Below, one piece after another: positions 1 through 64,000 of a DNA stretch of 64,000 nucleotides. The stretch is from Candidatus Zixiibacteriota bacterium (GTDB lineage: Bacteria > Zixibacteria > MSB-5A5 > GN15 > JAAZOE01): contig JAZGGI010000012.1 of NCBI GenBank assembly GCA_036480375.1, positions 1-64,000 on the forward strand. The letters are read 5' to 3'. The notes under the pieces were generated by a model. The model was not told the origin of the DNA and made no database searches. It saw nothing but the letters and a program-made list of their open reading frames with translations. The translations under genes and the position numbers were made by a program. How positions within the stretch are numbered: position 1 is the stretch's first letter; every line of letters starts with the position of its first letter.

Positions 1-163
1 GTTTAAGACCATCATAGATACGATTCGGCTCATTCTGACCGTATCTGACGACCAACATTCACAATGGGAACCAAGTCTGATAAATATCTAACAACCAAAT
101 CGAAAACAGGTGTTTTTCAACAAGCCCCATTGGGTGGGAATTCCTCGGGGTATGAACCTGATT

Positions 164-267
164 GATAGGTAACAGTTTGAACCGGGCAGATAGGTAACAG
201 GTAGTATAACGGTATAATCGAAGGAGGTTTGATTATGCCGTGGAACGGTGGCCCGTCTGAAAAATAA
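164..267 (+). mobile_element. possible remnant of an insertion-sequence left end
   Basis: GATAGGTAACAG occurs twice (164-175 and 189-200) in direct orientation, 25 bp apart. A strong ribosome-binding site (AAGGAGG) and an ATG at 235 follow, reading MPWNGGPSEK and then stop. Tandem TAGGTAAC-type motifs just ahead of a well-initiated gene beginning MPW are how I remember the left ends of some IS481-like elements. Here the reading frame is broken after three codons by a hairpin-forming repeat (CTGAAAAA / TTTTTCAG). Seen: the repeats and the short ORF. Inferred: the IS origin. Confidence 0.3.
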
Positions 268-388
268 GCGAAGCGTTTTTCAGGTGGGTTCCCGCATAAA
301 CATCAACAATTCTCACATTCATTAATCATTGATTCCGATATTATCCTCATTTGTATAATGGAACAGGCGCATAAACCAAACACACCCG

Positions 389-524
389 GCCCTGCGGGCA
401 CCCTTCTTGAGACAGGCAAAAGCCTGGTTGGGGAACAGGCGTTACCTGTTTTGAGAGTTGCTGGTCATTATTTATCGCAAGAGGCGGGTACATAGCGCGA
501 CAGTTGAAAACAGGCTCCGCCTGT
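389..524. repeat. cluster of four short hairpin-forming inverted repeats
   Basis: Four perfect small palindromes lie within 136 bp: GCCC-TGC-GGGC (389-399), CAGGC-AAAA-GCCTG (413-426), AACAGG-cgtta-CCTGTT (434-450) and ACAGGC-TCC-GCCTGT (510-524). Three share the core ACAGG(C), and the string GGAACAGGCG also occurs at 360. This is the look of a REP-like or BIME-like intergenic repeat, possibly several overlapping copies. No coding potential accompanies it. Confidence 0.5.
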
Positions 525-679
525 CGTAATCACCACCGAGTTGATATGACCAAAAACGTTAATATGAGGAAACAAACCCATTTTCCTACAGCAAGCCGTG
601 AGCCACTCGCTGGTTTTTTTTGTTGAATAATTTTTTGTGTTTATGGTATAAAAATATATCAAAAAAAATGGAGGGCTGG

Positions 680-1462
680 ATGCGAAAAAAACAAAGTCTT
701 TTCAAAATTATTTTTATTATGACTGGTTTGGCAGCCTTGCTTTATTGTTTTCCTGCAGCACCATGTATGGGCGAAAAAAAAGCAGATGATTATGGACTAT
801 GGATGAAAAAGCCTCAGAGCGAATGGCCGCAAATAACAATGATAAACCAAATCGAATACACAGACAATAACCACCCCATTGCCGGATGTGGTTTTCTGTT
901 AGATACGGGAAATGAGATTCTGGCAGCTACAGCTAAACACATCCTGGTTTATTTTAAGTCCGAAAGCATGAAGTCGGTTGCTTTTAACAATACACTAAAG
1001 CTCTGGAAGATGTTTCCAAAGAACAATCCCGATGATGTAGTAATAGTGGATAAATTGATTAATGAGAATCCAAAAGAGCCTCTGGAACATATACCGCCGG
1101 CAAAAGACTGGTTGTTATTCACTATTAAAAAGAAATCTCAAAACATTCAGGCTCTCAAATTCCGAACCGGCTCTATGCAAGAGGGCGAAACAGTGTATAT
1201 CATTGGCTGGCGTTATACCGATAAGGATTGTCCGCAGGTAGTTTATGAGGGTAATTTTGTGCGATCAGAGGATGGATCATTTCTTATAACCACAAAAGAA
1301 TTATCTGACAATACTATGCCGGGATTGAGCGGCTCGCCTGTGATCGATTCTAACGGTTACTTGATTGGTCTTATGTCTCAAAAGGCTAACAAGATGGAGA
1401 GGCCATCTTCTATAGACTATCCTAAAGAGATATTGGAGGAAAGAAAAAAGACTAAGGAGTAA
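680..1462 (+). CDS. secreted trypsin-like serine protease (S1 fold, no PDZ)
   Basis: A 260-residue exported protease. The start at 680 is preferred over upstream ATGs at 620 and 668 because GGAGGG sits five bases ahead of it. The N-terminus is a signal peptide (MRKKQS then a hydrophobic stretch to about residue 30). The catalytic pattern of chymotrypsin-fold proteases is visible: His in ATAKHIL near residue 86, Asp in KDWLLFTI near 143 and Ser in GLSGSPVID near 218. The protein is short and has no PDZ domain, unlike DegP/HtrA. It stands alone, and its substrate cannot be told from sequence. Confidence is high for the fold, moderate for activity. Confidence 0.8.
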   Translation: MRKKQSLFKIIFIMTGLAALLYCFPAAPCMGEKKADDYGLWMKKPQSEWPQITMINQIEYTDNNHPIAGCGFLLDTGNEILAATAKHILVYFKSESMKSVAFNNTLKLWKMFPKNNPDDVVIVDKLINENPKEPLEHIPPAKDWLLFTIKKKSQNIQALKFRTGSMQEGETVYIIGWRYTDKDCPQVVYEGNFVRSEDGSFLITTKELSDNTMPGLSGSPVIDSNGYLIGLMSQKANKMERPSSIDYPKEILEERKKTKE

Positions 1463-1618
1463 AGAAGCTAACTCTACGAATGTTTGTTACTCAGCTATCT
1501 AAATATTCCGCATGGATGCAAGCGTGCGCTGGCATGACATCGAACTGGTTTAACGACAACCCGAGGGTTATCGCTACAACTGCAATTGTTACCATGATTA
1601 AACCCAAATTTCGTTAAA

Positions 1619-1658
1619 CAAAAAACCCATAGATGGAATAATCATCCATGGGTTTTTT
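1619..1658. terminator. bidirectional intrinsic terminator
   Basis: A perfect 9-bp stem AAAACCCAT (1622-1630) / ATGGGTTTT (1648-1656) is flanked by A-run and T-run, so it can end transcription on both strands. It lies 20 bp past the stop of the - strand lipoprotein gene that ends at 1678. Confidence 0.75.
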
Positions 1659-1677
1659 AGCACAAAATTTCAATGTT

Positions 1678-3135
1678 TTAATTGCTATACAAAACCAAAT
1701 CGGGTGTCCAATCGCAGTGGCCGGGGCCGATTTCGCCGTTGTTGTAATCATCGAGGATCGATTTCCAATCATTGACCATCTGCTGATCTTCTTTGGATAA
1801 ATCACCCCAGTCATTCCAATCGTACATAGCGAGAAACTCATCGGTATCGGAGATGACATCGGCAACATCCGAATCGTCGGCGCCGTTAGCGATATTCAAT
1901 TTGGCCGCCAAAAGCTGGGCGTATAATTTGGCGATACCGTTTTTGGGCGCGCCGTAAACATGCTGAATCAAAACATCGACCGCGATAGTATCGGTCGTTA
2001 CGGCCAGACTCTTATCGCCGTCGTCGCTTCCGAGCCATATCGGTAAATATTGCGTCAGCACATCATCCTGGGGGCCGAATCCGGCATGGTTCTTCCAGTA
2101 ACCCTTGCTATAGGTACAGCCCGGATCGACTTCTTCCATATAAACTCCGGCATCAACGGAAATATCCATCTGGCCCGCTTCCAGGGTCAGGCACATGGTC
2201 CATCCGGTTTCGGCATTGATTACATCGCTATCCAATTCGTCGTCGGTGCCCTGGTCGGCCGGACTGAAAACATAGCCATCCGGCAGAACAAAGTGGACAA
2301 TATATTCACCCGGCTCCAGGTCCGGAAAACCGTAATAACCGCCGGTATCGGATATGGTTTGCGCCAGAACATTCATACCGTCACAATCGAGCAGATTAAT
2401 TGTCATGTTTTCATAACCCGGCTCGCCTTCGTCCTGAAGTCCGTTCTGATTTTGATCGTTCCAGACATAATTGCCCAGCATCACTGTCTGCTCGAAGACG
2501 GGAACATCAAACATAAGCAGGCTTTGCATTTCGGCTTCGGTTTCGGAGATATAGCCGGTGCGCAGGCCTTCACTCATTCCGTAATTCATATCTGGCTCTG
2601 ACGCGAAAACATATGTGTCCATCATCGGCATCATGGTGTCGCAGATTATTTCGGAGCCGGTATTGTAACACACGACTAATATCGGTTGATTAATCGAACT
2701 CTCACCGCTCGCAAAAACAGTTAATGAATTTTCGGCAATATCCTGATCCAGCAATAATCCGAAATTATCATACATGCCGGTTGACCATCCGTTGACAAGG
2801 TCGGTAACATCGACAATCTGCCAGCCTATCATATTGACCGTGAAAGTCCCCTTAACCTCCGGAGCATACGCGCCCGCGTAGCTGTTCCAGGTAGCGGACA
2901 TTTCATCCCAGGATGAAGTGACGCGATGAATATTGACAGTCTGCATGGACGGCATGATGGCGAAAATATGCAATTGCGCCGATTCCAAAACAGCGTCGGC
3001 CGGCAACAGGGCGTTTTCGGCGGTCATCAGAGGAGAATTTACAATATTATTATCCTCCGAATTTTGATTTGAACAGCCCGCGATCAACGCTGCAGCAAGG
3101 CAAAAGATTAATCCTATCCCCACGTACATTTTCAT
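1678..3135 (-). CDS. surface lipoprotein with DNRLRE, SdrD B-like and GYWKNH domains
   Basis: A 485-residue predicted outer-surface lipoprotein. The signal peptide ends in lipobox LIAGC (Cys21). Residues about 45-215 look like a DNRLRE beta-sandwich (two half-repeats with ADAVLESAQL and MMDTYVFAS-type strands). Residues about 220-325 are an SdrD B-like/Cna-B-type domain (GNYVWNDQNQNGLQDEGE, GGYYGFPDLEPGEY). About 335-475 is a C-terminal domain beginning CTYSKGYWKNHAGFGPQDD and containing LYAQLLAAKLN, a widespread secreted-protein module of unknown function. The gene at 3412-4872 is a close paralogue with the same architecture, so the pair arose by tandem duplication. A structural or adhesive role is inferred. 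Confidence 0.8.
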   Translation of the reverse strand: MKMYVGIGLIFCLAAALIAGCSNQNSEDNNIVNSPLMTAENALLPADAVLESAQLHIFAIMPSMQTVNIHRVTSSWDEMSATWNSYAGAYAPEVKGTFTVNMIGWQIVDVTDLVNGWSTGMYDNFGLLLDQDIAENSLTVFASGESSINQPILVVCYNTGSEIICDTMMPMMDTYVFASEPDMNYGMSEGLRTGYISETEAEMQSLLMFDVPVFEQTVMLGNYVWNDQNQNGLQDEGEPGYENMTINLLDCDGMNVLAQTISDTGGYYGFPDLEPGEYIVHFVLPDGYVFSPADQGTDDELDSDVINAETGWTMCLTLEAGQMDISVDAGVYMEEVDPGCTYSKGYWKNHAGFGPQDDVLTQYLPIWLGSDDGDKSLAVTTDTIAVDVLIQHVYGAPKNGIAKLYAQLLAAKLNIANGADDSDVADVISDTDEFLAMYDWNDWGDLSKEDQQMVNDWKSILDDYNNGEIGPGHCDWTPDLVLYSN

Positions 3136-3363
3136 AATTAATAACCCCTTTCGTATAATCTACTATTAATTGGCGTACTTAATACCAATTGTTTATACGT
3201 TTCATTTATTTCAAACCGTTGTCTATTCTTAACGTCGGTATCGCAGTATTATTAAAGCTTTGGCCGTAGTCAACCTTAATATACTTCGGCTGTATTGTCA
3301 GCGCAAATTAAAAGTATTTGCGGGTAAATGGAACCTGTGCAATTATTGAACACAAATTGTTAT

Positions 3364-3396
3364 TAAAAAACCCACCCGTTTTATCAGGCGGGTTTC
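3364..3396 (-). terminator. intrinsic terminator after the second lipoprotein gene
   Basis: AAACCCaCC (3368-3376) pairs with GGCGGGTTT (3387-3395) with one mismatch. On the - strand it is followed by a T run, 16 bp past the stop codon at 3412. Confidence 0.65.
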
Positions 3397-3411
3397 CAAA
3401 AATTTGATTCA

Positions 3412-4872
3412 CTATTTTTTCTTATCTCGTATTCTTTCGGCCTTCGTCGGCATTACCCAATCACAATGCCCCGGGCCAATATCACCGTTGTTGTAATCAT
3501 CGAATAAAGTCTTGAGATCGATAACCATGTCTTTGTCTTCTGAGCTGAGATTTCTCCAGTCAGTCCAGTCATACATCGCCAGGAAAGCGTCTGCCTCAGC
3601 CACGGCGTCACCGAGATCGAAAGTGTCGGAACCATCGGCAATATTCAATTTGGTGGCCAATAGCTGGGCGTACAGCTTGGTAATTCCGTTTTTTCTATTG
3701 CCGTAGGTTTTCATTGAGAGAATGGCGACAGCCATAGAAGCATCGGTGACTTCCAGACTCTTGTCGCCGCCCGAATCACCCAGCCAGATCGGGAGATACT
3801 GAGTTACGACATCATCCTGAGGGCCAAAACCGGCGTGAGTTTTCCAGAATCCGATTGTCAGGGTACAACCCGTGTGAGGCGGCCAATAAAGACCGGCGTC
3901 AACCGTAAGATTAACTTCGCCGGCGGCCAGGGTATAACACCCGGTCATCCCGGTTGAGGGATCAGCATCGCTATCTTTGGCGTCATCGGCGCCCTGATCC
4001 ATCGGGCTAAAAGCGTAACCTTCGGGAGCGACAAAATGAACGCTGTAATCTCCGGGTTCAAGATCGGTAAAGAGGTAGTATCCATCGGCGTTAGTTGTCG
4101 TTTCAGCCAGTATATTGCCAAAACAATCCATCAGATGAACAGTGATTCCCTCAATTCCCATTTCGCCTTCATCCTGAACGCCGTTGATATTTTCATCTCG
4201 CCAGACATAATCACCCAAAGAAGCGGTTTGCTGGATCTCGGGAGTTTCAAAGGCAAGGAGGGTCTGTTTTTCGGTTCCGGAAACCCATCCGGCCAAAATT
4301 TCAGGATTGGTGCCATGATTTCGAGATGGGGCGATTTCCCAGATGAATGAGTCGCCTATAGTTTCAGAAGTTTCGCAAACCGTGGCATCACCGGAAGAGT
4401 AACAAATATCGAGATAAGGGTGATTGGCGGCGTTCTCACGGCTGCTCATAGTGATTCTGTCATAATCAGTCTGATCCTGTCTGAGCAAAACACCAAGATT
4501 TTCATAAGTTTCCGTCATCCATCCGTTGACCAAATCGGTTACATCTACAGAATACCATCCCGGGGTTGTAGCGGTAAAGGAGCCTAAAACGGTAGCGTCA
4601 TACGCTTCGCCAAAATTACCCCAGGTCACAACATTTTCTTCCCAGGCGCCGGTAATGCGGTGCAGATAAGTTGTTTCGCCATTTGGCCAATCGACATAGA
4701 CGTACAGTATGGCTGATTCATAAACGGCCCCGGCCGGAATAGTGACTTTTGATGCAGCCAGTGAAATCGCGGGCTCATTACTCGGTCGGACTATACCGGG
4801 ATCATCCTGACAGCCTACTAACATAATGGTCAACAATGAAATGCAGACCAGAATTTGCGCAATTGTTTTCAT
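3412..4872 (-). CDS. surface lipoprotein, paralogue of the 1678-3135 product
   Basis: A 486-residue protein with the same order of parts as its downstream neighbour: lipobox MLVGC (Cys21), a DNRLRE-like beta-sandwich at about 40-210, an SdrD B-like domain at about 218-325 (GDYVWRDENINGVQDEGE, GYYLFTDLEPGDY) and a C-terminal GFWKTHAGFGPQDD domain at about 335-475. The last 140 residues are the best conserved between the two copies, while the N-terminal sandwich has diverged. AAGGA precedes the ATG by about ten bases. The C-terminus carries an extra basic tail (RIRDKKK). Each gene has its own terminator, so they may be separate transcripts. Function unknown; cell-surface location inferred from the lipobox. 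Confidence 0.8.
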   Translation of the reverse strand: MKTIAQILVCISLLTIMLVGCQDDPGIVRPSNEPAISLAASKVTIPAGAVYESAILYVYVDWPNGETTYLHRITGAWEENVVTWGNFGEAYDATVLGSFTATTPGWYSVDVTDLVNGWMTETYENLGVLLRQDQTDYDRITMSSRENAANHPYLDICYSSGDATVCETSETIGDSFIWEIAPSRNHGTNPEILAGWVSGTEKQTLLAFETPEIQQTASLGDYVWRDENINGVQDEGEMGIEGITVHLMDCFGNILAETTTNADGYYLFTDLEPGDYSVHFVAPEGYAFSPMDQGADDAKDSDADPSTGMTGCYTLAAGEVNLTVDAGLYWPPHTGCTLTIGFWKTHAGFGPQDDVVTQYLPIWLGDSGGDKSLEVTDASMAVAILSMKTYGNRKNGITKLYAQLLATKLNIADGSDTFDLGDAVAEADAFLAMYDWTDWRNLSSEDKDMVIDLKTLFDDYNNGDIGPGHCDWVMPTKAERIRDKKK

Positions 4873-5305
4873 AACAGTTGATTCCTTATGCTAAAATATA
4901 TCTATTTGATTATATTTATGTCTCCAAACCAATTCGACTTATGAGTCCAATGACATATTAAATGCAAATCGAATACCGAGATTGAGATTTTTATTGACTT
5001 AATATTGCCATTGCCAAACACTATAATCAATACGAAGGAACGCCCGAAATTTGAGAGATTTCATTAATCGACATCCACTTGCCTTTGTGCTTCTTATCGC
5101 GATTCTGATCCGATTACCGGCGGTAATATGATCGCAGGGATATATACATTCCGATGATCATTTTGATACAGTCGAGGTTTAGTGCATAAAATGAATCCAA
5201 AACATAATCCGTCGTTTAAAGCGATAATTTATAGACGAACAGACATTTTATCACAACAAGAAAAGATATGTCCCCGTATTTAATTGTGACGAGATAAAAC
5301 GACAT
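4873..5305. other. intergenic region, no gene seen
   Basis: About 430 AT-rich bases lie between a - strand gene start (4872) and the hairpin after the hydrolase gene. The promoter of the 3412-4872 gene must be here, and AT-rich TATATT-like stretches occur near 4900-4915, but I cannot fix a -35/-10 pair. No repeat or RNA gene recognised. Confidence 0.5.
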
Positions 5306-5388
5306 AAACCAGCGCCACGGTCAGACCTTCAGGTCACAAAGCGAATTAGTATGAAAAGTTGTGACCCCGTCCGGATTGGCGCTGGTTT
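5306..5388 (-). terminator. long two-tier hairpin / terminator after the hydrolase gene
   Basis: A perfect 12-bp outer stem AAACCAGCGCCA (5306-5317) / TGGCGCTGGTTT (5377-5388) encloses a second perfect 8-bp stem GGTCACAA / TTGTGACC. The structure abuts the stop codon of the - strand hydrolase gene (5390-5392). On the + strand a T run follows the outer stem directly. On the - strand only a short T run does, so the structure may serve as a processing or stability element as well as a terminator. Confidence 0.6.
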
Positions 5389-5389
5389 T

Positions 5390-6211
5390 TTATTGGATCA
5401 AATGCTTGTCCAGAAAGTTCTTGATGCCGTTTCTATAGTGGCTTCCCGAAGAAAGAAATCCCTCATTATGGCCGCCCGATATTTCGAGAAATTCCTTAGG
5501 CTCATTAGCCTCCTCAAAAAGCTTTTTCCCCAGGTCATAAGCGACCAGGTCATCGTCGGGGCTATGAATAAATAAAACCGGTGATTTTATGTCCTTAATA
5601 TATTCCCCGGAATTATAATCAAATCGAGCTATCAGCCTGACAGGGAGATAGGGATATAATTTGGCGGCGATATCCGGAATTGAGGTAAAAGAAGATTCAA
5701 CAATTAATACTCCCAGATTTTTTTCGCGGGCCAGCCAGCAGGCAACAGCGCCTCCCAATGACCGACCAAAAACAATTATTCTTTCAGGCGGGACATTCTT
5801 TTCCTCAATTAAATAATCCCAGGCTGCTTCGGCGTCTTTATATGTGCCCTCTTCGGTTGTTCTGCCTTCGCTTTTGCCATAACCGCGATAATCGAAAATC
5901 AATACCGATAAGTTTAATCGATTGAATAGTTCGATAGTCTCAAGACGATGAGAGATATTCCCGCCGTTGCCATGGCATAAAATAATAGTTGCCCGTGATG
6001 AATCGGTGGGAACATACCAAGCGTTTATCTTGACTCCGTCATTGGTTGTTAAATATAAATCTTCGTATTCGAGGTTAGCTTCTTGAGGCGTTACGGAAAT
6101 AGTATACGAGGGGAAGTACACCATTTTATGTTGCATAAAATAGACAAAAATCAAAATTATGAGATACATAACAACAATGGTCCCGAGAATAGTCAAGAAC
6201 ATACGGCGCAC
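5390..6211 (-). CDS. membrane-anchored alpha/beta hydrolase
   Basis: A 273-residue serine hydrolase of the alpha/beta fold (BEM46/YqkD, S33-like group) with one N-terminal membrane anchor at about residues 5-25. The nucleophile elbow is GRSLGG, the oxyanion region is CHGNGGN, the acid is in HSPDDDLV and the catalytic His is in SGGHNEG. I place the start at GTG 6211 because AAGGA lies five bases ahead. The longer frame from TTG 6232 has no ribosome-binding site. The left end of a defective transposon begins 34 bp upstream (6245), so the native promoter may have been displaced. The substrate is unknown. Confidence 0.8.
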   Translation of the reverse strand: MRRMFLTILGTIVVMYLIILIFVYFMQHKMVYFPSYTISVTPQEANLEYEDLYLTTNDGVKINAWYVPTDSSRATIILCHGNGGNISHRLETIELFNRLNLSVLIFDYRGYGKSEGRTTEEGTYKDAEAAWDYLIEEKNVPPERIIVFGRSLGGAVACWLAREKNLGVLIVESSFTSIPDIAAKLYPYLPVRLIARFDYNSGEYIKDIKSPVLFIHSPDDDLVAYDLGKKLFEEANEPKEFLEISGGHNEGFLSSGSHYRNGIKNFLDKHLIQ

Positions 6212-6244
6212 GGATATCCTTTTTAATCCCAAATGTGTATTTAC

Positions 6245-6290
6245 GGGTCAAGTTAGTGAATTATTATAATATTGTCAACCGGATGTAATC
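6245..6290 (+). repeat. left terminal inverted repeat of the 6245-7572 element
   Basis: It starts GGGTCAAGTTAGTGAA and ends ACCGGATGTAATC. It is an imperfect inverted match, with small gaps, to 7531-7572. The transposase fragment starts immediately inside it. Confidence 0.5.
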
Positions 6291-6887
6291 TTAGGTTTTG
6301 GGGATGTTTGGACATGGGTTGCGATTGATTCCGATACTAAGCTGGCGGCCTCATGGTTTGTCGGCTTACGGGACGCTCAACACGCCAGAATATTCTTGAA
6401 TGACCTAAAAGACAGGCTCGCTAATAAGGTACAATTAACAACCGACGGCCTTAGAATCTATTTAGATGCCGTTGACGATGTTTTTGGAGCCGACGTAGAT
6501 TATGCAATGCTCATTAAGCTCTACGGCAAAGAAAAGGTCGAAGCGGGCAGATACAGCCCTCCAAAATGCGTCGGGGCAAGAAGGCAATCACTTATAGGCA
6601 AGCCGAAAAAAAAGCACGTTTCAACATCTTATGTCGAACGCCAAAACCTGACTATGCGAATGAGCATGAGACGGTTTACTCGATTAACCAATGGATTCTC
6701 TAAAAAGATTCAAAATCTTGAGTTTGCGGTTGCCCTACATTTTATGTATTATAACTTCTGCCAGATTCATCGGACTCTAAAAGTTACCCCAGCTATGGAG
6801 GCCGGAATAACTAAAAGACTTTGGGATATCGAGGATATTGTTAAGCTTTTGGAGGAAAAAGAGTTAAATTCCGTTGCTTTAAACTAA
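6282..6887 (+). pseudogene. 5'-truncated IS1-family-type DDE transposase
   Basis: The open frame runs from about 6270 without a start codon and reads GFGDVWTWVAIDSDTKLAAS, the beginning of the catalytic core of IS1-type (DDE_Tnp_IS1) transposases. The catalytic residues are visible: Asp in VAID, Asp in TTDGLRIYLDAV and Glu in SYVERQNLTMRM. The C-terminal part (NFCQIHRTLKVTPAMEAGI) is complete. The zinc-ribbon and helix-turn-helix N-terminus that should precede is missing, and the left TIR sits in its place. An internal ATG (6396) would give 163 residues without the first catalytic Asp. Non-functional by itself. Confidence 0.8.
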
Positions 6888-7420
6888 ACTACTTTTTTAT
6901 CTATCTCGTTAAAGTCAAGTCCTTTTTCTTCTAACACTTTGTTTCTCAAATAGATTCCAAGAACAATTATCATGTCCTCAATGGCCATACCTTCCCTGAA
7001 TAGATAGTCCTTTATGAAATTAAGGCGCTTATCATCTTTAATCCCTTCAATAACCAACTTTGCCGCCTCTTGAACATCATAAGCAGTTTCGGGATGTGTC
7101 ATCTCAAGTTTAGATTTAAACTCTTCAAAGTTCTCATCGATAAACTTTTTCCCGCCACTATCGGCCAATACTATTTTACCCCGATCACTTAAATCAATTG
7201 GGCTCCCCCTACTAACCAGTGGCTCTCTTTCCTTCAAAGAGGTTGTGCAGGAAACCGCCATATCTCTAACTTCTCTCAACTCAGTCTTAACCTCTTTGAG
7301 GTCGTCACAAGCATTATCAACTTTATTCTTATATATCCCAATTCTAAATGAAGATATAAGAAGCGCGATAAGGGCGCTTATAACAACGCCAGCAATGCTA
7401 ACTACAATTGGTTCCATCAT
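6884..7420 (-). CDS. passenger gene: membrane-anchored coiled-coil protein, unknown function
   Basis: A 178-residue protein I do not recognise. The N-terminus is one hydrophobic helix (about residues 5-27, SIAGVVISALIALLISS), followed by a charged heptad-like stretch (about 30-60, KVDNACDDLKEVKTELREV) suggesting a coiled coil, then a soluble alpha-helical domain rich in Lys/Glu. The stop TAG overlaps the transposase stop TAA (6884-6887), so the two genes are tightly convergent inside the same TIRs. AGGGA precedes the ATGATG start. The frame is intact although the transposase is broken, which suggests it is kept or recently acquired. An accessory role inside the element is inferred only from position. 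Confidence 0.6.
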   Translation of the reverse strand: MMEPIVVSIAGVVISALIALLISSFRIGIYKNKVDNACDDLKEVKTELREVRDMAVSCTTSLKEREPLVSRGSPIDLSDRGKIVLADSGGKKFIDENFEEFKSKLEMTHPETAYDVQEAAKLVIEGIKDDKRLNFIKDYLFREGMAIEDMIIVLGIYLRNKVLEEKGLDFNEIDKKVV

Positions 7421-7530
7421 AGTTCCCTAAACTATATCATCATGACAAATTAGTCAATACCTTTAATTATGAATGATACGTTTGTTTTCTGTTAATCGTT
7501 CATTTTAAATATCGGCAAAACTTCTTTCTT

Positions 7531-7572
7531 GCTTAAATCCGGTTTTTGATCAATTTTTTTTCAAACTGACCC
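7531..7572 (-). repeat. right terminal inverted repeat of the 6245-7572 element
   Basis: On the - strand it reads GGGTCAGTTTGAAAAAAAA, then ATTGATCAAAAACCGGAT, and ends TTTAAGC. The GGGTCA outer end and the ACCGGATnTAA inner block match the left repeat. Confidence 0.5.
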
Positions 7573-7632
7573 ACTACCTAATCTTATGTTTTTAAGTTGA
7601 CGGAAACATTGAACGAGTTTAGTTTTCAGAAC

Positions 7633-8511
7633 ATGAAAGGAATGATCCTTAGTCTATCGGTTTTGGCGCTTTTGTGCGGTCAAATTGTCGCGCAAGACTC
7701 TGCTCCCGATAAGGAAATCTGTATTACCTTCGATGATTTACCGATTGTGCGGGTGCATGATCCGGTAAAGCGGATGATGATGACTGATGAGATTTTGATC
7801 GCACTTGAAGAATTTAAGGCTCCGGCCGCCGGATTTGTCGTCGGTGATAATATCGAAGGCCACTGGGATATTCTCGAATCGTGGCTGGCCGCCGGGCATA
7901 TTTTGGGAAATCATACTTATATGCATTCAGACCTTAATGATTTGCCCCATAAATTATTTATTGAGGATATCGGACGAGGTCATCAGGCTATCGAGAGTCT
8001 GCTCAAAAAGCATAAACAAAAGGGCCGTTATTTTCGCTATCCCTATCTTCATTATGGTCGCAATCATACGATAAAAAAGGCGATAATCGATTATCTGGAT
8101 GAACAGGATTATATAACCGCCCATGTTTCGATCGACACCGATGATTTCGTATATAACCTGCAATTTGAAAAATTATACGAATCCGCCGATTCGGTAGAGA
8201 TAATTCGCCTCGGCAATGAATATATCGATAACATTCTGGAGCGGCTGGAGGACGCCGAAAAACTGTCTCAGGATATTTTGGGCCGACAAGCAAAACATAT
8301 TTTACTTCTTCACGCCAATCGATTGAACAGTTACTTTCTTTATGATTTACTTCTTGAGATAGAAACCCGGGGATATAAATTCATTTCACTTGATAAGGTT
8401 CTTACCGATCCTGTTTATACTCTACTGGAGTCATATACCGGACCAAAGGGATTGTCATATTTTGAAAGATTGGCCAAAAGCGATCCCGATATGCTTCCGG
8501 CCAAAGAATAG
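7633..8511 (+). CDS. secreted polysaccharide deacetylase (NodB homology)
   Basis: A 292-residue exported carbohydrate esterase of family CE4 (NodB-like). The signal peptide is MKGMILSLSVLALLCGQIVAQ. NodB motifs appear in order: ITFDD (catalytic and metal Asp, residues about 30-34), GNHTYMHS (metal-binding His pair), RYPYLHYG (motif 3), SIDTDDF (motif 4 region) and ILLLHANRL (motif 5 with catalytic His). The likely substrate is an N-acetylated cell-wall or matrix polysaccharide. No strong ribosome-binding site exists; the frame is open back to TTG 7597, and ATG 7642 is also possible. The right end of the defective transposon lies about 60 bp upstream, so the 5' region may have been altered. 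Confidence 0.8.
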   Translation: MKGMILSLSVLALLCGQIVAQDSAPDKEICITFDDLPIVRVHDPVKRMMMTDEILIALEEFKAPAAGFVVGDNIEGHWDILESWLAAGHILGNHTYMHSDLNDLPHKLFIEDIGRGHQAIESLLKKHKQKGRYFRYPYLHYGRNHTIKKAIIDYLDEQDYITAHVSIDTDDFVYNLQFEKLYESADSVEIIRLGNEYIDNILERLEDAEKLSQDILGRQAKHILLLHANRLNSYFLYDLLLEIETRGYKFISLDKVLTDPVYTLLESYTGPKGLSYFERLAKSDPDMLPAKE

Positions 8512-8766
8512 AATAGTTTATTCTTTGAAAAATACCACTTCGTTGACATAACATATTAGATTTCAAAAATCATATCCAACCTGTTGAATAATACTATAGT
8601 CACCTAATTTAATCTTGTATTTTTAGACAGGTTAGTATGCGAAATTAAGTGATAAATTTCACAACGAAACTTGACTTTGAACCGGCATTATTAGATATTG
8701 TTATCGAAAGACCCGGGAGGCGCAACAGAAGATATCCGGGGCAGCTTTCATTAGTTGAGTTGGTGT

Positions 8767-9540
8767 ATGGCATCAGTGACGTTGACCGTAGCCAATTACG
8801 AAGGTAACGCCGTTTTGGATATAAAACATCTCTCTATTACCAGGCAAATAATTATTATAGTTGGCGGTTTCGGCAGCGGCAAAACCGAAGTTTCGGTAAA
8901 TCTGGCCAAATACTTATACGCCTCGAGCCATCAACCGGTAACCCTGATTGATTTGGATCTGGTAAATCCTTATTTCCGGACCCGCGAAGCGAAAGACGAA
9001 ATGAAGGAATTGGGGATTGATCTGATCGCTCCCGAAGGCGGGAAATTTTATGCTGATTTGCCGATTTTACTTCCCCAGGTTCGGGGGTTGATTGAGAATC
9101 ATGAGGGACTTCTGATATTTGACGTGGGGGGAGACGCTCAAGGGGCAAAGGCATTGGGTTCGCTTTCGGATTTATTTGAAGATAGTTCCTACGAAATGCT
9201 GATGGTCTTAAACAGCCGACGTCCTCAAACGTCGAGTCGTAAGTCTGCTCTCGAAACGGTGAAGCGAATTGAGGCGACCTCACGGTTGAAATTCACCGGT
9301 TTGATTTCCAATAGTCACATGATTGATGATACCGATGCCGATATTGTCCGCGAAGGATATGACCTGAGTTTGGAAATCAAAAAGAAGACGGGTCTGCCGA
9401 TTCGTTTTGTCAGTTTTAAAAAAACGTTAATTGGCTCTATGGACCTCGGCGATTTTAATTGCCCGATTCTGCCGTTAACCCGATCTTTATTGAAACCCTG
9501 GGAACGAAAAGAAGGTTATTCCCGAGAAGAAAATCAATAG
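8767..9540 (+). CDS. P-loop ATPase of the CobQ/MinD/ParA type, first gene of the oxidoreductase operon
   Basis: A protein of about 257 residues with an N-terminal Walker A, GGFGSGKTE (about residues 33-41), a switch region TLIDLDLVNPYFRTRE with the conserved Asp, and LLIFDVGGDAQGA as Walker B. This is the SIMIBI/deviant-P-loop class. It ends 17 bp before the ferredoxin gene and is co-directional with the eight genes that follow. Genes of this type often accompany 2-oxoacid:ferredoxin oxidoreductase operons, possibly as an assembly or cofactor-insertion factor (inference). The start is uncertain: TTG 8755, ATG 8767 and TTG 8815 are all possible. Confidence 0.65.
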   Translation: MASVTLTVANYEGNAVLDIKHLSITRQIIIIVGGFGSGKTEVSVNLAKYLYASSHQPVTLIDLDLVNPYFRTREAKDEMKELGIDLIAPEGGKFYADLPILLPQVRGLIENHEGLLIFDVGGDAQGAKALGSLSDLFEDSSYEMLMVLNSRRPQTSSRKSALETVKRIEATSRLKFTGLISNSHMIDDTDADIVREGYDLSLEIKKKTGLPIRFVSFKKTLIGSMDLGDFNCPILPLTRSLLKPWERKEGYSREENQ

Positions 9541-9557
9541 CGAAGGGAACGCGATTT

Positions 9558-9791
9558 ATGCCCGGTGTAAGAATAGATAAAAATTACTGCAAAGGCTGCG
9601 AATTGTGCGTTGCGGCCTGCCCCATGCAGATATTGAAAATGTCAAAAGATATTAATCTCAAGGGTTATTTTTATGCGCGGTTGCATGAACCGACTAAATG
9701 TATCGGCTGCCGTATCTGCGCCATAATCTGCCCCGATGTGGCGATTAATATATTGACCCACGGAACTCACTTTGCCCTATTTGAATATTAA
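9558..9791 (+). CDS. 2-oxoacid:ferredoxin oxidoreductase, ferredoxin (delta) subunit
   Basis: A 77-residue 2x[4Fe-4S] ferredoxin. The two cluster motifs are CKGCELCVAACP and CIGCRICAIICP, the usual CxxCxxCxxxCP pattern. GAAGGG precedes the ATG at 9558. The gene lies between the P-loop ATPase and the alpha-subunit gene, the place of korD/vorD in four-subunit 2-oxoacid oxidoreductases. Its role is to pass electrons from the TPP/[4Fe-4S] core to a soluble ferredoxin or, here, perhaps to the Nuo-like subunits encoded downstream. Confidence 0.85.
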   Translation: MPGVRIDKNYCKGCELCVAACPMQILKMSKDINLKGYFYARLHEPTKCIGCRICAIICPDVAINILTHGTHFALFEY

Positions 9792-9806
9792 CGGAGACAA
9801 AAATAG

Positions 9807-10886
9807 ATGGCTAAGAAATTAATGAAAGGAAACGAGGCGATCGGAGAGGCTGCCATTGCGGCCGGAGCGGTAAATTACTTCGCTTATCCGATAACGCCTC
9901 AAAGCGAAGTCGCCGAGTATCTCTGCTGGCGATTACCCGAGGTCGGTGGCGTGTTCGTTCAGGCCGAATCGGAAGTTGCCGTCGGCAATATGCTTTTAGG
10001 AGCGGCGGCGACGGGGAAACGAATTTTTACGACTTCCTCAAGCCCGGGAATAAGTTTGATGCAGGAGGCCTTATCATATATGGCGGGGGATCATCTGCCG
10101 GTGGTGATTGTCAATATCATGCGGGGCGGCCCCGGTCTCGGTGGAATTTTGCCGGCCCAGTCCGATTATAATCAGGCCGTCAAAGGCGGCGGGCATGGCG
10201 ATTATCGCGTGATAGTCCTGGCGCCTTCTTCGGTTCAGGAAGCGGTTGACCTGACAATTCTGGCCTTTGATTTAGCCGATAAATATCTCAATCCGGTCAT
10301 GATTATCGGTGACGGAATGATCGGGCAGATGATGGAATCGGTTGAATTTCCCGAAAAATATCGGGCTCAGAACAATCCCGATGACGCCGATTGGACGTTG
10401 ACCGGAGCCGACGGACGTGAAGCGCGGATAACTCGTTCGCTGTTTTTAAATCCCGAAAAATTGGAAGATAATAGCTTTTTACTGGATAAAAAATACAAGA
10501 AGATTAGAAAAAACGAACGCCGCTACGAACTTTATAAAATGTCTGAAAAGACCCGGTTGATGATTGTTTCGTATGGTACCATGGCCCGAATTTGTCAGAC
10601 CGCTATTGACGAATTAGAAAAAGAGGGGATTCATGTCGGCCTCTTTCGACCCATTACTTTATTCCCCTATCCCGAGCAGGAAATTTACGCTGAAGGCACC
10701 AAAAAAAATATTAAGAAAATTTTAACGATTGAGATGAGTACCGGACAGATGGTGGAAGATGTCGAGCGGTGTATCAAAGGTAAAAAACCGATTGAGTTTT
10801 TTGGCCGGACGGGCGGAATCGTTCCGACTCCCAATGAGGTCAAGGATAAAGTTCGCCAGATGCTGCGGATAAAAAAGAAAAAATAA
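9807..10886 (+). CDS. vorB: 2-oxoacid:ferredoxin oxidoreductase alpha subunit (VorB-like)
   Basis: A 359-residue pyrimidine-binding and transketolase C-terminal-like subunit. Diagnostic stretches are MKGNEAIGEAAIAAGAVNYF, AYPITPQSEVAEYL, TSSSPGISLMQEALSY and MRGGPGLGG, very like VorB (2-oxoisovalerate) and KorA (2-oxoglutarate) subunits. There is no fused gamma domain, which is encoded separately downstream. The reaction is oxidative decarboxylation of a 2-oxoacid plus CoA to acyl-CoA and CO2 with reduction of ferredoxin, reversible in anaerobes. I cannot decide between branched-chain 2-oxoacids and 2-oxoglutarate from sequence; the vorB symbol reflects the N-terminal similarity only. Confidence 0.85.
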   Translation: MAKKLMKGNEAIGEAAIAAGAVNYFAYPITPQSEVAEYLCWRLPEVGGVFVQAESEVAVGNMLLGAAATGKRIFTTSSSPGISLMQEALSYMAGDHLPVVIVNIMRGGPGLGGILPAQSDYNQAVKGGGHGDYRVIVLAPSSVQEAVDLTILAFDLADKYLNPVMIIGDGMIGQMMESVEFPEKYRAQNNPDDADWTLTGADGREARITRSLFLNPEKLEDNSFLLDKKYKKIRKNERRYELYKMSEKTRLMIVSYGTMARICQTAIDELEKEGIHVGLFRPITLFPYPEQEIYAEGTKKNIKKILTIEMSTGQMVEDVERCIKGKKPIEFFGRTGGIVPTPNEVKDKVRQMLRIKKKK

Positions 10887-10899
10887 TATCGAGGACATC

Positions 10900-11661
10900 A
10901 TGTCAAATTCGGAAACGACAGTATTCAAACGGCCCGAGTCGCTGAGTGAAAATATTACTCATTATTGCCCCGGGTGCACCCATGGCGTCATTCACCGCAT
11001 CGTCGCGGAATCATTGGATGAGTTGGGCGTTAAGGGCAAATCGGTCGGCATTGCGCCGGTGGGCTGCTCGGTATTGATATACAATTATTTTAATATTGAT
11101 TTTCTGGAAGCGCCGCACGGTCGAGCGCCCGCTGTGGCAACCGGCTTTAAGCGGGTTCGACCCGACATGATAGTCTTTACTTATCAGGGCGACGGCGATT
11201 TGGCATCGATCGGTATGGCCGAGATAATTCATGCCGCCAATCGAGGAGAGAAATTTACGACAATCTTCGTCAACAATGCGATTTACGGTATGACTGGCGG
11301 GCAGATGGCGCCCACGACTATGCCGGGGCAAAAGACGACGACATCTCCGGCGGGGCGCGATGTTAATCTGGCCGGGCATCCAATTCGGATGTCGGAGCTG
11401 TTGGCAACTTTGAAAACCCCGTCGTTTATCGCGCGTACTTCGGTACATTCTCCTATGCACGTTATAAACACCAAGAAGATTATTAAAAAGGCGTTTCGTC
11501 TTCAAAAAGAGAATAAATGTTTTTCATTAGTCGAAGTGCTCTCGACCTGTCCCACCAACTGGGGAATTCCGCCGTGTGACGCGACCGAATGGGTCGCTTC
11601 CGATATGGAGCCGTATTATCCTCTGGCGATTTATAAAGATTATATTGAGGGAGAGAATTAA
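10900..11661 (+). CDS. 2-oxoacid:ferredoxin oxidoreductase beta subunit (TPP-binding)
   Basis: A 253-residue TPP-binding subunit. HYCPGCTHG carries the N-terminal Cys pair of the proximal cluster region. The TPP/Mg motif is YQGDGDLASIGMAE ... FVNNAIYGMTGGQMAPTT. It starts 13 bp after the alpha subunit and ends two bases before the gamma subunit, so the genes are co-translated. Together with alpha, gamma and ferredoxin subunits it forms the oxidoreductase core in the cytoplasm. Confidence 0.88.
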   Translation: MSNSETTVFKRPESLSENITHYCPGCTHGVIHRIVAESLDELGVKGKSVGIAPVGCSVLIYNYFNIDFLEAPHGRAPAVATGFKRVRPDMIVFTYQGDGDLASIGMAEIIHAANRGEKFTTIFVNNAIYGMTGGQMAPTTMPGQKTTTSPAGRDVNLAGHPIRMSELLATLKTPSFIARTSVHSPMHVINTKKIIKKAFRLQKENKCFSLVEVLSTCPTNWGIPPCDATEWVASDMEPYYPLAIYKDYIEGEN

Positions 11662-11663
11662 TC

Positions 11664-12215
11664 ATGACCGGGCAAATTGAAGTCGTATTCGCCGGATTCG
11701 GCGGGCAGGGTGTTATGACGGCCGGACAGCTTTTGGCCTATACGGCCATGGAGGAAGGTAAAAAAGTTTGCTGGATTCCTTCCTACGGACCGGAGATGCG
11801 GGGTGGCACGGCCAACTGCACCGTCGTGGTTTCCGACATTAGCATCGGATCGCCGATTATAAACAATCCCATGTCGGCCTGTGTTTTTAATCGTCCCTCT
11901 CTTGATAAATTCGCGCCGCTTCTCAAAGAAAACGGTTTGCTGCTGATAAATAACTCACTGATTGACGTAACGTCCGGACGGGGTGATTTAAACGAACTCT
12001 TGGTGCCGGTTAATGATATCGCTATTAAGGTCGGGAGTCCGAAAGTAGCCAATATGGTCATGCTGGCGGCCTTTGTCGGAGCGACCGATATCGTGAAATT
12101 CAAATCTTTGAAAGATATGTTTACTAAAAAAATGGGAAAGAAAAAAAGCCTTCTTGAGATTAATCACGCGGCTCTCGATGAAGGCCGCAAATTGGGGAAG
12201 AGAATAAAGGTTTAA
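11664..12215 (+). CDS. 2-oxoacid:ferredoxin oxidoreductase gamma subunit
   Basis: A 183-residue gamma (CoA-domain) subunit. The N-terminus has VVFAGFGGQGVMTAGQLLAY, and SYGPEMRGGTANCTVVVSD is the family hallmark. The ATG at 11664 is two bases after the beta-subunit stop, so translational coupling is likely. With this gene the four-subunit set (delta, alpha, beta, gamma) is complete in a single operon. Confidence 0.88.
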   Translation: MTGQIEVVFAGFGGQGVMTAGQLLAYTAMEEGKKVCWIPSYGPEMRGGTANCTVVVSDISIGSPIINNPMSACVFNRPSLDKFAPLLKENGLLLINNSLIDVTSGRGDLNELLVPVNDIAIKVGSPKVANMVMLAAFVGATDIVKFKSLKDMFTKKMGKKKSLLEINHAALDEGRKLGKRIKV

Positions 12216-12225
12216 GGAAATATAC

Positions 12226-12681
12226 ATGTCCAAACGCACAGCCAGGTTGGAGACAATTTTAGATCGTAATCCGCGAGATCCGTCTTCGTTAATTACCGTT
12301 CTTCAGGATATACAAAAGGAATTTCGTTATTTGCCGGTTGAAGTACTGTCCGATGCCGCCCAAGCTCTCAATGTTCCCTTAAGCAAAATATTCAGCGCTT
12401 CTACTTTTTATAAGGCATTCAGCCTTACGCCTCGAGGCGAGACGATTATCAGAATTTGCAAAGGAACCGCATGCCATATCAAAGGCGCCGATTTGCTATT
12501 GGAGCAATTGGAGTCCGCTCTTAACATCCGCGCCGGTGAGACAAGTTCGGATTTGAAATTTACGGTTGAAGTCGTCAATTGCGTCGGGGCCTGCGCCATG
12601 GCTCCGGTTATGATGGTTAATAACAAATATCATGGACATGTCAGGGTTGACAGGGCGGTCAGATTGGCTAAGAAGGGTTGA
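12226..12681 (+). CDS. NuoE-like [2Fe-2S] subunit
   Basis: A 151-residue thioredoxin-like [2Fe-2S] protein of the NuoE/HydA-associated 24-kDa family. The cluster Cys are in CKGTACHIKGA and VNCVGACAMAP (C-x4-C and C-x3-C). The N-terminal helical part (YLPVEVLSDAAQALNVPLSK) is typical. It begins 10 bp after the gamma subunit and ends two bases before the NuoF-like start. With the next three genes it forms an NAD(H)-linked electron-transfer module; no other complex I genes are present here. Confidence 0.88.
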   Translation: MSKRTARLETILDRNPRDPSSLITVLQDIQKEFRYLPVEVLSDAAQALNVPLSKIFSASTFYKAFSLTPRGETIIRICKGTACHIKGADLLLEQLESALNIRAGETSSDLKFTVEVVNCVGACAMAPVMMVNNKYHGHVRVDRAVRLAKKG

Positions 12682-12682
12682 G

Positions 12683-14539
12683 ATGCGAATAGGTACGATA
12701 GATAAATTGGATAAATTCCGGGCGAAATGCGAAAGGCAATTTAAGGCTCAAAAGAAAAAGATTATAGTTTGCCTTGGGCCGGGCTGCCTTGCCTCCGGCT
12801 CCGATAAAATACTCGATGAATTCAAATCGGTATTGAAGAAGAAAAAAATCAAAGGCATAACGGTTGAGACGGTCAAAAAAACCGGGTGCCATGGGTTTTG
12901 CGCCTGCGGCCCGCTGGTGGTGATTGAACCGGAAGGCATCTTTTACGCCAAAGTTAAAAAAATACACGTGAAAGATATTATAGAAAAGACTCTTCTCAAG
13001 GGAGAGATAATTGAGAAATTACTTTATACTGATCCGCATAAAAAGAGTAAAAAATACACTGACTATAGATCGATTCCTTTTTACAAATATCAGACACGGA
13101 TTTCGCTTCGTAATCTTGGCCTGATAGATCCCGATGAAATTACCGACTATATCGCCGCAGGGGGGTACGCGGCTCTGGCAAAAGCTCTCACAAAAATGAA
13201 GCCCCAAAAAATAATCAATGAAGTCAGTAAATCGGGGTTGCGCGGCCGAGGCGGGGGCGGGTTTTCTACCGGACGAAAATGGGCCACCTGCGCCAAAGTT
13301 GATGATGAACCGCGTTTCGTGATTTGCAATGGCGACGAAGGCGATCCCGGCGCCTTTATGGATCGATGTATTATGGAAGGCGATCCCCATTCGATTCTGG
13401 AAGGTATGATAATTTGCGCTTTTGCCGTCGGGTCGCATGATGGATATATTTATGTTCGTGAAGAATATCCGCTGGCGGTCGTCAATCTTCAGCGAGCTAT
13501 CGAAGCCGCGAGAGAACTTGGTTTGCTGGGCGAAAACATTCTGGGCACCGGGTTCAGCTATGATATAAAAATAATTCGTGGTGCAGGAGCCTTTGTCTGC
13601 GGCGAATCTTCAGCATTGATGAAATCGGTAGCCGGAGAAATTGGCGAACCTCGCGCCAAATATATCCGTTCCGTCGTCAAAGGCGTCTATGATAAACCGA
13701 CCGTGCTCAATAATGTCGAAACGTTTGCCACCGTTCCGGTCATAATCGAAAAAGGCTCAAAATGGTTTGCCTCGATCGGCACCGAAAAAAGCGCCGGCAC
13801 TAAGGCATTCTCATTGGCCGGAAAAGTACGCAATACCGGATTGATTGAAGTGCCGATGGGAATGACCCTCCGAGACATAATCTATAAAATCGGCGGTGGA
13901 ATTGAAGAAGATCGACAGTTTAAAGCGGTACAGACAGGCGGTCCTTCGGGTGGATGTTTGCCTGAAGGCAAAATTGATTTACCGGTTGATTTTGATACCC
14001 TGACAAAAGCCGGTTCGATGATGGGTTCAGGCGGTATGATTGTCATGGACGAACGCACCTGCATGGTCGAACTGGCGCGATATTTCCTCGATTTTCTGGT
14101 TTCTGAATCATGCGGCAAATGTGTTCCGTGCCGGGAAGGCTTGCATCAGTTACTAATCTTATGTACGAAGATTACCAGGGGTAAGGCGTCGGAAAACGAT
14201 CTGGACTTGATGGAAAAATTATCGAAGGTTATCCAGGTCGGCTCACTATGTGGTCTGGGCCAGTCCGGTCCCAATCCATTTATGAGCACGGTTCAGTATT
14301 TTCGTGATGAATATCTGAGTCATATCACTGATTGCAAATGTCCCGGGCGCTCATGCCGAGCGCTTATTACTTACACGATAAATGACAAATGTAACGGCTG
14401 TGTCGCCTGTATTTCGGTATGTCCGGAAAAAGCAATCACCGGAGAAAAAAAGAAATTGCATGTTATCGACCAGGATAAATGTTCGCAATGCGGTTCCTGC
14501 GAAGTGGTGTGCAAATATGACGCGATAGATATTACTTGA
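12683..14539 (+). CDS. NuoF-like FMN/NADH-binding flavoprotein with fused ferredoxin domains
   Basis: A 618-residue protein of the NuoF/HydB type. N-terminal [2Fe-2S] thioredoxin-like domain (CLGPGC and CHGFCACGP, residues about 33-90). Central FMN/NADH-binding domain with GRGGGGFSTGRKW and NGDEGDPGAFMDR. SLBB-like region at about 400-480. NuoF-type [4Fe-4S] motif SCGKCVPCREG with a later Cys. C-terminal 2x[4Fe-4S] ferredoxin (CNGCVACISVCP, CSQCGSCEVVC). I use the ATG at 12683, one base after the NuoE-like stop. This arrangement matches subunits of electron-bifurcating hydrogenases and of BamH-like or aldehyde-oxidoreductase-linked complexes, not classical complex I. It is the likely NAD(H) site. 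Confidence 0.88.
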   Translation: MRIGTIDKLDKFRAKCERQFKAQKKKIIVCLGPGCLASGSDKILDEFKSVLKKKKIKGITVETVKKTGCHGFCACGPLVVIEPEGIFYAKVKKIHVKDIIEKTLLKGEIIEKLLYTDPHKKSKKYTDYRSIPFYKYQTRISLRNLGLIDPDEITDYIAAGGYAALAKALTKMKPQKIINEVSKSGLRGRGGGGFSTGRKWATCAKVDDEPRFVICNGDEGDPGAFMDRCIMEGDPHSILEGMIICAFAVGSHDGYIYVREEYPLAVVNLQRAIEAARELGLLGENILGTGFSYDIKIIRGAGAFVCGESSALMKSVAGEIGEPRAKYIRSVVKGVYDKPTVLNNVETFATVPVIIEKGSKWFASIGTEKSAGTKAFSLAGKVRNTGLIEVPMGMTLRDIIYKIGGGIEEDRQFKAVQTGGPSGGCLPEGKIDLPVDFDTLTKAGSMMGSGGMIVMDERTCMVELARYFLDFLVSESCGKCVPCREGLHQLLILCTKITRGKASENDLDLMEKLSKVIQVGSLCGLGQSGPNPFMSTVQYFRDEYLSHITDCKCPGRSCRALITYTINDKCNGCVACISVCPEKAITGEKKKLHVIDQDKCSQCGSCEVVCKYDAIDIT

Positions 14540-14549
14540 TGGGTGTTTT

Positions 14550-15326
14550 ATGTTGAATATGCAAATAAATGGAAAGATGGTTAAAGCCGTAGAAGGCGAA
14601 TATATCCTGAATACAATTAGGCGTGAAGGGATTGATATCCCGGTTCTGTGCGATCATAAGGCATTGGAACCATGTGGAGCCTGCCGCCTGTGTATGGTGG
14701 AAATTTCAAAGCCCGAATGGGATGGGTGGACCAGGCATGTGACTTCCTGCTTGTATCCTGCTGAAGAAGGCTTGATAATAAATACGCATACACCGCAAGT
14801 GACGGAAATCCGCCGCACTATTCTGGATTTGTATCTGGCTCGATGTCCCAATTCGGATGTCATTCAAAAAATGGCGGGTGAGTATGGGATACAAAAAACG
14901 AGCTTTGAAACTATTCCCGACGGCGATAACTGTATTATGTGCTACGCCTGTACTCGGGCCTGTGAAGTCCTTGGCAAAAGCGCTATATCGGCCGTTCAGC
15001 GTGGCCCGGATAAAGCGATCGCTCCACCGTTTGATAAAGAGCCGCCTGATTGCATCGGATGTTTAAGTTGCGCTCATGTATGTCCGACCAATGTAATCGA
15101 ATGGAACGAAAGTAACGGTACCCGGACGATTTGGAATAAGAAATTCGAGATGATTTCTTGTGCAAAATGCGGCAAAACGACAACGACCCGGGAATTTGCC
15201 GAATATATCATCGAAAAGCGGGATATACCCAAAGAGTATTTTGATATCTGTGATGACTGTAAACGAACGGAGCTGGCTCAAAAAATGGGCCGTCTCGTTG
15301 ACGGGGCAAAGGAGGTGGCGATATGA
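14550..15326 (+). CDS. NuoG-like iron-sulfur subunit (N-terminal part only)
   Basis: A 258-residue protein equivalent to the N-terminal iron-sulfur part of NuoG. [2Fe-2S] plant-type ferredoxin domain (LCDHKALEPCGACRLCMVE, then a fourth Cys in TSCLYP). The complex-I His-Cys3 [4Fe-4S] segment is degenerate (LARCPNSDVIQKMAGEYG). 2x[4Fe-4S] ferredoxin domain (CIMCYACTRACE, CIGCLSCAHVCP). C-terminal CAKCG ... CDDC zinc-ribbon-like pair. The molybdopterin-like part of NuoG is absent. The stop overlaps the next start (ATGA at 15323-15326), so the two are coupled. It should wire the NuoF-like flavoprotein to ferredoxin donors. Confidence 0.85.
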   Translation: MLNMQINGKMVKAVEGEYILNTIRREGIDIPVLCDHKALEPCGACRLCMVEISKPEWDGWTRHVTSCLYPAEEGLIINTHTPQVTEIRRTILDLYLARCPNSDVIQKMAGEYGIQKTSFETIPDGDNCIMCYACTRACEVLGKSAISAVQRGPDKAIAPPFDKEPPDCIGCLSCAHVCPTNVIEWNESNGTRTIWNKKFEMISCAKCGKTTTTREFAEYIIEKRDIPKEYFDICDDCKRTELAQKMGRLVDGAKEVAI

Positions 15327-15736
15327 TTACTTACAGATTTATCGTCAATCCTTCGCTATGCACCGGATGCCGTACTTGCGAGCTGGCCTGCGCTTTTACC
15401 CATACTCAGGATCGCAAACCGGGGAGGAGCAGAATCTATCCGATTGCCTACGGCCCCGACAAATATGTTCCGGTCGCCTGTTTGCAATGCGATGACGCCG
15501 CCTGCGTTAAATCATGCATGTTTGATGCCTTAAAGCGCAACGAAATCACCGGCGCGATTGATCTCGACCGTGAACGGTGTGTCAAGTGTATGGCCTGCGT
15601 TGCGGCCTGTCCCTTCGGATGCGCCCTGGCCGACGACGTCCACGACGAAGTCGTAAAATGCGATATTTGCCACGGGACTCCGGCGTGTGTTCAGTTTTGC
15701 CCGACCAAGGCGCTGGAGTATAAAAAAATAGGTTAA
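15323..15736 (+). CDS. polyferredoxin of the HycB/CooF/AOR-associated type
   Basis: A 137-residue electron-transfer protein with motifs for up to four [4Fe-4S] clusters: CTGCRTCELAC, CLQCDDAACVKSC, CVKCMACVAACP and CDICHGTPACVQFCP. This is the pattern of small iron-sulfur subunits of formate, CO and aldehyde oxidoreductases. It is the last gene of the operon, coupled to the NuoG-like gene by an ATGA overlap. No hydrogenase, CO dehydrogenase or aldehyde oxidoreductase catalytic gene is adjacent, so the most economical partner is the 2-oxoacid oxidoreductase encoded upstream. Confidence 0.85.
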   Translation: MITYRFIVNPSLCTGCRTCELACAFTHTQDRKPGRSRIYPIAYGPDKYVPVACLQCDDAACVKSCMFDALKRNEITGAIDLDRERCVKCMACVAACPFGCALADDVHDEVVKCDICHGTPACVQFCPTKALEYKKIG

Positions 15737-15777
15737 TACATTCTCTCAGACCTGGTAAAACAATAACTCATATAAAA

Positions 15778-15805
15778 CCGATTGACAATCAATCGGCTTT
15801 TTATT
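15778..15805 (+). terminator. intrinsic terminator of the oxidoreductase operon
   Basis: A perfect 8-bp stem CCGATTGA-CAA-TCAATCGG is followed by CTTTTTATT. It lies 42 bp after the polyferredoxin stop. Confidence 0.85.
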
Positions 15806-15902
15806 CGGATAACAAAAATATCGTCTTGGTTGACTAAAAAGCGAAATCTTTTTATATAGGTACATTAAAGGGTGATAAATATTGCATTTGTGAGGTGGTT
15901 TT

Positions 15903-16730
15903 GTGATACGATATAGATTCATCGACAAGAAGATCATAGCCTATTTATTTCTATTTGTATTGGCCCTTTTGTTTTTTGGAGGCTGCGAGGAAGAGGAATC
16001 GGAAAATTTAATACCTAAGTATCAGGACTGGGCTATCAAAGGGCATGGCCATTTTATTTTCCACATTTCCCCGAAATCAAGATGGACTGCCAAATACAAA
16101 GAAATTTCTGAGGGTTATGAAAAGTTCTTAAGAGAAATATGCGTCCTGCTTGAAATGCCCATTCCCAATGATACGATTCATATGTATATCTATAATCCCG
16201 GTAAAGAAGCGAAGGAGATAACCGGTCGAGAAACACCCTGGTCAAATAATACGGAAATTCATTGGGGAGATAAGTACCCTTACGGGTATGAATTGACCAA
16301 ATTCCTCCTGAGAAAAAAGGGGATCAAAGACGGCAAATTTAAAGCAATGAACGAAGGTGTTCCTTTTCTTTTGGATTTTTCTTCAAAAAATTATCATGAT
16401 AAAACCAATCGCAGATTCAATTCGGGTACTCTTGTCAGCCTGTCAGGTCTGGGCGATAACAATAAACTCGATTCTCTCGATTTTGCGACCAGGCGAGCCG
16501 AATCGGCGTCATTCTGCGGTTTCATAATGTTCAATTATGGTCTGGATCGATTATTCATGATCCATCAGACTTCCGCCGATTGGAAGGACGCGATTGAGAC
16601 TATCTTCCAAATGCCGATTGAACGGTTTGAACAGTTGTGGCTCGATTTTGCCCGCGAAAACAGTAACGATCCGGAAGGTCTGGTTGAGGATGATCCGGAC
16701 CCGGATATGCGGATAATCAGGAATGAATAA
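15903..16730 (+). CDS. lipoprotein resembling a degenerate MA-family peptidase
   Basis: A 275-residue lipoprotein (GTG start with GAGGTGG seven bases ahead; lipobox FFGGC, Cys28). The body is reminiscent of gluzincin MA-family peptidases: YGYELTKFLL takes the place of the HExxH helix and MNEGVPFLLD the place of the downstream glutamate helix (xxEGxA). Both zinc-binding His are missing, so if the relationship is right the protein is catalytically dead. C-terminal residues are acidic. It is transcribed after the operon terminator, so it is probably a separate unit. Function unknown. Confidence 0.6.
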   Translation: MIRYRFIDKKIIAYLFLFVLALLFFGGCEEEESENLIPKYQDWAIKGHGHFIFHISPKSRWTAKYKEISEGYEKFLREICVLLEMPIPNDTIHMYIYNPGKEAKEITGRETPWSNNTEIHWGDKYPYGYELTKFLLRKKGIKDGKFKAMNEGVPFLLDFSSKNYHDKTNRRFNSGTLVSLSGLGDNNKLDSLDFATRRAESASFCGFIMFNYGLDRLFMIHQTSADWKDAIETIFQMPIERFEQLWLDFARENSNDPEGLVEDDPDPDMRIIRNE

Positions 16731-16773
16731 AAAAGAATCGGGGATGATCGCACACACCTTTTAGAGGAAACGG

Positions 16774-16845
16774 ATGAAAAAAATTGCGCGAATTCCCGGC
16801 TACGGAAATTTTAAATATGACGGACCGGATGACAGAAAAATTTAG
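16774..16845 (+). CDS. possible 23-residue small ORF
   Basis: ATG preceded by AGAGGAAACGG and reading MKKIARIPGYGNFKYDGPDD and three more residues before TAG. It lies 43 bp after the preceding lipoprotein gene in the same direction. It has a good ribosome-binding site and a basic start, but no homology I recognise, and chance cannot be excluded. Confidence 0.3.
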   Translation: MKKIARIPGYGNFKYDGPDDRKI

Positions 16846-16940
16846 GCGTTAAGTTTTGAACCCGAACGACAATTATATTGTATAAATTATTAAGAGCGAC
16901 ATATCAGGTCGGACGAGTAAATTTCCCCAAAGGAGTAATT

Positions 16941-17786
16941 GTGAAAAAGATATTTCAACCCGTGTTTTTCATCATTTTTATTCCAATCTTATTGATTGCA
17001 TGCGGCCCTAAAACCGGCTTAGATTTAAGCGATGGCAAATTATGTAATCCGCATTCACTCGAAATCGATTCCACCGGCAGTCATTATACGCGTATCGCCT
17101 GGAATCCGGGATGTCCGGGAGTTCGTATCATGCGGGGATTTAATATCTATCTTTCACCGACTCCGATCGTAAGCGAATATTCAGGACATGAGTTACCTGA
17201 ATCAATCAAACCGTATAATAACGAAACCTATCCGGGCGATCCGGAAGGAAATGAAAAACATGAAACGTTTGAATTTAAAGACTTACCACTGGCGGAAAGA
17301 TATTACGCTCATGTCAGGGTGATTAACAGCGATGGCTCATTATCTTTGCCGTCTAATGAAATCGAAATCGTTCAGATGCCCCAGGGAATTATGACTTTGG
17401 GCGTATCATATTCCGGAAATAACGAGGGGTTTAGCTTTGAAAATGACGCCTATTGCGGAACTGATGATGTCGAGAATGACCTCTATTTTTATTCAAAGAA
17501 CGGTTCCGATTATCTTTGTTCGCCAGCCCGAATCAGCGCCGTAAACCGAGCCAATAAAATATATTTTCTGGGACAGGGCGAATCTTTGGGCGATGTCTCA
17601 AACATTTCATCCAGGGGAGAGTCAGTCCAAAAAATCGCGATGATCCCCGGAGAAATATTCGTCATTGAAACCGAAGACGGATACTTTGCCAAATTACGTT
17701 TGATACGAATGACGGGTTCAGGAGATTATCGAACGGCCGTGTTTGAGTATTTCTATCAGGCTCCGATCAAAAAAGGGGTAGCTTAA
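16941..17786 (+). CDS. lipoprotein with a fibronectin-type-III-like domain
   Basis: A 281-residue lipoprotein. The GTG start at 16941 is chosen because AAAGGAG is five bases ahead and the product then opens with a clean signal peptide ending LLIAC (Cys21). Residues about 35-150 read like a fibronectin-III sandwich (LEIDSTGSHYTRIAWNPG, FNIYLSPTP, RYYAHVRVINSDG, PSNEIEIV). The remaining half is beta-rich and unassigned (VSYSGNNEGFSFENDAYCG). No enzyme motif is seen; a cell-envelope structural or binding role is inferred. Confidence 0.65.
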   Translation: MKKIFQPVFFIIFIPILLIACGPKTGLDLSDGKLCNPHSLEIDSTGSHYTRIAWNPGCPGVRIMRGFNIYLSPTPIVSEYSGHELPESIKPYNNETYPGDPEGNEKHETFEFKDLPLAERYYAHVRVINSDGSLSLPSNEIEIVQMPQGIMTLGVSYSGNNEGFSFENDAYCGTDDVENDLYFYSKNGSDYLCSPARISAVNRANKIYFLGQGESLGDVSNISSRGESVQKIAMIPGEIFVIETEDGYFAKLRLIRMTGSGDYRTAVFEYFYQAPIKKGVA

Positions 17787-17849
17787 CCTCAGACGTTTGG
17801 GAATAAAAGAAAAAGATACGACGTTACTCCTGCTTTCATGCCTTTTTGC

Positions 17850-17869
17850 TCCGGCGGTTCTGCGCCGGA
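17850..17869. terminator. hairpin between convergent genes
   Basis: TCCGGCG-gttctg-CGCCGGA forms a perfect 7-bp stem between the + lipoprotein gene and the - Mut7-C gene. Neither side has a clean T run, so termination is possible but weakly supported. Confidence 0.4.
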
Positions 17870-17871
17870 AT

Positions 17872-18336
17872 TCAAATATCTAATATGCCATGCTGTTTTA
17901 ATATTGCCAGCATGGCTTTGGCATGCGAGCCGTGCCAGTAAATTCGTTTGCATTTCGGACACTGGCGGAAATTATCGTGATGCTCATAAGTATAAGGATA
18001 AATCAGATTTTTTATAGACTCTTTTGTCACGGATATTGTTGGTATGTTATCTTCAAGGCATCTCTTAAAAAACTTCTCTTTATCTAATATCAAATTAAAG
18101 TTCGAAATAACCTGCTTTAATTGCAGCGACCACTGATCGTATTCTATCAGCAAAAATTCGCGAACAAGGGTTTTCTCGATTATTTTTCTGTCGCGCGTAA
18201 GAATGGTCCTGTTTTCATCAAGAGAAATTCCAATTAAACGGCTGTTGGAAATATCATTTTCATACATCACATCACAACCGACCAATCGAAGATACCTGGC
18301 CAATTTCCCCAGATTGTCGTCGCATATAAATTTCAT
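17872..18336 (-). CDS. Mut7-C RNase (PIN-like) domain protein with zinc ribbon
   Basis: A 154-residue protein of the Mut7-C/DUF82 family. The N-terminal PIN-like nuclease part begins MKFICDDNLGKLARYLRLVG with the conserved DDxLGkLArwLR pattern and ILTRDRKI. The C-terminal part carries a CPKC plus RIYWHGSHA pattern, a half-formed zinc ribbon in which the expected first CxxC partner is reduced. An upstream in-frame ATG (18384) would add 16 residues; the internal Met matches the family start. Predicted RNase activity rests on family membership only. Confidence 0.75.
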   Translation of the reverse strand: MKFICDDNLGKLARYLRLVGCDVMYENDISNSRLIGISLDENRTILTRDRKIIEKTLVREFLLIEYDQWSLQLKQVISNFNLILDKEKFFKRCLEDNIPTISVTKESIKNLIYPYTYEHHDNFRQCPKCKRIYWHGSHAKAMLAILKQHGILDI

Positions 18337-18438
18337 ATTACTTTCAGGATTTGGTGTTTCAGATAATATAATACACTTCGCCAAATATAATACGAATTAA
18401 GCTGTTGGATTTATTCTCAATGTAAAATTTAGAAATGA

Positions 18439-19023
18439 CTATTTATCGGAATTATTTTTCTCGGGAAATTCCGGATGCGGGATAAAATTTAGTTTTATTG
18501 GCGTTCCATATTCGTCGGAGGGAGGTTCTATCGCCAATTCCCGGGCCAGAATTGCAGCCCCGCAGGCATTGAGAGCATCTATCAGTTCGCCATCCCTGAA
18601 AGTCTGCGCCCAGACGGTATGTTTGGCTCTCAAGTTTTCATTGAATTCTCCGGTATATTCCTTTTCAATTCGTTTCTGGAATCGGCGCTCGTCATCCTTC
18701 CAGCCGGTATGGACGCATATAATATATGTTTCCCGGGATTTAATATCAAGCGGTTCAAGGATTGATATCAGGTAACGATTGTGCGACGTATAGAATTTAA
18801 CCGATAACCTCACTTTCGTCCCCGAAGTAGGAATGTCTTCCGACGGTTCTTCTGCGGACAAATAGATCCAATCTTCCCAGCTATCGACTTGACCGTATCC
18901 CGGAAATTTCATTTGATTTAGCCAGGCGAGAAATTCATTCCGGGTTTTCTCGATATCCATCAACGGCAGCTCCTGCTGAAGCTGATCCGCTACCGCTTTT
19001 TTTGCTTCTTTGCTTACCGACAT
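18439..19023 (-). CDS. hypothetical protein, 194 residues
   Basis: I do not recognise this protein. It is soluble, acidic and mixed alpha/beta, with a Trp-rich middle (VDSWEDWIYLSAEEP), a beta-rich centre (KVRLSVKFYTSHNRYLISIL) and a C-terminus of LNFIPHPEFPEKNNSDK. It has no signal peptide or membrane helix. It sits 21 bp downstream of the small ribbon-helix-helix-like gene in the same orientation, so the pair may be one transcript. Confidence 0.6.
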   Translation of the reverse strand: MSVSKEAKKAVADQLQQELPLMDIEKTRNEFLAWLNQMKFPGYGQVDSWEDWIYLSAEEPSEDIPTSGTKVRLSVKFYTSHNRYLISILEPLDIKSRETYIICVHTGWKDDERRFQKRIEKEYTGEFNENLRAKHTVWAQTFRDGELIDALNACGAAILARELAIEPPSDEYGTPIKLNFIPHPEFPEKNNSDK

Positions 19024-19044
19024 AGATTAATCAATCCCAGCGCA

Positions 19045-19314
19045 TTATTTCTTGACCATTTTTTTTAAAGCCATTGAATTATCCCATTTATTGCCAAGAT
19101 ATTCTGAAATTGCCATATCAATTAACTTTTGGACCGGTTTCTTTTCGAAATGGGATATAACTTCCAGTTTACCCAGATGTTCTTTACGCAGCCAGATCGA
19201 TTTCTTTTTCCAGGCTTGTCCTTTGCGGTCGATTTTTTCATCGGCGATATACATTGTTTTATCCACCGGAGCGGATTTGTTTTTCTCAAATTCTTCCTGT
19301 TTTATAATACCCAT
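19045..19314 (-). CDS. small ribbon-helix-helix-like protein
   Basis: An 89-residue basic protein. Residues about 38-75 (KSIWLRKEHLGKLEVISHF ... LIDMAISEYL) fit the strand-helix-helix layout of RHH DNA-binding proteins: a short strand, a first helix with a KL core, then a second amphipathic helix. The N-terminus is charged and probably flexible. It is upstream of and co-directional with the 194-residue hypothetical gene. A regulator role is inferred; no target site is visible. Confidence 0.5.
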   Translation of the reverse strand: MGIIKQEEFEKNKSAPVDKTMYIADEKIDRKGQAWKKKSIWLRKEHLGKLEVISHFEKKPVQKLIDMAISEYLGNKWDNSMALKKMVKK

Positions 19315-19409
19315 TTTTCCTCCGCCTGAATTTTCCTCATTATTTTATTATCGGCAAATACTAATTTTTTATATATATGACCGGAGTAATATCGGAGAGA
19401 GGAAAGTTG

Positions 19410-19751
19410 ATGATACAGATTTTTGGAACTCGAAAATGTAAAAATACGCGAAAGGCAGATAGGTTTTTTAGGGAGCGTGGCGTCAAAATTCACTTTGTGG
19501 ATTTAAGGGAAAAGGGAATAAGCCCGGGAGAATTAAAATCCATATCGAATTCAATCTCGCTGGAAGATTTAATTGATACCAAGGGGAGAGAATATGAAAA
19601 GAACAATCTTAAATATATGAAATTCAATATTGCCGAAGAACTTCTTAATAATCCATTATTATTTAAAACTCCTATCGCTCGATTTAAAGGAAGAGCCACA
19701 GTTGGCAACCAGCCCGAAACCTGGAAAGAGTGGATTAAAGAAATAGATTAA
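19410..19751 (+). CDS. ArsC/Spx/YffB-family thioredoxin-fold protein
   Basis: A 113-residue protein of the arsenate reductase-like (ArsC/Spx) family: IQIFGTRKCKNTRKADRFF with the N-terminal active-site Cys, FVDLREKGIS, and the C-terminal LLFKTPIARFKGRATVGN, equivalent to the LLkrPiv segment. The start is the ATG at 19410 with GAGAGGA ahead, not the earlier ATG at 19377. There is only one Cys in the active-site position, so a CxxC disulfide as in Spx is not possible. Arsenate reduction itself is not assured; no ars operon genes are near. Confidence 0.7.
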   Translation: MIQIFGTRKCKNTRKADRFFRERGVKIHFVDLREKGISPGELKSISNSISLEDLIDTKGREYEKNNLKYMKFNIAEELLNNPLLFKTPIARFKGRATVGNQPETWKEWIKEID

Positions 19752-19795
19752 ATAATTCGCCTAATAAGAAGTAGTATGGTCAATTATGTGTAGCG

Positions 19796-20938
19796 TCAAT
19801 CTGTGAGCCGTATGCGTTCCCCCTTGGGATTGACCTTATAAAACTGTCCTGATTCCCAAAGTAATCCTTGAAAATAACCAAGCTCATCAAGAGGAATATG
19901 AATCGCATAAATTTTCCCATTGCGCAATCGTGTAATTTCATCCACATGAGTGTGCCCGACTATCACCGAATTAACGCCATAAAATTCTAAGATTCCGTCG
20001 ATTTCATCATTGCTAACCATTGGGTATCTATTTTCCTTCCCATAATGAAAACCCCGATACCAAAAGGGACCAAGACTTCCGAACATTATCATTGCCCGGG
20101 GATGAAATGCTCTCTGACTTGATCGTAGCTCCAGAAAATCCCTCGCCATTCTGTTAATCGCACTTATTGTCCATCCAGAATCAACAAGAGGCGGATAAAG
20201 ACCGCCATGAACAAATAGAATATCATTGATTTTTATCACAGTATTTTTACTTCTTATCCATCTGCCAATTTCCATATCGGGTCCGTATAAATCCTGATGC
20301 CTGATTCTTGATTTTTTGACAATCCCTTTTTTATACTTGTTATTGACGTATCGATTATCGTCAATTAAAATCATCAGCTCGTGATTACCGAGGAGAAAAT
20401 GGACTTTTCCGCCCTGTTGATTGGCTTCCCGTTCAAGGTTATAAATCAGCCACAAACATTCGGTAACATACTCGCCCCTGTCAAAAACATCTCCATTTAT
20501 GACCAGATGCCCGTTACCCCAAATCCAGTGATTAAGAGAATCTATTATCTCCGCTCCTCGCAATAATTCAACAAGATAGAAATACTCGCCATGGATATCG
20601 CTAACGGCGAATATTTTCGCAACATCCCTGTAAGTTTCAGGAGGGGGCTTATGCAGGCCGTTAAATATTGTATATGTTGTGAGGGAATCGTAATATAAGC
20701 CCTTGAACGTAATGCTGTCATTGACTATCCGCCTGGAGCTAACATAATTATTTTCAGAAACATAAAGGATCATTATTGTTGTGTCGTTTTCCCAGCAGAT
20801 ATAGGGGCCATCGTTTATATTAACTTCAGAGTTAAGTGAATCATAATTGTTTTCCGCATTCGCGTAATAAGGAAACAGGGATATGGTAAAAAGAAAGCAA
20901 ATAATCGCGATTGTTCGGAGAGCAAAATTATAATTCAC
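19796..20938 (-). CDS. exported calcineurin-like metallophosphoesterase
   Basis: A 380-residue protein with a signal peptide (hydrophobic core IAIICFLFTISLFPYYANA). The PPP/calcineurin metal-binding blocks follow in order: SDIHGEY (about residue 113), NGDVFDRGEY, LLGNHEL, FVHGGLYP and VGHTHVDE. The spacing and GDVFDRG resemble bacterial Shewanella-like PPP-family phosphatases. GTG start (20938) with GAGGTGAT ahead. It points away from the histidine kinase gene, so the two share a divergent intergenic region. Extracytoplasmic phosphatase activity is inferred from the signal peptide. Confidence 0.8.
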   Translation of the reverse strand: MNYNFALRTIAIICFLFTISLFPYYANAENNYDSLNSEVNINDGPYICWENDTTIMILYVSENNYVSSRRIVNDSITFKGLYYDSLTTYTIFNGLHKPPPETYRDVAKIFAVSDIHGEYFYLVELLRGAEIIDSLNHWIWGNGHLVINGDVFDRGEYVTECLWLIYNLEREANQQGGKVHFLLGNHELMILIDDNRYVNNKYKKGIVKKSRIRHQDLYGPDMEIGRWIRSKNTVIKINDILFVHGGLYPPLVDSGWTISAINRMARDFLELRSSQRAFHPRAMIMFGSLGPFWYRGFHYGKENRYPMVSNDEIDGILEFYGVNSVIVGHTHVDEITRLRNGKIYAIHIPLDELGYFQGLLWESGQFYKVNPKGERIRLTD

Positions 20939-21151
20939 ACATCACCTCGTCAAATAACAGGATGACCTTGTCGTGCCTCAAGTTAATCTCTAATCCAGTT
21001 AGTGACAAGCAATTTAATAAACGCAACGGGAAAAATGTTAGATTATATAGCTCAAGGAACCGACAGGTTTTCCGATAAATTTATTATAGGAATTATATTT
21101 CGGGGGCATAGGATTTATACTGCCACCTGGACTTCGCCAGTGGGATCTTAT

Positions 21152-24100
21152 ATGGGAAAATCACATAAATCACGCAAAGGCGTGTATTATCTATATTTAA
21201 AGATAGCTTTGGCGAGCCTTATCATCGCCTCTTTGACAGCCTATGGTCTGCAAATTGGAAAAAGATTGGGCTATAATTATTTGCCATTAATTGATGCTTC
21301 CATGGAAATCAAGTTGGAAATCACCAACGCTCACCTCTGGCTTGAAGAAATTCTCAGCGGAGACCGCGATAAAGATATAGAAATTGTACGGTCATCGTTG
21401 GCAAAAGCTGATTGGTATGTTACGGCAATGCTTGAGGGGGGAGAGAACAATGAAGAGAAGTTCATTCCTATTGAAGACAAAACTTTGAGAATAACCTTAA
21501 CTTCCATTCAAACAAAATTAATAGAATTTAAACGAATTTCTGAACTAAGATATAATATCCGAGACGGTTCGGAACCGGGAACAGAAATTGATAGGCAATT
21601 CGACCGAGTATTTCACGAAATTGTGGCGGTTACGGACAAAGCCGAAACATATCTGCAGAGTTTGTATCAAAAAGAGCTATTTACTTTCCGTATTATCCAG
21701 GTCGCTCTAATGCTTTCATACATTATCCTGGCGATGTGGGTGGCCTATATTCTGAATCGATATGAAGCAACTAAGAGAAGAGATTTTGACGCTTTAAACA
21801 ATATTAAGGAGTCGCTTGACGAGGAATTATCATGCAGAAAAAATATTGAGACCGCTTTGCGGGAATCTGAAACCCGCTATCGTAATTTGATAGAAAGCGC
21901 GGATGATGTTATCTTTACGCTCTCGCGGGAAGGAAAAATTCTATCGCTTAACAGAGCCTTTGAAAAGATAACCGGATGGCATCGGAAAGAGTGGATTGGT
22001 AAAAGCTATGAAAAATTAATTCATCCCGAGGACCTGGAAGTTTCAGGCAAAGCACTCATTGATAGTTTTGAAGGCAAAACGGTCCCAACTCATGAACTGC
22101 GTATCATGACCAAGAAAGGCGATTATTTAGTCGGCGAATTCCGGATTTCGGTAATTGTGGATAATAAGGGTCGAGTAAGCATTTTGGGAATTGCACGCGA
22201 TATTATGGAACGTAAGAGAATACAAAAGGCCTTAGATCAAACGGAAAAGAAATACCGGACACTTATAGAAAATCTACCTATCGGGGCTTTCCGTTCAACC
22301 GTAGATGGAAAAGTGCTCTCTGCCAATCCGGCTCTGGTAAATATGCTGGGATATGAATCTGCAGATGAGTATAAAGATATTCCCGCACAGGTGTCTTATT
22401 TAAATCCCGAACGGAGAGATATATTTATAGACGAATTGAAGAAAACAGGCCGAGTTGAGAATTATGAAAGCCAGATGGTTCGCAAGGATGGTTCGGTGAT
22501 CTGGGTGTCATCAAGCGTTCATGCAGTCCATGATGAAGATGGCAAAATCATATATTTTGACGGCATCGAAAGAGATATTACAGAGCGGAAGCGTATTGAG
22601 ACCGAACAAAATATCCTCTTTGACATTTCTCGATTATATTTAACATCCGAGAAAAGTGAGAGCTTTTACAATGAAATCGCCGAAATGCTCACGACCAGAC
22701 TACAATTTCCCATATCCTTTATAGAATTATTGGATGAGGAAAAAGGTGAAATGGTTATTATGGGATCTTCGGGATTCGAACCGGACAAAACTACTCCGCT
22801 GCGTTTACCAATTGAAAAATCCCCTTCCGGTGAAGTGGTAATTCGCGGTATCGTGTCAAAACAGAATAATCTTGGTCCTCAATCTTGCCATCATATCGAT
22901 TCACTAAACAATTCAGAGATTAAATCCTTAGTTTCCGTACCGATAAAGATGCGTCACGAAATAATAGGAACGTTATCGGTTGCCAGTCCTTTCGACCGGA
23001 TATTGAATGATTCGTTGGTTAGGTCGCTCAAAGTAATTGCCGATTTTATCGGCCTTATCATCGACCGCTCTCACACCGAAGACGCTCTCATGCAATCTGA
23101 GTCTAATTTCCAGGAACTGTTTAATTCGGTTACGGAAGGAATTGGCATCGTCGATGAAAATGAAGTTGTCCGGTTTTGTAATCCCGCGTATGTGCAATTA
23201 TTTGAAGAAGATTCAATTGAAAAAGTAATCGGGAAATCGCTCCTTGAATATATACCCGATGGACATAAGCAATTTCTTCAGAAGCAAACGAATAGAAGGA
23301 AACAGAATACGTCGTCACAATACGAAATGGAAATTATTACCGCAAAAAATAATTTAAAAACAGTTTATGCATCGGTCTCTCCTCGCTTTGACTCAGACGG
23401 AAATTATATCGGGGCGTTTGGAGCGGTTTTTGATATTACCGATCTCAAAAGGGCGGAAGAAGAAATTCGAAAGTTCAAAGCCATTTCGGATAATGCATCA
23501 TTTGGGGTAATTATTACAGATTCAGAAGGAGATATTCAATACACAAATAAAAGTTTTGCATCAATGCATGGCTATCCTGACAGAGATGTCCTTAATAGAA
23601 ACATAAATATATTTTTATCACAACATGAACTGGAAAAATTTCGTGATGCGATAACGAATTTGATGAAATCCGGGAATTTTGAATCGCTTGAGTTCAATCA
23701 TACGCACGCGGACGGTCGATCGTTTGCTACCTTAATGAACGGCGTCGTGATTAAGGGTAGAGGCGGTCACGTAAAAAATGTCGCATTATTTACGACTGAT
23801 ATCAGCAGCACTAAGCAATTACAGGAATTTGCCGAGCGGGCTAAACGTCTTGAGTCCGCGGGAAGAATAGCCGGTCAGGTAGCTCATGATTTTAATAATT
23901 TGCTGGGCCCGCTGCTTGCTTATCCCGAGTTAATGAAAGATGAGTTGCCGTCTAATCATCCGGTTTTGGAAATGGCGGAAGCAATGGAAAGCGCCGCCGC
24001 GCAAATCGCCGCGATAAACCAACAGTTATTGACCTTAAGTCGGCGAGGACATTATAATTTGGAACCGATTAATCTAAATGATATAATTAATCGGGTTCTC

Positions 24101-24994
24101 GATCAAAACACTGAAATTATTAAGGGTATTTATATTGAGACGCTTCTGGAAAAAGGGCTGAATTATATAAACGGCGGAGAATCTCAAATTTTCAGAGTCC
24201 TCTCAAACTTAATCAGCAATGCGACCGATGCCATAATTAACCGCGGTAAAATATCAATCAAATCGGAAAACTGGTACACTGATTCTTATTCGGGTCGTTT
24301 GACAAAGATTCCCAAAGGGGATTATGTTAAGATTACAATTTATGATACAGGCTGTGGCATTCCTGAAAATATTATTTCAAAAATATTTGAGCCTTTCTTT
24401 TCGACCAAGGCCGCTGACAAAAAAAAAGGTTCAGGTTTGGGTTTGAGCGTGGTTCATAATGTCGTTACCGATCATAATGGGTTTATTGATATCCAAAGCT
24501 CCGAAGAAAAGGGTACGATATTCTATCTCTATTTCCCCGCCTTAAAAGAAGTTATAATTAAGCGTGATAATGATGAGGTTATCGGAGGGGGGGAAAAGAT
24601 ATTAATTATTGACGACGATGATTTGCAAAGAGAAGTCACCTCCAGACTATTAAGGAAACTGGGATATTATTCCAGTTCCGCCGGAAGTGGTGAAGAAGCC
24701 ATAGAAATATTAAAGAAAGAATCCTCGGATCTGTTGATTATAGATATGGTTATGCCTAACGGTATGGACGGCACGAAAACATTGAAGGAAGCCTTAAAAA
24801 TAAATCCCCATCAAAAAGCGATTATCGTATCAGGATTTTCCGAATCGAATCGGGTGAAAAAAGCCCTGGAACTTGGGGCCGGTACATTTGTCAAAAAACC
24901 CTTGCTTTTAAAAACGCTTGCCAATGCGGTACGCAAAGAACTCGATCGAAAAATCGAAACTCCCTCCAAACATGCGGAAGCAATTATAAGATAA
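21152..24994 (+). CDS. hybrid sensor histidine kinase with four PAS, GAF and receiver domains
   Basis: About 1280 residues. Two membrane helices (about 12-35 and 178-198) flank a periplasmic segment of about 140 residues. Then PAS (240-360), PAS (367-490), GAF (490-645), PAS (650-770), PAS (771-890), HisKA with AGQVAHDFNNLLGP (His about 910), HATPase with LSNLISNATDAI, DTGCGIPENI and GSGLGLSVV, and a C-terminal receiver with IIDDDD and the phospho-acceptor Asp in LLIIDMVMP. The H-box HDFNNLL belongs to the class common in multi-PAS kinases. The frame is open back to GTG 21002; I prefer ATG 21152, which puts the first helix near the N-terminus. No output regulator is adjacent. Confidence 0.88.
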   Translation: MGKSHKSRKGVYYLYLKIALASLIIASLTAYGLQIGKRLGYNYLPLIDASMEIKLEITNAHLWLEEILSGDRDKDIEIVRSSLAKADWYVTAMLEGGENNEEKFIPIEDKTLRITLTSIQTKLIEFKRISELRYNIRDGSEPGTEIDRQFDRVFHEIVAVTDKAETYLQSLYQKELFTFRIIQVALMLSYIILAMWVAYILNRYEATKRRDFDALNNIKESLDEELSCRKNIETALRESETRYRNLIESADDVIFTLSREGKILSLNRAFEKITGWHRKEWIGKSYEKLIHPEDLEVSGKALIDSFEGKTVPTHELRIMTKKGDYLVGEFRISVIVDNKGRVSILGIARDIMERKRIQKALDQTEKKYRTLIENLPIGAFRSTVDGKVLSANPALVNMLGYESADEYKDIPAQVSYLNPERRDIFIDELKKTGRVENYESQMVRKDGSVIWVSSSVHAVHDEDGKIIYFDGIERDITERKRIETEQNILFDISRLYLTSEKSESFYNEIAEMLTTRLQFPISFIELLDEEKGEMVIMGSSGFEPDKTTPLRLPIEKSPSGEVVIRGIVSKQNNLGPQSCHHIDSLNNSEIKSLVSVPIKMRHEIIGTLSVASPFDRILNDSLVRSLKVIADFIGLIIDRSHTEDALMQSESNFQELFNSVTEGIGIVDENEVVRFCNPAYVQLFEEDSIEKVIGKSLLEYIPDGHKQFLQKQTNRRKQNTSSQYEMEIITAKNNLKTVYASVSPRFDSDGNYIGAFGAVFDITDLKRAEEEIRKFKAISDNASFGVIITDSEGDIQYTNKSFASMHGYPDRDVLNRNINIFLSQHELEKFRDAITNLMKSGNFESLEFNHTHADGRSFATLMNGVVIKGRGGHVKNVALFTTDISSTKQLQEFAERAKRLESAGRIAGQVAHDFNNLLGPLLAYPELMKDELPSNHPVLEMAEAMESAAAQIAAINQQLLTLSRRGHYNLEPINLNDIINRVLDQNTEIIKGIYIETLLEKGLNYINGGESQIFRVLSNLISNATDAIINRGKISIKSENWYTDSYSGRLTKIPKGDYVKITIYDTGCGIPENIISKIFEPFFSTKAADKKKGSGLGLSVVHNVVTDHNGFIDIQSSEEKGTIFYLYFPALKEVIIKRDNDEVIGGGEKILIIDDDDLQREVTSRLLRKLGYYSSSAGSGEEAIEILKKESSDLLIIDMVMPNGMDGTKTLKEALKINPHQKAIIVSGFSESNRVKKALELGAGTFVKKPLLLKTLANAVRKELDRKIETPSKHAEAIIR

Positions 24995-24996
24995 AT

Positions 24997-26190
24997 TTAT
25001 ACTTGAGGCATATGTTTTGCGAGGATGTCGAGATACTTATATCCGCTTCCGGTTACAAATATCACGACCCGATCAGTCCTTTTAATAAAATTCTCCGACA
25101 ATAGTCGCTTCAATCCGGCCAGGCAGGCTCCTCCCTCGGGGGATGAAAAGATGCCTTCCCTTTGGGCCAGGTTTATTGTTTCGGTCATAATGCTTTCATC
25201 CGATACCGCTATCGCCATACCGTTGCTTTCACGAACCGCATGCAGTATCAGAAAATCCCCGACAGCTCCCGGCACTCGAAGGCCGGCCGCCAGGGTTTGG
25301 GGATTTTGCCATTCGTCGGCCGAGTTTTTCCCTTCAGCAAAAGCCTTTGGAATTGGCGCACAGCCTTCGGATTGAACCGCAATCATTTTGGGACGCCTGG
25401 AGCCGATCCAACCCATTTTTTCCATTTCATCGAAAGCCTTCCACATTCCAATAAGCCCGGTTCCTCCTCCGGTCGGATAGATTACTACCTCAGGAAGGTC
25501 AAATAAAAAATGCTCGACCAGTTCATATCCCATCGTTTTTTTGCCTTCGATTCGGTATGGCTCTTTCAAAGTTGCGATGGAAAACCAGTTTTCCTCTTTG
25601 ACCAGTTGCGCGGCCCGGAGCCCGCAATCTTTAATTGATCCTTCAACCTGCTCTATTTCGGCGCCATGATAAACGGCATCAACCAAAAAAGGCGCCGGAA
25701 CATCCATGGGCATGATTATTTTGCACTTTATTCCAGCTTTCGCGGAATAAGCGGCCAGAGCGGACCCGGCATTCCCGGCGGTAGGAATAATAACCTTGTC
25801 AATGCCAAGTTCTTTGGCTCGTGAAACCGCCATACCCAGACCGCGAGCCTTGAAAGAGCCGGTTGGATTCACAGTTTCATCTTTTAGATACAGGCCGTCA
25901 AGTCCCAGTTCACGCCCAATATTCAACGCCGGTATTAAAGGTGTCCCGCCTTCTCCAAGATTAATACAATTGAGGCTATCCTGAACCGGCAACATTTCTT
26001 GAAATCTCCACATATCAGGATTGCGTTCCGTGAGCATGGATGGCTTTAGGAGTTTTGCCGCTTTGTCACAATCATATTCAACCAGAAGCGGTCCTCCGCA
26101 CGGGCAAAGATTCATAATAGTGTTTAATTCAAATTGCGATTGGCACTTAGGACATTGTAAATATTTTGCGGCTGAATTGGTCTGCGACAT
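24997..26190 (-). CDS. thrC: threonine synthase
   Basis: A 397-residue fold-type II PLP enzyme that converts O-phosphohomoserine to threonine. The N-terminal zinc-ribbon-like motif CPKCQSQF ... CPCGGPL is typical of the short threonine synthase class. The Schiff-base lysine is in PTGSFKARGLGMAVSRA. The phosphate-binding loop is GGGTGLIG. The C-terminal TGSGYKYLDIL also fits. It is convergent with the kinase gene (two bases apart) and follows the M16 protease gene on the same strand, separated from it by a terminator. Confidence 0.9.
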   Translation of the reverse strand: MSQTNSAAKYLQCPKCQSQFELNTIMNLCPCGGPLLVEYDCDKAAKLLKPSMLTERNPDMWRFQEMLPVQDSLNCINLGEGGTPLIPALNIGRELGLDGLYLKDETVNPTGSFKARGLGMAVSRAKELGIDKVIIPTAGNAGSALAAYSAKAGIKCKIIMPMDVPAPFLVDAVYHGAEIEQVEGSIKDCGLRAAQLVKEENWFSIATLKEPYRIEGKKTMGYELVEHFLFDLPEVVIYPTGGGTGLIGMWKAFDEMEKMGWIGSRRPKMIAVQSEGCAPIPKAFAEGKNSADEWQNPQTLAAGLRVPGAVGDFLILHAVRESNGMAIAVSDESIMTETINLAQREGIFSSPEGGACLAGLKRLLSENFIKRTDRVVIFVTGSGYKYLDILAKHMPQV

Positions 26191-26249
26191 TATAACCTCA
26201 AGTTTGGAATGTACAGATGTATTTCAATGATTAAATCTTATTGCCTAAA

Positions 26250-26290
26250 ATAAAAATGGAAAGGGAAGGAGCGTTTCCTTCCCTTCCTGT
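26250..26290 (-). terminator. intrinsic terminator after the M16 protease gene
   Basis: GGAAAGGGAAGGA (26258-26270) pairs with TCCTTCCCTTCC (26277-26288) apart from one bulge. On the - strand it is followed by ATTTTTATTTTA. Confidence 0.75.
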
Positions 26291-26303
26291 TCAATTAATT
26301 TGA

Positions 26304-29015
26304 TTAAAGAGCGATAACTTCACCCAGGTTTAGCTCCTTAAGGCCTTCTTCGATCTTTTCTCTATCGCCGACTACGACAATAATCAGTTTATCGGGATGG
26401 ATATACTTTTTGGCCAAAGTCTTGGCATCATCCAGGGTAATATCCTCAACTCGTTGATTATAAGTCTTCCATGAATCAAGAGGTCTGCCAAAAGTTATCA
26501 GGTTTTGAAGTCGACGAGTAATGCCACGTAGCGATTCAAATCCCTGGGGATAGCTTTTAATGCTACCCTGCTTGCTATTGGCAAGTTCATCGTTTGATAG
26601 AGGACGGGATTCATTGATGTCGGTTATCTCTTTTACCATTTCAAAAACCGATTCTTTGGTGTATTGCGAATGAACCTGGGTTGACGCCACAAATATACCC
26701 GTTTCCCGGTTAATTTGAAATCTTGAAGAAGCCCCATAGGTATAGCCTTTATCTTCACGAAGATTCAAATTTATTCGGCTCGTAAATTGCCCTCCCAGGG
26801 GACGATTCAAGATGTTAATAGGAGTCAATAATTCAAAATCATCAAGTTCGACAGTGTTTCCCATCACAATTGCCGATTGCGCCGCGCCCGGTTTATCGAC
26901 GATGTAAATTTTGGTTTCTCCAATGGGATTCGGTGTGGGAAGCTTAGATATTGAAGCATCGCCCTTCTTCCAATCCTTAAGTACGTTATTGAGTTTCTGC
27001 TGGGCTTCACTCAGGCTGATATCACCGGCAATCACAATAGTCGCCGCATCAGCCGTATAGTAGTCATTACAAAAATTAACGATATCGTCACGGGTTATAT
27101 TCTCAAGCGTTTCCTTCGTACCGGTCCCTGAAGTGGGTTGACCGAATGGATGTGATTCGCCATATATAAGCTTTGCGAAAGTGTTATTCGCCACCGTCGT
27201 CGGGCGCGATTTCGATTGCCTTATTCGACCGAGATAGTTTTTCTTTTTGCGCTCCAATTCTTCCTCGGGGAATGATGGATTCAAAATAATATCGGCCATC
27301 AGGTCAAGTGCCGGATTAAGATTCTTCTTGAGGACATTTAGCGATATTGTCGTATTGGTTTGGCCGGAGCTGGTTCGTAAATTGGCGGCCAACATATTTA
27401 TTTCATCGCTGATCTGCAAAGATGTGCGAGAAGAAGTTCCCTCATCCAATAAATCCGCGGTTAGATTGGCCAGGCCAAATTTATCAGTCGGATCGAGATT
27501 TCTTCCTCGAATGATAGAGACGCTCATTTGAATCAGGGGCAAACGATTATCCTCGACCAGATAAATTTCGATTCCGTTTGAAAGCGTCCCCTTTTGGATT
27601 TCAGGGGGAGTAAACGATACGTCACCATCCGGTCCGGGATGGGCAGAGCGCTCGGGTAATGTTTCGGACGCCTTTAATTCACCCTGCGGAACAATATGCA
27701 ACACAACTCGGTTATTTAAATCGATATATTTTCGGGCAACTTCGTTAACACCCTCGATAGTAGCGTTTGCGTATCTATCCATATCGTATTTCAGCATATC
27801 GGGTGAACCCAAAAATGTATTATAGCTGTTCAGCGTATTGGCTCTTCCTCTAAAACCGCCTACATTTTCGAGCCTTCTAATGAAACCCGCTTCAAATGTT
27901 ATTTGCGCTTTTTTTAGTTCATCAGCAGTGATGCCTTGTTCCAGAAAAATTCTCAGTTCTTCGTTGATCGCCTGTTCCAACTCCTCAAGAGTGTGTCCGG
28001 CGCGTGCCGTAGCAATGATTTCAAAACTACTGCCTAAAGTCCGAGAGGCTTGAAAGGCAACAATGTCCTGAGCGATTTGTTTTTCATATACCAGAGATTT
28101 GTATAGTCGCGAAGTTCTTCCGCTGCTCAGAGCCGATGCAATAATGTCCATCTCTCCGTCTCCCGGAGCGTAATAAGGCGGAGAAAACCACGCATAATAA
28201 AGGCGGGGTAATTGCACATTATCTTCATATACCGTCCTTTTTTCACCGTTCAATATGGGCGTATATATTTGCAGGCGTTCAATCGGAGGGCCGGGGGGGA
28301 TAGGAGCGAAATACTTCTCTACCAATGCCCTGGCTTTATCCTGAGAAAAATCTCCGGCTATACATAATGAGGCGTTGTTGGGAGCGTAATACATTCTGAA
28401 GAATTCTTTGGCATTCTCCAGCGTCGCGGCAGTTAGGTCATCCAGACTTCCGATAACCGTCCAGGAATACGGGTGGTCGGGCGGGTAGAGCATACTGAGT
28501 TTTATTTCATTGGCTCGGCCATAAGGCTGATTATCAACGCCCTGACGTCTTTCATTCTTAACGACATCCTTTTGAGTATCCATACGTTCCTGTGTCAAAG
28601 CGTCGAGCAAATAACCCATGCGATCGGATTCCATCGCCAGGGCCAACTCCAGATAATTGCTGGGGACATTTTCCCAGTAATTCGTACGGTCATTTGATGT
28701 TGATCCGTTGACGGCCCCACCAATTGACTGCAAAGGTTCGAAATACTCATCGTCAAATTGAGGGCTGCCTTGAAACATCAAATGCTCAAAAAGATGGGCA
28801 AAGCCGGTTCTTCCGGGTTTCTCATTTTTGGATGCGACATTGTACCAGATATTTACGGAGACCATTGGGATGGCATGATCCTCGTGCAGGATCACATCAA
28901 GTCCGTTGGGCAGAGTGTATTTCTCGAATTTTAGTTCCGGTGTATCACCGGCGAACACGGAAACTGAGAATAGCATCAAACAGATAATTAATGCTGAGAA
29001 CTTAAACTTTACCAT
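26304..29015 (-). CDS. exported M16-family zinc protease, two-domain form
   Basis: A 903-residue secreted pitrilysin-family protein with a signal peptide (MVKFKFSALIICLMLFSVSVFAG). The N-terminal M16 unit has the inverted zinc motif HLFEH (about residue 74) and the downstream Glu in VVKNERRQG. The C-terminal M16 unit begins around residue 480 and has lost the motif (LANLTADLLDEG), as in other fused PqqL/YmxG-like proteins where one half is catalytic and the other closes the chamber. GGCAAGGAG precedes the ATG. It probably degrades peptides in the periplasm. It has its own terminator. Confidence 0.88.
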   Translation of the reverse strand: MVKFKFSALIICLMLFSVSVFAGDTPELKFEKYTLPNGLDVILHEDHAIPMVSVNIWYNVASKNEKPGRTGFAHLFEHLMFQGSPQFDDEYFEPLQSIGGAVNGSTSNDRTNYWENVPSNYLELALAMESDRMGYLLDALTQERMDTQKDVVKNERRQGVDNQPYGRANEIKLSMLYPPDHPYSWTVIGSLDDLTAATLENAKEFFRMYYAPNNASLCIAGDFSQDKARALVEKYFAPIPPGPPIERLQIYTPILNGEKRTVYEDNVQLPRLYYAWFSPPYYAPGDGEMDIIASALSSGRTSRLYKSLVYEKQIAQDIVAFQASRTLGSSFEIIATARAGHTLEELEQAINEELRIFLEQGITADELKKAQITFEAGFIRRLENVGGFRGRANTLNSYNTFLGSPDMLKYDMDRYANATIEGVNEVARKYIDLNNRVVLHIVPQGELKASETLPERSAHPGPDGDVSFTPPEIQKGTLSNGIEIYLVEDNRLPLIQMSVSIIRGRNLDPTDKFGLANLTADLLDEGTSSRTSLQISDEINMLAANLRTSSGQTNTTISLNVLKKNLNPALDLMADIILNPSFPEEELERKKKNYLGRIRQSKSRPTTVANNTFAKLIYGESHPFGQPTSGTGTKETLENITRDDIVNFCNDYYTADAATIVIAGDISLSEAQQKLNNVLKDWKKGDASISKLPTPNPIGETKIYIVDKPGAAQSAIVMGNTVELDDFELLTPINILNRPLGGQFTSRINLNLREDKGYTYGASSRFQINRETGIFVASTQVHSQYTKESVFEMVKEITDINESRPLSNDELANSKQGSIKSYPQGFESLRGITRRLQNLITFGRPLDSWKTYNQRVEDITLDDAKTLAKKYIHPDKLIIVVVGDREKIEEGLKELNLGEVIAL

Positions 29016-29359
29016 GATGACTCCTTGCCGTTAAATTAATCCTGGTATGGGTCTGAACAGATTGTTTATATATCGATATGTCCATAATAAAACTATGCCA
29101 ACGTGTCAAAGTGCATTATACAAATCAAGAAAATATTAAGGAAAGAATGTAGCAAATTATCCATAAAATTGCAAAGAGTATATGGAATTTTTGACGGCTT
29201 TTTGGGGATTTAATTTAAATCCTATGAACGATTCTCGGACCATTCGGTTTGAATTTCCACGCTTAAGAGCTTATCAAGTCGGGAAATATATGGCAGGAGT
29301 CTTGACTTAATCGTCCGCCGCTCCTGCCCAACTTTACCATATCTTATAGAAACAAGTGG
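29016..29359. other. intergenic region between two - strand genes
   Basis: 344 AT-rich bases. A TTGACA box (- strand, 29104-29109) lies about 95 bp ahead of the protease start, with only a poor -10 (TATGGA) at 17-bp spacing. A long-loop inverted repeat near 29292-29328 is given separately. No gene seen. Confidence 0.45.
29292..29328 (-). terminator. inverted repeat downstream of the 29360-30364 gene
   Basis: A perfect 8-bp pair GGCAGGAG (29292-29299) / CTCCTGCC (29321-29328) with a 21-nt loop. On the - strand it is followed by ATATATTT. It could end the transcript of the repeat-containing membrane protein, but the loop is long and the T run poor. Confidence 0.35.
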
Positions 29360-30364
29360 TCAAAATGTCGATATCCAGTTTCTCAATTCTTGCCACTCCT
29401 GATATTCCTTATCGTTTATGATTATACGGGGTATTTTTCCGTCATGAATATCTGAATACCCTGAAGCGCCCCCAGCTTCGGGTTTCTTGAAAAATGACGA
29501 AACTCTTTTTGAACCTATTAACAGCCATGTGTTAGATAAAATCCATACAATACCGATTATTATGTCTATTACCTGATATGACACCGGTGTCATGTCCATG
29601 AGGAATTCAAATATTCCTTGGATCCCCAATTTAATAATTGATTCAAAGATGGCAAACGACATTGCCGATGTTCCGATCCCGAGCCCGAGCAGTAATGATA
29701 CAAACTTCTTCTTGATCTTCCACTTCCTGATAACAAATTGATACAATGTTTCGACGATACCGTCGTAAAAAACTCCTCTTCTCTTAAGAATTAGACTGTC
29801 ATCCGTGTTTTCAATATCAAATTTACTCGGGCATTCTCCGGCAACACGGAGAAAGACTTCTTTAATTCTGTCTTCGGGAAATCCCGTATCCGATGCGAGC
29901 CATCTCGAAGACAGCCATCTTTTCCTGCGATTCTCATAATAGTTATCGATAATTTTGATAATGATGAAATCCCCGGGGTATTTGTCGGCCAGTGTGAAGA
30001 GTCCTTTGATTTTTGGCATGTCTTTGAAATGTATTAACTGGAGAACGGCGTGATCCTCATAGACCTCATCGACGAATTTCTGTGGATTTGTCTCAGCAAT
30101 GATATGAAATACCTTCTTGATTTTGCTTTCCTGCAACGCCGTGGCAAAGGCAAAAACGCCCGAATGCAGCCTGGTCTTTTCCTGCTTGGTAATATAATAA
30201 TCAACCAAGGAAATAATGATGCGATCATCGGGATAGAGTATACACATATTACTTAGCTCCAACGTTGTACAGGTTTCCAGATTCACGCCTCTGAAGAGTA
30301 ATAAGTGGTTGGACTCGTCTGGCTCAGTGATGAACTTTTCTGGGTAATTTATGGCGGTGCGCAT
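29360..30364 (-). CDS. membrane protein with two internal ~80-residue repeats, unknown function
   Basis: A 334-residue protein I do not recognise. Residues about 20-105 and 106-190 are two copies of one module. YPDDRIIISLVDYYITKQEK ... ESKIKKVFHIIAETNPQKF aligns with YPGDFIIIKIIDNYYENRRK ... EDRIKEVFLRVAGECPSKF, and NHLLLFRGVNLE aligns with AVLQLIHFKDMP. A third half-copy starts near 191. Two membrane helices follow (about 223-245 and 258-282, the second being IDIIIGIVWILSNTWLLIG), then a soluble tail. The 5' end overlaps a + strand ORF by 60 bp, which is unusual for two genuine genes; the repeat argues that this start is right. Confidence 0.6.
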   Translation of the reverse strand: MRTAINYPEKFITEPDESNHLLLFRGVNLETCTTLELSNMCILYPDDRIIISLVDYYITKQEKTRLHSGVFAFATALQESKIKKVFHIIAETNPQKFVDEVYEDHAVLQLIHFKDMPKIKGLFTLADKYPGDFIIIKIIDNYYENRRKRWLSSRWLASDTGFPEDRIKEVFLRVAGECPSKFDIENTDDSLILKRRGVFYDGIVETLYQFVIRKWKIKKKFVSLLLGLGIGTSAMSFAIFESIIKLGIQGIFEFLMDMTPVSYQVIDIIIGIVWILSNTWLLIGSKRVSSFFKKPEAGGASGYSDIHDGKIPRIIINDKEYQEWQELRNWISTF

Positions 30365-30562
30365 TGTCCAAGCGAATTATCCATACTTTTGGATTTACCC
30401 TTACACTATGTTGATCAACTCGTAAAGGATATGGTGGCGGAGGGTATTCTTGAAAGATTTGATGAAAAACTCCCTCATGGCATCCAATATAGGGAAAACC
30501 AAAAGCCAGTTCGAATTGCTAAGTCATCGCCGATTGAATACATTGGTTTACTTGCCGGATAG
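30305..30562 (+). CDS. small winged-helix-like protein
   Basis: An 85-residue ORF. Residues about 12-55 (FWVIYGGAHCPSELSILL ... YVDQLVKDMVAEGILERF) fit a helix-turn-helix with a following wing, the look of short MarR- or ArsR-like DNA-binding proteins. It opens right after a stop with GTG at 30305 and has no alternative start before the helix-turn-helix. It overlaps the divergent - strand gene by 60 bp, so one of the two starts may be wrong. The next + gene begins 57 bp downstream. Confidence 0.4.
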   Translation: MVGLVWLSDELFWVIYGGAHCPSELSILLDLPLHYVDQLVKDMVAEGILERFDEKLPHGIQYRENQKPVRIAKSSPIEYIGLLAG

Positions 30563-30619
30563 ATATTTTCCTCAGTCATTTAAAATTGCATTATCCCTGA
30601 AGAGGAGGGGGAAATTAGC

Positions 30620-31339
30620 GTGGCAATTCCATATGTTCCGTTTGTTGGGATTTTTATTGGTGCGGTATTGGGCTTATTATATGACTTCAAAACAAATCCC
30701 GAGGAAAATATATCCGGTTTTAGTTTTACTCAATTAGTAATTAGAGATCCATTCGCGATACTCCTTTTTTCTTTCAGAAGGGCAGGTTTACCAATTATTG
30801 TTTTATTTATCTCGCTTATAATTAAGGATGGACTCATTGAATGGCCACATTGGAATAATCTATTAGTTTTGATGCCCGGTGCCGTGGCAGGATTCTACCA
30901 ATCGCCGTTATTATTTCGAATTATCAATCTGTTTATAAAATTTAAAAAACCAAAATCGCATTCCTATATAACAAAGAGCTTAACCGATTATGTTTATCGT
31001 GAACGCAAATACCTAATCCAGAAAGCCTATGAATTACGCAGGTATGAGGTCATGAAAGTTTATGGTATGCCGGGAGATATTGGACGAGAAAAAAGAAAAA
31101 AGGCCAGACAGTTATATGAATTGAATAAGGTTCACCTTGCTCAAAGATTCGGCAAAGACCGGATTCGCAAAACAAATGAATTTACCGAACAATTGGATTT
31201 GTTATTTGGGCATCTGGGATGTGTTGAATTTTCTAAAAGAATGGAAGACGAAATCGACTTTGCCTGGGATGGCATAGAAAGACGATCCAATTCTGATCCG
31301 GATGAAGACTCACCCAAGAGACGAAAACTTGACGATTAA
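30620..31339 (+). CDS. hypothetical inner-membrane protein, 239 residues
   Basis: Unrecognised. GTG start with AGAGGAGG ahead. Three hydrophobic helices (about 4-22, 54-72 and 78-100) are followed by a basic, helical cytoplasmic domain (VYRERKYLIQKAYELRRYEV) and an acidic/basic hydrophilic tail (GIERRSNSDPDEDSPKRRK). It probably forms an operon with the winged-helix-like ORF. Confidence 0.55.
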   Translation: MAIPYVPFVGIFIGAVLGLLYDFKTNPEENISGFSFTQLVIRDPFAILLFSFRRAGLPIIVLFISLIIKDGLIEWPHWNNLLVLMPGAVAGFYQSPLLFRIINLFIKFKKPKSHSYITKSLTDYVYRERKYLIQKAYELRRYEVMKVYGMPGDIGREKRKKARQLYELNKVHLAQRFGKDRIRKTNEFTEQLDLLFGHLGCVEFSKRMEDEIDFAWDGIERRSNSDPDEDSPKRRKLDD

Positions 31340-31636
31340 ACCAACCGATGGTCTATGGCATTTAACAATCACGCATTTTTTGTTGATGAGGGCACGATTT
31401 GACAACGTGAAGAATCCCCCTTTTCCCCAGGCCCACGCTGATAATAGAAATTAAATAGATCGGTTCGAGGAGTGGATATTATATTTTAAACCGCCCGCAT
31501 GGAGGAATGGACGGTTTGGATATTAAAGGCAAATATTTCCACACACATTATGCCACATAGTAACTCTGTGGCAATAAAAACTTTAAATAGTACCTTTAAG
31601 TATCCATTGCAATTTATTGTATATCAATAATTTAAA

Positions 31637-31718
31637 TGCGGAAGGGGGGATTTGAACCCCCACGAGTTTCCCCGCCACCCCCTCAAGATGGTGCGTCTAC
31701 CGATTCCGCCACTTCCGC
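31637..31718 (-). tRNA. tRNA-Leu (anticodon GAG)
   Basis: The - strand sequence folds into an 82-nt class II tRNA. The acceptor stem is GCGGAAG/CTTCCGC with discriminator A. The D arm is GGCGGAATCGGTAGACGC. The anticodon arm is CCATC-TTGAGGG-GGTGG with GAG at positions 34-36. There is a long variable arm (CGGGGAAACTCG) and a T arm GGGGGTTCAAATCCCCC. CCA is not encoded. It lies 17 bp after secG on the same strand, the gene order also known from Escherichia coli (secG-leuU, same anticodon). Confidence 0.95.
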
Positions 31719-31735
31719 ATTAATATAATCTTATC

Positions 31736-32155
31736 TTACTGGGAATCAGGCACCGGGTCTTCCGCGGGGGGAATATTGAAAATATCCTCGGCCGCCTCGC
31801 CCTGCTGTTGTACTGCCTCAGTCGCCTGCTGCTGCGCGGCCGCTTCCTGCTGACGTTGCATATCTTCCTGGGCCTCTCGGGTTACGGCCGATTCGCCGGG
31901 AAGAACCGTCGAAGCTCCGCCACGCCCGGCCGACATCAACGACAGCCCCAGGCATGATACCATATAAAATACCGCCAGAAACGTCGTCGCCCTGGATAAA
32001 AACGAAGCGGCGCCGCGACCGCCGAACACCGCTCCCGAAAGAGCGCCGCCGCCGAACGCGCCGGCCAGTCCTTCACCCTTCGCCGACTGCATCAAAACCA
32101 CGATAATTAGCAGAATGCAGATTACCACATGAATCATAATCATAATTGTAAACAC
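31736..32155 (-). CDS. secG: preprotein translocase subunit SecG
   Basis: A 139-residue SecG. The first hydrophobic helix is IMIMIHVVICILLIIVVLMQ, followed by the family loop SAKGEGLAGAFGGG ... FGGRGAASFLSRAT and a second helix (TFLAVFYMVSCLGLSLM). The C-terminal tail (about 60 residues, Gln/Ala/Glu-rich, QQEAAAQQQATEAVQQQ) is longer than usual. It lies 15 bp after tpiA and before tRNA-Leu, at the distal end of the glycolysis operon. It acts with SecYE in the inner membrane. Confidence 0.92.
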   Translation of the reverse strand: MFTIMIMIHVVICILLIIVVLMQSAKGEGLAGAFGGGALSGAVFGGRGAASFLSRATTFLAVFYMVSCLGLSLMSAGRGGASTVLPGESAVTREAQEDMQRQQEAAAQQQATEAVQQQGEAAEDIFNIPPAEDPVPDSQ

Positions 32156-32170
32156 CGTTTGTACCTCCGG

Positions 32171-32929
32171 TTATTTCATCATCGCCTTGACAATCGCCGC
32201 GAATTCATCCGCTTTCAAACTGGCTCCGCCTATCAGCGCGCCGTCAATATTTTCTTTGGCAAATAATCCTTCGGCGTTCGATGATTTCACCGACCCGCCA
32301 TACAGAATCGACACCTCTTCAGCAATCGTCTTATCGAATTTATCGGCCAGAAGCTTACGGATATGAACGTGAACTTCTTCAGCCTGCTCCGGCGACGCCG
32401 TCTTGCCGGTTCCTATAGCCCAAACCGGTTCATACGCAATCACCGTCTTTTCCAAATCTTTCTCAGAAAAAGAATCGAGCGAGCCGTAAATTTGCTCCTC
32501 GATCACGTTTTCCATTTTCCCCGCTTCTCTCTGCTCCAGAGTCTCACCAACGCAAACAATCGGAATCAGTCCCGCTTCCAAAGCCTTTTTGGCCTTGCCA
32601 TTAACCGCTTTATCCGTTTCCGCAAACAGAATCCGTCTCTCAGAGTGGCCCAATATAACATAGGTGCATCCGCTTGTCAACAGCATTTCAGCCGAGATCT
32701 CGCCGGTATAAGCCCCCGAATCGGCTTCGTGCATTGTTTGTCCGCCAACTTTTATCTCACTGTCCTTGAGTAGCATAGAAACTTCAGTTAAAGCAGTGAA
32801 TGCAGGACAAACAAGGACGATCGGGTCTTTGACCAGACCCACTTCACTTTTGATACCATCCGCCAGCGCCCTGGCTTCGACGATGGTTTTATTCATTTTC
32901 CAGTTACCGGCTATTATTTTCTGTCTCAC
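32171..32929 (-). CDS. tpiA: triosephosphate isomerase
   Basis: A 252-residue TIM barrel interconverting dihydroxyacetone phosphate and glyceraldehyde 3-phosphate. Active-site residues are present: Lys in GNWKMNK, His in ILGHSERR and Glu in AYEPVWAIGTG. The phosphate loop is YGGSVKSSN and the C-terminal GALIGGASLKADEF. The length matches the family. It is co-directional with pgk (22 bp upstream) and secG (15 bp downstream). Confidence 0.96.
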   Translation of the reverse strand: MRQKIIAGNWKMNKTIVEARALADGIKSEVGLVKDPIVLVCPAFTALTEVSMLLKDSEIKVGGQTMHEADSGAYTGEISAEMLLTSGCTYVILGHSERRILFAETDKAVNGKAKKALEAGLIPIVCVGETLEQREAGKMENVIEEQIYGSLDSFSEKDLEKTVIAYEPVWAIGTGKTASPEQAEEVHVHIRKLLADKFDKTIAEEVSILYGGSVKSSNAEGLFAKENIDGALIGGASLKADEFAAIVKAMMK

Positions 32930-32951
32930 ATCAAACTCCTTTTACGGCTAT

Positions 32952-34148
32952 TTAGGCGTCGGTCAGAGCGGCTATTCCGGGTAGAGTTTTGCCTTCCAGA
33001 AATTCGAGCGAAGCCCCTCCCCCGGTCGATATATGCGAAATCCTGTCTTTGACGCCGGCCTTGATAGCCGCCGCCGAAGAGTCGCCTCCCCCGATTATTG
33101 AAACCGCTCCGTTATCGGTCGCCTGCGCCAATTGACCCGCCAATCCTATCGTACCCAACGAAAACTTCTCAACCTCAAAAACACCCATAGGACCGTTCCA
33201 GACGATGGTTTTGGATGACGCGATAATCTCGGAAAACTTCTTCAATGTTTCCGGCCCGATATCGAGTCCTTTCATTCCGGTCGGGATATCATCGACATTG
33301 ACGACCATCACATCGGCATCTTCGGCCAGTTCATCGGCAACGATACAATCGGTGGGAATCACAAAATTGACAGAGCTATTTTTGGCTTTTTCCAGAATGT
33401 TTTTGGCCAGGTCGAGTTTATTTTCTTCGAGGAGCGAATCACCGATTTCTTCGCCCATTGCTTTTAAAAAAGTAAACATCATGCCGCCGCCGATTAATAA
33501 ATTATCGACTTTGTTAAAGAGATTATTGATGACATCTATTTTGCCCGAAATTTTGGCTCCTCCGAGAATAGCGGTAAAGGGCTTTTCCGGTGACGCTAAC
33601 GCTTGCCCCAGATATTTCAATTCCTTTTCAATTAAAAACCCCGCCGCCGCTTTTTCGAAGAATTTGGCAACGCCTTCGGTTGAGGCGTGAGCTCGATGAG
33701 CGGTTCCAAAAGCGTCATTTACATACATATCCGCCAGCGCGGCCAGCTTTTTGGCAAAATCGGAATCATTTTCGGTTTCTTCTTTATGATAACGGAGGTT
33801 TTCCAGCAGGAGACATTGGCCGTCCTGAAGATCGGATGCCTTTTGATCGGCTTCAGTTCCAATACAATCGGATGCGAATTTTACCGGCTTGCCCAAAAGG
33901 TCAGCCAGATGTTCGGCCACGGGACGCAGGCTCATTTCCGGAACGATTTTTCCCCTGGGGCGCCCCAGATGGCTGCACAGGATGACCCGTCCGCTATCGC
34001 CCAAAATTTTCTTTACGGTTGGAAGCGAGGCGACAATTCGGGTATCATCGGTTATTTTTTGATTGGCATCCAGGGGAACATTATAATCGACCCGAACGAG
34101 TACTTTTTTCCCCGAATAGTCTATATCCCTGATTGTCAGCTTATTCAT
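32952..34148 (-). CDS. pgk: phosphoglycerate kinase
   Basis: A 398-residue kinase (1,3-bisphosphoglycerate plus ADP to 3-phosphoglycerate plus ATP). Signature segments are KKVLVRVDYNVPLD, LCSHLGRPRG, LLLENLRYHKEE, FVNDAFGTAHRAHAST-like (here YVNDAFGTAHRAHAS), GGAKISGKI and ISTGGGASLEFLEGK. The start is the ATG at 34148 with GAGGTGG ahead; an in-frame codon at 34163 would add five residues without benefit. A strong hairpin lies between gap and this gene. Confidence 0.96.
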   Translation of the reverse strand: MNKLTIRDIDYSGKKVLVRVDYNVPLDANQKITDDTRIVASLPTVKKILGDSGRVILCSHLGRPRGKIVPEMSLRPVAEHLADLLGKPVKFASDCIGTEADQKASDLQDGQCLLLENLRYHKEETENDSDFAKKLAALADMYVNDAFGTAHRAHASTEGVAKFFEKAAAGFLIEKELKYLGQALASPEKPFTAILGGAKISGKIDVINNLFNKVDNLLIGGGMMFTFLKAMGEEIGDSLLEENKLDLAKNILEKAKNSSVNFVIPTDCIVADELAEDADVMVVNVDDIPTGMKGLDIGPETLKKFSEIIASSKTIVWNGPMGVFEVEKFSLGTIGLAGQLAQATDNGAVSIIGGGDSSAAAIKAGVKDRISHISTGGGASLEFLEGKTLPGIAALTDA

Positions 34149-34164
34149 AACCACCTCATACAAA

Positions 34165-34191
34165 CCGCCCGACGTATCATACGTCAGGCGG
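34165..34191 (-). promoter_or_regulatory. strong hairpin between gap and pgk
   Basis: CCGCC-C-GACGTA-tca-TACGTC-A-GGCGG forms an 11-bp stem with one mismatch and a 3-nt loop, located between the gap stop (34221) and the pgk ribosome-binding site. The - strand T run after it is short (TTTG). It is more likely an mRNA-processing or 3'-end-protecting element, or a partial terminator that sets gap/pgk ratios, than a full terminator. Confidence 0.5.
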
Positions 34192-34220
34192 CTTTATGTA
34201 TTATTTCACGGAGGAAAAGA

Positions 34221-35216
34221 CTAGCCCATCATGCGGGCGACCATCTCGACCATGCGATTGGAAAAGCCCCACTCATTATCGTACCAACTGAACACTTTGG
34301 CGAATTTTCCGGAGACCATTGTCATTGGCGCATCAAATATCGAGGAATGCGGATTTCCGGCAATGTCTATCGAAACGATTGGCTCCTCGGTGTATTCGAG
34401 AATGCCTTTTAGCGGTCCTGCCGCGGCCTTCTTGACAGCCGCGTTAAGTTCTTCTTTAGTTGTTTCTTTTTCGAGAATTACAACCAGATCCACAATGGAA
34501 CCGGTTGGGGTTGGAACACGAATGGAGCAACCATCCATCTTCCCTTTCAATTGGGGCAATGCCAATGCGATAGCCTTAGCTGCACCGGTTGTCGTCGGAA
34601 TCATTGACAACGCCGCTGAGCGAGCCCGCCTGAGGTCCTTATGCGGCGCGTCAAGCAAACGCTGGTCGCTGGTATAAGCATGCGTCGTTGTCATAAATCC
34701 CTTTTCGATACCGAAATTATCCACCAGCACTTTGCATACGGGAGCGAGGCAATTGGTTGTGCACGACCCGATCGTAATAACATCATGATTTTTCGGATCG
34801 TAGTCGCTATCATTGACACCCAAAATAAACGTACCGTCAATTTCCTTGCCCGGGGCCGAAATTAATACCTTTTTGGCTCCGGCTGTGATATGCCTGGAGG
34901 CATCGGCTTTGCTTCTGAATAAACCGGTCGACTCAACGACAATATCGGCGCCCAGTTTCCCCCACGGTAGTTTGGCCGGATCTCTCTCGGCGCTTAGAGG
35001 AATCCTCTTGCCATCAACAATGATTATCCCGTTTTCGCTGGAAACGTTTTTTGAGAATTTTCCCTGCGATGAGTCGTATTTCAAAAGATGCGCCATTGTT
35101 TCGGCGCTGGCAATATCATTTATTCCAACGACATCAATGTCGTTATTATCGCAGGCGGCGCGAAACACCAGGCGGCCAATCCTGCCAAATCCATTAATCC
35201 CAACCTTTACAGGCAT
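34221..35216 (-). CDS. gap: glyceraldehyde-3-phosphate dehydrogenase, phosphorylating
   Basis: A 331-residue NAD-linked enzyme. The N-terminal Rossmann motif is VKVGINGFGRIGRLVF, the catalytic Cys is in GSCTTNCLAPV and the paired His is in TTTHAYTSDQ. SVRVPTPTGS-like (here SIRVPTPTGSIVD) and WYDNEWGFSNRMV complete the signature. The start is the ATG at 35216 with GGAGGG ahead, one base after the stop of the preceding outer-membrane-protein gene, so the two are translationally coupled. Confidence 0.96.
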   Translation of the reverse strand: MPVKVGINGFGRIGRLVFRAACDNNDIDVVGINDIASAETMAHLLKYDSSQGKFSKNVSSENGIIIVDGKRIPLSAERDPAKLPWGKLGADIVVESTGLFRSKADASRHITAGAKKVLISAPGKEIDGTFILGVNDSDYDPKNHDVITIGSCTTNCLAPVCKVLVDNFGIEKGFMTTTHAYTSDQRLLDAPHKDLRRARSAALSMIPTTTGAAKAIALALPQLKGKMDGCSIRVPTPTGSIVDLVVILEKETTKEELNAAVKKAAAGPLKGILEYTEEPIVSIDIAGNPHSSIFDAPMTMVSGKFAKVFSWYDNEWGFSNRMVEMVARMMG

Positions 35217-35217
35217 A

Positions 35218-35955
35218 TTACCCTCCGTTTTTGGATTCCTTATTCTTTTTGAAAAGATGATATGAAAAACCAAAATTAATTGATATTCCTGTGTTATCTT
35301 TTACTCCCGCCAAACCGTTCTTGAATTTAATTGAATAATACTTGGCTGAAAGATTAAGTCCGAACTGTTCGGACACCGCGAAATCCATGCCTCCGCCAAA
35401 AACGCCGACAAAATCGGTTTCGGTACGGTCCGCAAAATACGGATCGTAGTAAGGGTCATCAGACCGAATTATCTGGCTATTATGCCGTCCGAAGACAAAA
35501 CCTGCGCCCCCTAAAATATACGGCTGATAGACTCGGCTAAGTCCGGAAAGAGGTGAAAACTTTAGTTGAACCATAACCGGATACAAATTTATGGTTCCGA
35601 TATATCTGTCATCGAAATGGAGTACTTCCGCCTCGCCCCGGCTGGCGATTCCCAATGAAATTTCGGTCATTAGAGTTCTTGCGAATCGATGGCAATAAAA
35701 GATCTCGGTAAAAAACCCGGCATCGGGCAAATCCGCTTCAATATCCGGGTCTGGAATAGTAACTCCCCCACCCTGATCAACCCACGTACCGAGGCGAACC
35801 CCAATCATCGAATATTCAGCCTCAAGTCGTTTATCATGATTGGCAGGTTCTTCCTGCGCCATAGAAAAATTTGAGAAGAACAGCAACACGGCAATCAGGC
35901 TTAATCTGAAAATACGATTATCCAAAAAAGACCTCAGCCATTTCGTACAAATCAT
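35218..35955 (-). CDS. outer-membrane beta-barrel protein embedded in the glycolysis operon
   Basis: About 245 residues. A signal peptide (FRLSLIAVLLFFSNFSMAQ) is followed by alternating amphipathic strands and a terminal pattern of an eight-strand OmpA/OmpW-like barrel (FGLNLSAKYYSIKFKNG ... ISINFGFSYHLF). The start at ATG 35955 has GAGGA ahead; the frame is open to 36006. It overlaps the end of pfk by 38 bp and stops one base before gap, so it is cotranslated with glycolytic enzymes although its product is exported. The role is unknown. Confidence 0.7.
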   Translation of the reverse strand: MICTKWLRSFLDNRIFRLSLIAVLLFFSNFSMAQEEPANHDKRLEAEYSMIGVRLGTWVDQGGGVTIPDPDIEADLPDAGFFTEIFYCHRFARTLMTEISLGIASRGEAEVLHFDDRYIGTINLYPVMVQLKFSPLSGLSRVYQPYILGGAGFVFGRHNSQIIRSDDPYYDPYFADRTETDFVGVFGGGMDFAVSEQFGLNLSAKYYSIKFKNGLAGVKDNTGISINFGFSYHLFKKNKESKNGG

Positions 35956-36964
35956 TATCGACCATCCTCGTTTTTCCAGCCGCTTCTTCGAGCGAAACCG
36001 GGACAATATTATTGCCGTGAAGGGCGGTAAAATAACCGAATTTTTCCTGATTAATCATGTCAATGGCGCTAATGCCATACCGGGTAGCCAGCATCCGGTC
36101 GAACGCGGTCGGCGAACCTCCCCGCTGAATATGACCGAGAATGACAACTCGTGATTCATATCCCAGTTGTTTTTCCAATTCATGAGCGATATAATTGGAA
36201 ATTCCTCCCAGTCTGATATTCCCAAATTGATCCAAAGAATCATCCTGCGTTACAAATTGGCCTTCCGGGTGTTCGGCAGTTTTAACCTTGGCGCCCTCCG
36301 CCACGACCACGATCGAAAAATCTTTTCCGCGCCCATGCCGCCGTTGAATCAAAGTCGCCACGGCATCAACGTCCACTGGTCGTTCCGGAATCAGGATTAC
36401 GTCGGCTCCGCCAGCCATACCTGATTCGAGAGCTATCCACCCGGCGTGTCGTCCCATTACCTCAACGACCATGACGCGGTTATGCGCCTCCGCAGTCGTA
36501 TGAATGCGGTCAATGGCTTCGGTGGCGATGCTGACAGCCGTATCAAAACCAAAAGTGCGATCGGTCCCGACAATGTCATTATCAATAGTTTTGGGAACGC
36601 CGACAACCTTAACGCCCATACCATGTAATTTTGCCGCGACGCTCAGAGTATCGTCGCCGCCGATAGCTATAAGCGCGTCGATATCATTTTTCTTTAGCAT
36701 CTCGATAACTTTTTCCGGACCGCCATCAACCCTAAATGGATTGGTTCGAGACGTTTTTAGAATCGTTCCGCCTGTATGCAAAATGCCGCTGGTTGCCGCG
36801 AGGTCGAGCGTCTCAATATGCCCCTCCTCCAATAGACCTTTCCAGCCCTGATAAATTCCGTAAATAACATAGCCGTATCTTATAATACCTTTTCTGGCAA
36901 TGGCCCGAATTACCGCATTAAGTCCCGGACAATCACCGCCGCCTGTTAACACACCTACCTTCAA
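35918..36964 (-). CDS. pfkA: 6-phosphofructokinase, likely PPi-dependent type
   Basis: A 348-residue PFK-A-family enzyme that phosphorylates fructose 6-phosphate. The N-terminal nucleotide loop is GVLTGGGDCPGLNAVIRA, the active-site motif PKTIDNDIVGTD, and the substrate region GRHAGWIAL and IQRGGSPTAFDR. The two specificity positions read Asp in GGDDT (ATP enzymes have Gly, GGDGS) and Lys in PKTIDND (ATP enzymes have Gly), the combination linked to pyrophosphate as phosphoryl donor. The TTG start (36964) has GGAGG five bases ahead. It is the first gene of the operon. Confidence 0.92.
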   Translation of the reverse strand: MKVGVLTGGGDCPGLNAVIRAIARKGIIRYGYVIYGIYQGWKGLLEEGHIETLDLAATSGILHTGGTILKTSRTNPFRVDGGPEKVIEMLKKNDIDALIAIGGDDTLSVAAKLHGMGVKVVGVPKTIDNDIVGTDRTFGFDTAVSIATEAIDRIHTTAEAHNRVMVVEVMGRHAGWIALESGMAGGADVILIPERPVDVDAVATLIQRRHGRGKDFSIVVVAEGAKVKTAEHPEGQFVTQDDSLDQFGNIRLGGISNYIAHELEKQLGYESRVVILGHIQRGGSPTAFDRMLATRYGISAIDMINQEKFGYFTALHGNNIVPVSLEEAAGKTRMVDNDLYEMAEVFFG

Positions 36965-36992
36965 TTATTCCTCCGTTGCTGAATTTCGCAGG

Positions 36993-37022
36993 CAAATAAG
37001 TCAGCTTAAAGCTGTCTGTCAA
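36993..37022 (-). promoter_or_regulatory. candidate promoter of the glycolysis operon
   Basis: On the - strand a perfect -35 box TTGACA (37017-37022) is followed after 18 bp by TATTTG (36993-36998), about 29 bp ahead of the pfk start. The palindrome CAGCTTTAAGCTG lies in the spacer and could be an operator. The -10 is weak. Confidence 0.35.
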
Positions 37023-37061
37023 GTGAAATCCCCACCAGCAAATTTGAAGCTCTAATTTAAA

Positions 37062-38657
37062 TCAGTTTTTTGGCTCACTCCTATTTTCGAAATATATTTT
37101 CCTCTGATTGTAATCGAAAAACAGATTAAAATCATCGAGCAGTTCCAGGCCGATCAAACCCTCAATATAATCAGGTAAGGGGAACGCAATTCCTGTCTCA
37201 AATAATAAAATTTTCGGGTTCATGAAAACGAGTCGATCGATTTTTATCGAGTCAAGTCGGGCCGTTTTTACCCGTTCTACGCCGCCAATCCCGGTTATAC
37301 TTGATTTTAGGTTCAACGAATCGAATTTATTTTTCAAGCCGGGATATACTTTCGAATTTTCTCTTAATACATATTCAACCTGCGCCCCAAGATCAATTGC
37401 CGTTCGAGTAATTATTCCATTGACTTCGACATTAATCAAAGGCAATTGAAATTGAATTTCCAGATTGACAGGTATTCCTCCTGGATTTTTGGGAGCAGAA
37501 TCTTCTTGATACACAGTTATAATGCCGCGATCAAAATCAATTTTAAGAGGGAATCGAGAAATGAAATCATACCCCAGAATACCATCGATTCTCTTAAATA
37601 ATTGCTCGGTTTTGGATTCAGAGTTAAAAATCCCAATACGGTTATAATTTAGAGTAAGATTTTCAATATTAATCGAATCGATCTCTACGATATTAATACT
37701 GTTCAGTCCGCCCACTCCCCTGGCCGGCAATGCGCCAAAAGGTTTCAATCCCAGCGCACTTACCATTCCGGGCGACAAAAGACTGCTACCAGCCCCGCTA
37801 TCGAGCATAAAATCAAAAGGCCCCTGTCCATTCACATAAGTCTTTATTGTAATATGCCCCCGGTTGAGAGAAAATGGTACTTCCGCGTAGTTCTTATCAT
37901 TTCCAAAACCGTAAATATCATCGTTTCCGGATGGATTTGAAAAAATGGTGTCGGGAATCTCAACATTCAGAAAAACCGAATCCAATCGAGAATTGATTTG
38001 AAAAGGTGTACCGACAGCTTCAGAAACGGATTCAAAAGCCATCATAATACCATCTACTTTGCGGTAGTCTTTATAGGAGGTTTGCATCTTCAATCCGGAT
38101 AAAAATCCCAAACGATAGTCTATTAATCCCGATTTGTGATTTATAAAAATAAAAATCGAGTCTCCCCCTTCCGGGAATAATCCGAAGTGATGATAATTTG
38201 CACCATTGATTAAAGTATCGCCTCGATATTCAGTTCGACCCGGATTGCGATTGGGGAAAAGATATGAATATGTGCTGATATAGGCGTCATTGTAGAACGG
38301 CTTAAGCTCTTCGGGCGAATTGGCTCTTATGGCTCCGTTAATATCGGTCGTCCAACCCTGAATTCCGTCAGTCGCCACTATAATCGAGGCCGACCCCATA
38401 TCATATTGGATTAAGGATTGGTATGGAAATTTAATGAACACTTTTAGTTTGGCCGGGTTCCCCATATACTCAACGGTAGCGTATCCCTTCATTGAGTATA
38501 TTGGGGCGACATTTTCTCTGCCCCCCATCGCGTCTAAATGCAATTTGAGAATATCTTCGGCGTTATCGGCAAATATCCCGCTTGCAAGACATGCAAACAT
38601 GGATACTAATTTTATGATCATATAAGGAAAACGTTTCAAATTACTACTTCCAATCAT
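37062..38657 (-). CDS. exported protein with two retropepsin-like aspartyl protease domains
   Basis: 531 residues with an N-terminal signal peptide (IIKLVSMFACLASGIFADN). Residues about 30-240 resemble an LolA/LppX-like outer-membrane lipoprotein-sorting fold (ILKLHLDAMGGRENV, MKGYATVEYMG). Then come two pepsin-like half domains: FDFMLDSGAGSSLL (about 280) and TRTAIDLGAQVEYVL (about 415), each with the Asp-Ser/Leu-Gly triad, followed by GILGYDFISRFPLKIDF and GLIGLELLDDFNLFFDY, the psi-loop equivalents. The second site has DLG in place of DSG/DTG. The fused arrangement probably lets one chain form the catalytic dimer. It sits 14 bp after rodA. Confidence 0.75.
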   Translation of the reverse strand: MIGSSNLKRFPYMIIKLVSMFACLASGIFADNAEDILKLHLDAMGGRENVAPIYSMKGYATVEYMGNPAKLKVFIKFPYQSLIQYDMGSASIIVATDGIQGWTTDINGAIRANSPEELKPFYNDAYISTYSYLFPNRNPGRTEYRGDTLINGANYHHFGLFPEGGDSIFIFINHKSGLIDYRLGFLSGLKMQTSYKDYRKVDGIMMAFESVSEAVGTPFQINSRLDSVFLNVEIPDTIFSNPSGNDDIYGFGNDKNYAEVPFSLNRGHITIKTYVNGQGPFDFMLDSGAGSSLLSPGMVSALGLKPFGALPARGVGGLNSINIVEIDSINIENLTLNYNRIGIFNSESKTEQLFKRIDGILGYDFISRFPLKIDFDRGIITVYQEDSAPKNPGGIPVNLEIQFQLPLINVEVNGIITRTAIDLGAQVEYVLRENSKVYPGLKNKFDSLNLKSSITGIGGVERVKTARLDSIKIDRLVFMNPKILLFETGIAFPLPDYIEGLIGLELLDDFNLFFDYNQRKIYFENRSEPKN

Positions 38658-38671
38658 GAGTATTTATTCCG

Positions 38672-39898
38672 TTAATAATCCTGCCAGCGTCGATCCGCGA
38701 GGACCAAAAGCCCGATAATAACCCAGAAAAATACAAGGGATGTCCCGCCATAACTAACAAACGGCAGGGGCAAACCGGTTACGGGCATAAGCCCCAGAGT
38801 CATTCCGAGATTAACCAGCATTTGGAAAAATATTATCGTCACCGCTCCCCAGGAAACCATGCCCATAAACATAGATCGGCATTTTATGGCTATCCGCATC
38901 CCCCTGATTAGAATAAATCCAAAAAGTATTAACATCACCAGGCCTCCCACAAAGCCCAGTTCTTCGCCAAGCACTGAAAAAACAAAATCCGTATGCCTGA
39001 CGGGTAAATATTCCAGACGGGTTTGAGAGCCGTCAAGATATCCTTTGCCGAGAATTCCTCCGGAGCCGATAGAAATTATCGATTGGATAATTTGATAACC
39101 GGCACGATGCGGATCGCGACCCGGATCAAGAAATATTAAAATTCTCATTTTTTGATACTCAGCCAGTTTATTCCAGACCAGGGGGGTCATCACCCCGAAA
39201 GCCAAATTGATTATTGTCATCAGAACGCTGAATAGCAATCCGGGACGACCGAATATCAAAATTATTAATAGAATCGTCAGATAAATTACCCATGCAATCC
39301 AGTGAAATGCGGCCACAAGCGAAATCAACGGAGAAATTACCAGAAATAAATAAAGCGGGGATAAACCGGAAAAAAACCATAGGGAGAAAAGCAATACAAA
39401 AAATACAAGTGACGTTCCCAAATCCGGTTGCTTTAATATTAGAGCAACTGGCACGGCAACAATTATAAATGAAAAGAACAATCGTTTGACCGATTCAGGG
39501 GGCAATTTGGAATAAGCGAAATATCGAGCTAAAGCCAAAAGAACCGCCACCTTCGCAAATTCGGATGGTTGAAAATTAATCGGACCAATTGAAAACCAGC
39601 GCGACACCCCCGTTTTTGCTCCAACTAATAACACCGTGATAAGCAATAAAACAATTACGGCGTAAAAAATGTATGCTCCGAAATCATAAAATCGTTGAGG
39701 AAGATTCACGACTATGGCAAACGCGATGAGCGCAATAACAAGCCAAATCATTTGTTTGATATAAAAATCCCGTGCGCCGGGATCATCGCTGTAATATTGC
39801 GCCGAAAATATAAGTAAAAGGCCAAACAATGATAGAAGCATTGCCGCGGCGACGAGCTTCCAGTCAAACTCATATGATTTTATCACCGGAATGGCCAT
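38672..39898 (-). CDS. rodA: rod shape-determining peptidoglycan polymerase RodA
   Basis: A SEDS-family membrane glycosyltransferase of about 408 residues with ten hydrophobic helices. Signature segments are GARTGVSRWF-like (here GAKTGVSRWFSIG), FQPSEFAKVAVLLALARY, LKQPDLGTSLVF, the RLEYLPVRHTDFVFSVLGEELGF loop and LPFVSYGGTSL. It polymerises lipid II with its partner PBP2, encoded immediately upstream. I prefer ATG 39898, just after the PBP2 stop; TTG 39904 overlaps that stop. Confidence 0.92.
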   Translation of the reverse strand: MAIPVIKSYEFDWKLVAAAMLLSLFGLLLIFSAQYYSDDPGARDFYIKQMIWLVIALIAFAIVVNLPQRFYDFGAYIFYAVIVLLLITVLLVGAKTGVSRWFSIGPINFQPSEFAKVAVLLALARYFAYSKLPPESVKRLFFSFIIVAVPVALILKQPDLGTSLVFFVLLFSLWFFSGLSPLYLFLVISPLISLVAAFHWIAWVIYLTILLIILIFGRPGLLFSVLMTIINLAFGVMTPLVWNKLAEYQKMRILIFLDPGRDPHRAGYQIIQSIISIGSGGILGKGYLDGSQTRLEYLPVRHTDFVFSVLGEELGFVGGLVMLILFGFILIRGMRIAIKCRSMFMGMVSWGAVTIIFFQMLVNLGMTLGLMPVTGLPLPFVSYGGTSLVFFWVIIGLLVLADRRWQDY

Positions 39899-39900
39899 TA

Positions 39901-41712
39901 TCAATTTGCCTTTGTCAATTTATAGTCATCTGTCAGCAAATTATGTTTTTCCAGATATGTTTGAATAATCTTTTTTACGGCGGGAGCGGCATGATCGGAA
40001 CCGTGCCCCGCGTTTTCAATGATGACACAAGCTACAATCGCGGGATTGTCCGCTGGCGCGAACCCGACAAACCAGGAATGATTTTCACCATGTGGATTTT
40101 GAGCGGTACCGGTTTTCCCGGCCATGGTTGTTCCCTTAATTTTCGATCCCCGTGCGGTTCCTTTTTCGCCATGAACGACTCCGACGATTGCTTCATTTAA
40201 TATATCAAGAGTATTTTGAGAAAACGGAAGATAAAATGAAAATTCTCCGCCCCGTGAAGTCTCCCGGCCATCCGGACCGATTTCCGATTTTAGCATATGC
40301 GGTTTATAAACTCGACCGTTATTGGCTATTCCGCAATAAAACTGGGCCAATTGCAACGGCGTCGCCAGAATCTCACCCTGTCCGATAGCCAGATTCAATA
40401 GTACCGCCAGCGTCCATTGGTCCTTTCCGATGCGATTATCATACCATTCTTTATTGGGAGTATTTCCCGCGGCTTCAATCGGTAAATCGATCCCTGTCTT
40501 TTTTCCAAACCCGCATGCCTGCGAAAAACGAAAATATTCTTCCAATCCCAGTTGATAGCCGAGTTGATAAAAATAGACATCGCACGATTGCTCTATAGCC
40601 TGAACTATATTTGTTTTCGCATGACCGGACTTATTCCAGCATCCAAAGGGCCTGATTCCGAATTGATACCAGCCGTTACAGCTTGACGGAAAAACCGAAA
40701 TTTTATCTATGAGGCCAAGCTCCAAACCGGCTCCCGCGATAACCAGCTTATAAATCGAACCGGGGGGATACAACCCTGCCAGGGGGCGATTCAGGAGGGG
40801 ATTATTGCTATCAGACACAATTGAGTTCCAGACATCGGAAGGTATCACTGAGGAAAAAATATTGGCGTCATTGGATGGCTTGGAAACCATTGCTAAAACT
40901 TCACCATTCCGGGGATCGATAACAACAGCCGCGCCACAGCAAAACTCACCGAATGACTCTACGGCAACCTTTTGAATATCGATGTCGATAGTCAAGATCA
41001 GATCACTCCCAGGTTCCTCGGGAACGCCCGATTGACTCTCTAAAACCCCCAAAATCTGTCCGGAGGCTGCGATTTCCAAATATTCGGTGCCCTCAATACC
41101 TCGTAATTCCCGGTCATAATATTTTTCAATTCCCGCTTTACCGATAACAGTACCGGCGCGATAAATCGAACGATCCAACCGCTCAATTTCCTCAGAAGAA
41201 ATCTCGCCAACGTATCCGGTAAAGCATTCGCTTCCCAAATCGGTTGTATATTTTCGCGCCTGATCCTTACGATAAACCGCTCCGGGGAAAATCTCATTTT
41301 GCTCTTCTAAAATTGCGACCTTTTCAAAAGCAAGATCCCGTTTGACCAGTGCCGGCTGGAATCGACCGGTAATATTCTTGCGAATACGACGATTTAGTTC
41401 CCCTTCGCTTATCTCCAGAACGTCGGCGATTAAATTCGCCGTTTGAGTGTTATTAATCTCGGATGGAACCAACTCCAAAGTATATGAAGCCCTGTTATCA
41501 ATAATCACGCGCCGTTCCCTATCCATCACCACACCTCGTTTGGGGACAACCGACTGAATTCGAATTCGATTATTTTCCGATTGAGTATATAATTCATTAT
41601 GACGGAAAGTCTGCAGATAAAACATTCGTGCCGCTAATAAACTAAGCAGAAGAGATATAACAATGACTCCTATTATAAATCTCTGCTGTTTGCTGGTGCG
41701 GCCCGGTGTCAT
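39901..41712 (-). CDS. mrdA: penicillin-binding protein 2
   Basis: A 603-residue class B transpeptidase. One N-terminal anchor (IIGVIVISLLLSLLAARMFYL). The dimerisation domain is at about 50-220 (SVVPKRGVVMDR). The transpeptidase has SxxK in PPGSIYKLVIAGAG, SxD in EQSCDVYFYQLG and KTG in AGKTGTAQNPHG. It overlaps rodA by three bases and follows mreD with two bases between. It crosslinks peptidoglycan during elongation. Confidence 0.93.
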   Translation of the reverse strand: MTPGRTSKQQRFIIGVIVISLLLSLLAARMFYLQTFRHNELYTQSENNRIRIQSVVPKRGVVMDRERRVIIDNRASYTLELVPSEINNTQTANLIADVLEISEGELNRRIRKNITGRFQPALVKRDLAFEKVAILEEQNEIFPGAVYRKDQARKYTTDLGSECFTGYVGEISSEEIERLDRSIYRAGTVIGKAGIEKYYDRELRGIEGTEYLEIAASGQILGVLESQSGVPEEPGSDLILTIDIDIQKVAVESFGEFCCGAAVVIDPRNGEVLAMVSKPSNDANIFSSVIPSDVWNSIVSDSNNPLLNRPLAGLYPPGSIYKLVIAGAGLELGLIDKISVFPSSCNGWYQFGIRPFGCWNKSGHAKTNIVQAIEQSCDVYFYQLGYQLGLEEYFRFSQACGFGKKTGIDLPIEAAGNTPNKEWYDNRIGKDQWTLAVLLNLAIGQGEILATPLQLAQFYCGIANNGRVYKPHMLKSEIGPDGRETSRGGEFSFYLPFSQNTLDILNEAIVGVVHGEKGTARGSKIKGTTMAGKTGTAQNPHGENHSWFVGFAPADNPAIVACVIIENAGHGSDHAAPAVKKIIQTYLEKHNLLTDDYKLTKAN

Positions 41713-41713
41713 T

Positions 41714-42208
41714 TTAGAATAGCGATTTAAGTTTTTTAAATGATATACGACCCGAATGTATCATAAAATAAAGCCATGCGGCTACCAACGTATAGAATAT
41801 GCTGGGAATTGTGGAGCGCAGAAATACTCCGCCGAATTCGGAGATTCCGGAAGTAGCGTAGATTAATGTGTAAGGAATCGAAAAGATAGCCAGTCCGAGA
41901 GCGACCAAAAAGATCAGGCTTTTTAATGATTCAAGATTAAATCGTTCTTTAGCCTGAGCGGTGCCGATACCAATCAATGAAAGAATGATTATTTGCACCC
42001 CTAAATAAGAAGGATTCAAGGCATCAAATACTATTCCGGCGGCAAAGCCAAACCACAATGCTGTAAGATAATTTTTGTTCAGGCTCAGCACAATGACTAT
42101 CAATGCCGTCAAATATAATTGGGCTCCTCCAATTGTTAAAAAATCAACCAACAAAGTGCGGTATAAGCCGATCAATAATAAATATATGACAAAGGGGATA
42201 TATCTCAT
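41714..42208 (-). CDS. mreD: rod shape-determining protein MreD
   Basis: A 164-residue polytopic protein with about five hydrophobic helices, identified mainly by context and the family-like stretches ALWFGFAAGIVFDALNPSYLGVQ. The start overlaps the mreC stop (four-base overlap). mreB is not in this window, so the usual mreBCD order is split. Confidence 0.82.
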   Translation of the reverse strand: MRYIPFVIYLLLIGLYRTLLVDFLTIGGAQLYLTALIVIVLSLNKNYLTALWFGFAAGIVFDALNPSYLGVQIIILSLIGIGTAQAKERFNLESLKSLIFLVALGLAIFSIPYTLIYATSGISEFGGVFLRSTIPSIFYTLVAAWLYFMIHSGRISFKKLKSLF

Positions 42209-42999
42209 GCCCCCTCCTGCCTTGCCAGAACATACAATTCATCGAGACCGTTAAAGTTCACGGCCGGATCAATTTGTATATCGTAGAAAAATTCTTTTTC
42301 CGGCGTTTCGATTTCCTTAATTATGCCGATCACCAAACCCTCTGGAAATATTCCACCCAAACCTGAAGTTATTACCGTATCACCCACCGCGACGTCGCCT
42401 TGCTGAGGTAAGTTATCGAGATATAATCCTTTACTGAGGCTGTATCTAATTATCCCCTGCTCTCGGCTCCGCTTAACGCGAGCCGCGACGCGGCAACGCG
42501 GCTCGGTTAATAAATAAACCGTTGCGTAATCTTCAAGTACTTCGCCAACTCGACCGGCAACACCGTTTTGATTGATAATTGTCTGGTTTACCTTAATCGA
42601 ATCGGACGCACCCAGATTAATAAGAACCGTGTTAGGTATATTAGAACCGGAAACGCCGATTATTTCGGCAGGAATGATCCTGAAAGACGGTGGCGGAACA
42701 AAGCCAAGCAAGGATCGCAAACGCCGGTTTTCCTCGGTCGTTTCATTGAATAGTTGCAATTGTACCGATAGCTCAGCCAATTTTATATTGAGGGCCTCAT
42801 TTATATTCTGTTTATCGGCAAGAATTGTCAGACTATTTTTGATTTGTTGAAAAGGATAATAAAAAATCGAGGAAGTGACATTACAGATAAATATCGAAAC
42901 TCCGCCGCTGGTTATTAATAAGAAAATGGCTATCAATAATATGGCGACGGTATGAACCGCGGCTTGTTTTTCTTTTAACCAGGACGACTGCCAGTCCAT
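42205..42999 (-). CDS. mreC: rod shape-determining protein MreC
   Basis: A 264-residue single-pass protein. The N-terminal anchor (AVHTVAILLIAIFLLITSGG) is followed by a coiled coil at about 60-110 (ADKQNINEALNIKLAELSVQ) and a two-lobed beta domain (AEIIGVSGSNIPNTVLINLG, VNQTIINQNGVAGRVGEV, VITSGLGGIFPEGLVIG). These are standard MreC landmarks. It bridges PBP2/RodA and MreB through the periplasm. Confidence 0.9.
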   Translation of the reverse strand: MDWQSSWLKEKQAAVHTVAILLIAIFLLITSGGVSIFICNVTSSIFYYPFQQIKNSLTILADKQNINEALNIKLAELSVQLQLFNETTEENRRLRSLLGFVPPPSFRIIPAEIIGVSGSNIPNTVLINLGASDSIKVNQTIINQNGVAGRVGEVLEDYATVYLLTEPRCRVAARVKRSREQGIIRYSLSKGLYLDNLPQQGDVAVGDTVITSGLGGIFPEGLVIGIIKEIETPEKEFFYDIQIDPAVNFNGLDELYVLARQEGA

Positions 43000-43020
43000 T
43001 GGCGGAATTCCCTGCAGGTA

Positions 43021-43473
43021 TTATTCTACCGAATCAAGAATTGCTAATAATTCTCCCGGAGAATTTACGTTCATAAGTTTTTGACGATTATCCTCGGACT
43101 TCATGATATAAGATAACCGGGCCATGACGTTCAGATGCGCGCCAATGGCGTCTTCGGGAGCCGCGATAAGGAAGAACACATGAACCGGCTTCTTATCCAT
43201 CGCCTTAAAATCTATTCCCCCATTATGACGACCATAGGCTATTACGATTCCCTTGGTCGCTTTTGTTTTGGCATGAGGAAACGCGACTCCATACCCGATG
43301 CCGGTTGTCACCATCTGTTCCCGATGATATATATCAGCCAATAATTGATCACGATCCTTGACAAGTGTAGATGCCGAAGCCAGATCCACTAATTCCTCAA
43401 TTACGGTATTCTTGTCGGTTGATTTTAGATCAAATGTTATCAGATTTTCATCACAGAATTTGGATAGTTTCAT
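43021..43473 (-). CDS. PTS EIIA-type (PtsN/fructose class) regulatory protein
   Basis: A 150-residue EIIA domain of the nitrogen/fructose type. The phospho-accepting His is in GVAFPHAKTKATKG. VHVFFLIAAPEDAIGAHL and LARLS-like (here MARLSYIMK) are conserved. No membrane EIIBC, EI or HPr gene is nearby, so a regulatory rather than sugar-transport role is probable. It lies between accA and mreC in the same orientation. Confidence 0.85.
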   Translation of the reverse strand: MKLSKFCDENLITFDLKSTDKNTVIEELVDLASASTLVKDRDQLLADIYHREQMVTTGIGYGVAFPHAKTKATKGIVIAYGRHNGGIDFKAMDKKPVHVFFLIAAPEDAIGAHLNVMARLSYIMKSEDNRQKLMNVNSPGELLAILDSVE

Positions 43474-43536
43474 TTTACTCGTCTTCCTTTATCTTATCTA
43501 TAATTTCGATATTCCGAAATCCAAAATTAACAGTTT

Positions 43537-44499
43537 TTATTGCTCCCGAAAAACTCCCATGGCCCGATATTTATTAATTCGCTCCTTTATCATCTCTTCC
43601 GGAGACATGTCTTTCATTTCGTCCAAAGCAGTCAAAACCTGTTCCTTCAGGCTCACCGCCGCCATTTCGGGATCTCGATGAGCTCCGCCTTTAGGCTCAG
43701 GGATAATGCCGTCAATTAGATTTAGTTTTTTAACGTCTTCAGCAGTCAGCTTCAATGCTTCAGCCGCCTGCGGCGCCTTAGAGGCGTCACGCCATAGAAT
43801 CGCGGCGCAGCCTTCGGGAGATATAACCGAGTACCATGAGTTTTCCATCATGTAAATTCGGTTTCCGAGTCCGATACCCAATGCCCCGCCTGAAGCTCCC
43901 TCACCAATAATTACGATTATGATCGGTACTTCAAGAGTCGTCATTTCCCTTAGATTTCTGGCGATTGATTCGGCCTGTCCGCGTTCCTCAGCGCCGATAC
44001 CGGGAAAAGCTCCGGGAGTGTCGATTAGAATTATAATCGGACGGCCATATTTAGAAGCCATTTCCATTAAACGAAGAGCTTTGCGATATCCTTCGGGATT
44101 CGCCATCCCGAAATTTCTAAATAGCTTGCTTTTGGTATCCCGTCCTTTTTGCTGACCCAAAATCATAATCGGCAGCCCATCCAATTTCGCGAACCCTCCG
44201 ACCATGGCGCTGTCATCGGCAAAGCATCTATCGCCGTGAAGTTCCACAAAATCGGTGGTAATCGACTTGATATAATCGAGAGTATAAGGACGCCTGGGAT
44301 GGCGCGCCAGTTGAACCCTCTGCCAGCGCGTCAGGTTGGAGAAAATGCCATCCTGCATTTTCCTTAATTTATTTTTCAGCGATTTAATTTCGCTATCAAG
44401 CTCGATATTTTCAACCCGACTGAACTCCTGCATATCAGAAATTTTCTTCTGGAGTTCCAAAATTGGTTTTTCAAATTCCAAATGCGGTCCGTCTGCCAT
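43537..44499 (-). CDS. accA: acetyl-CoA carboxylase carboxyltransferase subunit alpha
   Basis: A 320-residue carboxyltransferase alpha subunit. Hallmarks are FEKPILELQKKI, ARHPRRPYTLDYI, ELHGDRCFADD, GMANPEGYRKALRLM, IDTPGAFPGIGAEERGQ, GEGASGGALGIG and EGCAAILWRDAS. The length is usual. It makes malonyl-CoA with AccD and biotinylated AccB, not encoded here. It follows the TagO/WecA gene with two bases between. Confidence 0.95.
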   Translation of the reverse strand: MADGPHLEFEKPILELQKKISDMQEFSRVENIELDSEIKSLKNKLRKMQDGIFSNLTRWQRVQLARHPRRPYTLDYIKSITTDFVELHGDRCFADDSAMVGGFAKLDGLPIMILGQQKGRDTKSKLFRNFGMANPEGYRKALRLMEMASKYGRPIIILIDTPGAFPGIGAEERGQAESIARNLREMTTLEVPIIIVIIGEGASGGALGIGLGNRIYMMENSWYSVISPEGCAAILWRDASKAPQAAEALKLTAEDVKKLNLIDGIIPEPKGGAHRDPEMAAVSLKEQVLTALDEMKDMSPEEMIKERINKYRAMGVFREQ

Positions 44500-44501
44500 A
44501 A

Positions 44502-45560
44502 TTACTCGTCTTCCGTTAATTTCTTGTTATACGCGAGCCTAAATCTAAACAAAATCGCGAAAATTACAACCATAAAAATGACCAAAATCGTCGTAACTAA
44601 CCGTTTGTCGAAAATTATCATGGCCCCGGATAATATGGCGAAAACAGAAGACGTAAGATAAAACAGCCAGACCACTTTTGATTTCGAAAAGCCGTAGGCC
44701 GTTAAATAGTGAAATAAATGACGAGTATCAGCCCGGTAAAAGCTTTTGCCGGTGGCAACCCGGCGGGTAAATGAAATTAAGGTCTCGATAATGGGAACCG
44801 CCAGGGCAATTAACGGAATAAATACCGCCGCCGTCGTGTAAGACTTGATAGGAAATATTATCGATATGATTGCGAAGAGATAACCCAGAAATAATGAACC
44901 GCTGTCACCCATAAATATTTTCGCGGGGTAATGATTAAAGTACAAAAACGCCAGGCAGGAGCCCATAATACCTATGGAAAAGACCATAACCGACGATAAA
45001 CTAAAAACGATGCCGATAAATAAAATTGCCAGGGCTGCAATAGCGGAAACTCCGGCGGCAAGCCCGTCAAGTCCATCGATAAGGTTTATGCAATTGGTTA
45101 CGCCCACTATCCAGATTAAGGTTACCGGTAAAGCCCATCCGTTCAATTCAATCGCCCCGTAAAGAGGAATAAAGAGTATTGAGATTTTGAGTCCGCCAAG
45201 ATAAACGATTAATCCCGCGATAACCTGTCCCGTCAATTTAACCGGGGCCGACAATCCGCTGATATCATCGACAATCCCAATCAGAAAAATCAGGACGCCT
45301 CCCGCAACAACATAGTTCAAAATTCCGGAAAGTTCTTCGGACAAAAAATGAAATTGAATATTAGAATAGATGACGGCCGCGCAAAATCCGACAAATATCG
45401 CCAGACCGCCCAGATTGGGAGTTGGAAATCGGTGCCGCTTGTGCTGTCCCGGCATATCAAGCAGGCCTAATCGGAAGCATAAACGACTGATTACAGGAAC
45501 TAAAATCGCGGTAACGGCGGCCGCTACGGCGAAAATTTTTGCCAGATCAAACCAGTTCAC
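44502..45560 (-). CDS. undecaprenyl-phosphate sugar-1-phosphate transferase (WecA/TagO family)
   Basis: A 352-residue polytopic transferase of the MraY/WecA superfamily: LLDMPGQHKRHRFPTPNLGG at the N-terminus, NLIDGLDGLAAG (catalytic Asp region), YFNHYPAKIFMGDSGSLFLG and RADTRHLFHYL (HxH-like). It initiates lipid-linked glycan synthesis on undecaprenyl phosphate. It heads the assembly genes just upstream (glycosyltransferases), which it overlaps by four bases. The transferred sugar (probably N-acetylglucosamine phosphate) is inferred from the family. Confidence 0.88.
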   Translation of the reverse strand: MNWFDLAKIFAVAAAVTAILVPVISRLCFRLGLLDMPGQHKRHRFPTPNLGGLAIFVGFCAAVIYSNIQFHFLSEELSGILNYVVAGGVLIFLIGIVDDISGLSAPVKLTGQVIAGLIVYLGGLKISILFIPLYGAIELNGWALPVTLIWIVGVTNCINLIDGLDGLAAGVSAIAALAILFIGIVFSLSSVMVFSIGIMGSCLAFLYFNHYPAKIFMGDSGSLFLGYLFAIISIIFPIKSYTTAAVFIPLIALAVPIIETLISFTRRVATGKSFYRADTRHLFHYLTAYGFSKSKVVWLFYLTSSVFAILSGAMIIFDKRLVTTILVIFMVVIFAILFRFRLAYNKKLTEDE

Positions 45561-46414
45561 CTGCGAAATCTAAATAATTCAACGGATAAAGACAAGAAGC
45601 AGTTAATCGAAAGAATCGGAAACAGAATTATTGCGGTTCGAAATCTACTGAAATGCTTAAAAAAATATAAAAGTGCCGAACGATGTTGCCAAAAGATGCG
45701 CCGGAAACGATACCGTTTTGTAGAATAACCCCAATAATGTTTGCCGGATGCCCATGGCACATATAGAACTTTACCGCCTAATTTAGACACACGATAGCAA
45801 AGATCGGTATCTTCAAAATACATAAAGAATGATTCGTCAAAACCGGACAGCTTTTCGAAAACATCTCGTGAAATCATCATCAGCGCCGCCGCCGCCGCTT
45901 CCATCTCCATAATTTCATCGGAGTCGGGATAAGTATAAATTGATTGCGCGGGATTTAAGAATTTCCGCAAAATCGATCCCCGGGAAAATAAAACATTTTT
46001 CAAGGTCGGAAATCGGCGGCATGAAGGTTGAAATTCACCATCCCGTCCAATCAGCTTTCCTGTAACGATACCGTTGGCAGCGTATTTAATCAAAGCTTGA
46101 TATAACGCTTCAATGGTGTTATCCGATACTAATAAATCCGGATTCAAAAAGAGTAAATAATCCCCCGATGAATTTGACGCTCCAAGATTACAGGCCGTGG
46201 CAAAACCGATGTTTTTTTGAGTTGAAACTCTTGCAATCCTAAAATCAAACATTCCCGAATAATCTTTGGGTGATGAAATTGGTGGATTATCAATTATGAT
46301 AATTTCCAAAATGAGATTACCGGCACCAGCGGCGATATGCTTCAGACATTCATCCAGGATATCATCGGCGCGATGATTGACGATAATAATTGAAATAGTT
46401 TGAGAGTCTGTCAC
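45557..46414 (-). CDS. family 2 glycosyltransferase (rhamnosyltransferase-like)
   Basis: 285 residues, GT-A fold. ISIIIVNHRADDILDECL is the start of the nucleotide-sugar fold, NIGFATACNLGASNSSGDYLLFLNPDLL holds the DxD-like position (NPD), and FDESFFMYFEDTDLCYRVSK is the acceptor-side ED motif of WcaE/RfbN-like enzymes. A C-terminal hydrophobic segment may bind the membrane. It overlaps the WecA/TagO gene by four bases. Confidence 0.85.
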   Translation of the reverse strand: MTDSQTISIIIVNHRADDILDECLKHIAAGAGNLILEIIIIDNPPISSPKDYSGMFDFRIARVSTQKNIGFATACNLGASNSSGDYLLFLNPDLLVSDNTIEALYQALIKYAANGIVTGKLIGRDGEFQPSCRRFPTLKNVLFSRGSILRKFLNPAQSIYTYPDSDEIMEMEAAAAALMMISRDVFEKLSGFDESFFMYFEDTDLCYRVSKLGGKVLYVPWASGKHYWGYSTKRYRFRRIFWQHRSALLYFFKHFSRFRTAIILFPILSINCFLSLSVELFRFRR

Positions 46415-46431
46415 GGGATACTCAATTTAAA

Positions 46432-47163
46432 TTACAGCTTCCCGAATATCCTGGCCAGGCGCAACCACCAGACCATCCAGATTGCCTCACGGACAATTTT
46501 CTTAGACATTTTGGAAGCGCCTGCCTGACGTTCATAGAAAATAATCGGGATTTCCTTGATTCTGAATTTCCTGATCGCCGCTCGCATCGTCATTTCGATT
46601 TGAAATGTATATCCATTCGATTTAACCTCATCGAGATTAATCGCTTCGAGCACTTCTCGGCGGAAACATTTGAAACCGCCGGTCGCGTCTTTAATTTTTA
46701 GACCCGTCACAAATCCGGCATATTTATTCGCGAAATACGATAACAATAGCCGCGACATCGGCCAGTTGATAACATTGACGCCGCTGATGTAACGCGATCC
46801 CAATACTAAATCATTATCTTTTATCGCCTCCAGAAAATCGGGCAGAAATTCCGGGCTGTGTGAAAAATCGGCATCCATCTCGAAGATGTAATCATATTTA
46901 TTCTCAATAGCCCATTTGAATCCGTGCAGATAAGCCTTACCCAAACCGGCTTTCCCCGGTCGATGCTCAACATTTATCCGATCGTTTTGCGAAACCAGAT
47001 TATCGGCAATCGGGCCGGTACCGTCGGGGGAATTATCATCGACAATCAGGATATGAATCCTATCATCCATATCAAGCGTGGCAGATACAATCTCTTCGAT
47101 ATTATCTTTCTCGTTGTAAGTGGGGAAAATTACCAGCGCCCGTTTATCCCGATCATCCATCCT
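46432..47163 (-). CDS. polyprenyl-phosphate mannosyl/glucosyltransferase (DPM1-like, GT2)
   Basis: A 243-residue GT2 enzyme. ALVIFPTYNEKDNIEEIV, LIVDDNSPDGT, KAGLGKAYLHGFKWA, MDADFSHSPEFLP and GGFKCFRREVLEAI are the dolichol-phosphate mannose synthase signature. There is no C-terminal membrane domain. I use ATG 47163 (GGAAGGA ahead); it overlaps the YfhO-like gene end by 11 bases. It should supply polyprenyl-phosphate-linked hexose to the YfhO-type membrane transferase encoded upstream. Confidence 0.88.
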   Translation of the reverse strand, partial: RMDDRDKRALVIFPTYNEKDNIEEIVSATLDMDDRIHILIVDDNSPDGTGPIADNLVSQNDRINVEHRPGKAGLGKAYLHGFKWAIENKYDYIFEMDADFSHSPEFLPDFLEAIKDNDLVLGSRYISGVNVINWPMSRLLLSYFANKYAGFVTGLKIKDATGGFKCFRREVLEAINLDEVKSNGYTFQIEMTMRAAIRKFRIKEIPIIFYERQAGASKMSKKIVREAIWMVWWLRLARIFGKL

Positions 47164-49573
47164 GCTGTCCTTCCGCAATTATGTTCTTATTTCGAGTAAT
47201 AACGCCTCCTACCGCAATCCCGGCCAAAGCGGTAATCAATCCGAATAGAGTCAGCATCTTACCGGTGGCATAAGCTTCGGAGATATACATAAATTCTACT
47301 GTATGCTCACCGGCCGATAGAACTACCCCCCGAAAGGCAGCGTTGGCCATCATCACTTCGACTTCATTGCCGTCAACAAACGCCTTCCAGGCCGGATACC
47401 AGTTATCCGCCAATACTAAAATCCCATCGACCGATGACGATACTGTGACGGATATATAATCATTTTTATACTCGGTAATCTCTACCCTGTCCGCAGAGAA
47501 TGATGTTGTATCCAAAGTCGGTGATATTCCTGGGTCTTCAAAAAGCGCGACCTGCGATTTGGGATTGAATGATCGCATCAAAACAAGACTATCAATTCTC
47601 GCCGTATCAGGTTCAACAACCCAATTATGAACCAGGTGCGCCCGATTATTGGCAAATGGGTTTTCAAAAATTTCAAAATTCTGCCATTGGTATGCAGGAA
47701 TAAATCCGACCCTTTCAAGTTGATTGCCTTTAACTGCTGATGCCGGCGAAATCAATAGATAGCGGGTATTGGTCATATTCATCAGGTTAAAATTGAAAAT
47801 ATTCCGCATGGCTGTCCCGCCCAGCAATTTGTGAAACCAATTTGGTTGACTGCCATGATACGATGTCATTTCTTCCACGCCGTAATACGGCAAATAATTG
47901 GTTGGCAAAAAACGCTGCCCGGTAGTATCTAAGACTCTAAACTTATCCGGTTTCGATTTGAAGAAATCCACAATTGGATTTTTTGCAAATATCGTTGCCG
48001 GGTCATACGTCTTTATGAACTGCCTGTCAAATCGATAAACATCTATAAATGCTACCAAAACTACAACCCATAACAGAACGACTTTTATTTTCTTCTGAGC
48101 ATAGAGCCAAATAAATACAGCGGCGATGGTCGTAAACAAAAACGTCGTCCAGAATCCGGCCGCAATGGTTCCCAGATGACTGCGCAATGCAATTGCATTC
48201 TGCGAAGGTATCACATTATAAAAAATCGATTTATATATATTGATGGCAGATTCGGGAGCCCCGGAAAACATCAGGCCTCCCAAAAATGTCAAAGTCGGAA
48301 TACTAAACAGCGTCAATACAAACAGGCGCCTGTCTTTGACTTTCAATTTTTGACCCTGCTCGATTATAAAATCTAAAGCAAAGGCGGCCAATAAGGCTGC
48401 TGAAAATGAAAACAAGAACATTATCATCGACCACGATCGAGTCGATTTCATATTGGGTATCAGATGATAGAATAAATAGAAAAACCAGGTATTGCCAGCC
48501 AGAGCATGTATCAGTGCGAATATTGCCAGTCCGCCGAAAAACCATGTTTTGCGATTGCGGATTAGCGCTACCGCCACAATAGCCAGCATCAGAGGAATTA
48601 CTCCGGTATATTCAGAATTGTCCTTAAAGCCGTTGCGCCCCCAATAGCTGTTGCCCGCTTCCCCCGATACTCCGCAAAACTCAGGTACGATAAGCGAAAA
48701 CGTTTCTTCAGGATGCATCGAAAAGGACCGGGCCCATTCCTCTCCCCGCTTTTCATCACTGCGAGGCGAGTATTTTTTGACATATTGATAGCCGGGATAA
48801 AAATGAATGGCAGATATTGCCAATCCGATTACAACAGCTCCGACAAATAACGAAGTCGGCTTAATAAGCCGAGGAATAGATTTGGTATCGATATATAAAA
48901 AGACCAATTTATATGCCGTATAAAAGGCGCATGCCCAAAGCGAATAATAAGCCATCTGCGGATGAGGAGTCAGAATAATAAGTCCGATAGTGAGGCCTAA
49001 ACAAGAAAAGCAGATTAGCGGTTTTTTGGAGAACCCAAGCTCGATTAACATTATCGTCAACGGAAAGAGAGCCGTAACGAACATCTTGCCATCGTGTCCG
49101 GGAGCCACCTGAGATATAAAACAAGCGGCAAACATATAAGATACTGCCGCCAATGCAGAAGCCATTTGCGATCTTCGAAAAACACGAGCGCAGAAAAACA
49201 TTGTTATCCCGGCAATAAATACATGAATGAAAAGATTCCAGCCCCAGGCCCGAAAAACACTCATATAGAATTTCAGAGCAGTGAAAGGAAAATAAAAGGT
49301 ATCACCGTGAAAACATTCTATATACGGTATCCCACAAAACTGATAAGGATTCCAGACCGGAACCGATCCGGTTTGTTGGTAATAATCGGCGTAGAATCCT
49401 CGGAAAAACATCCCGGCCTGAATCGTATCCGATCCCCAGAGGCCCTTGTCGGAAAATACAAATGAGTGAAAGAGGATAATTACGGCAATTAGCAAAACCG
49501 CGAACAGACAAATATTAAAGAACATTGAATTGGATGTCAGATTTCCGGTATTAGTTATTTTCGATTTTGCCAT
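47153..49573 (-). CDS. YfhO-family polytopic membrane protein
   Basis: 806 residues, about thirteen hydrophobic helices in the first 540 residues and a last one near 780, with a soluble extracytoplasmic domain between. Features of the family are FHSFVFSDKGLWGSDTIQ (acidic first loop), VPVWNPYQFCGIPYIECFHG, LTPHPQMAYY and VEFMYISEAYATG. It is a GT-C-like superfamily thought to transfer sugars from polyprenyl phosphate; the adjacent DPM1-like gene fits. The exact acceptor is unknown. Confidence 0.82.
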   Translation of the reverse strand: MAKSKITNTGNLTSNSMFFNICLFAVLLIAVIILFHSFVFSDKGLWGSDTIQAGMFFRGFYADYYQQTGSVPVWNPYQFCGIPYIECFHGDTFYFPFTALKFYMSVFRAWGWNLFIHVFIAGITMFFCARVFRRSQMASALAAVSYMFAACFISQVAPGHDGKMFVTALFPLTIMLIELGFSKKPLICFSCLGLTIGLIILTPHPQMAYYSLWACAFYTAYKLVFLYIDTKSIPRLIKPTSLFVGAVVIGLAISAIHFYPGYQYVKKYSPRSDEKRGEEWARSFSMHPEETFSLIVPEFCGVSGEAGNSYWGRNGFKDNSEYTGVIPLMLAIVAVALIRNRKTWFFGGLAIFALIHALAGNTWFFYLFYHLIPNMKSTRSWSMIMFLFSFSAALLAAFALDFIIEQGQKLKVKDRRLFVLTLFSIPTLTFLGGLMFSGAPESAINIYKSIFYNVIPSQNAIALRSHLGTIAAGFWTTFLFTTIAAVFIWLYAQKKIKVVLLWVVVLVAFIDVYRFDRQFIKTYDPATIFAKNPIVDFFKSKPDKFRVLDTTGQRFLPTNYLPYYGVEEMTSYHGSQPNWFHKLLGGTAMRNIFNFNLMNMTNTRYLLISPASAVKGNQLERVGFIPAYQWQNFEIFENPFANNRAHLVHNWVVEPDTARIDSLVLMRSFNPKSQVALFEDPGISPTLDTTSFSADRVEITEYKNDYISVTVSSSVDGILVLADNWYPAWKAFVDGNEVEVMMANAAFRGVVLSAGEHTVEFMYISEAYATGKMLTLFGLITALAGIAVGGVITRNKNIIAEGQQDG

Positions 49574-50540
49574 TTGTCTTCTCCGATGATTTTATTGTCA
49601 ATGCAATAAGCGCCGAAATTGCCTCCGCGGTAATTAACCACAACCGGGCCGCGATTGCGATCGCGGCCGCCACTCCCGTCCCAAAAAATGGCGCCAGCAT
49701 AATCTCCATCATTGCCTCGCGAGGCCCCACACCTCCGGGAGCAAAGAGCATCAAATAACCGATCTGGTAGGCAATAATAAAAATCCCCGCCATCGGGAAT
49801 AATAAGGCTTCCTGCGTCGTTATTCCTTTTAGAAATAACCAGAACGAAAAGCCGTACATGCTCCAGGCCAAAAAATAACCCCCATATATCGTTGCCGCAA
49901 GCGATTTATTCATGCCCAGTTTGATGGAACGACGTTTTAACAATTTGAGTAATCGGTTAACAATTTTCTCAATCGGATTCGGAAAAAATACAATCGCCAA
50001 AGAAATTGCGAACACCACCAGTCCTATGGCGATTATTCCACTGGTCAATAGCGATGTAAAAGAATATTTATTGTAAATTTGCGGATATACTCCGAGAAAC
50101 AAAATTCCAGACAGGAAACATGAAGGAATCGCGAATACCTGTGAAAGGGCAAATACGGTAATTGCTTCTTCCTCAGTTATACCTTCCTTTTTTGCCAGAT
50201 AAATCGTTCCGAACATTTGCCAAATTTTACCGGGTATATATCTTCCTAAATTAGACAAGTATGCTATCTTAAAAGCCGCAAGGTACCTAATATCTCTACC
50301 AAGTGTTCCAACAAATATTTTCCAAACACAGGAAAACGCAAAAAAAGTTGCGATTATTGAAATAAAAGAACATATCAGCCAGAAATAATTAATCTCCCAT
50401 TGAAATTCGGACACCCGATCCCAGTTGGCATAAATCTGTTTTCCCAGAAAATAAAAAACCAGGCCGATTATAATAACCTGTAAAAGCCTCCATAGAAATT
50501 TTTTAACTGCCTGATTCACAATATTTATTTCCGTTTCCAA
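49551..50540 (-). CDS. flippase-like/LPG-synthase-type membrane protein
   Basis: 329 residues with eight or more helices. FKIAYLSNLGRYIPGKIWQ, LFAPGGVGPREAMMEIMLAP and the C-terminal RLWLITAEAISALIAL are typical of the lysylphosphatidylglycerol synthase TM-region/AglD family (UPF0104). It overlaps the YfhO-like and GT4 genes. A role in lipid-linked glycan handling is inferred from the locus. Confidence 0.8.
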   Translation of the reverse strand: METEINIVNQAVKKFLWRLLQVIIIGLVFYFLGKQIYANWDRVSEFQWEINYFWLICSFISIIATFFAFSCVWKIFVGTLGRDIRYLAAFKIAYLSNLGRYIPGKIWQMFGTIYLAKKEGITEEEAITVFALSQVFAIPSCFLSGILFLGVYPQIYNKYSFTSLLTSGIIAIGLVVFAISLAIVFFPNPIEKIVNRLLKLLKRRSIKLGMNKSLAATIYGGYFLAWSMYGFSFWLFLKGITTQEALLFPMAGIFIIAYQIGYLMLFAPGGVGPREAMMEIMLAPFFGTGVAAAIAIAARLWLITAEAISALIALTIKSSEKTNGKIENN

Positions 50541-51718
50541 TAATTTACTGTCGATTCAAAGAGATTATACATTTTATCGACGAGATCCGGAGTCGCGAAT
50601 TTGTCCCGGGCCGTTTGATATGCGCCTTCTCCCAGCCGGTTTCGCAATTGCCTATCGGTAATTATCGACTTCATGCCTTCGGCCAAAGCCTTATGGTCAC
50701 CGACTTCTATTAATAATCCGTTCCTGTTATGCTTAATAAAATCGACAATTCCTCCGGAATTGGCTCCAATTGTGGGCCGTCCGGTAAGACCGGCTTCAAC
50801 AAGAACCAATCCAAATCCCTCATTTTCGCTGACGAGCAAAACCGCATCGCACTCCTGATATAATTTCGCCAGTTTTTGCTGGGCCACCAACGGTCCCAAC
50901 TTTATTCTATTCTCAAGATTTTTTTCGGTTATTAAATTCTTCAATTCCCCTTCAAGAGGTCCTTCGCCAACCATATCAATTTTGAATTCGAAGCCCGCTT
51001 TATTAAGTATGTCGGCCGCTTCGATGACGCTATCCAAATGCTTCTGTTTTGTGTAACGAGCGACGGACAAAAAGACCGGAACGCCCTCGTCATTAAAAGG
51101 TTTCCTGAGAAATGTTTCCATCCCGACCGGCATTGGAATCACTTCAACTTTCTCTTTAGAAAATACAGGCAAGCTATTAATTAATTTATTTTTGAGGAAA
51201 TTTGATACAACCGTTGCTCGTTGAGTTCGGTTGTAAACGTATCTTGATAATCTTTGAGTAATTCCAGGCTTATCAAGCAGTGCAATATCCGTACCGTGAG
51301 ATGAAATAATCAGCGGAAGGTTTAGCTTTGATGCTATTTTCGAGGCTGCCAATCCCGGCGGGATCCACCAATTAGCCCAGATTAGATCTGGTTTTTCATC
51401 AAGACAAACCTGCAGTCCAAAGCGATACATCGAATACAATAAACCGACAAATATCAATTTGGCGAATAAAGATCGGGATACAATCTCATGCATATTTCCG
51501 GTATAAGCCAGCGGCCTTTTACCGGAAAACGGATAAGTGAACCGTTTAATACGTACGCCATCGATAGTATCTTCTTTAAGAAGCCCTGAGGCGTGGGGAC
51601 ATACTACCGTGATTTCGATCCCTTTTGAAATTAATCCTGACGATAATCGGTGGAGATACAGGGCGGTCAAATCTCCCTGTCGGCGGATATAATTATGGGT
51701 AATTACGACGACTTTCAA
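50525..51718 (-). CDS. family 4 glycosyltransferase
   Basis: 397 residues, GT-B fold. The N-terminal acceptor domain (VVITHNYIRRQGDLTALYLHRLSSGL) is followed by the donor domain with SVARYTKQKHLDSVIEAADIL and the E-x7-E region ENEGFGLVLVEAGLTGRPTIG. It overlaps both neighbouring genes by a few bases, so it is part of the same operon. The transferred sugar is unknown. Confidence 0.88.
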   Translation of the reverse strand: MKVVVITHNYIRRQGDLTALYLHRLSSGLISKGIEITVVCPHASGLLKEDTIDGVRIKRFTYPFSGKRPLAYTGNMHEIVSRSLFAKLIFVGLLYSMYRFGLQVCLDEKPDLIWANWWIPPGLAASKIASKLNLPLIISSHGTDIALLDKPGITQRLSRYVYNRTQRATVVSNFLKNKLINSLPVFSKEKVEVIPMPVGMETFLRKPFNDEGVPVFLSVARYTKQKHLDSVIEAADILNKAGFEFKIDMVGEGPLEGELKNLITEKNLENRIKLGPLVAQQKLAKLYQECDAVLLVSENEGFGLVLVEAGLTGRPTIGANSGGIVDFIKHNRNGLLIEVGDHKALAEGMKSIITDRQLRNRLGEGAYQTARDKFATPDLVDKMYNLFESTVNYWKRK

Positions 51719-52695
51719 TGGCCGCTATTATCCTTATTGTTATTCCCGAGTTTATTTTCCAGGCGTCTCACGGACTGCCTGACTCCCGACAATTCATCTT
51801 TGATTGAGGCCAGCCCTTCGGCCAATAATCCGAGAATAAATGATAAAGCCCCCAGCACCATCAGTAAGATTACAAGATATAACAAAGGTCGAAGTCCGAT
51901 ATCATAAACGAATCTCAAATATATGGCGCCCAGTCCAACCAATAAGCCGAGACTAATAAGAAGACCGCCGATAAATCCAAAAAACAGCAATGGTTTTCGA
52001 AGTAAGGTCAATTGTGATTTAACGGCCAGCATATCGAGAATCCCAATCGGGATTCGCCCCAAACCGGAAAATTTGGATGACCCGCTATGACGGTCATAAA
52101 GAGGTATTTTCACTTCATCAACGCGATACCCCTGCTCAACGGCGAGGGCAACCAGATACCTATGCCAGTCTTTGCGCAGGAAAATATCTTCGACGATATT
52201 CCGACGGAAGGCCTTGACAGAATTCAAATCATGCACTTTAAGTCCGAATAATTTTCTTGATAGGCTATTAAAAACTCGGGATACCAATCGTTTGCTGTAT
52301 TTACCCTGTTTCCACCCCGTCACGAGATCGTTGCCTTCATCGATTTTTTCGATCATCTCGGGAATATTTTCAGGCTTATATTGCAAATCCGCCGGATAAA
52401 AAACAAAGATATCTCCTCGGGCCATTGAAAATCCTGTCTGCAAGGCCTGAGTCAATCCGCGGTTGTTTCCATGCGAGGCCGTACGGAGGAATTTATGGGT
52501 TTGAGACATTTGCGCCAAAACCTGAGGGGTTGTATCGGTCGAGCCGTCATCGATAATAATCACTTCAAACGAAAATCGTGCCCTTTCGCCCATTAGTGCA
52601 AACTGGCGGCATAATTCCTCAATATTGCCTTCTTCGTTGAAAGCGGGAATTATTATCGACACGTATGGATTTTTCCCCATCGTCGTCATTTCCAT
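51715..52695 (-). CDS. family 2 glycosyltransferase with C-terminal membrane helices (GtrB-like)
   Basis: 326 residues. The GT-A domain has VSIIIPAFNEEGNIEEL, IIDDGSTDTTP, HGNNRGLTQALQTGF, FYPADLQYKP (DxD replaced by ADLQ) and VHDLNSVKAFRR. Two helices (about 240-262 and 272-295) anchor it, and a short coiled tail follows. It resembles undecaprenyl-phosphate glycosyltransferases. It is the first gene of the long - strand glycan locus. The start could also be Met3 (52689), which has better spacing to AGGA. Confidence 0.85.
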   Translation of the reverse strand: MEMTTMGKNPYVSIIIPAFNEEGNIEELCRQFALMGERARFSFEVIIIDDGSTDTTPQVLAQMSQTHKFLRTASHGNNRGLTQALQTGFSMARGDIFVFYPADLQYKPENIPEMIEKIDEGNDLVTGWKQGKYSKRLVSRVFNSLSRKLFGLKVHDLNSVKAFRRNIVEDIFLRKDWHRYLVALAVEQGYRVDEVKIPLYDRHSGSSKFSGLGRIPIGILDMLAVKSQLTLLRKPLLFFGFIGGLLISLGLLVGLGAIYLRFVYDIGLRPLLYLVILLMVLGALSFILGLLAEGLASIKDELSGVRQSVRRLENKLGNNNKDNSGH

Positions 52696-53005
52696 ATCCT
52701 ATTGCCCCAAATTATCTTTATAAAACCTTTCGTCAAATTAAGCCGAACCTGTAATTAATATTAACTATTTCTATTTGCCCATAACCTTAAAACGGTAAAT
52801 GTACTAACTTTATTGTTCGCAGGCAATATATAGCCTTTCAAATAAAGAATGAATATAAAAATCCAGGCAAAAAATATCCAATATCAATTGCTTCAATAAT
52901 CCTCTTTTTATTTTCCATAATGAGCTTATAGCTTATACGGCAATCGCTTAATTAAGACCCTTTGATTTTTCGATTAGAACATAAAAAATATTGAACTTAT
53001 ACCGA
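52696..53005. other. divergent intergenic region
   Basis: AT-rich region between the glycan locus (-) and the STAS-like gene (+). On the - strand TTGACG lies about 30-35 bp ahead of the GT2 start and is followed by AT-rich TATAAAG/TAATTT, a possible promoter that I cannot fix. No gene or repeat seen. Confidence 0.5.
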
Positions 53006-53011
53006 TATAAT
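53006..53011 (+). promoter_or_regulatory. -10 box for the STAS-like gene
   Basis: A perfect TATAAT lies 14 bp before the AAAGGAG ribosome-binding site. No convincing -35 is found at 16-18 bp spacing. The implied leader is short (about 20 nt), which agrees with translation starting near 53040. Confidence 0.4.
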
Positions 53012-53039
53012 ACGAAAGGATAGAAAGGAGATTTTTGCA

Positions 53040-53486
53040 ATTTATTCCCTCGAAAAGACATATTACGGGTACCGGTTAACTCTTTCCGGCAAAGTCACCG
53101 ATGATGAGATGCAAAGCTGGCTTAACGAATCACGGGAAATATTTTCGGAGCAGGACGGTGAATTCTGTGTCTTTGTGGATATGCGCAGATTAATTCCGGT
53201 TTCCGAGGGTCCCAGAATGAGTATCAGCGAAGGGCAGAAACTATATAAAGCTCACGGTATGCAAAGATCGATTGTCATTCTCGACAATCCGGTTTTAACC
53301 ATGCAGTTTAAGCAGATTGCTCATGAAACCGGAATTTATCAATGGGAACGATATATTGACGCCTCTGCGAATCCAAACTGGGAAAAGGCGGGTTTAGATT
53401 GGCTGGAAAAGTCTATAGATCCCGATAAAAAGGTGCCAGATATATCAAAATCGTCAATTGTTAAGCCCGCTAATCATTTGAAATAA
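53040..53486 (+). CDS. STAS/SpoIIAA-like small protein, probable AUU start
   Basis: About 148 residues, soluble. The reading frame reads back from the first internal ATG (53109) without a stop to 52995, and the upstream residues YSLEKTYYGYRLTLSGKVTD look like the first strands of an STAS-like domain, so the real start is earlier than 53109. The frame has no ATG, GTG or TTG there. AAAGGAG (53024-53030) stands nine bases before an ATT at 53040, so an AUU start is likely. The out-of-frame TTG at 53036 gives only 14 codons. The domain (FCVFVDMRRLIPV, RSIVILDNPVL) suggests a sensing or anti-anti-sigma-like fold; no Ser/Thr phosphoacceptor is certain. Confidence 0.6.
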   Translation: MYSLEKTYYGYRLTLSGKVTDDEMQSWLNESREIFSEQDGEFCVFVDMRRLIPVSEGPRMSISEGQKLYKAHGMQRSIVILDNPVLTMQFKQIAHETGIYQWERYIDASANPNWEKAGLDWLEKSIDPDKKVPDISKSSIVKPANHLK

Positions 53487-54204
53487 TAATTCCATTTTCA
53501 TAAACCGGAACAACTTTCAGACAATTTAACTCAATCGCCAACTTAATATCTTTATTATATCCCAATTCCCTCAATTCAATTCCGCTTTGACAATTAGATA
53601 TTTCGGTTTTAAAATCTTTCTGACGCTCTATAAAACAATTTTCACAAAGTAAGGCTTCATTAGTTTTTCCGCATTGCAACTGTGATATAATGGCTCCCGC
53701 CCCCAAATAATCTTCCTCGGCCCGTCTAAGAATGCCGTCATAACTTCCATATTCACGCTCTCCGCAAGCAATCACCGTTACGGATTTTTCGAATATTTTC
53801 ATAAATTCGGCAACATAATCCGCAATCGCCTGAGCGTTTACAAGTCCTCCAATGATTACTTTATACGCCCCATTTGAATTCAGGCAGCATCTGGCTCCAT
53901 TGGGAGAAACCAGTATTACTCTTTCACCGGCTTTGATATCCAGGAAAGTCGCAGGTGAGAGAGAGTACTTTCCTTTAGATGACACATCCGGACGCGAAAC
54001 AGAAATTACAGCTTTTTCACGGAAGGCTATCTCTTCCGCCATATTCGGATGAGAACATGGAATAATAATCGCTCTGTTACTTACGGCATAGGCTACCGAT
54101 GTCGAAAAACTCAAGACATCGACAATAATGACAATATCTCCTCGGTCCGCTGCCCTTAAAGCTCCTTCAGGATACCAATCAAAATGACATTTAAATTCGG
54201 ACAT
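53470..54204 (-). CDS. comB: 2-phosphosulfolactate phosphatase (ComB family)
   Basis: A 244-residue ComB-family protein: IVIIVDVLSFSTSVAYAVS at the N-terminus, VSPNGARCCLN, VIACGEREYGSYDGILR, EEDYLGAGAII and NKDIKLAIELN. In coenzyme M biosynthesis it dephosphorylates 2-phosphosulfolactate; in bacteria the family is common without the rest of that path, and no other com gene is near. It is convergent with the STAS-like gene, overlapping its 3' end by 17 bp. Confidence 0.8.
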   Translation of the reverse strand: MSEFKCHFDWYPEGALRAADRGDIVIIVDVLSFSTSVAYAVSNRAIIIPCSHPNMAEEIAFREKAVISVSRPDVSSKGKYSLSPATFLDIKAGERVILVSPNGARCCLNSNGAYKVIIGGLVNAQAIADYVAEFMKIFEKSVTVIACGEREYGSYDGILRRAEEDYLGAGAIISQLQCGKTNEALLCENCFIERQKDFKTEISNCQSGIELRELGYNKDIKLAIELNCLKVVPVYENGIIISND

Positions 54205-54266
54205 ACTTAAGTAATAAAGACTGGACTCAAAAATCCTTATCCAGCCTTTTCAGGAAAAATCAAGTG

Positions 54267-54674
54267 CTAATTTTTTGACGATAAAATTCTATTTTCCCAT
54301 TTTCGGGTTGCCATGTATTGCAGAATATGCATAGCCAGAAAAACGACGACAAATAGCGAATTTATCACGATCATAACACTATCGGACAGAGATAAAAAAG
54401 CACTGAATATCATCCCAATAATCCAGGCCCCGACTCCAGCCAGAGCCGGTTGATATACTTTATTTTCATTTTTTAGATAACCGTATATCGCCCCGAAAAT
54501 CAGGGATATATAATAAGCCAAAAGTGTTGGAATCAGAAGTACGTCCGGGGCTGATTCCAACCAGCCGATTTCCATTACCTTGCCCATAAAACCAAAGATT
54601 ATCATAATGCCCAAAAGAGGCATGGGCACATAAGTCATAAATGCCAATAATCTAAAAGGTCTTGTTTTATCCAT
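54267..54674 (-). CDS. small four-helix membrane protein, unknown
   Basis: 135 residues with four predicted membrane helices (about 8-30, 42-62, 75-97, 103-122) and a short basic tail. No family recognised. It starts 19 bp after pyrC on the same strand and may be the last gene of the pyr transcript. Confidence 0.6.
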   Translation of the reverse strand: MDKTRPFRLLAFMTYVPMPLLGIMIIFGFMGKVMEIGWLESAPDVLLIPTLLAYYISLIFGAIYGYLKNENKVYQPALAGVGAWIIGMIFSAFLSLSDSVMIVINSLFVVVFLAMHILQYMATRKWENRILSSKN

Positions 54675-54692
54675 AATTCTATATCCAATACG

Positions 54693-56000
54693 TTATTTGG
54701 CCCTAAAGGTTACGCGTCCGTTCATTATAGTCACGAGGATTTTTCCTTTGAGCTTTCTCTCGACAAACGGAGAATTTTTGCATTTTGATTTGAACTTCTT
54801 TTCTTTTACAATCCAGGCAGCATCCGGATTAAATATTGTTAAATCGGCGATTTCGCCCTCCTGCAGCTTATTTGAGGTCAAGCCCATGATATGCGCCGGA
54901 TTGGCGCTCATTTTGGCCAGCATATCGGGAAGCGAAAGATAACCTTTGCCAACTAATTCCGTAATCGCCAGTCCCAACGATGTTTCCAGACCGATAATAC
55001 CCGGGGGCGCTTCATCAAAGACGGTATCCTTTTCTTCTTCGGTGTGCGGAGCATGGTCGGTCGCGATACAATCAATGGTGCCGTCTATCAGACCCTCAAT
55101 AATTGCCTGCCGGTCAGCTTCCGTCCTCAGAGGAGGATTTACACGCAAATTAGTATCAAACCGTTCAGCTATCAAATCATCGGTTAGAGTAAAGTGATGC
55201 GGAGCCGCTTCGGCGGTCACTTTGACGCCTTCCGCCTTACCCCGGCGAATTGCCTCAACTCCGCCAACGGTTGAAACGTGGGCTACATGCAACCGGCTAT
55301 CGGTCAACCCGGCCAGCTTTATATCGCGAATAACGGCAATCTCTTCGGCTACGGCAGGAGTTCCCGGCATACCCAGTTTGGTCGACTGAAATGACTCATT
55401 CATTACACCGCCTGCGGCCAAAAATTCGTCCTCGGCATGTGTTATAACAGGAAGGTCAAACATGCGGGCATATTCCAGCGCACGCCTCATCAAATCCGGA
55501 TTCTGGACATAATCGCCGTCATCAGAAATCGCCACAATACCCGCTTTGACCAGATCGCCGATTTCCGAAAGCTCCTTGCCTTCGCGGTTTTTTGTAATAG
55601 CCCCGATACAGTAAACACGGCAATCGGCATTCTCGGCCAGAGAAGTTACGAACTTGACCGTTTCCTGATTATCAATAGCCGGTTGTGTATTGGGCATGCA
55701 GCAAAGCGAGGTAAATCCTCCGGCCGCCGCGGATTCACATCCGGAGACAACCGTTTCCTCATCTTCTCGGCCCGGTTCACGAAGATGAACATGAATATCA
55801 ACAAGCCCGGGAGTCACCACCGCACCATTGGCGTCGAGAATGGATTCTTTCGGAAAAGTGGAAATGACTTTTGGGGTCAGCTTTCCCGGAGCATAAATTT
55901 TCTCGATCTTTCCATCTTTGATACCAATATCACCTTTTTTTGAAAATCCAAAAGCAGGGTCAATCAGTTTTCCATTTATTATTAATAAGTCGAATTTCAT
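54693..56000 (-). CDS. pyrC: dihydroorotase, class I
   Basis: A 435-residue amidohydrolase that cyclises carbamoyl aspartate to dihydroorotate. Metal ligands are in DIHVHLREPGREDEE; also AGGFTSLCCMPNT, HAEDEFL, HVSTVGGVEAIR and ATDHAPHTEEEK. The start is the ATG at 56000 with AAAGGG ahead; the longer frame to 56108 adds sequence overlapping pyrB. It is the third gene of pyrRBC. Confidence 0.94.
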   Translation of the reverse strand: MKFDLLIINGKLIDPAFGFSKKGDIGIKDGKIEKIYAPGKLTPKVISTFPKESILDANGAVVTPGLVDIHVHLREPGREDEETVVSGCESAAAGGFTSLCCMPNTQPAIDNQETVKFVTSLAENADCRVYCIGAITKNREGKELSEIGDLVKAGIVAISDDGDYVQNPDLMRRALEYARMFDLPVITHAEDEFLAAGGVMNESFQSTKLGMPGTPAVAEEIAVIRDIKLAGLTDSRLHVAHVSTVGGVEAIRRGKAEGVKVTAEAAPHHFTLTDDLIAERFDTNLRVNPPLRTEADRQAIIEGLIDGTIDCIATDHAPHTEEEKDTVFDEAPPGIIGLETSLGLAITELVGKGYLSLPDMLAKMSANPAHIMGLTSNKLQEGEIADLTIFNPDAAWIVKEKKFKSKCKNSPFVERKLKGKILVTIMNGRVTFRAK

Positions 56001-56013
56001 CTTGTACCCTTTT

Positions 56014-56961
56014 CTATTCAGAGTCTTCCGAAGAATCACGCTCGTCCACGCCGGATAATAAATACAATACCGCCATCCGCACCGCCTGTCCATTGGTAAC
56101 CTGGTCAAGGATTACCGACGCGGGACCATCGGCAACATCGTTGGTAATCTCAACGCCTCGATTCATCGGGCCGGGATGCATTATCGTGAAATTTTTATTT
56201 AAGCGTTTCAACCTCTCACGCGAGATGCCAAATAAATTAGTATATTCACGCTGAGATGGAAACAGTCCGGCCTTTTGCCGTTCAAGTTGAATGCGGAGAA
56301 TATTAACGACGTCCACGCCTTCCATGGCTTCATTAATGTCGGTATAGATATCAATCCCGAATCGCTCCGCCTCGTATGGCAAAAGCGTTGTCGGTCCGCA
56401 GATCGCCACCGAGGCGCCCAGTGTTTTCAGCCCCCAGATATTCGACCGGGCTACCCGGGAATGTTTGATATCTCCAACCAATAATACTCGAAGTCCTTTA
56501 ATCCTTTTATATTTTTGGCGAATGGTAAATATATCGAGTAATCCCTGCGTGGGGTGCTCGTGCGTCCCGTCTCCGGCGTTTATGATATTGGCGTCAAGGC
56601 ATTGAGTCAGATAATACGGCACTCCCGGCGAGCGGTGACGAACAACTACCATATCAATCTTCATCGCCTCAATATTTCTTACCGTATCCTTGAGAGACTC
56701 CCCCTTTTTTACCGACGAGGCCGATGCCGAAAAACTAATGGTATCGGCCGAGAGGCGCTTTTCGGCCAAATCAAATGATATTCTCGTTCTTGTTGAAGGC
56801 TCATAAAATACATTGACGACTGTTTTGCCCCGCAACGGTGGAACCTTTTTAATCGGTCGATCGAGGATTTCCCGAAAGCTTACAGCCGAGTCCAAAATCA
56901 ATTCCAAATCCTTTTTGGGAACACCCTCAAGCTGCAATAAATGTCGTGATGATAATTTCAT
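56014..56961 (-). CDS. pyrB: aspartate carbamoyltransferase catalytic subunit
   Basis: A 315-residue catalytic subunit. Carbamoyl-phosphate-binding STRTRISFDLAEKRL, the 80s-loop region FSASASSVKKGESLKDT, HPTQGLLDIFTI and MHPGPMNRGVEI are all present. It overlaps pyrR by four bases. No regulatory pyrI is seen, as is usual when pyrR is present. Confidence 0.95.
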   Translation of the reverse strand: MKLSSRHLLQLEGVPKKDLELILDSAVSFREILDRPIKKVPPLRGKTVVNVFYEPSTRTRISFDLAEKRLSADTISFSASASSVKKGESLKDTVRNIEAMKIDMVVVRHRSPGVPYYLTQCLDANIINAGDGTHEHPTQGLLDIFTIRQKYKRIKGLRVLLVGDIKHSRVARSNIWGLKTLGASVAICGPTTLLPYEAERFGIDIYTDINEAMEGVDVVNILRIQLERQKAGLFPSQREYTNLFGISRERLKRLNKNFTIMHPGPMNRGVEITNDVADGPASVILDQVTNGQAVRMAVLYLLSGVDERDSSEDSE

Positions 56962-57539
56962 TTGCCGTCCCCTCCTTCTGGTTCCGAATTCTTTTCCCCG
57001 GCCGGGTATAAAACGACTTCGTCAATATCGTCGCTATCCTGAAAATATACTCTCACATTATCATCGAAATTGGTGGGAATATTTTTTCCGACATAATCGG
57101 CGCGGATCGGTAATTGACGATGACCGCGATCAACCAAAACGGCCAATTGAATTGTCCGTGAACGGCCAAATTCTACCAATTGTGACAACGCCGCTCGAAT
57201 AGTCCGACCCGTAAATAGCACATCATCGACTAAGATTAAATTCTTATCGCTGATATCAAATAATATCTCCGTCGTGCGCACAATAGGTTGATCCGGATTG
57301 GAATTTACATCATCCCGATAAAGGCTTATATCCATTAATCCGACCGGAAGGTCCACTCCTTCGATGTCCTTAATAATAGCCGCCAATCGCTTGGCCAGGA
57401 TCGCTCCCCGGGTCAGGATACCGACTATGACCAGCGATTCCGCTCCGGAATTTCTCTCCAGAATCTCATGCGCTATGCGAGTAACCGCCCGCGAAATTTT
57501 GCTCTTGTCGAGGATTTCTCTCTTTTTCTTATTTTTCAA
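56958..57539 (-). CDS. pyrR: pyrimidine operon regulator PyrR (bifunctional uracil phosphoribosyltransferase)
   Basis: 193 residues, type I PRTase fold. The PRPP loop is LILVDDVLFTGRTIRAALSQL, with VDRGHRQLPIRADYVGKNIPTN and ITRIAHEILERN flanking (here RAVTRIAHEILERN). It regulates the pyr mRNA by binding a hairpin in the leader when UMP is present, and has weak uracil phosphoribosyltransferase activity in other bacteria. Its own 5' leader carries a recognisable hairpin and terminator. The C-terminal tail is acidic. Confidence 0.92.
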   Translation of the reverse strand: MKNKKKREILDKSKISRAVTRIAHEILERNSGAESLVIVGILTRGAILAKRLAAIIKDIEGVDLPVGLMDISLYRDDVNSNPDQPIVRTTEILFDISDKNLILVDDVLFTGRTIRAALSQLVEFGRSRTIQLAVLVDRGHRQLPIRADYVGKNIPTNFDDNVRVYFQDSDDIDEVVLYPAGEKNSEPEGGDGK

Positions 57540-57553
57540 GACTACCTCTCAGA

Positions 57554-57586
57554 TAAAAAAATATCGGGCCTTATTCTCTCCCGATA
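57554..57586 (-). terminator. attenuator terminator in the pyr leader
   Basis: On the - strand ATCGGG-AGAGAATAAGG-CCCGAT is followed by ATTTTTTT, just 15 bp before the pyrR start. A terminator placed before the first gene of the operon is the hallmark of PyrR-dependent attenuation. Confidence 0.75.
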
Positions 57587-57629
57587 ATTTATTTTAAGAC
57601 TATGATGCTTCAAATTCAATGTCCTTTAT

Positions 57630-57643
57630 GGCCTCACCGGACC
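57630..57643 (-). promoter_or_regulatory. candidate PyrR-binding RNA hairpin
   Basis: The - strand RNA reads GGUC-CGGUGA-GGCC. The hexaloop CGGUGA fits the CNGNGA loop consensus known for PyrR binding loops, in a small stem about 12 nt into the leader and about 45 nt before the terminator stem. Seen: stem and loop. Established: the loop consensus. Inferred: PyrR binding. Confidence 0.55.
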
Positions 57644-57662
57644 ACCTTAAAAGGTTGCACCT

Positions 57663-57690
57663 AAAATATTCAGCAAATCGCGGCTGTCAA
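57663..57690 (-). promoter_or_regulatory. promoter of the pyrRBC operon
   Basis: On the - strand TTGACA (57685-57690), then 16 bp, then TATTTT (57663-57668). The -35 overlaps the stop codon of the upstream ABC gene. Start of transcription is expected near 57655, giving a leader of about 115 nt that holds the PyrR hairpin and the terminator. Confidence 0.55.
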
Positions 57691-59225
57691 GCACTAAATC
57701 GGTCAAGGTTAAAAATAGCCGTCGCGTCCGAAGTCAATACGCTACCATAATTGTTATTCTGATAAGAAATTACCTCAGGAGGTGAAAGCACTTCTTTATA
57801 TTTTGAAAATTTGAAAAACTCCAGAGCATCCCCGCAATATTCGATTTTCCCGTTATCCAGAAGCGCAATCCTGTCGGCCAATTCACCAATAACATCTCCG
57901 TTATGTGAAATAATTATAATCGCCTTATTATCCGATTTTAACTTTTTCACCATCCTTGAAAAATTACGTATGCTATTTTCATCCAACCCGCAGGTCGGCT
58001 CATCGAATATTATCATGTCGTATTCCAAAGCCAGGACAATGGCAAAGGCCAGGCGCCTGGCTTCACCGCCCGAGAGTGTATGCGGATCCCTATTCCTGAA
58101 TAAATCAAATTTAAGCCCGGCCAGTTTAAGGCTATCTTCGACTCGCTCATTTAATAAAGCAATACTTTCAATGTTATCTTTAATGCCATATGCGACTTCA
58201 TCATACACGGTATCGAGAAAAAACTGGCGTTCCGGCTGCTGAAAGCTCATAACGGCCCGGCCTTTTTTATTCCGGAAAGTTATTTTTCCTTTTTTGTGCC
58301 CATAAATACCGCACAATAGTTGAGCCAGAGTTGATTTGCCCGATCCTGATTCGCCCGCCAGGCCAATAACTTCGCCCCGATTAATAGTCAGGGTCAAATT
58401 ATTCAGCACGTCCGAATTACCTGAATCATAGGAAAACGATACATTATCAATATCTACGCAAGGAATATTGTTCTCCGATTTTTTCACAGCCTGAATATCA
58501 TCCCGGGGTTTGAGATATTTCATGGGCGGTCTTAATCCGGCACGCCGTAACATATCCGGGTCTGAAAACACTTTATCGGGACAATCATCTTTTGTGACTT
58601 CGCCATTTTCGATTATAACGACTCGTGGATATTTATCGGCTACGGTTGGATACTGAGTTATTCGAATGACCGTAATTTTTTCATTTTTCCCACTTATCTC
58701 ATCCAAAATCTCATCTAATTTTCGGGCCCCCCTGTAATCGAGATATGAGGCCGGCTCATCTAAAAACAGTATTTGAGGACCGGCAGCCAAAACCCCGGCC
58801 AGCGATAATCTTTGCTTTTCTCCGCCCGACAAATTCCAGACTAGGCGTTCGCGTAAATTATCAAGATCGAAATCTTTAATAGTCCTATTGACAATCTTTT
58901 CCATGACCGGCAGGGGATAATTCCGATTTTCCAATGAAAAGGCGACTTCTCTTTCAACCGTCGTGGCCACTAACGCGTTATCGGGATCCTGAAACAAAAA
59001 TCCAAACCCGGGATGATTCCCGTTTCCCGAATTATCATCTATGGAAATTGTCCCGCATTGAGGTTTCAGAATTCCGCACAATAACATTCCCAGGGTGGTC
59101 TTTCCTGAACCGTTCCCCCCCATGATAGCGATTTGCTCACCGGAATTAATCAATAGACTAAAATTACTTAAGACCGGTCGGGAATTTTCGCCATAAGAGA
59201 ATGTAACGTTATCGAATTTAATCAT
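57687..59225 (-). CDS. fused double ATPase of an ECF-type ABC transporter
   Basis: 512 residues with two complete ABC ATPase units, as in fused EcfA1-EcfA2/YkoD proteins. Unit 1: Walker A GGNGSGKTTLG, signature LSGGEKQRLSLAG, Walker B ILFLDEPASYLD. Unit 2: Walker A GESGSGKSTLAQ, signature LSGGEARRLAFAIV, Walker B MIIFDEPTCGLD. Both signature and Walker B motifs are intact. No EcfT or substrate-binding S component is in the neighbourhood, so its vitamin or metal substrate cannot be named. It is downstream of gcvPB and upstream of pyrR on the same strand. Confidence 0.85.
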   Translation of the reverse strand: MIKFDNVTFSYGENSRPVLSNFSLLINSGEQIAIMGGNGSGKTTLGMLLCGILKPQCGTISIDDNSGNGNHPGFGFLFQDPDNALVATTVEREVAFSLENRNYPLPVMEKIVNRTIKDFDLDNLRERLVWNLSGGEKQRLSLAGVLAAGPQILFLDEPASYLDYRGARKLDEILDEISGKNEKITVIRITQYPTVADKYPRVVIIENGEVTKDDCPDKVFSDPDMLRRAGLRPPMKYLKPRDDIQAVKKSENNIPCVDIDNVSFSYDSGNSDVLNNLTLTINRGEVIGLAGESGSGKSTLAQLLCGIYGHKKGKITFRNKKGRAVMSFQQPERQFFLDTVYDEVAYGIKDNIESIALLNERVEDSLKLAGLKFDLFRNRDPHTLSGGEARRLAFAIVLALEYDMIIFDEPTCGLDENSIRNFSRMVKKLKSDNKAIIIISHNGDVIGELADRIALLDNGKIEYCGDALEFFKFSKYKEVLSPPEVISYQNNNYGSVLTSDATAIFNLDRFSA

Positions 59226-59285
59226 GACAATAAAAAACCGACGCTGCCATTGGCAACATCGGATTCATCCAATGGCATATTATCT

Positions 59286-60734
59286 TCATTCGGTATAGCA
59301 AATATCCAGCGTTTTGGTCGCCTTAACCTCATCAAGCCGCCTGACCGGTGTCTCATAGGGAGCCTCTCTTACGATATCCGGATTACTATCAATCTCTTTG
59401 TCGATTTGAAGCATCACATCCGCGAAATAATCCAACGTTTCTTTGGATTCCGTTTCGGTTGGTTCAATCATAATCGCTTCGGGAACGATTAGAGGAAAAT
59501 AAATCGTCGGCGCATGAATACCAAAATCGAGGAGCCGCTTGGCGATATCCCCGGTCCGTACGCCTCGCTTTTTCTGTTTGTTTCCGGACAAAACGAATTC
59601 GTGCTGACAAATACCGTTAAACGGTACTTCAAAAGCCTCTTTCAACCGTTCCTTGAGATAATTAGCGTTGAGAACCGCGTTTTCCGAGACGCGTTTCACT
59701 CCGTTGGGTCCGAGATGCCTTAAATAAGTATATGCCCGAACCATATTGGCGAAATTACCGTAGAACGAATGCATCCTCCCGATGCTTTCAGGGCGATCGT
59801 AATCAAAGAAATATTTACCATCTTTTTCGGCCACGACCGGTTTGGGTAAAAACGGTATCAATTCATCGGTAACAGCCAACGCCCCCGCTCCGGGACCGCC
59901 GCCGCCGTGAGGAGTCGAAAAAGTCTTATGCAGATTGTAATGCACTATATCAAATCCCATATCGGCCGGGCGTGCTTGACCCAACAGAGCGTTTAGATTT
60001 GCCCCATCCATGTAAAGCAACCCGCCGGCATCATGAACGATTTTGGCGATTTTCTCAATTTCCATTTCGAACAATCCCAGCGTATTGGGATTGGTAATCA
60101 TTACCCCCGCCGTTTCCTCATCCATAACCTCGGCGATATGATCGGCGGAGATGGTACCCTTATCCGACGAGGTAAACTGACATACCAGATATCCGGATAA
60201 AATCACCGAAGCCGGATTGGTTCCGTGAGCCGAATCGGGAATCAGAATTTTCTTCCTGACGTCTCCCCGCTTTTTCATCGCCGCCCGAATCAATAGCAAT
60301 CCCATCAATTCACAATGAGCCCCGGCCACAGGTTGAAGCGTAGCCTGATTAAATCCGGTAATCGTCGCCAGCATTTCAGCCAGCTCATACATCAACCGCA
60401 AGGCTCCTTGGCATTCGTCAATCGGTGTCAACGGATGCAATTTGGCAAAGCCATGAAGTCCGGCAATAGCGTCATTGACTTTCGGATTATATTTCATCGT
60501 GCATGAACCCAGGGGATAAAATCCTTTGTCAATGTGATGATTGCGGGTGGATAGTTCTAAATAGTGCCGGACCAATTCCGGTTCCGATATTTCAGGTAAC
60601 GTCGGCGCGTCCTGACGGCGGAATTTCTCGGGTATCAACTGATTTACCGTATCCTCTCCCGATTTCAATTCCGGCAGGGAAAATCCCGATCTACCCGATC
60701 GGGATTTTTCATAAATTAAAATTTCGTCGTTCAT
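59286..60734 (-). CDS. gcvPB: glycine dehydrogenase (decarboxylating) subunit 2
   Basis: A 482-residue C-terminal half of the P protein of the glycine cleavage system. The PLP lysine is in YNLHKTFSTPHGGGGPGAGA. Also LGSCTMKYNPKVND, QPVAGAHCELMGLL, IPDSAHGTNPAS and MIEPTETESKETLD. It works with subunit 1 (62425-63807) in an alpha2beta2 enzyme. It starts 10 bp after the selenoprotein-like gene. Confidence 0.95.
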   Translation of the reverse strand: MNDEILIYEKSRSGRSGFSLPELKSGEDTVNQLIPEKFRRQDAPTLPEISEPELVRHYLELSTRNHHIDKGFYPLGSCTMKYNPKVNDAIAGLHGFAKLHPLTPIDECQGALRLMYELAEMLATITGFNQATLQPVAGAHCELMGLLLIRAAMKKRGDVRKKILIPDSAHGTNPASVILSGYLVCQFTSSDKGTISADHIAEVMDEETAGVMITNPNTLGLFEMEIEKIAKIVHDAGGLLYMDGANLNALLGQARPADMGFDIVHYNLHKTFSTPHGGGGPGAGALAVTDELIPFLPKPVVAEKDGKYFFDYDRPESIGRMHSFYGNFANMVRAYTYLRHLGPNGVKRVSENAVLNANYLKERLKEAFEVPFNGICQHEFVLSGNKQKKRGVRTGDIAKRLLDFGIHAPTIYFPLIVPEAIMIEPTETESKETLDYFADVMLQIDKEIDSNPDIVREAPYETPVRRLDEVKATKTLDICYTE

Positions 60735-60744
60735 ATTGATAGGA

Positions 60745-61707
60745 TCAGCCGCCTTCGGTTTCCTCCGGCGGGTTTTCTATTTCTTTTATTTGTCGTTTAA
60801 CCCAATTGGTATCTTCGGAATCAGGATATTTTTCCAAAAATTCCTTGAACAGGCGCAGAGCTTCATCGTTATCGCCTTTTTTCTTCAGGCTATACGGAAT
60901 ATAAACCTCGGCGTCTTGAATTAAATCCGAGTCGGGGTAATCATTAATAAAAGCCTTAAATGCGGCGATAGCCTCATCGTATTTTTCTGCCCGCGATTTT
61001 GTTGTCGCGATAGAAAATACGGCATCATCTACCATATCAGACTCAGGGTATGTGGTCTGCAATCTCTGAAACGCTTCTTCAGCCGCCGCGTATTGTTTGG
61101 CGCGTCTTTTCATTTTCCCCATATTATATAGAGCGCTGTCGGAATAACCTTCTTTGTTAGTCGGGTCGCTTTGCAATATCTTGCGGTAAAAGGTTTCGGC
61201 GTCGCTATAAGCGCTGCGACCTGTATATTTCTCCGCGATCATATTATATAATTTCATGGTCGGCGCGGTTTCTTTCTGGCGCAAATAATCAGCCAATGTG
61301 TTCTTGTCCATCAAATAATCATTGACAGCCTGAATGAAATCTTCGGGAGGAGCGTATCCCCAGATCCGATCAATCTCGGTCCCATCGGCATTGGCGATAA
61401 TCTCGCTCGGATAGCCGTTGATTCCGTAGTGATTTGACAGAGTTGTATCTTCCCAGCCGTTTATCTTAACGGCAACCAGCCTGGAATTCACCAATTCAAT
61501 AACTTCATCGTTTCGATACGTCACGGTATCGAGTACATGGCACCATGGTCAGTCAATTCGCCAGAAAGATATTAAAACTTTCTTTCCTTGTTCAGTGGCC
61601 GTTTTGAGAGCGGTATCGTAAGAATCGACGAAAGTAACCTCGCTGGCGGCGCTCATTCCGGCAAACGCGAAAAACACCAGAAGCGCAGCCCAAAAAGTTT
61701 TCTTCAT
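60745..61707 (-). CDS. thioredoxin-fold/TPR protein, probable selenoprotein (UPWC motif)
   Basis: The frame from ATG 61707 gives 320 residues if the in-frame TGA at 61549-61551 (codon 53) is read as selenocysteine. Residues 1-21 are a signal peptide. Residues about 22-140 are a thioredoxin fold: KKVLISFWRID-U-PWCHVLDTVTYR, then LVAVKINGWED and GINGYPSEI with the cis-Pro. Relatives have Cys at this spot (CPWC), so TGA replaces the attacking Cys. Residues 160-315 are four tetratricopeptide repeats (DAETFYRKILQSDP, AAEEAFQRLQTTYP, EAIAAFKAFINDYP, EALRLFKEFLEKYP). A hairpin fitting a bacterial SECIS follows the TGA. Without recoding the gene would appear to begin at GTG 61524. The alternative is a nonsense mutation. 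Confidence 0.75.
61513..61532 (-). promoter_or_regulatory. candidate bacterial SECIS hairpin
   Basis: On the - strand TCGATAC-CGTGAC-GTATCGA: a perfect 7-bp stem with a 6-nt loop whose second and third bases are G and U. The stem begins 16 nt and the loop 23 nt after the UGA, inside the coding sequence. As I recall the bacterial SECIS model, the apical loop lies about 16-37 nt after UGA with a G in its first two positions, which fits. Confidence 0.6.
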
Positions 61708-61723
61708 GTTGTCCTCACTTTGT

Positions 61724-62113
61724 TTAGTTTATGTCAATTAATCTTGCTTTTTTCCAATCTTCACCCAGAATTACTTCGCCCTCTTGCATAGCATCTTCAG
61801 CGAATTCATCGGGAACTAAAATAGTAAATCCTCCCCCAACCGGACGATAGGAAGATATACCCATTTGACCGGTGGCGCCGAAATGTCCTGCTCCCGAAAT
61901 CATTACCGCGGGGATGTTTTTTGCCTTAAAACTCCCCATTACTAACTGGGTGAGTTGATCGCTTAGTAATCTAACAAGGGGAATCCAATTATCATACACG
62001 GCCTCATCTTTCTCATCATCACCGGGTAAAGAATCAACCAATTTAGTACCACAATCGGCACACTCGCCGATTCCCCATTCGTATTCATATTTACATTTAG
62101 GACAAAACGGCAT
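61724..62113 (-). CDS. zinc-ribbon plus DUF2007-like protein
   Basis: 129 residues. The N-terminal zinc ribbon is CPKCKYEYEWGIGECADCG. The C-terminal part (WIPLVRLLSDQLTQLVMGSF ... FTILVPDEFAEDAMQ) matches the DUF2007 (putative signal-transducing GlnB-like) pattern also seen in its upstream neighbour. The ATG at 62113 has GAGGGG ahead. It lies 16 bp before the selenoprotein-like gene. Function unknown. Confidence 0.7.
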   Translation of the reverse strand: MPFCPKCKYEYEWGIGECADCGTKLVDSLPGDDEKDEAVYDNWIPLVRLLSDQLTQLVMGSFKAKNIPAVMISGAGHFGATGQMGISSYRPVGGGFTILVPDEFAEDAMQEGEVILGEDWKKARLIDIN

Positions 62114-62117
62114 AAGA

Positions 62118-62441
62118 TTACCCCTCATCCCCCTCAGATTTATCCGGTTTGCTATCAATAAACATCTTCACCAGTTCCAAAGCCTCGGTTTCATGTTCGC
62201 CCGGAACCATAATCTTAAATGTCTCTATCTTGCCAGTATAAAACGATCTCAATTTCAGGCCGGCCGAACCTAATACACCCGGTTTGGTGTCCAATACGGC
62301 GGGTATATCATAAGACTTCAAACCATTTACGGCAAATTCAGCGGTCGTGCGATCGGGCGCTTCAGCCACTACTACCCAATGAGTCCTTTGCCCGATTTCC
62401 TCAGAGAGTTCACCGTTTATTTCGTTATTTTCGAAACCCAT
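62118..62441 (-). CDS. DUF2007-family protein
   Basis: 107 residues: HWVVVAEAPDRTTAEFAVNG, LKSYDIPAVLDTKPG and FKIMVPGEHETEALELV give the beta-alpha-beta layout of DUF2007. The start overlaps the end of gcvPA by 17 bp, so it belongs to the gcv operon. It has no zinc ribbon, unlike the next gene, so the two look like related halves of a small family here. Confidence 0.7.
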   Translation of the reverse strand: MGFENNEINGELSEEIGQRTHWVVVAEAPDRTTAEFAVNGLKSYDIPAVLDTKPGVLGSAGLKLRSFYTGKIETFKIMVPGEHETEALELVKMFIDSKPDKSEGDEG

Positions 62442-63807
62442 CGCTTACTGCAGTCTGCGCAGAATTCTCCTTACTATTTATTTGCGATAATACTTCAACT
62501 AAAGCGTCGCAGTCGTCAAAGCTATTCATTTCTGTAACAGCCAAAAGCAAGTGGTTGTTCATTTCTGAATAAAAGCGGCCTAGATCGATTCCTGCTCCAA
62601 AACCCTTTGCTTTAGCGAATTCAAGTATTTGTACGGCCGCGGTATTCGTTTCCACGACGAATTCCTTGAAAAACGGTCTTTCATCCCAAACCCGATATCC
62701 CTCAAGCTGAGATATTTTATCGGCCAGATAATGAGCCCGCTCGGTAGATATTTGGGCAAGGCGCGGTATGCCGTGTTTACCCATCAAGGACATATAAAAC
62801 GTCGCGGCCGTAGCGCATAAGGCTTCATTGGTACAAATATTGGAAGTCGCCTTATCCCGCCGGATATGCTGTTCTCTCGTTTGGAGAGTCAGGACGAATC
62901 CGGGTTTTCCGTCAACATCCGTTGTCCGAGCGGCCAGTCTCCCCGGAATCTTTCGAACGAATTTTTTGCGGCAGGCAAATAATCCCAGAAGAGGCCCGCC
63001 GAAATTTTGAGGGATTCCCAGCGATTGCCCTTCGCCCACAGCGATGTCGGCGTTATACTCGGCCGGGGTTTTCAATATACCGAGAGAAATCGGATCGAAA
63101 ACATTGATGAATAATCCGCCGGCATCATGTATAGCCCGCTCACCTTGTTCAATATCCTCAAGATATCCGAAAAAATTCGGCTGACCCAAAATTAAACAGG
63201 CGCACTGATCATCTAATAATCCGTTTAATTTGCCGTAATCGGTCGAACCGTTAGCGCGGGGAACGGTGATTATTTGCAAATCTACCCCCTGAATTGATGT
63301 TTTCAGGACATCTCGATATAATGGATTGACCGTTTCAGATATTACGATTTTATTTCGTCGGGTGTGATTGATGGCCAGAAGAGCCGCTTCGGTTACGGCC
63401 GTCGCTCCATCATAGAGCGAGGCGTTGGCGACATCCAAACCGGTTAGGCGGCATATATGGGTCTGGAACTCATAAATAATCTGAAGCGTCCCCTGAGCGA
63501 CTTCGGCCTGATATGGTGTATAAGCGGTTACAAATTCCGGGCGCATCGCCAGCGACCAGACTACCGACGGGGTGAAATGATTATATATTCCTCCCCCGAT
63601 AAAATTGGTCTTGCAGGTGTTATTTTGTCCCGCCAGCTCTTCCAGGAAACGGACAAGCTCCGGTTCGCTAAGCGCCGACGGCAAATTGAGTGGTTTTTTC
63701 AGGCGCAAATTCTCCGGAATCGGGTCGAATAAATCGTCAGTTTTGGAAACCCCGATCCACTCAAGCATAGCTTTTATATCTTCAGGGCTATTGGGTATGT
63801 ATACCAT
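62425..63807 (-). CDS. gcvPA: glycine dehydrogenase (decarboxylating) subunit 1
   Basis: A 460-residue N-terminal half of the P protein: YIPNSPEDIKAMLEWIGV, NTCKTNFIGGGIYNHFTPSVV, TAYTPYQAEVAQGTLQIIYEFQ-type segments, LYDGATAVTEAALLA and GGPLLGLFACRKKFVRKIPGR. It lacks the PLP lysine motif, as expected for subunit 1. It begins seven bases after the gcvH stop. Confidence 0.94.
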   Translation of the reverse strand: MVYIPNSPEDIKAMLEWIGVSKTDDLFDPIPENLRLKKPLNLPSALSEPELVRFLEELAGQNNTCKTNFIGGGIYNHFTPSVVWSLAMRPEFVTAYTPYQAEVAQGTLQIIYEFQTHICRLTGLDVANASLYDGATAVTEAALLAINHTRRNKIVISETVNPLYRDVLKTSIQGVDLQIITVPRANGSTDYGKLNGLLDDQCACLILGQPNFFGYLEDIEQGERAIHDAGGLFINVFDPISLGILKTPAEYNADIAVGEGQSLGIPQNFGGPLLGLFACRKKFVRKIPGRLAARTTDVDGKPGFVLTLQTREQHIRRDKATSNICTNEALCATAATFYMSLMGKHGIPRLAQISTERAHYLADKISQLEGYRVWDERPFFKEFVVETNTAAVQILEFAKAKGFGAGIDLGRFYSEMNNHLLLAVTEMNSFDDCDALVEVLSQINSKENSAQTAVSDGFRK

Positions 63808-63814
63808 CCGTCGT

Positions 63815-64000
63815 TTATTCCGTAATCAATTCTTTGTATTGATCCGCATCGAGAAGACTGTCAATTTCATCAGGATTTGAAATTTTGACTTTTATCATCC
63901 AGCCCTGACCGTACGGATCGTTATTTATAATTCCGGCGTCTTCTTCAATCAAATCATTGACGGCGTCCACCGTACCGTTGACGGGAGAAAACATTTCGGA
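63815..64000 (-). CDS. gcvH: glycine cleavage system H protein, C-terminal part (5' end outside window)
   Basis: The last 61 codons, reading SEMFSPVNGTVDAVNDLIEE ... GQGWMIKVKISNPDEIDSLL and ending at TAA 63815-63817. These are the segments after the lipoyl-lysine motif, which lies just beyond the window edge. H protein carries the aminomethyl group between P, T and L proteins. It is the first gene seen of this operon. Confidence 0.9.
   Translation of the reverse strand, partial: SEMFSPVNGTVDAVNDLIEEDAGIINNDPYGQGWMIKVKISNPDEIDSLLDADQYKELITE

Follow-up and report, generated by a model that had tools for sequence, protein, structure and literature searches.

A probable exported UxxC selenoprotein combining a thioredoxin fold with TPRs in the glycine-cleavage operon of Zixiibacteriota

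We report that a gene situated between gcvPA and gcvPB in a 64,000-nucleotide stretch of Candidatus Zixiibacteriota DNA (hereafter the window) very likely encodes a selenoprotein: a thioredoxin (Trx)-fold protein with a UxxC active site, a C-terminal TPR domain and a predicted export signal. The original prediction, made from the sequence alone, held that an in-frame TGA stands exactly where the first Cys of a CPWC redox motif belongs, preceded by a signal peptide and thioredoxin sequence and followed by the rest of the fold and four TPRs. The placement of the TGA was borne out by ORF analysis and by comparison with homologous loci, and the architecture by Pfam and an AlphaFold2 model. The selenoprotein interpretation is thus supported by computational checks, among them every one proposed alongside the prediction; there is no protein-level evidence for the recoding or for the product, and proteomic proof is missing.

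The reading frame opens at ATG 61707 and closes at TGA 60747-60745 (Table 1). Its sole in-frame TGA is codon 53, in the surroundings FWRID-U-PWCHVLD. The N-terminus is hydrophobic in 95 of the 101 homologues compared, and 46 of the 101 carry a lipobox-like motif. Pfam assigns Thioredoxin_2 (8.6e-11) and then TPR_6 (3.3e-17). In the AlphaFold2 model of the product (mean pLDDT 94.7), Sec53 lies immediately N-terminal of helix 54-63 of a Trx fold, as in thioredoxins, and is followed beyond that fold by helices that can be read as four TPR hairpins with flanking helices. Pro100, which is invariant among the homologues, occupies the thioredoxin cis-Pro position. As had been predicted, a mechanical ORF finder places the gene start at GTG 61524; the protein predicted from this start consequently has neither signal peptide nor redox centre.

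Table 1. Positions of the selenoprotein gene, its elements and its operon neighbours in the window.
Feature	Position	Strand	Basis or remark
gcvPA (glycine dehydrogenase subunit 1)	62425..63807	-	ORF and annotation search
107-aa protein, conserved operon member	62118..62441	-	no Pfam match
144-aa zinc-ribbon-like protein containing two CxxC pairs, conserved in the operon	61724..62158	-	no Pfam match
Shine-Dalgarno-like GAGGA upstream of ATG 61707	61712..61716	-	sequence
Complete selenoprotein gene (very likely), 320 codons and TGA stop	60745..61707	-	ORF and homologues
Predicted signal peptide MKKTFWAALLVFFAFAGMSAA	61645..61707	-	sequence; N-termini of homologues
Thioredoxin-fold domain, approximately residues 26-132	61312..61632	-	Pfam, alignment, AlphaFold2 model, Foldseek
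UGA codon, very likely for selenocysteine (Sec53 of the UPWC motif)	61549..61551	-	other homologues have Cys (44) or TGA (53) at the aligned codon
SECIS-like hairpin UCGAUAC-CGUGAC-GUAUCGA	61513..61532	-	begins 16 nt past the UGA; constraint, covariation in sister family
GTG expected as the start in automatic gene calling	61522..61524	-	inside the hairpin loop, without Shine-Dalgarno
TPR domain (four TPR hairpins with flanking helices), residues 138-311	60775..61296	-	Pfam, model, Foldseek
gcvPB (glycine dehydrogenase subunit 2)	59286..60734	-	conserved neighbour

We searched 146 related genomes, of which 99 supplied 100 further loci; with the window, the comparison set comprised 101 loci from 100 genomes. 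Contigs searched with a single protein yielded no matches; searches with a family-level alignment did. Where the relatives of the gene are named, they are Candidatus Zixiibacteriota genomes. Opposite the in-frame TGA of the window gene, 54 loci have TGA, 44 a Cys codon and 3 a Ser codon, so that the first position of the motif is Sec or Cys in 98 of 101; the second is Cys in 97 of 101. This is the pattern expected of a selenoprotein. Families f1 (that of the window), f4 and f19 each contain Sec and Cys forms side by side. A maximum-likelihood tree, inferred from an alignment in which the site was masked, requires no fewer than 15 changes between Sec and Cys, and its starred branches by themselves force 8 changes for the Sec label. 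Because these changes recur without loss, we infer that selection acts on the reactive residue. Beyond the phylum, relatives in Ignavibacteria and Bacteroidota carry Cys at the site.

Some individual loci deserve mention. TGA is also found at the same site (SDGUGGC) outside Zixiibacteriota, in KSB1 bacterium 4572_119 (L195, 2072-2908). The three loci whose first motif position is Ser (L136, L116 and L100, in genomes G094, G102 and G121) are all linked to gcv genes. L136 and L116 have lost both cysteines and retain their location in the gcv operon, from which we infer that the protein can persist without redox chemistry. Genome G094 additionally has an unlinked Sec copy (L130).

A SECIS stem-loop very likely lies just 3' of the UGA, a conclusion that rests on comparison and not on single-sequence energy. 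In the window's family the hairpin reads as given in Table 1; in the sister family f4 it reads UGGACAC-GGUC-GUGUUC. Synonymous constraint along the gene peaks at codons +5 to +12 past the UGA, both in f1 (rank 1 of 306 windows, 0.93 observed versus 0.36 expected) and in the Sec forms of f4 (rank 1 of 249, 0.88 versus 0.33); for the same codons the value in f4 Cys forms is 0.55. Among the 23 Sec forms of f4, every one of the 161 cells is paired. Two of the pairs show compensatory changes, one from G-C to C-G (6 sequences) and the other from C-G to U-A (1 sequence); as a control, shifting the partners by 1-3 bases brought pairing below 48%. Covariation in f1 and f4 was not pooled, since their loops measure 6 and 4 nt and their stems do not line up; within f1 the pairs hardly vary, and support there therefore consists of the synonymous constraint. 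In f4 Cys forms the hairpin is partly kept (80% pairing). It is intact in two Cys forms, from genomes G006 and G050, where it may be the fossil of a recent Sec-to-Cys change. The RNA 3' of the site is more stable in Sec forms than in Cys forms (mean -11.4 versus -9.0 kcal/mol, p = 7e-4). When the 62-nt segment of the window was folded as a single sequence, it was not more stable than its shuffles (z -0.23), and this is why the support for the hairpin is comparative. Rfam gave no match at the locus.

The machinery for selenocysteine insertion is present in the host genome (3.59 Mb, 97% complete), which further supports the interpretation. The genome contains a tRNA-Sec with anticodon UCA (74 bits), selA and selB adjacent to each other on one contig, and selD (L073, G000:C26:126288-127211, minus strand). 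The last has an in-frame TGA (SGAGUASK), from which we infer that SelD is itself a selenoprotein. Selenoprotein forms of SelD occur in other bacteria. Of the 54 genomes carrying a Sec form of the gene, 8 have no tRNA-Sec above the cut-off; five of these 8 have selA and three do not, and the absences probably reflect the draft state of the genomes. Elsewhere in the window, an in-frame TGA at 33133-33135 on the plus strand stands three codons past a Cys (ACAN-U-PAN), with 184 open codons beyond it; we consider it likely to be a chance occurrence.

The genome also encodes another exported Trx-TPR selenoprotein family, with the motif DDUEYC (L205/L211, G000:C42:69678-70868, minus strand). The same codon is TGA in 15 of its 17 homologues and Cys in 2. 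The family has a conserved hairpin, CCGCU-CGUGA-AGCGG, whose CGUGA loop matches the CGUGAC of the window gene, and the protein has no match in NCBIfam.

The claim that the gene lies between gcvPA and gcvPB held and can be refined, in that two small ORFs follow gcvPA. On the minus strand the genes run accC, gcvH, gcvPA, the 107-aa protein, the 144-aa zinc-ribbon-like protein, the selenoprotein, gcvPB and an ABC ATPase, and gcvPB starts 10 nt past the selenoprotein stop. Of the 101 loci compared, 93 have the end of gcvPA at most 1.5 kb upstream and 93 have the start of gcvPB at most 400 nt downstream. Both are found in 89 loci, with several of the exceptions being contig ends, and both are common to 17 family-level groups. 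The occurrence of such a TPR fusion in a gcv operon, as had been proposed, is thus conserved throughout the class. The gap to gcvPB has a median of 19 nt over 93 loci (18 nt for Sec forms and 19.5 nt for the 44 Cys-form loci); because the spacing is the same in the two forms, the linkage is independent of selenium. Loci unlinked to gcv (in f12, f18, f20 and, as L130, f15) have no common neighbours that hint at a function. A search for the glycine reductase protein GrdA found no match in 60 genomes, and the control genomes gave none either, so that the absence carries no weight. The linkage to glycine cleavage is strongly conserved and without explanation.

Several other readings of the locus were weighed. 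The TGA could be a sequencing or assembly error, or a true nonsense mutation that leaves a Cys-type gene truncated or a pseudogene. A single-base change from TGC or TGT to TGA would look identical in one genome, and Cys homologues do exist. This reading is nevertheless all but excluded: the identical codon is TGA in 53 other genomes, which rules out a sequencing error, the frame stays intact past the TGA, and the constraint on the hairpin follows directly after it. Also remote is the possibility that translation really begins at GTG 61524 or another internal codon, giving a cytoplasmic TPR protein with the upstream part untranslated. ORF callers do choose such a start. However, the signal peptide and the Trx N-terminus are conserved in frame in homologues, and it is the ATG that is preceded by GAGGA, whereas the GTG has no Shine-Dalgarno sequence and sits in the loop of the conserved hairpin. 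A change of code, with UGA read genome-wide as Trp or another residue, has in its favour that UGA is the only odd codon. It too can be practically dismissed, since TGA serves as an ordinary stop elsewhere, closing 13 of the window's 41 long open frames as well as the selenoprotein gene itself, tRNA-Sec and selAB are present, and the aligned residue is Cys, rarely Ser and never Trp.

Two further alternatives concern what the selenoprotein does. It might be mainly an envelope TPR scaffold or assembly factor of the YbgF/CpoB/BamD kind, with the redox site secondary. Consistent with this, profile and fold comparisons both liken the TPR domain to YbgF and BamD, and the two homologues without either cysteine remain in the gcv operon. 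We regard the scaffold reading as unlikely, given the near-universal Sec or Cys at the first position and Cys at the second, and the repeated Sec/Cys changes without loss. Still less probable is that selenium-dependent readthrough of the UGA sets the translation of a coupled gcvPB. The short distance to gcvPB speaks for it; against it, the Cys forms, which could not respond in this way, keep the same gap and the same linkage.

Foldseek places YbbN/CnoX, BamD, YbgF and DsbD-gamma nearest among solved folds, the top matches being 3qou and 3qdn. The chaperedoxin CnoX/YbbN (E. coli 3QOU; Caulobacter CnoX) likewise joins an N-terminal Trx domain to C-terminal TPRs, and its family likewise varies between CXXC and SXXC (PMC6282202, PMC8129009). 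CnoX is, however, a cytoplasmic, Cys-containing partner of GroEL/ES, whereas the window protein has an export signal, a UxxC motif and a place in a gcv operon. Structure-based sequence identity between the two is 16-17% and the global TM only about 0.3, indicating that the relative placement of the domains differs, and the NCBIfam matches to the window protein include no CnoX model. By analogy, the window protein may act like a chaperedoxin without being a member of the CnoX family; a holdase activity is inferred. For the Trx part, the closest relatives in NCBIfam and the PDB are the C-terminal (gamma) domain of DsbD, TsoB and DsbH, but scores fall far under the family cut-offs, and the window protein has TPRs instead of a transmembrane domain, no DsbD transmembrane domain being found in it by Pfam. 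YbgF/CpoB and BamD, to which the TPR part is similar, lack a Trx domain and also score under their family cut-offs. That UxxC thioredoxin-like selenoproteins are already known, as originally stated, is confirmed by a recent inventory (PMC13188914), which lists a PF13098 'thiol:disulfide interchange protein' (WP_011366075) sharing the Trx_2 Pfam family and the UxxC motif with the window protein. It is given there by its Pfam domain only, and TPRs in it are not ruled out.

The best overall explanation, which we consider very likely, is a recoded, exported UxxC reductase with client-holding TPRs, its activity, clients and electron donor being inferred. On the computational evidence, SelB and Sec-tRNA decode the UGA as Sec under the direction of the hairpin 16-35 nt downstream. 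The Sec53 selenolate would then attack a disulfide or sulfenic acid of an envelope protein, Cys56 would resolve the mixed selenenylsulfide, and DsbD, whose role as donor is untested, may re-reduce the protein; a DsbD-type gene does occur elsewhere in the genome, separate from the selenoprotein gene. The TPR superhelix is inferred to hold a client or partner, the clients likewise being untested. We can offer no more than a guess that the location in the gcvPA-gcvPB operon is probably kept so that the gene is expressed together with an anaerobic programme for glycine and one-carbon units. A bolder reading would make the protein a selenium-dependent envelope chaperedoxin, ancestral in Zixiibacteriota and functionally tied to glycine cleavage, for example by controlling, at the level of redox state or assembly, a process fed by one-carbon units or reducing power from the glycine cleavage system (GCS). 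We think this unlikely.

No NCBIfam model (June 2026) reaches its cut-off on the window protein, the best selenoprotein model being TsoB at 42.5 bits against a cut-off of 805. The 2026 prokaryotic selenoprotein inventory (PMC13188914) includes UxxC Trx_2 proteins, yet a family with TPRs is absent from it. In the open-access literature, with partial coverage, the terms selenoprotein and Zixibacteria were joined only in a work titled on marine Deltaproteobacteria. We thus probably describe a new, phylum-wide selenoprotein family, with the reservations that the literature coverage was partial and that the full architecture of the listed PF13098 example was unexamined. Gene callers are likely to truncate members of the family, so that database entries probably lack their redox centre and export signal. 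An exported redox protein encoded between two subunits of a cytoplasmic enzyme, for a reason still unexplained, presents a sharp and testable puzzle. The many Sec/Cys changes at one operon position, with hairpins decaying in the Cys forms, amount to a natural experiment on the retention and loss of selenocysteine.
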